From Cyanobacteria bacterium MH1_Bin12 (lineage in GTDB: Bacteria; Cyanobacteriota; Cyanobacteriia; Cyanobacteriales; Cyanobacteriaceae), in assembly GCA_011088145.1 (NCBI GenBank), contig JAALKG010000007.1:1-41526 (forward strand): a stretch of DNA of 41,526 bases, given 5' to 3'. How positions within the stretch are numbered: the first letter of the stretch is position 1; every line of letters starts with the position of its first letter. A program made the position numbers and the translations under genes. The notes beneath the pieces are model-generated. The model was given only the letters and a program-made list of their open reading frames with translations. It was not told where the DNA came from and did not search any database. This document shows positions 1 through 41,526 of this stretch, piece by piece.

Positions 1-24
1 TTTTACTTTTTTCTGATTTTTTCT

Positions 25-210
25 TTATATTTGATAATATTTTTGACAATTATTACTCAGAAAGCTTAATATCTTTTTCCTTTCTTCATTCAGATTATTT
101 ATCCATTCTTCTTTCTCTATTTTTATCAAATGTATCCCTTGAAAATATTGAAATATCCATCTTAATGTTGGTCTATTTGTTAATTTATTTACTTGATTTT
201 TTATTTTTTC
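25..210 (-). pseudogene. IS1634-family-like transposase, C-terminal remnant
   Basis: Minus strand reads ...KNQVNKLTNRPTLRWIFQYFQGIHLIKIEKEEWINNLNEERKKILSFLSNNCQKYYQI*, resembling IS1634-type transposase C-termini; N-terminal part absent. Left of the IS630 remnant. Confidence 0.6.
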
Positions 211-229
211 TTATATCGAATTCAGGTGA

Positions 230-736
230 ACTCAAGCATTAATTGGTAATTTTAAGGTAGCCACAGGGAAAATAATTTGTCCGAGTGTGGGGAATACTCG
301 CACAGAAAAAGATTTTGAAGAACACATCAATAAAACAATAGAAACAGATTCACAAGCACAATGGATATTTATTTGCGATCAATTAAATACACATAAATCA
401 GAAAGTTTAGTCAAGTTGGTAGCACGATTATGCTCGATAAAAGATGAATTAGGAAAAAAAGGAGAATCAGGAATAGTCAAAAGTATGAGTTCCCGAGCCT
501 CATTTTGATCAGATGAAAGTCATCGCATTCGTTTTGTTTATAGGCCAAAACATTGTTCATGGCTCAATCAAATAGAAATTTGGTTTGGGATTTTAGCTCG
601 TCGTTTATTGAAACGTGGCAACTTTATTTCGACGGAAGACTTGAAACAACGTATTCTCAATTTTATTGATTTTTTTAATGAAAATTTGGCAAAACCTTTC
701 CGCTGGACTTATATTGGTAAGCCCTTAATGAAATAA
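230..736 (+). pseudogene. IS630-family transposase remnant (5' truncated, internal stop)
   Basis: Reads TQALIGNFKVATGKIICPSVGNTRTEKDFEEHINKTIETDSQAQWIFICDQLNTHKSE...SMSSRASF*SDESHRIRFVYRPKHCSWLNQIEIWFGILARRLLKRGNFISTEDLKQRILNFIDFFNENLAKPFRWTYIGKPLMK*. D-Q-L-N-T-H and SWLNQIEIWF motifs are typical of IS630 DDE transposases; in-frame TGA at ~506. Confidence 0.85.
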
Positions 737-862
737 ATTGAATAATCTCATTTAATTCTGGTGCGGAGTACTAGTGGGATAGATTCTGCTTAAAAAACGA
801 GGAATGATAGAATGTCTAAGTTAGATGAATCGAAATAAATCAAAAAGTAGAAAAACATAACC

Positions 863-1720
863 ATGGCATCAGTAATCCAATGGTATCCCGGACATATAAG
901 TAAAGCGGAAAGACAATTAAAAGAACAATTAAAAAATGTTGATGTCGTGATGGAAGTCAGGGATGCCAGAATTCCCTTAGCTTCTCATCATCCTCAAGTG
1001 AAAGAATGGATTGGTGATCAACCAAGAATTTTGATTCTCAATCGAGAGGACATGATTAGCGACCAACTACAAAAAGAATGGTACGGTTGGTTTAAAATAT
1101 ATGGGGAAACTCCATTTTTTACCAACGCTAAAGATGGAAAAGGGGTTAAAGCTCTCAAAAAGGCTGCTCAATCGGCTAAATCAAAGGTTAATGAGCGTCG
1201 TCGTCAAAGAGGGATGTTACCTCGCCCTGTTCGAGCTGTGGTGATTGGTTTTCCTAATGTGGGTAAATCGGCTTTAATTAATCGCTTATTGAATCGTAAA
1301 ATTGTCGCTAGTGCCAGACGAGCAGGAGTTACTCGACAGTTACAATGGGTGAGGATTTCTAAGGAATTGGAGTTGTTAGATGCCCCCGGTATTATTCCTC
1401 TCAAATTAAACAGTCAGGAAAATGCTGTGAAATTAGCTATCTGTGAAGATATTGGCGATGCGGCTTACGAAAATGAAGATGTTGCCATTGGAATGATTGA
1501 TTTATTGGTCAATTTAGGTAGTGAGTCTATATTAATCGATCGCTACAATTTAGATCCCTTAGATATGTCTGGAGAAGAATATCTCCATCAATTAGCCGAA
1601 ATTAAATATAATAGCGATCGAGAAAGAGTTGCTCGTCAATTATTACATGATTTTCGTAAAGGCTATTTAGGTACTGTTTCTTTGGAACATCCACCCATAG
1701 AAGAAGTCATTCAGAATTGA
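863..1720 (+). CDS. ylqF: Ribosome biogenesis GTPase YlqF/RbgA
   Basis: Circularly permuted GTPase: IQWYPGHISKAERQ, NREDM, GFPNVGKSALINRL, DAPGI motifs. Confidence 0.93.
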   Translation: MASVIQWYPGHISKAERQLKEQLKNVDVVMEVRDARIPLASHHPQVKEWIGDQPRILILNREDMISDQLQKEWYGWFKIYGETPFFTNAKDGKGVKALKKAAQSAKSKVNERRRQRGMLPRPVRAVVIGFPNVGKSALINRLLNRKIVASARRAGVTRQLQWVRISKELELLDAPGIIPLKLNSQENAVKLAICEDIGDAAYENEDVAIGMIDLLVNLGSESILIDRYNLDPLDMSGEEYLHQLAEIKYNSDRERVARQLLHDFRKGYLGTVSLEHPPIEEVIQN

Positions 1721-1803
1721 GAATTATCTATAAAATCAAGTCATCGGCTCGAAATTTAGATATTAATTTGTCAGTAAAAAATAACCAGTAATCAATCTAT
1801 TCT

Positions 1804-2397
1804 ATGGAAATAGCTATTTTTGGAACAAGTGCAGACCCTCCAACTATAGCCCATCAAAGGATTCTAGCTTATTTAGCTGAACATTATGATTTAGTTGCTG
1901 TTTATGCTTCTAATAATCCTTTTAAGGCTCATACCAGTAATTTAAGGCATCGCGATCGAATGTTGGAGTTATTAATCGAAGAGTTAACTTGTCTCCATTC
2001 TAATATTATATTAGCTCCAGAGATTAGCGATCGACGTACCATTAATACCGTAGCGAAAGTGAAACAAAAATGGGGAGAGGATCATCTATTAACTATGGTA
2101 ATTGGTGGGGACTTGAGCGAACAAATATTTGGTTGGCATCAAGCTGAACAGTTGTGGACAAATCTCAAAGTTTTAATCGTACCCCGTGATGGTTATAACG
2201 TAGACGACAAAATCGTTGAGAAAATTGATCGACATAGTTTAGGTTGCATAGTTGCTCAAGATCAAACTCCTGCATTTTCTTCTACAGACTATCGACGCTA
2301 TCATAATCAAGAATTACTTACCAATTCAGTCCAAAACTATATTAAGGAGAATAATTTGTATTTAGATGGAAAAGAAAGCGGAAGAGATAAAAATTGA
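1804..2397 (+). CDS. nadD: Nicotinate-nucleotide adenylyltransferase
   Basis: MEIAIFGTSADPPTIAHQRIL nucleotidyltransferase motif, SSTDYRR C-terminal motif; overlaps downstream NUDIX gene. Confidence 0.85.
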   Translation: MEIAIFGTSADPPTIAHQRILAYLAEHYDLVAVYASNNPFKAHTSNLRHRDRMLELLIEELTCLHSNIILAPEISDRRTINTVAKVKQKWGEDHLLTMVIGGDLSEQIFGWHQAEQLWTNLKVLIVPRDGYNVDDKIVEKIDRHSLGCIVAQDQTPAFSSTDYRRYHNQELLTNSVQNYIKENNLYLDGKESGRDKN

Positions 2398-2926
2398 TCT
2401 AGCAGATTTCAGAGTAGGAGTGGATAATGTCATTTTTTCCGTAGACATAAACAAAAATAAATTGTTAGTCTTATTAATAGAGGAAAAACAATCATCTTCT
2501 ATTCAATCATGGAGTTTACCCAGCACTTTAGTTCAACAAGGAGAGTCTTTAGAAGAAGCGGCACAACGCATCCTCGCCGAAAAAATAAAAGTTGAAAATC
2601 TTTATCTAGAGCAATTATATACTTTTGGTGGAGTCGATCGTCAATGGCAAGAATCACCTAAAAATATTGCCAAATGCTATTTATCCGTTAGCTATTTTGC
2701 CTTGGTCAGATATGAAGAGGCTGAAATTACTAAAGATATAAAAAGAGCGAACTGGGTAACTCTGGACAGTCTACCAACTTTAACTTTTGATCACGATCGC
2801 ATTGTCGAATATGGTCATCGTCGTTTAAAAAGTAAAGTAGAAAAGCCTGTAAAGGAGCTGGAAGGCCTGCCACCTTGTATAAATTCGATGCCAACGCCTT
2901 CGCTCCCTTTAAAGATAAACCTTTAG
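2366..2926 (+). CDS. NUDIX-domain protein, NrtR-like, with disrupted C-terminal winged-helix region
   Basis: NUDIX fold with degenerate Nudix box (GESLEEAAQRILAEK); overlaps nadD by 32 nt. The ORF C-terminus is out of frame with residual ...KGAGRPATLYKFDANAFAPFKDKPLVFV* in the alternative frame (2851..2937). Confidence 0.75.
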   Translation: MEKKAEEIKIDLADFRVGVDNVIFSVDINKNKLLVLLIEEKQSSSIQSWSLPSTLVQQGESLEEAAQRILAEKIKVENLYLEQLYTFGGVDRQWQESPKNIAKCYLSVSYFALVRYEEAEITKDIKRANWVTLDSLPTLTFDHDRIVEYGHRRLKSKVEKPVKELEGLPPCINSMPTPSLPLKINL

Positions 2927-2937
2927 TTTTTGTTTAA

Positions 2938-3093
2938 TTATTTTAAATCTAAGTAAGCGGCTTCTCTTTGTAATTGCTGAAGCAAACTTTGATCCCCTTT
3001 ACTGCGAGCAACTTCTAAACGATGTTGTAAATTCTTTTTTAAGGTTTCCTTGTGAGTTTGACCTGCTTTGCTTTTTTGACGAGTAAATTTCAT
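2938..3093 (-). CDS. Small conserved-looking protein, 51 aa (not in ORF track)
   Basis: Minus-strand ORF MKFTRQKSKAGQTHKETLKKNLQHRLEVARSKGDQSLLQQLQREAAYLDLK*; intact, basic, coding-like composition. Confidence 0.65.
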   Translation of the reverse strand: MKFTRQKSKAGQTHKETLKKNLQHRLEVARSKGDQSLLQQLQREAAYLDLK

Positions 3094-3249
3094 AATCATT
3101 TCTTTCCTAGATTGAGTTTATCTTAATATTTCAGATTTATAACTCCCATAATAGCTCCTTTTGCATTTTTTTGTATTCATTGTTACCATTCTTAAACTAT
3201 TTTTATGGTAAAGAATTAAAAGACATACTTCAATTTGTTGATTGTTTAA

Positions 3250-3290
3250 CTCCTACCCTCACAATTCCACTTTTTCAGTAAACCCTAGAT
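3250..3290 (+). repeat. Dispersed intergenic repeat family C, copy 1
   Basis: CTCCTACCCTCACAATTCCACTTTTTCAGTAAACCCTAGAT. Confidence 0.55.
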
Positions 3291-3561
3291 ATGAGATTTA
3301 ATATTTTTGAAACATTTGACACATTGAAATCAGAAGTAATGGGATTTTTTTGATATCTTCAATCAAATGTCTAAAACTTAAAAACCAAAATACTTTTTAC
3401 CAATAGTCAAATCTCAATTATAAAGATTAGACAATTGAAGTATATAATTAACGATTGACGATCGAAAGTTGAACAATGAATATGTCATCATCAAGTCGTT
3501 ACTTTCGATGACAATCAGCGATCGCAATTATATTGAGCATTAAGTATTAACTATTCATTAA

Positions 3562-5184
<1,623 letters not shown>

Positions 5185-5309
5185 AATTTTTAATAATAGA
5201 TTACTTAGTCAGTAAAGGAATAATTAACAATTAACTATCAACTATCAAGAAGAGTTGGAAAAATATTGACACAATCCATAATTGGGTACAATTGAAGTCT
5301 GTATAAATA

Positions 5310-6530
5310 ATGGTGGAGTGTAGTTATAGACTTGTTGTGACTAGAAAAAAAGAACAACAATGGGATTTTTGGTTTTTATTACCAATTTATCCCTATCAAC
5401 AAAGGCAAACCTTAAGAGAAGAAGTTATTTGCGATCGCATTTGGATATTTGAGCAACCTCACGGATTTTTATATGCCATTGTAACAATTCGTATGACAGT
5501 TGTTAAATTAAAACAAGGTGGTCTATTAGTCTATTGTCCTATTGCTCCAACCAAAGAATGTATTAAGTTAGTCAGAGAATTAGAAACAGACCATGGCGAA
5601 GTAAAATATATTATCCATTCCACTGGCTCAGGATTAGAACATAAAATATTTGTTGGTCCTTTTGCTCGTTATTTTTCCTCTGCTCAAGTATGGTGTGTAC
5701 CAAATCAATGGAGTTTCCCCATTAATTTACCCTTACCATGGCTTGGTTTTCCTTGTAAAAGAACCAATATCTTACCGTTAGACTGGCATAAAGCTCCTTT
5801 TGCAGATGAATTTGAATATCATATTGTTGATATTAAACTGAGTGCAGGATCATTTGTTGAACTGGCTTTATTCCATTGTTGTTCTCAAACTTTACTCGTC
5901 ACCGATGCGATTGTTCAAGTACCATCTCAACCTCCTGCCATTATTGAATTAGATCCATTTCCCTTATTATTTCATGCCCGAGAAACAGCTTTAGATAATT
6001 TAGAGAATAATCAGGCTAATCGTTTGAAAGGTTGGCAGAGAATATGTTTATTTGCTTTATATTTCCGTCCGAGTATGATTGATACGACTCCCCTCAAACA
6101 ATTATTCAAGGAAGCAAAACAAGCCCCTGATCGTTCTTTTACCAATTACTTGGGCTTTTTTCCTTTTCGTTGGCAATCCAATTGGTTAAAATCTTTTGAA
6201 GCGATCGTCGATCAAGAAATACCTTTGGTAGCACCGATATTACAAAATATTATTTTACCTCAAGATGTAATTGAGGCTCGTAACTGGGTTAATAAAATAT
6301 CCAAATGGGAAATTGAGCAGATTATTCCTGCCCATTTTAAAGCACCGATACAAACAACATCAGAAGAATTTACTCAGGCATTTAATTTTTTAGAGACAAA
6401 TAACTGTGATCAAAAAAAATACCCTAGTGGAAAAGAACAAATTTTCCGACAGGATAGTTGCTTTATCAAGAAATTAGCATCATTCTTCGTTCGATTAAAC
6501 ATAGCTAAACCATCACCATTGAAAGAATAA
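5310..6530 (+). CDS. DUF4336-type (metallo-beta-lactamase-like) protein
   Basis: MTVVKLKQGGLLVYCPIAPTKECIKLVREL...GEVKYIIHSTGSGLEHKIFVGPFARYF...WHKAPFADEFEYHIVDI; resembles cyanobacterial DUF4336 proteins. Confidence 0.65.
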   Translation: MVECSYRLVVTRKKEQQWDFWFLLPIYPYQQRQTLREEVICDRIWIFEQPHGFLYAIVTIRMTVVKLKQGGLLVYCPIAPTKECIKLVRELETDHGEVKYIIHSTGSGLEHKIFVGPFARYFSSAQVWCVPNQWSFPINLPLPWLGFPCKRTNILPLDWHKAPFADEFEYHIVDIKLSAGSFVELALFHCCSQTLLVTDAIVQVPSQPPAIIELDPFPLLFHARETALDNLENNQANRLKGWQRICLFALYFRPSMIDTTPLKQLFKEAKQAPDRSFTNYLGFFPFRWQSNWLKSFEAIVDQEIPLVAPILQNIILPQDVIEARNWVNKISKWEIEQIIPAHFKAPIQTTSEEFTQAFNFLETNNCDQKKYPSGKEQIFRQDSCFIKKLASFFVRLNIAKPSPLKE

Positions 6531-6620
6531 TAGCTCAAAGGATGACTATTCATTCTCCATTCTCAATTGTGATAATTCCTTGTCTGAACAATTGCACTTG
6601 TTTCCCTCCAAGCCCGAAGT

Positions 6621-6695
6621 AACTGCATAAGCTAAAAAATGGGCAACTATAACCTCACAACAAACAACCAAAGAAAATTACAGAGGTTTCCAATT
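6621..6695 (+). promoter_or_regulatory. Conserved 5' leader of repeat-protein gene (copy A)
   Basis: AACTGCATAAG(C)TAAAAAA..G.GCAACTATAACCTCACAACA...AAAATTACAGAGGTTT..AATTATG is shared with minus-strand 24748..24824. Confidence 0.7.
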
Positions 6696-7175
6696 ATGAC
6701 TTTCTTATCTATTTCCTACAAAAAAACATTGAACATGACCGTTGCTACCGCTCTAATTATTGGAGGATTAGCGACAATTGTCTCTCCTGCAAAGGCTGAT
6801 AATTATGCGGCATCAAATCAACAAGTTAATCAAGTTGGGGTGGCAGTTGGTCAACATAATTCCGTATTAAATAGTACCGCTCAAGTTAATCTTCAAAAAC
6901 AAACTGGTTTTTTAAATGGTGGTAATAATACAGCTGTTTCTAACACATTGGGTAGTCAAACAGGAGTTGCTAATGGTTTTGGCAATAATGTTAGTAATGG
7001 TTTATTACAAACCAATATCCAACAACAAACCGGCGCAGTGGGATTTGGAAATAACACAGGTATTTCGCAAATGGGTGCAAGTCAAACAGGTGCAGGTATA
7101 GGTTTTGGTAATAATCTACTCAATCAAACCAATCAAATTAATAATCAAACTCAAGTAGATGTATTTGGACTTTAA
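6696..7175 (+). CDS. Exported curlin-like tandem-repeat protein (copy A)
   Basis: Signal peptide MTFLSISYKKTLNMTVATALIIGGLATIVSPAKA followed by five QxG...GNN repeats of 23,19,23,19,21 residues. ATG 6696 is chosen because its paralog starts at the equivalent codon. Confidence 0.75.
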   Translation: MTFLSISYKKTLNMTVATALIIGGLATIVSPAKADNYAASNQQVNQVGVAVGQHNSVLNSTAQVNLQKQTGFLNGGNNTAVSNTLGSQTGVANGFGNNVSNGLLQTNIQQQTGAVGFGNNTGISQMGASQTGAGIGFGNNLLNQTNQINNQTQVDVFGL

Positions 7176-7220
7176 AGCCTTACTTGATTCAATATCACTT
7201 TGCTTTTGTTGTTTCGTAAA

Positions 7221-8144
7221 TTATGGTTTACGAGCAATAATTGCACGATGGCGGACACTTGTTGAAACGACTTTAGGAGTTTCAAAGCCTATTTTTGTTA
7301 ATAATGATTCCATATCCAAATTAAAGTACTCATCTAAATAAGGTTCGGTACTTTTTAATAAAGTCAAAACATAACGAGGCATCTTCTTATAGACTTCAGA
7401 TTGAGGATTCATATCCATCATGGCAAAATAGCCACCGCTATCGAGTAATTGATAAGCTTGATTCATAATATCCTCAGCGGCAGATTGAGGTAATTCATGA
7501 AAAATTAAAAAAGCAGAAATCAAGTCATAGGATTGAGGTGCTAAATTACTTGCTTCTGCTGGTGCATGAATCCAACTAATATTTTTATTGTTCTGTTTGC
7601 TTTGATAGTTAGCAACGGCTAAAAAATGAGGGGATAAGTCTAAACCTGAGATATTACTGTCGGGATAAACTTCGTTAAGGGCAAATGTACTCAAGCCGAC
7701 TCCACAGCCGACATCTAATATTTGTTGAGGTTGATCGCCTATTTCTTTTTGTAATACTTTATGATAACTTTGTCTTAGGGTTCGATCGCCATCAGCACTA
7801 GGAGCTTTAGAAAAAATAGTAGAATGGACGGTATAAGCAGCCGATTCTAATTCCCATGCCGCCTGCCAATTCAGATTGCCATTTTCGTAAGCATGAAATG
7901 AAGTGAGGTAATAAGGTGGGTAAGTAAAATCTTTTTTTTCAACCTGAGTTATTTCTGATTGCCAATCGTGATTTTTTAATGTATCGATATTTTCTTGCCA
8001 ATTTACACCAATGAGATTAGCACGTTTTACAATCATTTTACGAGCTTGAGCTTTGGCAAATTCTGACAAAGGTTTAATACTTAGTAATCCATTAATTAGC
8101 TTAGTGGTTAAGTTATTTTCTGGTGTGATGGTCTTAGTATTCAT
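7221..8144 (-). CDS. Class I SAM-dependent methyltransferase
   Basis: ILDVGCGVGLSTFALNEVYPDSNISGLDLSPHFLAVA SAM-binding motif I; motif ISAFLIFHELP. Confidence 0.88.
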   Translation of the reverse strand: MNTKTITPENNLTTKLINGLLSIKPLSEFAKAQARKMIVKRANLIGVNWQENIDTLKNHDWQSEITQVEKKDFTYPPYYLTSFHAYENGNLNWQAAWELESAAYTVHSTIFSKAPSADGDRTLRQSYHKVLQKEIGDQPQQILDVGCGVGLSTFALNEVYPDSNISGLDLSPHFLAVANYQSKQNNKNISWIHAPAEASNLAPQSYDLISAFLIFHELPQSAAEDIMNQAYQLLDSGGYFAMMDMNPQSEVYKKMPRYVLTLLKSTEPYLDEYFNLDMESLLTKIGFETPKVVSTSVRHRAIIARKP

Positions 8145-8295
8145 AGTATATTGAAATAGTAAATAGATTATTACTCAACTCGATCGTCATTGATTAATTG
8201 TTACTGAAGAAGAGAACTATTTTTGTTACAAAAAATAAACTTTCTTTTTATCTTTAATAATTGACGTTTGACTAAATAATAACCAGATAATATAA

Positions 8296-8763
8296 ATGAA
8301 TATTTTTAATCTCAATAAAATAACACTTAGAAATAACAAGTTTTTATCGATCGCATTATTACCTATTAGTTTAGGACTGAGTATTATTAATGTCAACTTA
8401 GCATCGGCAAAACCTGTGACCTACGATTTTACCGTCAACGTAGTTAAAGGTTCCTTAAAAGGTAATACCTATAATGGTCATTTTTCCTATGATAATGAGA
8501 CATTAACAGGTAAAGGTAGAGAAACAATTAATGCCCAAAATGGTTTGAAAGTATGTATGAATTTTTTTAACCAGATGCATAGTGAAACTAAAGATGTTGA
8601 CTATCCTCAATATCCCGTTTTAATTTTTAAACAAGGACAACCTGAAACTTTAGATTTTTGGATGGAATCTCGTGAACGTGATATCTGGTGGAATCGTAAC
8701 GGCTGGGAAGTAGAAATATCTCCAAGAGAAAATAGCTCAGAAATAAGCGATTGTAACAAGTAG
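8296..8763 (+). CDS. Hypothetical exported protein
   Basis: N-terminal hydrophobic signal sequence ending ASA-KPVTYDFTVNVVKGSLKG; intact ORF. Confidence 0.55.
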   Translation: MNIFNLNKITLRNNKFLSIALLPISLGLSIINVNLASAKPVTYDFTVNVVKGSLKGNTYNGHFSYDNETLTGKGRETINAQNGLKVCMNFFNQMHSETKDVDYPQYPVLIFKQGQPETLDFWMESRERDIWWNRNGWEVEISPRENSSEISDCNK

Positions 8764-8944
8764 TCAAAACTGGAATTCTGGAGGCTGAAATGCTAATTGA
8801 GAGAGCATCCCACTTTAGAACTAAGCATAAATACTTGAGAATGGGGAATTATTGAGATAGGAACATCTTACGTTATAGAATTTGTCATCACGACAGTTAA
8901 TTTGGCACGATGACAATAACGTGTCACTGTACATTATATTGATA

Positions 8945-9017
8945 AGCCATCTACCGGACTTGAACCGGTGGCCTCGAGATTACAAATCACGTGCTCTACC
9001 AACTGAGCTAAGATGGC
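8945..9017 (-). tRNA. tRNA-Thr(TGT)
   Basis: Minus strand GCCATCTTAGCTCAGTTGGTAGAGCACGTGATTTGTAATCTCGAGGCCACCGGTTCAAGTCCGGTAGATGGCT folds as a cloverleaf; anticodon loop TTTGTAA. Confidence 0.93.
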
Positions 9018-9287
9018 ATGGTTAATATAATAGATTGATATCTAAAAAATTACCAAACAGTATACGATTATAACGAATTTATCCTAGGGTTTGTCAAGGT
9101 TATGTTCAAATTAAAATTTACGTTTGGGTAAAGTTAAGATTTTGTATCACTATTTTGGTATTGTACTGCAACGGCTTTATGATAGGATCTACAGACTTCA
9201 GATGTATAATGGTTATGGTGAGTAAATCTTAGAGAGTATTTATTTACATGCCCATTAATCTCACACAAGCAATATTGATAAGTTGAT

Positions 9288-9770
9288 ATGGATAAATATA
9301 TCTTAACCAAAGAAGAGATAGAGGCCTATCAAGGAATAGAGAAAAGCCATTTTTTGAATCGCAATGCACGTAGACGAAATAAATCCCTAGGTGATTTGAC
9401 TGGTTTAACGGGTATAGGATTTCATATTATTGAGGTTAAACCTGATCATGAATCTACGGAACTACATGTTCACTATTTTGAAGATGAATGTGTATATATA
9501 CTTTCAGGTAAAGCAGAAGCTACCATCGGCAATAATTGTTATCAAGTGAAGGCAGGTGATTTCATTGGCTATCGGGCAGGCAGTGAACCACACAAGTTGA
9601 AGAATACAGGCAATGAGGTATTAAAGTGTATTGTAGTCGGTGAACGGTTAACCCATGATGTAGGTGATTATCCCAATAAAGGAAAGCGAATATACCGAAA
9701 TCAAGGTCATCCTTGGAATTTGGTAGATATTGATGCGATAGAGGAACCCCAAGCAGGGGCGAAGAAATAA
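9288..9770 (+). CDS. Cupin-domain protein
   Basis: ELHVHYFEDECVYILSGKAEATIGNNCYQVKAGDFIGYRAGSEPHKLKNTG cupin motifs. Confidence 0.85.
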   Translation: MDKYILTKEEIEAYQGIEKSHFLNRNARRRNKSLGDLTGLTGIGFHIIEVKPDHESTELHVHYFEDECVYILSGKAEATIGNNCYQVKAGDFIGYRAGSEPHKLKNTGNEVLKCIVVGERLTHDVGDYPNKGKRIYRNQGHPWNLVDIDAIEEPQAGAKK

Positions 9771-10718
9771 ATCAAAATATAATCAAAAACAGTGCGAAGA
9801 TTTACCTCTTCAGAAATCAGAATCTTAGGAAAGGTTAACAGCTGAGATACTAGACCTCTTGAAAATAAAAAATAAATCTGTAAACCTTACCTAGAAAAAT
9901 ATATGGAATTTTCACTATTGAATGTTGTATTAATATTTTTTATTTGAAATTACATTTTCTCCAATTTTTGACGAATTATGTACATTTTAGCCTAGTGCGA
10001 TCGCCTCAAGCTAAAATGCTAAAACCTTTACTGTGAAAATATTTGAATTTTCTGGAGATGTCTACTTATTATTATTTCATTACCCATGGAAAACAAAGTT
10101 AGATTATCTATAGTCTCAAATCTCAGAGGGTGCGACCTTTATACGATAGATTGAGGGCTGTAATTCAATGGGAAAGGCTTTTAGAAAATTTTGAGACATA
10201 AAATCATCTAAAGTATTGTCTTATTTAATAAATTGATCAATACCTTGTAAAACAAAAGGTTTATGGCTTTTATTTAAACATCAAAATCAGGTCGCTCCCT
10301 ATTTATTGAGTTTTACTTTGTATTCTATCTTTTTATGCGATCGCATTTTCCTTCTAGATCAAATCAAGAGAGATATAAGCAATATATCGTTTTGCTGGTT
10401 GATTTTGATCATGTTGAAATTGCCCCGATTATTTCAGTTTTGCCACAATCAAACTTAAACCTACTAGCACTACCAATTTGTCTATAATTCATACATTATC
10501 TTCTAGTATGAAAAACCTTGGAATAATAAAATAAATGAGGCGTTGCTAATTCAACAGATGACTTACAATCATTAAAGGAATAAATTTTTATTTTTGAGTT
10601 CAATTTTTGAGATTAACTACTCATTAAATAATATTCAAGATTTCAATAAAAATACATATGTTCAAAGTATTAAGAAAATATATTCAGATTCAAAAAAAAG
10701 ACCAATTATCAATTAAGA

Positions 10719-12515
10719 ATGATCTCTCCCATATTTTTAACCTTAGCAATTCTCATTTTGGCTCTAATTGGTTTTATTACCGAATGGTTGCCCATTGACT
10801 TAACATCCTTATCTGTAGCAATCATTCTCATGACCTTGGGTTTAGTGTCACCAGAAGAAGGAATTTCTGGTTTTGGAAACGCTGCAACCATAACGGTTAT
10901 GGCAATGTTTATTCTCAGTTCAGGTATTGCCAAAACAGGTATTCTTAACTTAATTCGAGATTGGTTAATTAAATGGGGTGGTACAAATCCTACCCGGCAG
11001 ATTTTAACATTGGGAATGATAGTTGGTCCTATTAGTGCTTTTATTAATAACACCGCAGTAGTTGCTATTTTTTTACCCATCATCGAACAGTGGAGTAAAC
11101 AGAGTAAAGTATCTATTTCCAAACTATTAATACCTCTTTCTTTCAGTACCATATTGGGTGGAATGATAACTTTATTAGGTACATCCACTAATATTTTAGC
11201 TAGTGGTATGGCCAAACAATTGGGCTATGGAGAATTTAGTATTTTTCAATTTACTAAATTAGGTTTGCCTGTTTTCTTTATTGGTTTAGTATATCTTGCG
11301 ATCGCGGCTCCTTATCTTTTGCCTGCGAGAAAACCAGCTGGAGGAGAATCTTTAAGTGATGATTATGAATTAAAAGAATATGTCAGTGAAATGATTATTA
11401 TTCCTAAATCGAGTTTAATTGGACAAACATTACGTGGTAGTAAAATACAAAGAAAATTTGATTTAGATGTATTAGAAATAATTAGAAATGATGCACATTT
11501 TCCGCCACCTTTGGCAGATAAAATCTTAGCGGTAGGAGATATTTTATTAGTAAGAAGTAGTGGTAGTAATTTATTAAATATAAAAGATGAAAAAGGAGTA
11601 CAAATATTAGCTGATTTTAAATTTAATTCTGATAAATTGGAGAGTAGTTATAATAATGAAGAAGAAAAAGTAGCCGAAATTTTAATTTTGTCTAACTCAC
11701 GTTTAATTGGTTCTAGCTTAAAAGATTTACGTTTTCGTCAGCGATACAATGCTACAGTTTTGGCAGTAAGAAGAGGTCAAGAATTAATAAGAGAAAGATT
11801 TGGTAAAATTCCTCTCAAATTTGGTGATTTATTATTAGTTCAAGCACCAAAAGAAAGCTTTATTGGTTTACAAACTACTAGGGAATTATTAGTTTTAGAA
11901 GAAAAAAATATCGAGAGTTTAAGACCAGATAAAGCCAAGATTGCTTTGGCTATTATTTTAGGAGTTATTTTTATTTCAGCATTCAATATTTTACCTATTT
12001 TAATTAGCAGTTTAATCGGTGTTGTCTTAATGGTGATTACTGGCTGTTTAAAACCAGGGGAAATTTATGGTGCTGTTCGTTGGGATATTATTTTTTTACT
12101 CGCTGGTTTGATACCTTTAGGTATTGCAATGGACAATTCTGGTACAAATCAATGGCTAGCGGATAAATTGCTAATTGTTGGAGGGAATTTATCAGGATAC
12201 TGGCTTTTGTTACTGTTTTATTTAGGAACGGCAATATTGACAGAAATTTTGTCCCATAATGCTACCATAGTTTTAATGATTCCCATTGGAGTTAAGGTAG
12301 CCGAAACTCTGGGTTTTGATGCTTTATCTATCATGTATGTTATTACTTTTGCCGCATCGAATAGTTATCTTGCACCCATTGGCTATCAAACGAATACCAT
12401 GGTCTATGCACCCGGTGGTTATAAATTTTTAGATTATACTCGTATCGGTTTACCTTTAACTATCACTCTAATTATATTGACTCCTTTGTTAGTCATTAAA
12501 ATTTATGGCTTGTAG
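10719..12515 (+). CDS. SLC13-family permease with RCK/TrkA-C domains
   Basis: Multi-TM ArsB/NhaD-type permease; SLIGQTLRGSKIQRKFDLDVLEIIR and SRLIGSSLKDLRFRQRYNATVLAVRRG TrkA-C repeats; C-terminal APIGYQTNTMVYAPGGYKFLDY. Confidence 0.9.
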   Translation: MISPIFLTLAILILALIGFITEWLPIDLTSLSVAIILMTLGLVSPEEGISGFGNAATITVMAMFILSSGIAKTGILNLIRDWLIKWGGTNPTRQILTLGMIVGPISAFINNTAVVAIFLPIIEQWSKQSKVSISKLLIPLSFSTILGGMITLLGTSTNILASGMAKQLGYGEFSIFQFTKLGLPVFFIGLVYLAIAAPYLLPARKPAGGESLSDDYELKEYVSEMIIIPKSSLIGQTLRGSKIQRKFDLDVLEIIRNDAHFPPPLADKILAVGDILLVRSSGSNLLNIKDEKGVQILADFKFNSDKLESSYNNEEEKVAEILILSNSRLIGSSLKDLRFRQRYNATVLAVRRGQELIRERFGKIPLKFGDLLLVQAPKESFIGLQTTRELLVLEEKNIESLRPDKAKIALAIILGVIFISAFNILPILISSLIGVVLMVITGCLKPGEIYGAVRWDIIFLLAGLIPLGIAMDNSGTNQWLADKLLIVGGNLSGYWLLLLFYLGTAILTEILSHNATIVLMIPIGVKVAETLGFDALSIMYVITFAASNSYLAPIGYQTNTMVYAPGGYKFLDYTRIGLPLTITLIILTPLLVIKIYGL

Positions 12516-12783
12516 TATTTTACTGGAAATTTTAGTTTTCAATCAATCTGGATGATTAATCGATCGCTTTTTCATTTAAGATGAGAATTCGATTAATTTT
12601 CTCTATTACAAATTAGCAATTAATGGCGATTTATTCATAATATTTTAAGGTTATTGTAATCAAAAAAATTGACATTTTATATATTATATAATTAGCAAAT
12701 ACATAAATTTTCATTTTCATGGAATTGAAATTAAATTTGGGAAAAATAGAAGTTCATTATTTAAAATAAAAAATATACTAAAA

Positions 12784-13245
12784 ATGGTCAAAAATCATCA
12801 ACAACAAGAACAGATACTTGCTTTATTGTTAATGAAATTTAAACTCAATCCTACCGAATCATTTAAGATTATTCAAGAATGGATTCAAAACAATTCAGAC
12901 GAAAATTATGAAGTTTTAGAAAATTGCTTAAAAAATGATTTAGTCAAAATTGAGAATGGTTCTGTGATTAGTTTATATGACGAAAATATTACGACATTAG
13001 TTAATGATTTGAGAGGAAAAAATGGTATAGAAATAAAAGATAGAAGATATAAATTAACCAATTATCCTCAATGTTTTATTGGTACAGAAGCCGTCCAATG
13101 GATAAGGATAAAATATTCATTATCAGAGTCAGATGCTATCAGGGAAGGTCAAAAATTAATCAAATTAAAGATTATCCATCATGTTGCAGACGATCATGAT
13201 TTTGAAAATGATTACTTTTTTTATCGTTTTTACATGGATGAGTAA
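12784..13245 (+). CDS. DEP-domain protein
   Basis: DRRYKLTNYPQCFIGTEAVQWIRIKYSLSESDAIREGQKLIKLKIIHHVADDHDFENDYFFYRF matches the DEP domain pattern. Confidence 0.75.
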   Translation: MVKNHQQQEQILALLLMKFKLNPTESFKIIQEWIQNNSDENYEVLENCLKNDLVKIENGSVISLYDENITTLVNDLRGKNGIEIKDRRYKLTNYPQCFIGTEAVQWIRIKYSLSESDAIREGQKLIKLKIIHHVADDHDFENDYFFYRFYMDE

Positions 13246-13464
13246 AACTATTCTGGTAGTATAAACAAGAAAATGCTTATTTCTACGTCTTTACGTAATC
13301 AAATATTTTTGAATACTATTTGTCTTTTTTATTTTTTGATTTGGTATTATCGCAATTTTCAAACTTGTGAGATACAGTTTTATCCCCCTAAATACCGCAA
13401 CTTTGGAGTCGGGCTGTTTCAAAGTCTTTGATAAATTCAGGCTATAACTGTCATGGGATAAAAC

Positions 13465-13573
13465 TTAAATCGATTTTAATATCTAAGTTTTTTAACAAGT
13501 AGATAAAAATTGGATCTTCGTCATTTTTTGTTAAAAATAATCAAAACTTATTACTTATTACCCATTACCTAAT
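13465..13573 (+). repeat. Dispersed intergenic repeat family A, copy 1
   Basis: CTAAGTTTTTTaACAAGTAGATAAaAATTgGATCTTCGTCaTTTTTtGTtAAAAATAATCAAAACtTATTAC... matches the reverse complement of ~28095..28222. Confidence 0.75.
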
Positions 13574-13589
13574 ATTTATTATCTTTTCC

Positions 13590-14324
13590 TCACCATAAAT
13601 TAGAGAATAAATCACTAACTTTTTCCTCGTATTCGGTTTGGCTTAATATTCCTTGGGAAAAAGCTTCTTGTAATTTAGTTATTTTTTCTTCAATGACAAA
13701 ACTAACTTCATGGTCATCTATTTGTTTTTCTAACATTGCTTTTTTGGCACTAAATTCTTGCTCCGTCAAAATTTCATCGGTAAAAGCAATTTCTAATTGA
13801 TCAATTTCAGCTTGTAGTTGGTCAATAATTTTTTGATTATCAGGATTATTAACTTCTAATTTGGTAGATATAGGATTGATATCTTGGTTTGCTTGTCCAA
13901 CGGGAGTTTCTGGTTTAAGACGGTTGTAATGCAAATCATTTTCTAAGTAAGTCACTAATTCATTTTCTAAAACTAAACCCCAACCAGCACCAGCAATTCC
14001 TGTAAAAATAGTTATTCCTCCCATAAACAGATAGGTAAGGCCTGCACCAGCTATATTTTGAATCCATTTACCTCGAGTAGTTTCAACTATAAATTCTCGT
14101 TGTTTAAAAATTTGTGTACTCGGTTCATAAATCTTGATTTTAAAGGCTAAGTTCATTCCTAATAATGTTCTGATGGTATTGGTTTTTCTAGCCTGAATGA
14201 GATAAAAACCTTCTTTACATACTCCTTCAACTTCATATTGCTTGCCTTTAAACCATAGCATTACTGATTGATATACTTTTGTCAAATCGCGATCGCTATT
14301 AAGAACAAAATAACTTTTGGCCAT
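13590..14324 (-). CDS. Hypothetical membrane protein with C-terminal SHOCT-like motifs
   Basis: Central TM segment; C-terminal IDQLEIAFTDEILTEQEFSAKKAML and ITKLQEAFSQGILSQTEYEEKVSDLF resemble SHOCT. Confidence 0.6.
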   Translation of the reverse strand: MAKSYFVLNSDRDLTKVYQSVMLWFKGKQYEVEGVCKEGFYLIQARKTNTIRTLLGMNLAFKIKIYEPSTQIFKQREFIVETTRGKWIQNIAGAGLTYLFMGGITIFTGIAGAGWGLVLENELVTYLENDLHYNRLKPETPVGQANQDINPISTKLEVNNPDNQKIIDQLQAEIDQLEIAFTDEILTEQEFSAKKAMLEKQIDDHEVSFVIEEKITKLQEAFSQGILSQTEYEEKVSDLFSNLW

Positions 14325-14632
14325 GATTTCTCGTAATGTTTAAGCAGTTGTCAAAAATGAATATAAATTCAGAACTCGGAAGTAAAATACTATATTTAGC
14401 CTTTAACAATTATTGTAACCAACATTTTGCTTTAGTTAAAGTGGTATATACTCTACAATTTCATGGCAAAAAGTTTGTGTGAAGATAGAGAATAGAACAA
14501 AGCTGATTATCAATAGCAGTTCAGATTTATTGATTATCAACTAATAAGTTTGGGTGGTAACCAGAGGCTAATCCCAATTTTGCAATTCATTTTGATTACA
14601 ATAGAAAAATAATTTCTGATTGATTAAATGAG

Positions 14633-14842
14633 ATGAAAAAAAGTAATAATCTATTTCTGGTATCTGGAACAAGAAAATGGCGACTCATTCCTTTTATGGT
14701 GGTGGGGATATTCATTTTCAGTCAAACATCAGCATTAGAATTAAATTATTTTCTCAAAAGTTATTTATTAATTATGGAAATTAATATTGCTTTCCTCTGT
14801 CTCTATTGGTTAAGTTTAGCCAAACATAAAAGCGATCGATAA
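14633..14842 (+). CDS. Hypothetical small membrane protein
   Basis: 69-aa ORF with two hydrophobic stretches; no recognised family. Confidence 0.35.
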   Translation: MKKSNNLFLVSGTRKWRLIPFMVVGIFIFSQTSALELNYFLKSYLLIMEINIAFLCLYWLSLAKHKSDR

Positions 14843-14925
14843 AAATCACTATAATTATCGATTTTATAGAAATTATCTAATTTTTCAAAAATTTGATCAA
14901 TTAAATATTAATCATTATTAGAAAT

Positions 14926-15273
14926 ATGAGAAATAAATTTTTAGCTTTAGCAATTACATTTTTTGCTGGTGGTTTTGGGTTACATAAATTTTATTTAGGA
15001 GAAAAAATCACTGGTATTTTATATCTTTTATTTTTTTGGACTTTTATTCCTTCTGTTCTAGCTGTGTTTGATTTTATTGGTTTAATATTAATATCTGATA
15101 ACAATTTTAATATTAAATATAACAATCTACCACCAGCAAAACCAACATATAGTTTGAACCCAGCCGAAAATAACATTTCTAATTTAAAACAAATCAAAGA
15201 TCTATATGATTCAGGTATTATTACAGCAGAAGAATATGAACAAAAAAGACGCAAATTTTTTGATTTACTTTAA
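14926..15273 (+). CDS. TM2-domain protein with C-terminal SHOCT-like motif
   Basis: AGGFGLHKFYLGEKITGILYLLFFWTFIPSVLAVFDFIGLI (TM2) and LKQIKDLYDSGIITAEEYEQKRRKFFDLL (SHOCT-like). Confidence 0.85.
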   Translation: MRNKFLALAITFFAGGFGLHKFYLGEKITGILYLLFFWTFIPSVLAVFDFIGLILISDNNFNIKYNNLPPAKPTYSLNPAENNISNLKQIKDLYDSGIITAEEYEQKRRKFFDLL

Positions 15274-15380
15274 TTTTAAAAATCAATAATTTTTATATTT
15301 AAGATAATATATAACTCAGTTATTGATGAATTAATTGTCTATATAATAATAGTATTTTTTTGTAATAAAAATAGAAAATA

Positions 15381-16082
15381 GTGTCTAAACTTAATTGGTT
15401 TGAACAAATTCCTTCATGGATTTGGGTTTCATTAATTCCTGTCTTTGGTGGTGTTGCTCATATATATGCAGGTTGGAAAGGGAAAAAAAATATCTGGATA
15501 TTATGGGGAAGTTGTTTTATTCTGGGTTCGATCGTTTTAGGGTCTTTATTTCCTCAATTATCATTTTTGATTTGGACAGGACAAGTTACCACTGCTTTTG
15601 TATTTAGAAAAGAATTTTTAATTGCCACTGCACCTAAAGGGGTTTTAATTCCATCGGCAAAAATCGCTCTTTTAATGGCGGAAAAAAAAGGACAAATAGA
15701 TATTAATCAATGTACTAAAGATGAAATGGTTTATGATTTAGGTCTTTCGATTATTTATGCGAACGATATCGAATTACTGAGAAATGAAGGTTACATATTT
15801 ACCGATATTGATGAATTATCAGAAGTTGTGGGTATTCCTGAATCCGTTTTAAGAAGAATCGAGCCGTTAATTGTATTTCGTTATGATGTAAACAAAGAAA
15901 TGGAAGTCTCTTGGCGAAGATTAAATAGTTTTTCTGTAGAACAGTTAGTTGCCCATGATATTCAACAGCTACATGCGGAGAAAATTGTGGCAGAAAGATC
16001 CAACAGAGGGACTTATCAATCCTTGATTGATGTCAGAAAAAGAACGGGAATTCCGATTGATGTATATCGACATTTAGTGTAA
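15381..16082 (+). CDS. Membrane-anchored protein with helix-hairpin-helix-like C-terminus
   Basis: GTG start; two N-terminal TM helices; INQCTKDEMVYDLGLSIIYANDI... and FSVEQLVAHDIQQLHAEKIVAERSNRGTYQSLIDVRKRTGIPIDVYRHL resemble ComEA-like HhH repeats. Confidence 0.6.
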   Translation: MSKLNWFEQIPSWIWVSLIPVFGGVAHIYAGWKGKKNIWILWGSCFILGSIVLGSLFPQLSFLIWTGQVTTAFVFRKEFLIATAPKGVLIPSAKIALLMAEKKGQIDINQCTKDEMVYDLGLSIIYANDIELLRNEGYIFTDIDELSEVVGIPESVLRRIEPLIVFRYDVNKEMEVSWRRLNSFSVEQLVAHDIQQLHAEKIVAERSNRGTYQSLIDVRKRTGIPIDVYRHLV

Positions 16083-16194
16083 CTGTTAAAACAAAACAGA
16101 TAAACACGGGACTTGGTCTATCTATTTTATTATGATCAACTATTCTCTAAACTAGATTCATTAAGCTACACTTTCTGATATTTATTGTCATAAT

Positions 16195-17388
16195 TTAGTC
16201 TGGTAATGTATATTGAGAGACTATTTTTTCGGCATATTCAGGCACATGATTCGCCAGTTTTTCAGGATAATTGCGTTTGACATAAAGATAATTACGAGTA
16301 AAGTGAGAATCGATCGAAAAACGAGCATATTCTAATCCTTTAGGGCCTACTTTCTCAATTACCACCCCCATTAATTTTGCGGCCCACATGGGTAAAGTAA
16401 CCCCTTTATCATAAGCTGGAATACTGTTTTGTACTGCATTAGATCGATCGCCTGAAGAGTCCACAGGTTGAGTGTTTAATTGATCTTGAACTAAATCTAA
16501 CATCTGTTTACCTGTATCATTTCTGACCACAATCCATTGCCAACCAAAAGGTGCGCCCATATAACCAACCACCAAATCAGCCAGAGAATTCACATAATCA
16601 AAACAAGTCATACAAGAAGGAGCAAAAACGTCCTTGAGTTTATTGGTTTTTAAACCAAAAAATGGTACTTTTTCCACGGTACCATCCTCATGTCTGAAAT
16701 GTACCCGAAAATCCTGCATAAACTCGTAAGCAACAATCGTATCAGGAGATTTACTAGTTGTGTCTAAAAATTTCTGTAATCCTGAACGAGTAACATTATC
16801 GACACAAGGTGTACCTAAAACATAGAGTTTTTCTAAACCTAATTTGTCTTCCACTTCTCTTAATGCCTGAATTTGACAGCCAACTCCAATGACTAATAAT
16901 CGCTTCATGCCTGAAGTTTCAATCTGTTCTAATACCGATAAATTAGGAGACAAAGTTGGTTTATTTACTTTCGCCCCTAAAATGTCCTCTGTAGTGGTGG
17001 CGATAATCGGTTTAGGTTGAAAACGATCTTCTTCACTGTTTTGAACGCAGACAACTCCTTCTACTAGTCCCTGTGTCAACATTTCACAAGCGATCGTACT
17101 AACAATTCCAGTCCATTGAGCTCCTTCGATGGGTTGTTTTTTCTTGGCAGACATCATTTCCTGATGAACACCAAAGTATAAGTCATCTTGATTGTCTAAA
17201 TCACGACTACGCCCGTGGGTAGAAGTTTCTAACTCAGCAATTTGTTGATTAATAAAAGCACAGGCTTGTTTAACGTAATGAATGTAATAAGTATCGCATA
17301 AGCCACATTCACTACATAATTCCTTGGCAGGGCGACGACTACCTACTTTTAGAGCTTTAGCTTTTTTATGGGAATTAGTTGCAGTCAT
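16195..17388 (-). CDS. bciB: Ferredoxin-type divinyl chlorophyllide a 8-vinyl-reductase (FrhB/FdhB-family)
   Basis: ELCSECGLCDTYYIHYVKQACAFI, GVGCQIQALREVEDKLGLEKLYVLGTPCVDN, FAPSCMTCFDYVNSLADLVVGYMG; characteristic of cyanobacterial BciB. Confidence 0.85.
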   Translation of the reverse strand: MTATNSHKKAKALKVGSRRPAKELCSECGLCDTYYIHYVKQACAFINQQIAELETSTHGRSRDLDNQDDLYFGVHQEMMSAKKKQPIEGAQWTGIVSTIACEMLTQGLVEGVVCVQNSEEDRFQPKPIIATTTEDILGAKVNKPTLSPNLSVLEQIETSGMKRLLVIGVGCQIQALREVEDKLGLEKLYVLGTPCVDNVTRSGLQKFLDTTSKSPDTIVAYEFMQDFRVHFRHEDGTVEKVPFFGLKTNKLKDVFAPSCMTCFDYVNSLADLVVGYMGAPFGWQWIVVRNDTGKQMLDLVQDQLNTQPVDSSGDRSNAVQNSIPAYDKGVTLPMWAAKLMGVVIEKVGPKGLEYARFSIDSHFTRNYLYVKRNYPEKLANHVPEYAEKIVSQYTLPD

Positions 17389-17510
17389 ATTAAAATTTTT
17401 TATAGTCTATACTTTTTAGGTTAATCATTATTTTCCTATTTTCTCAGATTTTATCTAAAATAACCTGAGGTTGAGATAAGAATTCATCATAAGCTTAGTC
17501 TCAAAATAAA

Positions 17511-17551
17511 TAGGCTCTACTGAAAAAGTAGAATTATTAGGGTTAGGAGTC
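17511..17551 (-). repeat. Dispersed intergenic repeat family C, copy 2
   Basis: Reverse complement GACTCCTAACCCTAATAATTCTACTTTTTCAGTAGAGCCTA. Confidence 0.55.
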
Positions 17552-17587
17552 ATCACAATTGAACTTTGATCTTTGATCTTTTATAAC

Positions 17588-19237
17588 CTAAAGCCAATCT
17601 TCAAATAATGGACAATACCCATCAATGGGTACATGATAATTTTGTAAAGGAGAATATTTGTTCTGACAAATTTGGTCTTCATAATGACGACAATTACCAC
17701 AAGATTCCGTATTAAGCTGACGACGTAAAGAACTATTTTGTTGTAATAATTCTCTTTGAGATAAACCCCTCAATACCAGTTCATCTCCTTGCCAACGAGC
17801 TTCTATTAATCCTGTATCAGCAAAGTTTTGCCAACGAGAATCACGATTAATTTGGTCTGGTAAACTAATGGTTATATATGCTCCTGTTTCATTTAATTCT
17901 CCTTCGTAATTGTTTTTAGGTGCTACCTTGGGTTGAATAAAAGGAGTGCTAACGGGTAAATCAACTTTGACTCCTTGAGAAGGGGAATGTAACTGATAGC
18001 GATTTTGTAATTCCTCCAAACTAGTTAAATCAGCTAGATAATTAGGTAAACCATGAATGAAAACTATATGTTGTGGACGTAGATTATGAATTAATTGAGT
18101 GGTATTTCTGCCGTCACTATGTTCAGCTAATAAATAATCTTCAATAATGATTTGTTCTGTTTGATAGTCTTTAGTGAATTGTTGAAATTCTTGACTTTGT
18201 TTCATTTTTGATTGTTCAGGAATCAAAATTAACCATTTATGTTTATTTTCTAAGCAATATTCTTCTAAATGATTTAATTGATCTGTTAGAACTATCGATG
18301 GATAAGTAGTTAATTGATGTCGATCGAAGTTATCATTAACTCTGTGCATTCTCGGTTTGATTTTTTCATCCCAAAATAGTGGTTGGTGTTTGGCAAAATT
18401 TTGGACATTATCAGGAAAGTAATTGATTAAATCTAAATATAAATCACAAGCAACGGGTAAATTACCATCAACCCAAATATCAATGTCTTTGCCTGTAAAT
18501 TCATGGTGCGATCGCAATAATTTTAATAATTCTTGTCCTAAACCAAACATTGGTACAGGTAAAAAGACACTCACTTGATTAGCCAAAGCCGATTTAATTT
18601 TGTCCATTAAATGCTTTTCTTGTTGCCGACGATGAGGATGTCTAGCAGTACCATAACTACCTTCAATAATTAAAACATCAGGACTCAAACCTCTCAAGCT
18701 ATCTAAAGATAAACCTTCGACGAGTTGTAAATTAGATAAACAAAAATCTCCTGTATAAAAAACTTGATAAATTTTTTCCTGACAATAATATTTAAATAGA
18801 AAAGAAGCCGCACCAGGTAAATGCCCAGCAGGATATAATTCAACGGTTAAATCAGATGCAAGGTGAATAGGCGATCGCCAAGGAAGAACTTTAGTAAAAT
18901 ATAAATTATCCTGATCATCTTCATTTAACCAATTCAGAGGTAATAATTTCGTCGTGACTTCACCCGCATAGATTGGTAAATCAGGATAAGCTTGATGCAA
19001 AGAAAGTAAGCCAGAAGCATGATCTTGATGGGCATGACTACAAAAAACCCAATGAAAAGCATCAATTTGTTTTTCTTGTAAAACAGAAATATTTTTTAAT
19101 CCGCAATCGAGGAGAATACGATAATCTGCAATTTGTAATAAAACAGCAATCCCTTCCGTGTTGTTCCCTGCACCAAAGGGATAACAAGATATTTTAAGAT
19201 CTTCTTCTATCGAATTAAATTCTTGCTGTTTTACCAT
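17588..19237 (-). CDS. MBL-fold/beta-CASP-type metallohydrolase with C-terminal Cys cluster
   Basis: SHAHQDHASGLL (HxHxDH), GAASFLFKY..YTGDF, C-terminal CGNCRHYEDQICQN...GYCPLFEDWL. Confidence 0.85.
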   Translation of the reverse strand: MVKQQEFNSIEEDLKISCYPFGAGNNTEGIAVLLQIADYRILLDCGLKNISVLQEKQIDAFHWVFCSHAHQDHASGLLSLHQAYPDLPIYAGEVTTKLLPLNWLNEDDQDNLYFTKVLPWRSPIHLASDLTVELYPAGHLPGAASFLFKYYCQEKIYQVFYTGDFCLSNLQLVEGLSLDSLRGLSPDVLIIEGSYGTARHPHRRQQEKHLMDKIKSALANQVSVFLPVPMFGLGQELLKLLRSHHEFTGKDIDIWVDGNLPVACDLYLDLINYFPDNVQNFAKHQPLFWDEKIKPRMHRVNDNFDRHQLTTYPSIVLTDQLNHLEEYCLENKHKWLILIPEQSKMKQSQEFQQFTKDYQTEQIIIEDYLLAEHSDGRNTTQLIHNLRPQHIVFIHGLPNYLADLTSLEELQNRYQLHSPSQGVKVDLPVSTPFIQPKVAPKNNYEGELNETGAYITISLPDQINRDSRWQNFADTGLIEARWQGDELVLRGLSQRELLQQNSSLRRQLNTESCGNCRHYEDQICQNKYSPLQNYHVPIDGYCPLFEDWL

Positions 19238-19256
19238 AGACTGTAACTAAATCGAT

Positions 19257-19379
19257 TTAATGAGCTGAACCATTACCATCATAATCGTCACTGTCATAAT
19301 AACCATTTTTGTTACCAAAATATACTGCTGAGACTATAAACAAAGCCGTAAATACCACCATGAGTGTTTTAACATCCAT
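19257..19379 (-). CDS. 40-aa single-TM protein resembling NDH-1 small subunit NdhP (not in ORF track)
   Basis: Minus-strand ORF MDVKTLMVVFTALFIVSAVYFGNKNGYYDSDDYDGNGSAH*; one TM helix with acidic/aromatic tail; NdhP assignment from memory of size and layout only. Confidence 0.55.
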   Translation of the reverse strand: MDVKTLMVVFTALFIVSAVYFGNKNGYYDSDDYDGNGSAH

Positions 19380-19688
19380 GTTTTTTTGTTCCTTAAAATA
19401 ATTGCTGTTTGATTCTTATCAATGATAACAATTAATTTTGTCGGTACTCTATTAAATTAACACTAAGATTTACAAATTTTTTCTATAAACTTTGAACTTG
19501 TGTATCATCAACAATCAACAATCAACAATTCTTATCCCTAATCTACATACATTAAAAAAATGCAATAAGTGCATGAACAGGGGATTTTGGTGACAAACAA
19601 TACAAAATGGGTTATCTTGAAATTTATAATTAATTTAGTGTAATCTTAATTAATTGTTAATCATTTTAGTGTGAGGCCAAACTAAATA

Positions 19689-21215
19689 ATGTTGAAAAAT
19701 AAAATAAGCAAACTCGCTCAAACAGCGATCGCTTTAGGTGCTGTTGCAATTGCAAATCCCGTTCAAGCAAATGAGCTTGCCACTTCCGATATCGATCAAC
19801 TTGATCCTATGGCACAAGTTACATCTGTTTCTCAACTTAGAGATGTATCGCCTACTGATTGGTCTTATGAGGCATTAAGAAGCCTAGTAGAACGTTATGG
19901 TTGTATCGTCGGTTATCCTGACAAAACTTTCAGAGGAAATCGTGCTTTAAGTCGTAACGAATTTGCCGCAGGTTTGAACGCTTGTATGCAACAGATGGAG
20001 CGTTTAATCGCCGCTAGTGAAGCCGTCTTAAAAGAAGATATTGCCAAATTACAACGCTTGATGAAAGAATTTGAAGCCGAATTAGCGGCTTTAGGTGCCA
20101 GAGTTGACAACTTAGAAGGTAGAGTCGCTTTCTTAGAAGATCATCAATTCTCCACAACTACCAAATTATATGGTGAAGTAGCTTTTACCTTAGCTCAAGC
20201 ATTCGGTGAAGACGTTGACTCTCAAACTGTATTGAATAGTAGAGTTCGTTTACAACTAAGTACTACTTTCACTGGAAAAGATGTCTTATATACTCGTTTA
20301 ACTTCGGGTAATCTTGGTAACTCTTTTGCTGACGAAATCTGCACTAACGAAGGTCGTTATGCTTATGATGGTCAAAGTGACCATGATCTTACCATCGATC
20401 GTCTTCATTACTATACTCCCATCAACGATAACCTCAAAGTATTTGTGATGGCCAACTTAGGTGGACACCATTTTTATGCTGATACCTTTAATACAGGTTT
20501 AGAAGCTGGTGGTGGTGCTAAAGGTTCATTATCCAGATTTGGTGAACGTAATCCTATTTATCGTCTAGGTTTAGGTGGTAAAGGTGTTGGTTTCAAATAT
20601 AAAGCAGGGTCTAAATTCGACTTTTATGCAGGTTATTTAGCTAGAGGTGGTGAGGATCCTGCTGACGGCAGAGGATTGTTCAACGGTAACTACTCAGCTA
20701 TGGGACAAATTGTTTATAAACCTACAGATCAACTTAAATTTGGTTTTAACTATTTCCGTGGTTATGACCTAGGAAGTTCATTTGTTTTAGGTGGTACAGG
20801 TACAAGTGCTATCGGTAGAATTGGAGATGGTTCCACCGGAGTCGAAAGTAATGCATTTGGTCTCCAAGGTAAATTTGATATTTCTCCCAAATTTAGTCTT
20901 CGTGCATGGGGTGGATACATTGATGCGGAAGTTGATGGTGGTGATGAGGCCGAAGTTTGGACTTATGCTGTTGCCTTAGCTTTTCCTGACTTAGGAAAAG
21001 AGGGTGCTTTAGGTGCAATTATTGTTGGTGCAGAACCTTATGATGGTAGTGCCAGAGATAATGAAGTTCCTTTACATGTGGAAGTTTCTTATAAATATCC
21101 TCTTAACGACAGTATCTCAATTACACCAGGTTTAATGGTACTTACTTCTCCAGATCAAAGAAGTGACAGAGATGCCGTTTATATCGGTACTATCAGAACT
21201 ACATTTACTTTCTAA
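19689..21215 (+). CDS. SLH-domain iron-uptake-type porin
   Basis: Signal peptide, MAQVTSVSQLRDVSPTDWSYEALRSLVERYGCIVGYPDKTFRGNRALSRNEFAAGLNACM (SLH), coiled coil, then OprB-like beta-barrel ending TFTF. Confidence 0.93.
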   Translation: MLKNKISKLAQTAIALGAVAIANPVQANELATSDIDQLDPMAQVTSVSQLRDVSPTDWSYEALRSLVERYGCIVGYPDKTFRGNRALSRNEFAAGLNACMQQMERLIAASEAVLKEDIAKLQRLMKEFEAELAALGARVDNLEGRVAFLEDHQFSTTTKLYGEVAFTLAQAFGEDVDSQTVLNSRVRLQLSTTFTGKDVLYTRLTSGNLGNSFADEICTNEGRYAYDGQSDHDLTIDRLHYYTPINDNLKVFVMANLGGHHFYADTFNTGLEAGGGAKGSLSRFGERNPIYRLGLGGKGVGFKYKAGSKFDFYAGYLARGGEDPADGRGLFNGNYSAMGQIVYKPTDQLKFGFNYFRGYDLGSSFVLGGTGTSAIGRIGDGSTGVESNAFGLQGKFDISPKFSLRAWGGYIDAEVDGGDEAEVWTYAVALAFPDLGKEGALGAIIVGAEPYDGSARDNEVPLHVEVSYKYPLNDSISITPGLMVLTSPDQRSDRDAVYIGTIRTTFTF

Positions 21216-21590
21216 GTTGATTAGTTTTTATAGGTAATACTTTCAAGCTCAATCATTATCAATAACTTTTTTATGGTTCATGAGTTTAATAGTCAAAGTT
21301 AAGTTTAATTAGCTTTTTCTGTTAAGCTCTTTTTTATTTGCAAATCACAATTTAAGTTAGGGGCTTACGTGGAAATGAAGCCTGATAATCTTTACTGATG
21401 TTACGCTAACCATTTCTATTGATTATAAATATCTGTTGAGTGTCTGAAATAATTGAGATTAATTCAAACAAGTTGAATACAGAGAAAGAAGAATTGCTTT
21501 TACTAAAATAATTATCGCTGACAAATGAAGAGATAGTTGTTTTTTTGATCTTATTGTGCCTAATATTGAGATCCTAATTTATTTCCAGAT

Positions 21591-22589
21591 TTACAATTGG
21601 ATTGTTTTGCTTTGTGTATAAGCCTGAAAGGCTGCTCCTGCAACTTTTAAGGAATAAGCACTTTGACGATTATCTATATATAAGGATGTTCCTTTTTGTA
21701 GATGTTGTAAAACTATATTTGTATCCAGTGCAAATAGTCCACGACGACTACCTACTTCTATTTCGATCGATTCTTTCCCTCGAATGATAGTCCCTTTTTC
21801 TCCTTCAAATTTGATTGTACCTTCATCTCCATGTATTTCTAAAGTGCGATCGCTACTTTTAAATTTTTCCCCTTTCCCATAAGTTATATTAACCATCATT
21901 TCATTTTTAAATTTCAAATTAGTATGACAATAACAAGCGGAAAAATATCCCGTTTGAGGAGCATCCCAAAAACGACTAAAACAACTAACGGTATCAACTT
22001 CTCCAAATAAGTCAGTAAAACGATTGATGCGAGAAAGGGCAGCAATGAGTGGAAAGCCATAATCCTCATAACTATAAGTCCAATGGGGAGCTTTTTTTTT
22101 CTTCGCTAAAATGGTACTGTACCGAGCTAAAAAAGGATTTCCAATTTCATGGAGATGTTTTTTAATCCCTTGATGGACACCACCAATAATCTCAATATGT
22201 TCAACGTGCAGTAATTTGTGTTTTTCTTGCGCTAATTTGATTAAATCTTCTGCTTCTTGAGGATTTGTGCTTAAAGGATATTCCACGATGACGTGTTTAT
22301 CCGCTAACAATGCACCTCTAACAATATTTCCATGATCTCGATTGATATTACAAATACAAACTAAATCAATATCCGGATTACTAACTAATTTTTGCCAACT
22401 AGAAACCACAGGTACATTAAAAGTTTTGCTAAAATCATCAGTCTTTTCAATGCTATTTCCTACTACTGCAATTAATTTACTATGGGGATTATTCTCAAAA
22501 GCCTCAGCTCTTTTTTTGGCAGCATAACCAGTACCAACCAAACCAACTTCGATCGTCTTTTCCACCTTATTGTAATTTATTATCATCAA
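21591..22589 (-). CDS. bvdR: Biliverdin reductase (Gfo/Idh/MocA fold)
   Basis: VGLVGTGYAAKKRAEAF, HVIVEYPLS, LLHVEHIEIIGGVHQGIKKHL, ARYSTILA, GFPLIAALSRINRFTDLFG; characteristic of cyanobacterial BvdR. Confidence 0.88.
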   Translation of the reverse strand: MMIINYNKVEKTIEVGLVGTGYAAKKRAEAFENNPHSKLIAVVGNSIEKTDDFSKTFNVPVVSSWQKLVSNPDIDLVCICNINRDHGNIVRGALLADKHVIVEYPLSTNPQEAEDLIKLAQEKHKLLHVEHIEIIGGVHQGIKKHLHEIGNPFLARYSTILAKKKKAPHWTYSYEDYGFPLIAALSRINRFTDLFGEVDTVSCFSRFWDAPQTGYFSACYCHTNLKFKNEMMVNITYGKGEKFKSSDRTLEIHGDEGTIKFEGEKGTIIRGKESIEIEVGSRRGLFALDTNIVLQHLQKGTSLYIDNRQSAYSLKVAGAAFQAYTQSKTIQL

Positions 22590-22766
22590 TTTCCCTTTTG
22601 CATTTCCATGAACAATGATAGATACAAAAGCTTATCCTGTCTGAAGCTCAAACCACAAATTCGATCGTAACAAAACCATTCTAAATTTTTTCACAAATAA
22701 TAATTTGCCAAAATAAACAAGTAAAAATGGAATCATTGAAAATATTGACTTATGTCTGGTTAATCC

Positions 22767-22873
22767 TGAGAGGAAGTTTGAAAAGTATCAGATATTGTAT
22801 TTTAGTCGCCAAATTTGAGGGTTAGGGGGCATTTTCACTAGTGAACCAGACTTTTTATTTAAACTTCCTCTAA
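22767..22873 (+). repeat. Dispersed intergenic repeat family B, copy 1, with flanking inverted arms
   Basis: Core AATTTGAGGGTTAGGGGGCATTTTCACTAGTGAACCAGACTTTTTATTTAAACTTCCTCTAA; left arm TGAGAGGAAGTTTGAAAAGTAT is the inverse of the right end. Confidence 0.6.
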
Positions 22874-23121
22874 TTCCTATAGCAAAAGACAAGGGGCAAA
22901 GGACAAAGGTTAAAATCTCGACATAGTAATACTTTTAGAAATCATCAATGTCCTAATCAACCCGTTTTCTGTTATATCTTCATTAAAAACGCTTTTGCGT
23001 AACATTCAGATTCAGATTTCATTCTCGATAGTCGAAATGAGAATGATGATTATGTAATTCTGAATAGATTTATAATCAAGCTGAAATAACAAAATATAAT
23101 TCAATTATTGGAAATTTTGAC

Positions 23122-23502
23122 ATGAGTTTATGGGCTCGTATTCTGATTGGAATGGTAAGTTTACTCTTTGGGATAAGCTTTTTAATGACTGCTATTGATC
23201 CTAATGGAATAATCGAGAATGATATTATTGCCTATGGAATGTCAGCATTTTGTTTTGTGATTGCGACAGCTTGCTTCTTTGAGCAAAGTCGTCCGATAAC
23301 TTTACGTTTAATTGGTTTAATTATTTTTATCGCTTCTATCAGTTATGTAATTAATAGTTTTCAATCTCAAAACTTTCCTCAAGCAATAATTTGCTTTTTA
23401 GTATGGGGAATTCCTTCTGGTTATATAACCATAATGGGAAAATATCCATCTTGGGGTAAAGCGACTCAAGTCTTTAACAGTAAACAAAATAAGAGAAAAT
23501 AA
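23122..23502 (+). CDS. Hypothetical membrane protein
   Basis: 126-aa ORF with four hydrophobic segments. Confidence 0.6.
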   Translation: MSLWARILIGMVSLLFGISFLMTAIDPNGIIENDIIAYGMSAFCFVIATACFFEQSRPITLRLIGLIIFIASISYVINSFQSQNFPQAIICFLVWGIPSGYITIMGKYPSWGKATQVFNSKQNKRK

Positions 23503-23625
23503 AATAAAAGTTTTAAAGCGTTATTTTAATCGGCTCTGTTTGTTAACAATCCAAGCCATTTCCAAAGAAAAAACCTCTTATTGAGAGAAGTACTGATCTT
23601 CTTTTACATTAGATAAGTTGGAATC

Positions 23626-23681
23626 GAAGAGGACATTTGAAAAGTGTGGCTCACCACTAAAAATACTCCCTAGCCGGCAAT
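23626..23681 (-). repeat. Dispersed intergenic repeat family B, copy 2
   Basis: Reverse complement ATTGCCGGCTAGGGAGTATTTTTAGTGGTGAGCCACACTTTTCAAATGTCCTCTTC aligns to the other two copies. Confidence 0.6.
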
Positions 23682-23732
23682 TTAGGAGGATTTAGTGGGC
23701 ATAATCATGATACTTTTGTTCATGAAAATCGC

Positions 23733-24152
23733 CTAAGGTTGGAAAGGAAGCCCCAAAGAATCCATAAAATCAGGATCATGGGCTGGACTATAAACATCAA
23801 TGGGAACACTAATTTGAGTTTGAATAGCAGGAGTGGAAAAACCTGAGATAGAAGAATTACTATTATTCTCATTACCGACAAAAAGTTGACTAGTTCGTCC
23901 TTGATTCCCATGACCAGAACCAACATAAACTTGAGTGGAAAGATTAGTTACATTATTACCCCAACAATTATCCGTGCTTCCCATTGAGACATCATTGCTT
24001 TGATTACTGGGAGTCTGAGAGCCACGCACCGCAACTTGTAAAGAAACGTCAGTCATCACACAAGAAGCATCAGCAGGTGAAGAGATAATCGGCATCACAG
24101 CTAAACTTGAGCCAAATAAGAGAAAAAGAGAACCAAATTTTAAAAAATTCAT
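23733..24152 (-). CDS. Exported N/Q/S-rich protein, putative partner of the curlin-like repeat protein
   Basis: MNFLKFGSLFLLFGSSLAVMPIISSPADA signal peptide; mature region ...STQVYVGSGHGNQGRTSQLFVGNENNSNSSISG; same strand and directly downstream of 24265..24747. Confidence 0.65.
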   Translation of the reverse strand: MNFLKFGSLFLLFGSSLAVMPIISSPADASCVMTDVSLQVAVRGSQTPSNQSNDVSMGSTDNCWGNNVTNLSTQVYVGSGHGNQGRTSQLFVGNENNSNSSISGFSTPAIQTQISVPIDVYSPAHDPDFMDSLGLPFQP

Positions 24153-24205
24153 AAATTGACCTGACAAAAATATTAACTATAAAGAGAAGAGAAAAAGAAG
24201 TATAA

Positions 24206-24239
24206 ACTCAGAACTTGTAAATGTGGACTTGTTCTGAGT
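24206..24239 (-). other. Intercistronic hairpin (possible attenuator or processing site)
   Basis: ACTCAGAAC (24206-24214) and GTTCTGAGT (24231-24239) form a perfect 9-bp stem, 16-nt loop, followed on the minus strand by a pyrimidine-rich tract. Confidence 0.6.
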
Positions 24240-24264
24240 ACTTGACTTGCTGATTAAATGAGAG

Positions 24265-24747
24265 TTAGAAACCAAATACATCCACTTGATTTTGATTGTT
24301 GGTTTGATTGGTTTGATTGAAGATATTATTACCAAAACCTATACCTGCTCCTGTTTGATTTGTGCCCATTTGAGAAACGGCAGTATTATTTCCAAATCCA
24401 ACGGCTCCTGTTTGTTGCTGAAGATTGCCTTGAAATAAACTGTTACCAACATTATTGCCCAAACCATTAGCAACTCCTGTTTGGCTACCCATCGTGTTAG
24501 AAACAGCAGTATTGTTCCCACCATTAAAAGCACCAACTTGTTTTTGAAGATTCACTTGAGCCGCACTATTAAATACCGAGTTATTTTGACCAACTGCAAC
24601 ACCAACTTGATTCATTTGTTGGTTTGATTCAGCATAGTTGTCTGCCTTGGCAGGAGAGATAACAGCAGTTAAGCCTCCGACTAAAATTAAACCTGTAGCA
24701 ACGCTGATTTGGAAAGCTTTTTGATAAGAAATAGATAAGAAACTCAT
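24265..24747 (-). CDS. Exported curlin-like tandem-repeat protein (copy B)
   Basis: Paralog of 6696..7175 with the same repeat order 23,19,23,19,21 and C-terminal QVDVFGF. Confidence 0.78.
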   Translation of the reverse strand: MSFLSISYQKAFQISVATGLILVGGLTAVISPAKADNYAESNQQMNQVGVAVGQNNSVFNSAAQVNLQKQVGAFNGGNNTAVSNTMGSQTGVANGLGNNVGNSLFQGNLQQQTGAVGFGNNTAVSQMGTNQTGAGIGFGNNIFNQTNQTNNQNQVDVFGF

Positions 24748-24824
24748 AATTTAAAAACCTCTGTAATTTTGTTTTGTTTTCTGTTGTGAGGTTATAGTTG
24801 CATCTTTTTTTACTTATGCAGTTA
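24748..24824 (-). promoter_or_regulatory. Conserved 5' leader of repeat-protein gene (copy B)
   Basis: Minus strand TAACTGCATAAGTAAAAAAAGATGCAACTATAACCTCACAACAGAAAACAAAACAAAATTACAGAGGTTTTTAAATTATG, alignable with copy A leader. Confidence 0.7.
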
Positions 24825-25052
24825 GTATGGCAATCGACTATTAGTTATCAGCTATCAGCTTGTATAAAAAATATACTGGGCAATGCTTTTGGGTTTTATA
24901 AATATTTGAAAAATTGATCAAATTAATATTTTTTCGTTGCTATTTTTATTTGAGTTCAAAGTTCAAAGTTCGCTATTTACATTGATTGTTAATATGGTGA
25001 TAGGTATTTTTATTTTCTCAAATTAATTATTCAAGTTAATTATTGAATTACT

Positions 25053-25943
25053 ATGACTCAGAGTATATCCTCTAATCGATTTAGCGAAATTTTGGCTCCT
25101 AACACTGATGGTCAAATACTGGTGGAAGATAATGCTTTTAAGCAGTTTGGGCAAGAAACGATCGCTTTGACCAAACGTTTATTTATCCAGTTAAAACGTC
25201 GTCCTTCAACCCTCGTAGCGGGAGTTATTCAACCATTCATGTGGTTAATTTTGTTTGGTGCTTTATTTTACAACGCACCTCAAGGTTTATTTGGTGATGA
25301 ATTTAGTTATGGTCAGTTTCTCGCTCCGGGAATTATTGTTTTTACCGCCTTTTCTGGTGCGTTAAACGCTGGTTTACCTGTAATGTTCGATCGAGAATTT
25401 GGCTTTTTAAATCGTCTGTTAGTCGCACCTTTAACCTCTCGTTTTTCCATCGTCGCCGCTTCGGTCATCTATATAATTAGTCTTAGTTTGATTCAAACTG
25501 CGGTTATTATTGTCGCAAGTGCTTTTGTCGGTGCAGGTTTACCTAGTATTGGTGGTTTGATGGCTATTTCTGCGATCGTCTTTTTGATCGTTTTGGGTAT
25601 CACAGGATTAAGTCTAGGACTAGCTTTTGCCTTACCTGGTCATATTGAATTAATTGCCGTCATTTTTGTGGTGAATTTACCTTTACTCTTCGCCAGCACT
25701 GCTTTAGCACCCATGAATTTTATGGCTGGTTGGTTACAAGTAATTGCTAGTATAAATCCTTTAACCTATGCGATCGAACCTATTCGTTATATCTATCAAA
25801 ATTCTGATTGGAATTTTTTGAGCGTCGTGATTAACACCCCTTGGTTAGATCTTAATTTTGTCACGGTTTTATCAATGTTAGTTGCTTTTGATATATTAAT
25901 TTTATTAGCAATTAAGCCATTATTAAGTCGTCGTTTTGCCTAA
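25053..25943 (+). CDS. ABC-2 type transporter permease
   Basis: LIKRRPSTLVAGVIQPFMWLILFGALFYN..., LNAGLPVMFDREFGFLNRLLVAPL; six TM helices, DrrB/ABC-2 style. Confidence 0.9.
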   Translation: MTQSISSNRFSEILAPNTDGQILVEDNAFKQFGQETIALTKRLFIQLKRRPSTLVAGVIQPFMWLILFGALFYNAPQGLFGDEFSYGQFLAPGIIVFTAFSGALNAGLPVMFDREFGFLNRLLVAPLTSRFSIVAASVIYIISLSLIQTAVIIVASAFVGAGLPSIGGLMAISAIVFLIVLGITGLSLGLAFALPGHIELIAVIFVVNLPLLFASTALAPMNFMAGWLQVIASINPLTYAIEPIRYIYQNSDWNFLSVVINTPWLDLNFVTVLSMLVAFDILILLAIKPLLSRRFA

Positions 25944-25984
25944 TGAGTTAGAATCTAGATGCTATTTCAATCTGACGAAATATT

Positions 25985-27610
25985 ATGAAAACCTTGCTTC
26001 TATATCCTCTTTTTCCCAAAAGTTTTTGGTCTTTCGAGAAAACCCTTGAATTAGTCGGACGTAAAGCACAATTACCTCCACTAGGTCTAATTACCGTAGC
26101 TGCTATTTTACCCCAAGAATGGGAATTAAAATTAGTCGATCGCAATATCGAAGATGTGACCGAAGCACAATGGGAATGGGCAGAACTAGTTATTTTATCA
26201 GGCATGATTGTCCAGAAAGAAGACCTACTAGCCCAAGTACAAGAAGCCAAACGACGAGGAAAAAAAGTTGCGGTAGGAGGGCCTTATGCCACAGCTTTAT
26301 ACAAGGAAGTAGAAGCAGTGGGAGTTGATTATCTCATTTTAGATGAAGGAGAAATCACCATCCCCATGTTTGTCGAAGCATTAGAAAAAGGGGAACAAAC
26401 TGGTATGTTTCGCTCAGGAGGAGAAAAACCCGATGTTACCACCACCCCTATCCCTCGTTTTGACCTCTTAGATTTCAGTGCTTATGAACAAATGTCAGTG
26501 CAATTTTCACGAGGTTGCCCTTTTCAATGTGAATTTTGCGACATTATCGTTCTCTATGGACGCAAATCTCGCACCAAAACACCTCAACAAATGATTGCTG
26601 AGTTGGAAAAACTTTATGAATTAGGTTGGCGACGAAGTATTTTCATGGTGGATGATAATTTCATTGGCAATAAACGCAATGTCAAATTATTGCTCAAAGA
26701 ATTAGCCCCTTGGATTGCAGACAAAGGTGATCCATTTTCTTTTAATACAGAAGCTTCTGTGGATTTAGCCAATGATCAAGAATTAATGGATTTGATGACC
26801 GAATGTAATTTTGGAGCTGTTTTCCTTGGCATTGAAACCCCTGATACCGATAGTTTATCGGTGACTCAGAAATATCAAAATACCAGAGATCCTTTAAGTG
26901 ATTCTGTTAACAAGATTATCAGTTCAGGATTACGGGTGATCGCAGGTTTTATCATTGGTTTTGATGGTGAAAAAACAGGTGCAGGCGATCGCATTGTTAG
27001 TTTTGTGGAAAAAACAACTATTCCCTTAGCCTTTTTCAGTATGTTACAAGCCTTGCCAGACACAGCTTTAACCCATCGCTTGATCAAAGAAGGACGTTTG
27101 AGAAGTGAATCAGCGAATATTAATCAGACGACTTTAATGAATTTTGTTCCGACTCGTCCTCTCGAAGAAATTGCCTCTGAATATATCAATGGTTTTTGGA
27201 GTCTATATGATCCTGAAAAGTTTTTAGATCGTACCTATCGTCATTATCGTATTCTAGGGGAAGCACCCTGTCATAACAAACCCAAAGATAAAACTAAAAA
27301 AAGAGCCAAAAAACCTTTGGATTGGATGATGGTTCGTGCTTTATTTATTATTTTATGGCGACAAGGAATCCTACGCAACACTCGCTGGAAATTTTGGGGC
27401 TATTTATTTGATATGTATCGTTATAATCGAGGTGGTATTGCTAGTTACTTAGGAGTTTGCGCGCAAATAGAACATTTCATCGAATATCGTCAAATTGTCA
27501 AAGATGAAATCGAAGCACAGGTTTTTCAATATTTACAACAAGAAGCTTTATTAGCACAAAATCAACAAGAAGCTAAGGTCAATATTGAGGCGATGAACAA
27601 TGTAGCTTGA
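25985..27610 (+). CDS. B12-binding-domain radical SAM protein
   Basis: N-terminal B12-binding-like domain; FSRGCPFQCEFCDII radical SAM CxxxCxxC motif; DUF4070-like C-terminus. Confidence 0.92.
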   Translation: MKTLLLYPLFPKSFWSFEKTLELVGRKAQLPPLGLITVAAILPQEWELKLVDRNIEDVTEAQWEWAELVILSGMIVQKEDLLAQVQEAKRRGKKVAVGGPYATALYKEVEAVGVDYLILDEGEITIPMFVEALEKGEQTGMFRSGGEKPDVTTTPIPRFDLLDFSAYEQMSVQFSRGCPFQCEFCDIIVLYGRKSRTKTPQQMIAELEKLYELGWRRSIFMVDDNFIGNKRNVKLLLKELAPWIADKGDPFSFNTEASVDLANDQELMDLMTECNFGAVFLGIETPDTDSLSVTQKYQNTRDPLSDSVNKIISSGLRVIAGFIIGFDGEKTGAGDRIVSFVEKTTIPLAFFSMLQALPDTALTHRLIKEGRLRSESANINQTTLMNFVPTRPLEEIASEYINGFWSLYDPEKFLDRTYRHYRILGEAPCHNKPKDKTKKRAKKPLDWMMVRALFIILWRQGILRNTRWKFWGYLFDMYRYNRGGIASYLGVCAQIEHFIEYRQIVKDEIEAQVFQYLQQEALLAQNQQEAKVNIEAMNNVA

Positions 27611-27719
27611 TGACAATTAAAATCTCGGATGATGAAACTACTCACATAAATCGATCGTCATAACTAATTCGATTACTTATAATTAAACAATAAAAACTTA
27701 TTTTTCTGCTTAAATCATT

Positions 27720-28058
27720 ATGACTAAACTTAAAATTATTTCTACCTTATTGATTACTTTTGGTATTATCAATATTCCTGTTCAAGCTCAAAATATCAAT
27801 GACAATCAACCTGATACTTTCCAATCCAATGAAGTGAATCCCTTATATGGTGAGAGTGGTTTTAATCCTCTGGATTTAATTCATAATGCTAATTTTTTCC
27901 GAAATCGTACTAGTGCTGATTTTGCAGAAGACACCAACAAAAATTTGGATACAGCTGCGGATGATTTCAAAAAACAACAGTTACAAAGACTGATAGAAAT
28001 GCAACAACAAAATGACACATCAGTTAACGGACAGTCTAATGATGTTATTACACCCTAA
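27720..28058 (+). CDS. Hypothetical exported protein
   Basis: Signal peptide MTKLKIISTLLITFGIINIPVQAQ; intact 112-aa ORF. Confidence 0.55.
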   Translation: MTKLKIISTLLITFGIINIPVQAQNINDNQPDTFQSNEVNPLYGESGFNPLDLIHNANFFRNRTSADFAEDTNKNLDTAADDFKKQQLQRLIEMQQQNDTSVNGQSNDVITP

Positions 28059-28094
28059 TAAACTTAAACTTCTGTGAAAATAATGAACAATTAA

Positions 28095-28222
28095 TAAGGT
28101 ATTCGGTAATAGGTAATTGGTAATAGGTTTTGATTATTTTTGACGAAAAAGGACGAAGATCAAATTATTATCTACTTGTCAAAAAACTTAGAGCCTAAAG
28201 TCTACCTAAGCTTTATTCTATT
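28095..28222 (-). repeat. Dispersed intergenic repeat family A, copy 2
   Basis: Reverse complement ...CTAAGTTTTTTgACAAGTAGATAAtAATTtGATCTTCGTCcTTTTTcGTcAAAAATAATCAAAACcTATTACC... matches 13465..13573. Confidence 0.75.
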
Positions 28223-28233
28223 TTTGGCCCATA

Positions 28234-28291
28234 ATTGACGGTTAGAGGGAGGACATTTTCGATAGTGAGCTAGACTTTTCAAACGTCATCT
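28234..28291 (+). repeat. Dispersed intergenic repeat family B, copy 3
   Basis: ATTGACGGTTAGAGGGAGGACATTTTCGATAGTGAGCTAGACTTTTCAAACGTCATCT aligns to family B. Confidence 0.6.
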
Positions 28292-28388
28292 AAGTCATAT
28301 ACTTCCAACTCCTATGGTTTTAACCAATAAGAGTTGGCTTCTTTTACGAATATCAAAGCCTGGGAGGATTTTATCGTTAATTAATTCT

Positions 28389-28832
28389 TTATTTAGAAGT
28401 ACTTAAAGTTGTCAAAATATCTTCTGCGTGAGTCGAGGTTTGTACTTTATCATCAACATGAATAATAATACCTTCACCATTAATAATATAAGTTACTCGC
28501 TTTGGATAGCCACCACCATCAACATCATAAGCTTGAGAAATACTTCTATCGGTATCAGCTAATAAAGCGAAAGGTAAATCATATTTTTCTTTGAACATTG
28601 TATGGGAAGATTCATCATCATTACTCACCCCTAAAACTACCATATCTTTATCTTGATATTGTTGATAGTTATCACGGAAACTTTGAGCTTCTTTAGTACA
28701 ACCAGGAGTATCATCTTTAGGATAGAAATATAAAACTACAATCTTACCTGCAAAATTAGATAAAGAGACACTATTGCCTTGATCATCTTTTGTTGTAAAA
28801 CTAGGTGCTTGAGTGCCAACTGTGAGTGCCAT
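28389..28832 (-). CDS. Peroxiredoxin (BCP/PrxQ type)
   Basis: VGTQAPSFTTKDDQGNSVSLSNFAGKIVVLYFYPKDDTPGCTKEAQSFRD. Confidence 0.93.
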   Translation of the reverse strand: MALTVGTQAPSFTTKDDQGNSVSLSNFAGKIVVLYFYPKDDTPGCTKEAQSFRDNYQQYQDKDMVVLGVSNDDESSHTMFKEKYDLPFALLADTDRSISQAYDVDGGGYPKRVTYIINGEGIIIHVDDKVQTSTHAEDILTTLSTSK

Positions 28833-28897
28833 AATTTTTTCTACAATTTTAATAAAATTTGTTTACTTAACTTCACATTATATTATCTTCGATCCAG

Positions 28898-29590
28898 ATG
28901 AAAATACCTTTACCTCGAAACTTTAATCCTCCCAAAGCCTTAAAAGTTTATGATTATTATGATGTTACGATTAATCTTTTTGCGGCTTCAATTCAACCCC
29001 ATCAATTTAGTTTAAAAAAACTTCAGGAAAAAAAGATAATTCCTCCTGATTGGCAATTAAAAAAACCTGTGAGAAAAAAAGCCGATTTATTATATTTATC
29101 TTTTGTAGAAGGTTTAAATATTACTATTACTAAAGGAAAAGTAGTTTTTGTTCAAAAACTAATGAACAAGACTTCTTTAGAAAAAATTATTAAACAATTT
29201 ATAATACAATTTAAGAATTTTAAATATAATAAATTACAAATTGTTTTAAGGAGAATAATTACTTTACCGACGAAGATTAATAGTAGTTCTAAGTTTATTA
29301 AAAATATTTTATTAAATGGTTCTGAGTGGGATATTTTAGGACATAAACCGAAAAGACAAATCAATTATTATTATTCCAATTTTTCATTACCTTTAATTAT
29401 AAATATGGTTGATTTACCATTAAAAAACCATAAAATCAAATCTAAATCTTGTTTACTAATTAGAGGAATATTTGAAAAAAAAATTGGTTCAAAACAGCAA
29501 AATGATAATCTATTATTATTAATAGACAAGTATCGTGATCATATAGATATTTTTAATAAAGTTGTGGATAGAGATATTCTTAATCGCTAA
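28898..29590 (+). CDS. Hypothetical protein
   Basis: Intact 230-aa ORF, no recognised domain. Confidence 0.6.
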   Translation: MKIPLPRNFNPPKALKVYDYYDVTINLFAASIQPHQFSLKKLQEKKIIPPDWQLKKPVRKKADLLYLSFVEGLNITITKGKVVFVQKLMNKTSLEKIIKQFIIQFKNFKYNKLQIVLRRIITLPTKINSSSKFIKNILLNGSEWDILGHKPKRQINYYYSNFSLPLIINMVDLPLKNHKIKSKSCLLIRGIFEKKIGSKQQNDNLLLLIDKYRDHIDIFNKVVDRDILNR

Positions 29591-29686
29591 TTAAGGCTTA
29601 CAAAAATATGATCTTACTATTCTTTCATTCTCTTCACAATAGAATTTTTATAGATTAATAAATTAATAAGGAAGGTAGCAATTTAA

Positions 29687-30769
29687 TTATAGTTTTTCTG
29701 ATAAATAATCAGCTGTTGATTCTACTAATGCGATCGCCTGTTCATAAGGTAAACGGGTAGGTCCAATTAAGCCGACACTTCCTACAGGAAGTTCATCTTG
29801 AGAATAATAAGCAGAGATTAAACTACAAGAACGCATTGATGCTAAAGGATTTTCTGTACCGATACGAATTTGTACTTTATTAAAAGAAATATTATCATTA
29901 TTAAGATTAAAAATAAGAGGAAATAATTGTTCTTGTTCTTGTTCTAAAAAATTTAATAATAGTTTGATTTCTTCTATTTGGGTAAATTCTGGTTGTTGAA
30001 CTAATTTGGAAAAGCCTTGTAATAAAATAGGTGTTGATTGAAAATCCAGATGTTTCGATTTTATTTTACTTAATAAATCCTTAATAAAATTAGCATAATT
30101 TTTAAATTCATCATCTAATTCTTGCCAATTTAAAGAACTAATTTTTTTAATAGATATTCCTTTTAACTTATGACTTAAAAAGTTAGATAATATTTCCAAT
30201 TCTCGATCGATTATTTCTGAAGAATATTCTGTTTCTTCCGCCGTTAATTGATAACCATCCAAAATAAAAGATTCTGTTTGATAATTATCAATAACCATTA
30301 CTAACATAATTTGTTCGTTAGGTAGCCGCACTAACTGTAAATGATGCAAAATACTACTCATGGTTTGAGGCAGAGTAATTAAAGCGATACATCCACTTAA
30401 ATCAGCAAGAATATTGGCGATTTTGTGAAAAATCAGGTCATAACTACCAGCAAAATACTGCCATGTAGCATCAAGAAAATTTTCGACAGGAAACTTATTA
30501 ACATTATGATCTAAATCTAGTAAGCGATCGACATAAATACGATAACCTGAATCAGAGGGAACACGCCCAGAGGAAGTATAAGGTTGATAAAGAAAACCCG
30601 CCTTTTCTAACTTACCCATCACATTACGAATAGTAGCAGAACTGATACTAAAATCGTATTCTTGGAGTAAAGTTTTGGAGCCTACTGGTTCAGCCGTAGC
30701 AATATAATGTTTAATGGTTGCCCGTAATATTCGTTGATGGCGTTCATTAAGTTGAAGTTGAACAGTCAT
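29687..30769 (-). CDS. hrcA: Heat-inducible transcription repressor HrcA
   Basis: LNERHQRILRATIKHYIATAEPVGSKTLLQEYDFSISSATIRNVMGKLEKAGFLYQPYTSSGRVPSDSGYRIYVD; C-terminal GSVGLIGPTRLPYEQAI. Confidence 0.95.
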   Translation of the reverse strand: MTVQLQLNERHQRILRATIKHYIATAEPVGSKTLLQEYDFSISSATIRNVMGKLEKAGFLYQPYTSSGRVPSDSGYRIYVDRLLDLDHNVNKFPVENFLDATWQYFAGSYDLIFHKIANILADLSGCIALITLPQTMSSILHHLQLVRLPNEQIMLVMVIDNYQTESFILDGYQLTAEETEYSSEIIDRELEILSNFLSHKLKGISIKKISSLNWQELDDEFKNYANFIKDLLSKIKSKHLDFQSTPILLQGFSKLVQQPEFTQIEEIKLLLNFLEQEQEQLFPLIFNLNNDNISFNKVQIRIGTENPLASMRSCSLISAYYSQDELPVGSVGLIGPTRLPYEQAIALVESTADYLSEKL

Positions 30770-31173
30770 CTGTTAATATAATTTGTTTTAAAAAAGATGA
30801 TATTACTGATATTCGATTATATCTGTCTATGTTTATTTAGCCAGTATAACTTTATCTGTTTATTTTTATCTGACACAAATAAATAATTGATTATACAATC
30901 TCAAAAAGATTACTTTTGAACTCAATATTCATGATGTTTTTATTTATAATAGTTTGAGATTAACTCTCTTCAGATCTTACACATTAAAGATTATGACATA
31001 TTTTTATTCAATGTTAATTACGATCCTTTTTGATATTATTCTCCCTATTCCCAACTCTGTTATCCCCTGAAATCTAAATGATAAATTTATTGCCGCCAAG
31101 CCGATTTACTATCTGCTGAATAAATCCAAAAGCTATACTAGTACAAGTTTTGGTGCCTTTCTAATTCTGACAA

Positions 31174-31212
31174 CTTCTACTCTTACAATTCCATTTTTTC
31201 GCCCAAACCCTA
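31174..31212 (+). repeat. Dispersed intergenic repeat family C, copy 3
   Basis: CTTCTACTCTTACAATTCCATTTTTTCGCCCAAACCCTA. Confidence 0.5.
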
Positions 31213-31226
31213 TCTAAATATTGATT

Positions 31227-32585
31227 ATGTTCCAAACTACTCGTCGGCGTTTAGCAATTTGGTACACTAGTGTCACCGCAGTATTATTAATCATTTTTGC
31301 CACAGGGATTTATGGTTATGTTTATAAAACGTTGATTGATAGAATTGATGATACTTTAAAACACGTCATTGAAATTGTTGAACCTTCTTTAGTCATTGAA
31401 AAAGGGACTATTGGTAACCGAAGATATAAAGTTAATTTAGATGCCAGTTTTTATCAACATCCTCACACAACCAATCAAGTAGAAGACGACCACATTGATT
31501 TAGAATGGTTTAGTCCTAATGGTGAATTGTTATGGCAAACAGTAGAAAAAACTTTACCCATCCCTCTTTCCTTCAATTCTGGTGGTAAAACAATTCGCAT
31601 CTCTGACGATTATTTACTACGACAAATAACCAAAAGAATACAAAAAGAGCGTTATGTTTTAGGTTATTTAAGAGTTAGTCATCCTCTTTTTGATGTTGTA
31701 AAACCAATTCGACAATTAATTGTCGATTTGAGTGTAGCAATTATTTTATTGGTTATGGCCGTAGGTGCTATCGGTTGGTTTTTATCTGGTATTGCCATTC
31801 AACCAGTGAAAGAATCCTATCAAAGTTTAAAGCAGTTTACCGCTGATGCTTCTCATGAATTACGTAATCCCATTGCGACTTTAAAAACGAATATTCAAAG
31901 CTTATTATCTTATCCTCAAATGGATTTAGAAACTCAAAAAAAGCAGTTAAATATTTCCTCTAGATTAATCGAAAGATTGGCTAATTTAGTTAATGATTTA
32001 TTATTTTTAGCTCGTAATGATAGTGGTATTATTAATCATGATTTTCAATCTTTACCTTTAGATGCTTTACTTTTAGAGGTAGTAGAAGAACAAAAAATCA
32101 TTGCCCAAGCCAAAGATATTCATTTAGCTTTAATTATCAAGGATAATCAAGAAATATTACCTCTAGTCATAGAAGATGAACTCTTTTTTATTAATGGGGA
32201 TTGGTTACAAATAAACCGTGTTTTTACTAATTTAATTAGCAATGCTATTTTACATGGAAATGCAAGTTCTAATAAGTCAAAAAAACTAGTTATTAAAGTT
32301 ATTTTAACTGCTCAAAAAAAACAAAGTAAAATATTTTATCAAGTAATAGTTGAAGATAATGGCATCGGCATTGTCAATGATGTTTTACCTAGTTTATTCG
32401 ATCGCTTTTACCGTGGTGATAATGCACGTACTTATCAAGATAATAATTCTAGCACTGGTTTAGGTTTAGCGATCGTCAAAGCGATTATTGAAAATCATCA
32501 AGGCAAAATTGCAGTGGAGAGTAAAATCAATGAAGGAAGTAAATTCATCGTTACTTTACCCTCTCAAACAAATCAAGTTGTTTAA
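31227..32585 (+). CDS. Membrane sensor histidine kinase
   Basis: Two TM helices; H-box FTADASHELRNPIATLKTNI; N, G1 (VEDNGIGI), F, G2 (STGLGLAIVKAI) boxes. ATG at 31227 preferred. Confidence 0.93.
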   Translation: MFQTTRRRLAIWYTSVTAVLLIIFATGIYGYVYKTLIDRIDDTLKHVIEIVEPSLVIEKGTIGNRRYKVNLDASFYQHPHTTNQVEDDHIDLEWFSPNGELLWQTVEKTLPIPLSFNSGGKTIRISDDYLLRQITKRIQKERYVLGYLRVSHPLFDVVKPIRQLIVDLSVAIILLVMAVGAIGWFLSGIAIQPVKESYQSLKQFTADASHELRNPIATLKTNIQSLLSYPQMDLETQKKQLNISSRLIERLANLVNDLLFLARNDSGIINHDFQSLPLDALLLEVVEEQKIIAQAKDIHLALIIKDNQEILPLVIEDELFFINGDWLQINRVFTNLISNAILHGNASSNKSKKLVIKVILTAQKKQSKIFYQVIVEDNGIGIVNDVLPSLFDRFYRGDNARTYQDNNSSTGLGLAIVKAIIENHQGKIAVESKINEGSKFIVTLPSQTNQVV

Positions 32586-32613
32586 ACTCTAATAATCATC
32601 GTCAAACTATGGA

Positions 32614-33966
32614 CTATCCCTGATAATTGGGAAGACGCTTGATATCGGCTCCTAAACTTTGGAATTTTGCTTCTAAATCTTGATAACCTCGATCAAGATG
32701 ATGTAAACCTTGAACAATAGTTGTTCCTCTTGCAGCTAAACCAGCTAAAACTAACGCAGCAGATGCTCTTAAATCAGTAGCCATCACAGGAGCTCCCGTT
32801 AAGAAAGGAACACCAGCAATAACAGCACAATTGCCTTTGACTTTAATATTTGCACCCATGCGTTGTAGTTCTGCGACATGACGTAAACGATTTTCAAATA
32901 CCGTCTCTGTGACAACACTATTACCTTCGCTAACAGTTAGCAAAGCCATGAATTGAGCTTGCATATCAGTGGGGAAACCGGGGTAAGGTAAGGTTTCAAT
33001 ATCACTACCCTTTAATTGACCAGGGAGAGTACGTAGGGTAAATTCATCTTCTTTTTGAACTTTACAACCAATTTCCTCGAATTTAGCGATCGCAGATATT
33101 AAATGTTCAGGGTTGATAGAAGTAACGATAATTTCTGAGTGGGTAATTGCTCCAGCGGCTAAAAATGTTGCTGCTTCAATGCGATCGGGTATAATGTCAT
33201 GATCAGTAGTACCAAGACGATTGACACCCTGAATAATAATAGTATCAGTTCCAGCACCAACTATTTTGGCACCCATACTGTTACAAAAATCGGCTAAATC
33301 GACGATTTCAGGTTCTTTAGCTGCATTTTCAATTATAGTTTCTCCTTCGGCTAAAGTAGCCGCCATCATGATGGTTTCAGTTGCACCAACACTAGGATAA
33401 TCTAAAAATATTTTTGCTCCTTGTAAACGTTGATTACGTCCTTGAAGAGAAGCATTAACCACACCATGTTCAATGACAACATGAGCACCCATAGCCTGTA
33501 AGCCGCGAACATGAAGTTCTACGGGTCGAGAACCGATGGAACAACCACCGGGTAAAGGTACATGAGCAACTCCCAAACGAGTTAAAATAGGACCAATAAC
33601 AAAGAAACTAGCTCGCAACTGAGAAACTAACTCATAAGGTGCTTTCACTGCCTTTAAATCACGAGGATTAAATTCCCACACAGAACCAGATTTTTTGATT
33701 TTAACTCCTAAAGAAGTTAAAACTTGCCCCATCATATTAATGTCTACTAAGTTAGGCATATTACTTAAACGACAATCATCATCGCAAAGTAATGTACCTG
33801 CCATAATCGCTAAAGCCGAATTTTTTGCTCCGCTAATTTTGACCTCTCCTGTCAGATTTTTTCCACCAATAATTTCTAAGGCGGGTTGAGCAGTCGAATT
33901 AACAACATTTGCTTCTACTTGCTTCATTTGTGTGGAAGTATTAATTGTTTTGTCCTCCAAATCCAT
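32614..33966 (-). CDS. murA: UDP-N-acetylglucosamine 1-carboxyvinyltransferase
   Basis: [51 protein letters not shown], catalytic Cys context; full length. Confidence 0.97.
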
Positions 33967-34075
33967 AATTTGTGAAATATTCCATATTTTGGTTATGATT
34001 CTATACCATGAAATTCATTTTTGTGAATTTTTTCTGAAAATAAGCTGAGATTATTCGATTATTAACAGCTAAAAA

Positions 34076-34498
34076 CTAATGAGAACGTTCATCTAACCAT
34101 TGCTGAAGAATAATTGTAGCCGCACGTTTATCAATTAAGCCTTTATTTCGAGGAGAAAACTTTTTACTATTTCTTAACTGTTCTTCAGCCTCCACAGATG
34201 TAAATCTTTCATCGGTAAATTCGATCGCAATTTCTAAAGCATCACCTAATCGTCGGGCATATTTCATTACTTGTTTGGCTTGAAAACCAATTTCACCTTC
34301 TCTGTTGTAAGGTACTCCTACCACCAAAAGATTAATATCTCTTTGATTCACCAATTCACGAAACAATTCAACATCATTTTTAAAAGAAGTTCTATGAACA
34401 GTAGTTAACCCCGTTGCGACTATACCTAAACCATCACAACCAGACACACCTATTCTTTTTAAACCAATATCTAAGCCTAATACCGCAACTTTTTCCAT
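34076..34498 (-). CDS. ruvX: Holliday junction resolvase-like RuvX/YqgF
   Basis: VLGLDIGLKRIGVSGCD, GVPYNREGEIGFQAKQV, TDERFTSVEAE, DKRAATIILQQWLD. Confidence 0.93.
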   Translation of the reverse strand: MEKVAVLGLDIGLKRIGVSGCDGLGIVATGLTTVHRTSFKNDVELFRELVNQRDINLLVVGVPYNREGEIGFQAKQVMKYARRLGDALEIAIEFTDERFTSVEAEEQLRNSKKFSPRNKGLIDKRAATIILQQWLDERSH

Positions 34499-34602
34499 TA
34501 TTCAATTATTTTAATCTGATCTAAATACACCACAATAATTAATTACTATAGTCCTGTTTACTGATAAATTAAGGGCAGTAAAAAAAAATTTTAGCAATCT
34601 GA

Positions 34603-36246
<1,644 letters not shown>

Positions 36247-36862
36247 ATATCAGATGATGTTGTGTGTAACTTTAAGTAAAAGTATAAAGTTATTCGGGAT
36301 AATTTAAAAATTATAAATTGTTCCAATCTTTTAAAATCAATAGCTAACATTTAGCTGAATATAGCATTGGAACTCAGGTTTATTAGACTATAAACCAGAA
36401 AAATTTAATTAAACAGCCAAATTTATCTGACAATATTTAGAAAATTGGTTATTCAAAGTAATCAATTTTCTAAGTGATTTAATGCTCATCTTCATATCAA
36501 TAAAACACTTTCTAAGTAGCATGTAATGATCCTTATCAAAACAGCAATATTTATCTGTAATCATTGATGAATATAGTTTTGTGAAAAAAAATATTTTTAT
36601 GCTTATGTATAGCAATTTACTTATATAAAGTTTGTGTAAAATTCATCTCCAAAAATGTTCAGTGTAAATAATTAGTGAAGTGAACTATATCAAGCCAAAA
36701 AAACCGTGAATACCCTGTTGTTTTGTAATTAGAATGAAGAATATAATTGGATTAAGTTCAAAGCACGAATGTTAAAAAGGATAATTAATAACGAAAAGCT
36801 TTATTTTAAATAAAATTATTTAGTTTCATTATCAACTTAGGTAAATCACAATTACGAAGATC

Positions 36863-37636
36863 ATGGCAATTAAAACCTCTCTTGAATATAAAGTCGCAAA
36901 CCGAGAATTGTTTACTGATTATAAAGAATCTCAAAACTTAAAAATTAGAAATGAAATTTTGCAGTTGAATATAGGATTGGTCAGAAAAGAAGTTTCTAGT
37001 TGGATGAATCGTTGTCAGGAAAATTATGATGATTTATTGCAAGTTGGGGTTTTGGGTTTAATTCGTTCTATAGAAAGATTTGATGATGAAAAAGGTTATG
37101 CTTTTAGTTCTTATGCAATGCCTTACATTAGAGGTGAAATTCAACATTATTTAAGAGATAAAGGTTATTGTGTACGTATTCCTCGTCGTTGTTTGGAATT
37201 AAAAAACCAGTCTAACCGTATAACCAGAAAATTAAGAAATGAATTGAATCGTCAACCAACCGATAGAGAAATAGCTAGGGAATTGGGTGTTTCCTTAGAA
37301 GAATGGCAAGACGTTAAATTAGCTAATAGAAATAGAGAACCCATCAGCCTTGATATTAGTACAAACGATCAAGATAATAAAACTAATCTAGTCAATTTTT
37401 TACCAGATCATAAGTATCGTAGTTTTCAATTGGTACAAGAAGATCAAATAAGATTACAAAATGCGTTAGCAGAACTAGAAGACGGGACTCGTAAAGTGTT
37501 AGAGTTTGTGTTCTTACAAGATTTGACTCAAAAAGAAACAGCAGAAGTTCTCGGTATTAGCGTTATCACTGTTTCTCGCAGAATTAAAAAAGGTATTGCC
37601 AAAATGAGAAATTTAATTGAACCAGGAGAATTTTAA
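36863..37636 (+). CDS. sigF: Group 3 (SigF-type) RNA polymerase sigma factor
   Basis: Regions 2 (YDDLLQVGVLGLIRSIERFD...FSSYAMPYIRGEIQHYLRDK), 3 and 4 (LTQKETAEVLGISVITVSRRIKKGI). Confidence 0.8.
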   Translation: MAIKTSLEYKVANRELFTDYKESQNLKIRNEILQLNIGLVRKEVSSWMNRCQENYDDLLQVGVLGLIRSIERFDDEKGYAFSSYAMPYIRGEIQHYLRDKGYCVRIPRRCLELKNQSNRITRKLRNELNRQPTDREIARELGVSLEEWQDVKLANRNREPISLDISTNDQDNKTNLVNFLPDHKYRSFQLVQEDQIRLQNALAELEDGTRKVLEFVFLQDLTQKETAEVLGISVITVSRRIKKGIAKMRNLIEPGEF

Positions 37637-37712
37637 TATATAGTAAAGCTAGTTCACATGAAAATTATTATAATTGGAATAACAATTTAAGCTGTCAAAC
37701 AGTTCTTAGATC

Positions 37713-38546
37713 ATGAACAAACTTTCTATTTTATTAATCTCAAGTCTCTTATTTTTACCTGCTTGTGGTGGTGAATCGCAAGTAAACAATACTGATCCTA
37801 CTCCTGTTCCACAACCTGAGTTTACTGATGGTGGGGCTGAAGATCCAAGTCAAATTAATCCTCCTTCTACTTCCACAATCAGTGGTTTAATCCCTTCTAC
37901 CAAGTCTCAAGAGAGATTAAAAGCAGTTAATCAAGGAAAAAGTAATCCTTTCAGCAGTATGCGACCTCCTTCGGTTGTGAAAGTTACATCTCCCGATATA
38001 AAATTACCTGCTAATATTAAAGCTTTTAGGCAAAAAGCGATCGTCAAACCGAATTTTAATAGTGGTTCGTCTGCTAATGCTAGTAGGCCTGGCACATCTA
38101 AAAATGGCAATCAGGTTGCAATTCTTAAAACACCTCAAACTGGTGAAAATATTGATGCTATCAATATGGATAATCAATTAAAATCAGCACCAGAAATTAA
38201 AATACCAGAGATTAAAGTTCCTACCGATGCACAAAATATGCTGGTTTCTGGAGTTTTAGATTTACAAGGACAAAGTGTTGCCTTGATAAAAACTCCTTGG
38301 GATGCAACAAGCCGTTCTGTCCGAGTTGGAGATGTTCTGTCTGATCCTACTGGTGAAATTAATGTAAGAGTCGAACAAATTTCTTTCAGAGAATCCAATG
38401 GTATTGCTTTAATAACTGATGATGGGACTTTCACCAGTAATCTTGGTGCGCCTAGTGGAGTTGTTGTTTTAGAACAATATGGACAGTCAGTAACAAAAGA
38501 AGTTTCTCAAGAAGCTAATAGTGAAAGTCCAGTAGAACAATTATAA
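37713..38546 (+). CDS. Putative lipoprotein with PilP-like C-terminal domain
   Basis: Lipobox LLFLPACGG; C-terminal MLVSGVLDLQGQSVALIKTPWDATSRSVRVGDVLSDPTGEINVRVEQISFRESNGIALITDDG. Confidence 0.6.
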   Translation: MNKLSILLISSLLFLPACGGESQVNNTDPTPVPQPEFTDGGAEDPSQINPPSTSTISGLIPSTKSQERLKAVNQGKSNPFSSMRPPSVVKVTSPDIKLPANIKAFRQKAIVKPNFNSGSSANASRPGTSKNGNQVAILKTPQTGENIDAINMDNQLKSAPEIKIPEIKVPTDAQNMLVSGVLDLQGQSVALIKTPWDATSRSVRVGDVLSDPTGEINVRVEQISFRESNGIALITDDGTFTSNLGAPSGVVVLEQYGQSVTKEVSQEANSESPVEQL

Positions 38547-38603
38547 AAGCTATAATTATTCAAAAGTCTTTATATGATTAATTTTCAGTGAGGTTGATTT
38601 GTT

Positions 38604-38879
38604 TTGTCTCAAAGTGTAATTCAGGCTAAAAGAAAAAAACTCACTTGTGTACGTTTGTCTTTGGCTGTTTATCGTGAAATTGTGGCTCATTTAAGACAAA
38701 TAAATGGTGTCCAAGCAGGATTGCTCGAACAAACGGCTGAAGAGTTTGATTATTTACAGAGTCAAGTGGGTGGTTTATGGTTAGAATATCTTCCTGACCA
38801 AGATCGAGAACAACATATAGAGTCAATTTTGACTCACTATGAACACAAGTATGGTTCATGGGAATCTATCATTGAATAA
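38604..38879 (+). CDS. Hypothetical protein
   Basis: 91-aa ORF from TTG start; KKLTCVRLSLAVYREIVAHLRQINGVQAGLL; coding-like. Confidence 0.55.
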   Translation: MSQSVIQAKRKKLTCVRLSLAVYREIVAHLRQINGVQAGLLEQTAEEFDYLQSQVGGLWLEYLPDQDREQHIESILTHYEHKYGSWESIIE

Positions 38880-38909
38880 TCAGATTTAATTTTTGTTGTT
38901 TTTGTTTTT

Positions 38910-39608
38910 ATGAGTGTTTTGTCCTCACCTGTCTGTCAACCTTTAATTAAACTAGATAATATTTATAAAACTTACGGCACTGGAAACACTCAGGTTAACG
39001 CTCTTTCTGGTGTCAATTTGGCGATCGAATCTGGAGAATATTGTGCCATTATGGGTTCTTCTGGTTCGGGAAAATCCACGGTGATGAATATCCTTGGTTG
39101 TCTTGATAGACCTACTATTGGTAATTATTATCTTCAGGGAGAAAATGTGGCTTCTTTCTCTACAAAAAAGTTAGCTTCAATTCGTAATCAACAAATAGGT
39201 TTTGTTTTTCAGCAGTTTCATCTTTTACCTCAATTAACAGCCTTAGAAAATACGATGTTACCGATGATTTATGCTGGAGTGCCTTATGGGGAAAGAAAAA
39301 AAAGAGCTACGGAAGCTTTAATTAAAGTAGGTTTGGGAAATCGTCTTGAAAATAAACCCAATCAATTATCTGGTGGACAACAGCAAAGAGTTGCGATCGC
39401 TCGTGCTATAGTCAATAAACCATTAATTTTATTAGCAGATGAACCAACAGGAGCGTTAGATACCCAAACAACAAAGGAAGTCATGAAGATATTTAAGCAA
39501 CTAAATGAGGAAAAAATAACGATTATCTTAGTTACCCACGAACTAGAATTAGGTGAACAAAGCGATCGTATAATTTATTTTTCTGATGGCAAAATAACTG
39601 CTGATTAA
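38910..39608 (+). CDS. ABC transporter ATP-binding protein, MacB/LolD type
   Basis: GSSGSGKSTVMNILGCLDRPTIG, LSGGQQQRVAIARAIVNKPLILLADEPTGALDT. Confidence 0.95.
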   Translation: MSVLSSPVCQPLIKLDNIYKTYGTGNTQVNALSGVNLAIESGEYCAIMGSSGSGKSTVMNILGCLDRPTIGNYYLQGENVASFSTKKLASIRNQQIGFVFQQFHLLPQLTALENTMLPMIYAGVPYGERKKRATEALIKVGLGNRLENKPNQLSGGQQQRVAIARAIVNKPLILLADEPTGALDTQTTKEVMKIFKQLNEEKITIILVTHELELGEQSDRIIYFSDGKITAD

Positions 39609-39931
39609 CGATTAGATTAGTAAATTTTCAGGATAGATTTGCTCACTTTCGTCCATATACAGAACAATACGTTCAGCTCCTAGCCAATCTAATTGTAAAA
39701 ATTGAATCTGGCATATTTTGACAAATAGAATAAGCAAAATTATATCGTGTTTGATAATAAAACCCACTTTCCGCACTTCTTAACACTTAATAAATAACTT
39801 TAAATTATATATCCTCCATAATCCTTTTCTCATAAGTATTTTACTGATTTCTTTGACGATCGAGTGAAGCATGGCACTGCGTGATTGTATCGTATTTGTG
39901 GATTGTTCAGAATATAATTCTAGGCTACTTG

Positions 39932-40174
39932 TCATTCATTAGTTAAATTACGGGGTTGAGGAAGAACTTTTCCTTTTTCTTGATACCATTCAATTAAACT
40001 TTCAATAACTTCTTGTCCGTGTTTTGCTATCTTTTCATAAGTATCACCATGAGTATGAAATTCTTGCCAAGGAAAATCAGAGAAGTGGACTAAATAACAA
40101 TTATCTTCTTCACTCCATTGAATGACCATGCTGTAATGATTATTCATTGTAATTTCTCTAACTTTTTTTGGCAT
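39932..40174 (-). CDS. HicB-family antitoxin-like protein
   Basis: YSMVIQWSEEDNCYLVHFSDFPWQEFHTHGDTYEKIAKHGQEVIESLIEWYQEKGKVLPQP HicB-like fold; start may be internal ATG (MNNHYSM). Confidence 0.78.
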   Translation of the reverse strand: MPKKVREITMNNHYSMVIQWSEEDNCYLVHFSDFPWQEFHTHGDTYEKIAKHGQEVIESLIEWYQEKGKVLPQPRNLTNE

Positions 40175-40221
40175 TGGTTGAAAATAGAGTGTGGTTAAAA
40201 GTTACCACACTACTTTAATAT

Positions 40222-41462
40222 TTATGACCAACCTAATTGATCTAAGGCTTTTATGAATGCTTCTTTAACGTAGGCTTTACCTGCACTAATTTTATTCCCA
40301 TTAACCACATTACCTGACCAAATTGGTGCTTTACGTTTCCAATCAATTTCAGTCGCTATTTGTGTTACTTTATCTAAGTTGAAAGTATCATCTTCGTTTA
40401 GCGTTTTATTAATTAACAATCCTAAAATTTCTAATCCTACACTTACTCCTAATAAATAGCTATCTTTAAATTTAGATGCTTGTTGAGTGCTTAATTCTTT
40501 TCCCTCTAAAAATTTCATTGTATCCTCATTGGTTAAAAAGAAATAATTTAAGCAATCAGCTAAATTTTGTACAGCATTGTCCACTTTTTCATCGTTCGTA
40601 TAATCATCTAACTTAGCGCCAGAATTACCTTTAAATGCGGCACTAGTTAGTTTAGAAATATAGTTAGCAGTTAGCAGAGTAAATATATTTGGACTTTGAA
40701 CCAGGTGTTTTTTGTATCAGATTGGTTTTGTTTTGAAACATATTTACATTGTCAATTAATTTTTTTGCAATTAGATCACGTCCTTTTCCAGAATATGCAA
40801 CTAAAAGTGTTTGAGGTATTTGTAAGGTTTGTGCCATATCATGGAAGTCAATCTGACATTGTTCTAAATTTCCTTCCAAAATAAGATTAATAGGAAAAGT
40901 TTGAGTGGCAACGATATCTCGATCAGAACCATCATTTTCAATCATTTCCAAAATAGCTTTTCTGCGATGTTGACCATCTGTAATATCTAGGGATACTTGA
41001 TTGGGAATAATCAAAATGTATAAGTCTCCCCATAAAAGTTGAGATTCTATCTTGTTGGGATCAATATTGGCTGTTAATGCTCCTAAAACCCACGGACGAT
41101 TGGTTTTTGCTCTCTTTCTAATGTATTCTTTAATTTCTTCAACATGCTTTTTGTCTATCGGTCGATTTTTATGACGAAGAGGATCGTTACTATTTTCAGG
41201 AGTGCTACGACTTCTGAGCAACGTTGGTAATTCTGAAGCATGAGGCATTAATTGTAAAAATTTGTCGCTTTCCATGTGTAGAACCTACAGCAAGAAAGAC
41301 TTGTCCTTTTCTATACTGTTTGACCATTATTGGTTCAATCGCCTTCTCGATAGATCGAATTAATTCTTGCTGTATTAAATTACTATCATGTACTAACTGT
41401 ATATTTTCTTGGCTACTATCTTTTAAAGAAGTAGCAACACCTTCAACATGTAATTGTTCCAT
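40222..41462 (-). pseudogene. DGQHR-domain (DndB-like) gene, split by two frameshifts
   Basis: Three consecutive minus-strand ORFs (41205..41462, 40664..41275, 40222..40584) in three frames read as one protein; YRKGQVFLAVGSTH / MESDKFLQLMPHASEL... DITDGQHRRKAILE ... SPNIFTLLTANYISKLTSAAFKG / DNAVQNLADCLNYFF. Confidence 0.75.
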
Positions 41463-41494
41463 TTTATTTATTTTGTAACTACCGAGGTCTAAGT

Positions 41495-41526
41495 TTCTAA
41501 GAAAAAACGATCGTTTTTTCTTAGAA
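41495..41526. repeat. Perfect 32-nt palindrome
   Basis: TTCTAAGAAAAAACGATCGTTTTTTCTTAGAA is identical to its reverse complement; ends exactly at the window edge. Confidence 0.97.

Follow-up and report, generated by a model that had tools for sequence, protein, structure and literature searches.

Exported Gln/Asn-ladder repeat proteins in a conserved cyanobacterial gene cassette with a promoter-like upstream element

Genes and features of the locus

The window (that is, the whole stretch of DNA analysed, 41,526 nucleotides of the genome of Cyanobacteria bacterium MH1_Bin12) carries two paralogous genes for exported repeat proteins, A1 and A2, a gene for a second exported protein, B, and a promoter-like element 5′ of each A gene:

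6621..6653, + strand: promoter-like element AACTGCATAAGCTAAAAAATGGGCAACTATAAC 5′ of A1, conserved before intact A genes; the ATG lies 42 bp past the element end
6696..7175, + strand: gene A1, the gene under study, encoding an exported repeat protein of 159 aa
6696..6797, + strand: A1 signal peptide, residues 1–34, read from the sequence, with cleavage between VSPAKA and DN, a type I cleavage motif (AKA) and no lipobox; KADN is kept in 12 homologues
6831..7172, + strand: A1 repeat region, residues 46–159, with 2.7 copies of a 42-residue unit and the invariant pattern Q-x8-N-x3-N-x3-Q-x3-Q-x-Q
23733..24152, − strand: gene B, second exported protein, 139 aa, with two conserved Cys and a VPIDVYSPAHDP motif, 3′ of A2 on the same strand
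24265..24747, − strand: gene A2, inverted paralogue of A1, 160 aa, 77% identical in amino acids
24791..24823, − strand: the same promoter-like element 5′ of A2; the ATG lies 43 bp past the element end

The start of A1 is placed at 6696 rather than at the in-frame ATG at 6639, given that the homologues start alike and GAGG lies directly 5′ of it. A preliminary description had recognised the open reading frame (6696–7175), the signal peptide and the repeats, all of which the sequence bears out, and its segmentation (residues 46–68, 69–87, 88–110, 111–129 and 130–150, of 23, 19, 23, 19 and 21 residues, then 151–159) proved exact. Aligned with its homologues, A1 reads as a Sec signal peptide followed by a mature part made wholly of repeats, as in a curlin. 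The mature protein has 125 residues, 64% of which are Gln, Asn, Gly, Ser or Thr, and matches itself at 38 of 83 positions at a lag of 42, a value that none of 2,000 shuffles equalled at any lag. As the lags of 19 and 23 are weak when taken singly, the 42-residue super-repeat (23 + 19), already proposed as an alternation of long and short units, is the real unit of A1. Elsewhere in the window, a small exported protein with no Pfam match is encoded 1.1 kb from A1 (8296–8763, + strand), overlapping open reading frames close to the end of the contig (40664–41462, − strand), which carry a DGQHR motif, possibly represent one frameshifted DGQHR-domain gene, and the only Rfam match is a tRNA.

Conservation of the Gln/Asn ladder

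Among 60 whole genomes searched as relatives, A was found in two (the window's own and one other), and strong matches occurred in 8 of 391 genomes of the order, including that of Picosynechococcus sp. PCC 7117. Against a collection of genome contigs, A1 alone gave no homologue and B matched only Picosynechococcus sp. PCC 7117; a plasmid collection held no match for A2 or B. Across 12 A sequences the repeat region is free of indels and 37 mature positions are invariant, 17 of which recur as the same residue 42 positions on (the maximum in 5,000 null trials was 10); Q46, N55, N59, Q63, Q67 and Q69 are all invariant and each recurs at both +42 and +84. Most members also conserve a C-terminal aromatic residue. 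A1 and A2 are 82% identical in DNA, with dN of 0.12 and dS of 0.62, and the A copies are under purifying selection.

Curlins stack Gln/Asn residues in ladders, and recurring Gln/Asn invariants of this kind are the pattern expected of a β-solenoid with similarly stacked ladders, which we infer to be the probable fold of A. AlphaFold models of A1 and B, made with few homologues in the input, have mean pLDDT values of 31 and 36 and give no fold call, and searches of PDB sequences with A and B profiles returned nothing convincing, although CsgA itself matches curlin entries there.

A conserved cassette of exported proteins

In Picosynechococcus sp. PCC 7117, A is followed by a gene whose product is 56% identical to that of B. 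A2 and B (24823–23733) together comprise a 42-residue ladder A gene, an adjacent B homologue and the upstream element; A1 has the element with no B adjoining. The A2 copy was absent from the preliminary description, as were B, the cassette and the element. The order A-B-C, in which C encodes a third exported protein, occurs in three Picosynechococcus genomes and in four genomes of family f8, and the window's genome (G000) has the A-B arrangement; C was not found in that genome (67.5% complete). Neither A, B nor C belongs to a Pfam or NCBIfam family. Wherever the neighbourhood after C was read (three Picosynechococcus genomes, G137, G308 and G338), C is followed by an HTH-like gene of approximately 470–480 aa, a weak assignment given its one sub-threshold Pfam match. 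In loci read further, DUF1822 follows the HTH-like gene (G042, G137 and, by sequence, also G308), and a protein of approximately 1,100 aa comes next in G137 and G308, identified in G137 as CHAT-nSTAND1. At one such locus (L080:5954–11655), the HTH-like, DUF1822 and CHAT-nSTAND1 genes 3′ of A-B-C constitute a possible regulatory or signalling module. The conserved set of secreted-protein genes that A opens is apparently undescribed, and the observations support the view that cyanobacteria have a cassette dedicated to exported ladder-repeat proteins.

Picosynechococcus carries its two A copies in inverted orientation; they are 91–97% identical within a genome, more alike than between genomes, which is probably the result of gene conversion. 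The flanks 5′ of the two copies are exchanged in G115 (L009/L026) relative to G042 (L005/L006); swapped flanks and like copies together suggest recombination between A copies, that is, both gene conversion and chromosomal inversion.

The promoter-like element

The element has the form AACTGCATAAG-N14–15-ACTAT(A/C)AC, spans 33–34 bp, is followed by a short conserved leader and stands 5′ of every intact A gene. The A coding sequences of different genera share only approximately 53% of their bases, yet the element is kept. Of 327 genomes of the order, 7 contain exact matches, 14 in total, and 12 of these matches precede A genes; of the remaining two, one precedes an exported ricin-B-lectin-like gene in the window's genome and one has no nearby gene (G001). 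A reversed-pattern control gave zero exact matches. When up to three mismatches were permitted the control matched as well, and only sites with one or two mismatches and an exported gene behind them were therefore taken as near matches. In the window's genome, exact or near copies lie 37–41 bp 5′ of genes for lectin-like exported proteins and for an exported protein of 113 aa, the near matches being those before the 113-aa protein and before a lectin-related open reading frame with an early stop. Directly behind the element in that genome are a gene for an exported protein with ricin-B-lectin-like repeats (L076:1574–2500) and, on the minus strand of L087, one whose N-terminal domain is related to that protein and which has an early in-frame stop.

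The element before A is triplicated with a 59-bp period in G308 (L012) and G338 (L011), one G338 copy differing by one base. G294 has no exact element, and its A gene has lost its 5′ end beside a transposase-like open reading frame; the loss of A start and element at this locus (L013) represents a natural disruption. We suggest that the element looks like the promoter of a small secreted-protein regulon. The J-Box of Nostoc SigJ (GGGaAtacT, PMC6495340) was rejected as its identity because the sequence differs, and sigma-70 and terminator scans performed no better than on shuffles.

A wider family of B-type loci

Homologues of B occur in 21 of 386 cyanobacterial genomes across the phylum, in 20 genera, and lie in runs of genes for exported proteins, among which short Q/N/G-rich repeat proteins that resemble A are common. 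A profile built from A only detects such proteins in B loci (L047, E = 7e-9; L049, 3e-4; L093, 4e-4) and no shuffles, and at least 13 of 19 A-like proteins outscore all 200 of their own shuffles, so that A appears to be one branch of a group of exported repeat proteins that accompany B across the phylum. The exact upstream element was not seen for these B-cluster repeat proteins in the genomes searched. The B-type clusters L093–L109 also encode a jelly-roll-like exported protein (with a weak match to the GH2 N-domain) and an exported protein ending in a coiled coil, both without a family. B can serve as a marker family for mapping the system across the phylum.

Relationship to curlins and route of export

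The preliminary description had taken the protein for a secreted structural one in which Gln/Asn and Gly are evenly spaced, a part that is well supported, and had compared it with curlins; the search results do not support membership of the curlin family. The curlin-repeat model PF07012 (Curlin_rpt) gave no match for A1 at E ≤ 10, none in the window's genome and none in 386 cyanobacterial genomes at E ≤ 0.01, with the E. coli control positive. The minimal curlin tandem repeat is X6QXGX2NX10 (PMC3521004), and the A family lacks it in tandem: QXGX2N sites number two each in A1 and A2 and zero in 10 other members, against five each in E. coli CsgA and CsgB. Among 500 shuffles of A1, 15 reach its score against CsgA, 350 that against CsgB and 104 that against the repeat HMM; for the family as a whole, CsgA and CsgB scores fall in or close to the interval spanned by shuffles of equal composition, and hhalign aligns only 10–16 columns of A and curlin at a probability below 1%. 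From these comparisons, the likeness of A to curlin appears to be mostly a matter of composition. In a distant genome (G597; L095), two A-like proteins carry literal QXGX2N motifs and, at 29–34 bits, outscore all 200 shuffles against the E. coli curlin-repeat HMM, but the signal vanishes under HMMER composition correction; distant kinship with curlins or convergence may lie behind the likeness. A may work like a curlin, but should not be filed as one.

The ORF list agrees with the earlier statement that the window holds no csgE, csgF or csgG. CsgG was not found in the rest of the window's genome (67.5% complete) and is absent from the cassette-bearing genomes G137, G294 and G308 (99% complete); Picosynechococcus and G338 have a lone CsgG-like gene, the product of which in Picosynechococcus has no lipobox Cys and the neighbours of which are unrelated genes. 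Reading of the loci recognised no CsgE or CsgF beside the A and B genes or the CsgG-like gene. As several nearly complete genomes with the cassette lack CsgG, there is no obvious route by which A would leave the cell, and it may instead reside in the periplasm or the thylakoid lumen.

A proposed function and its alternatives

A secreted structural role for A is well supported by the signal peptide, the ladder in 12 homologues, the purifying selection and the exported neighbours. Our preferred reading, to which we assign a probability of roughly 0.5, is that A is a curli-like structural protein of a fibre or matrix. A1 and A2 would be exported by Sec and, once the signal peptide is removed, each 42-residue unit would probably form two turns (23 + 19) of a flat β-solenoid in which the invariant Gln and Asn residues are stacked in ladders. 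The proteins may subsequently build a fibre or matrix layer, either at the outer membrane or beyond it, with B (beside A) and C (in other genomes) as exported partners, perhaps a minor subunit, a nucleator or an assembly factor. Transcription of A would begin from the dedicated element, and as the element also precedes exported lectin-like genes, we propose that a small regulon of surface or secreted proteins is switched on jointly.

The same features could describe a soluble, non-amyloid β-solenoid of the periplasm or outer surface, for example with a binding or protective role and with B and C as partners. The small, monomer-like size of the protein, the C-terminal aromatic residue, the apparent co-regulation with lectin-like exported proteins in the window's genome and the lack of linked export machinery are all in keeping with this, whereas the retention of two similar copies in several genomes and the constant register of the Gln/Asn ladders favour a structural role; we regard a soluble solenoid as rather improbable. 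Less probable again is that A is a true curli member, that is, a diverged homologue of CsgA/CsgB that leaves the cell through CsgG and assembles into curli amyloid. The Sec signal, the Q/N/G repeat averaging approximately 21 residues, the GFGNN turn shared with the last CsgA repeat, the L095 proteins and the CsgG-like gene of Picosynechococcus would fit, but the empty PF07012 searches with a working control, the shuffle-range scores, the loss of the L095 signal on correction, and the character of the CsgG-like protein and the absence of CsgG from several complete cassette genomes speak against it. The high likeness of A copies within a genome (97.5% of DNA in G115, approximately 80% between genomes) could finally point to a low-complexity exported protein of little specific function that persists through repeat expansion and gene conversion. 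However, residues invariant across genera, dN well below dS, the fixed 42-residue register, the conserved cassette and its dedicated element already disfavour this, and we consider it very improbable.

Beyond the preferred reading of A as a structural protein, we tentatively raise, as a possibility that we hold to be short of even odds, a widespread and undescribed cyanobacterial curli-like fibre system that combines Q/N-ladder subunits (A and A-like proteins) with the partner B, a dedicated promoter, possibly control by HTH, DUF1822 and CHAT-nSTAND proteins, and assembly outside the cell without CsgG. Curli-type functional amyloids have been reported from at least four phyla (PMC3521004); we found no description of them in cyanobacteria in the literature covered, which included few subscription journals. 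The compact cassette, its promoter-like signal and its occurrence in the tractable Picosynechococcus would allow direct study of how cyanobacteria form matrix or fibres and of how such subunits pass the outer membrane without CsgG.

Comparison with known systems

The short Q/N repeat proteins of the B-type clusters (L014/L047, L093, L095 and L097–L109) share with A a signal peptide, Q..G.GN..N...Q repeats and an adjacent B homologue, but have only two or three repeats in 95–170 aa, and their clusters hold other exported proteins in place of C. Alphaproteobacterial curli, which lack CsgE and CsgF and have an additional dedicated gene, csgH (Dueholm et al. 2012, PMC3521004), are a precedent for curli-type subunits without a complete csg set, although their subunits fit curlin repeat models and A proteins do not. 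Compared with CsgA and CsgB, A has no family-model match, no conserved QXGX2N and a 42-residue (23 + 19) super-repeat, its cassette has no csgDEFG linkage and a promoter-like element of its own, and its downstream partner B is not a run of curlin repeats. Both systems nevertheless have small, Sec-exported proteins with about five Q/N/G repeats of approximately 20 residues and an adjoining gene for a second exported protein, and if A forms a stacked-solenoid fibre, the two likely work alike.
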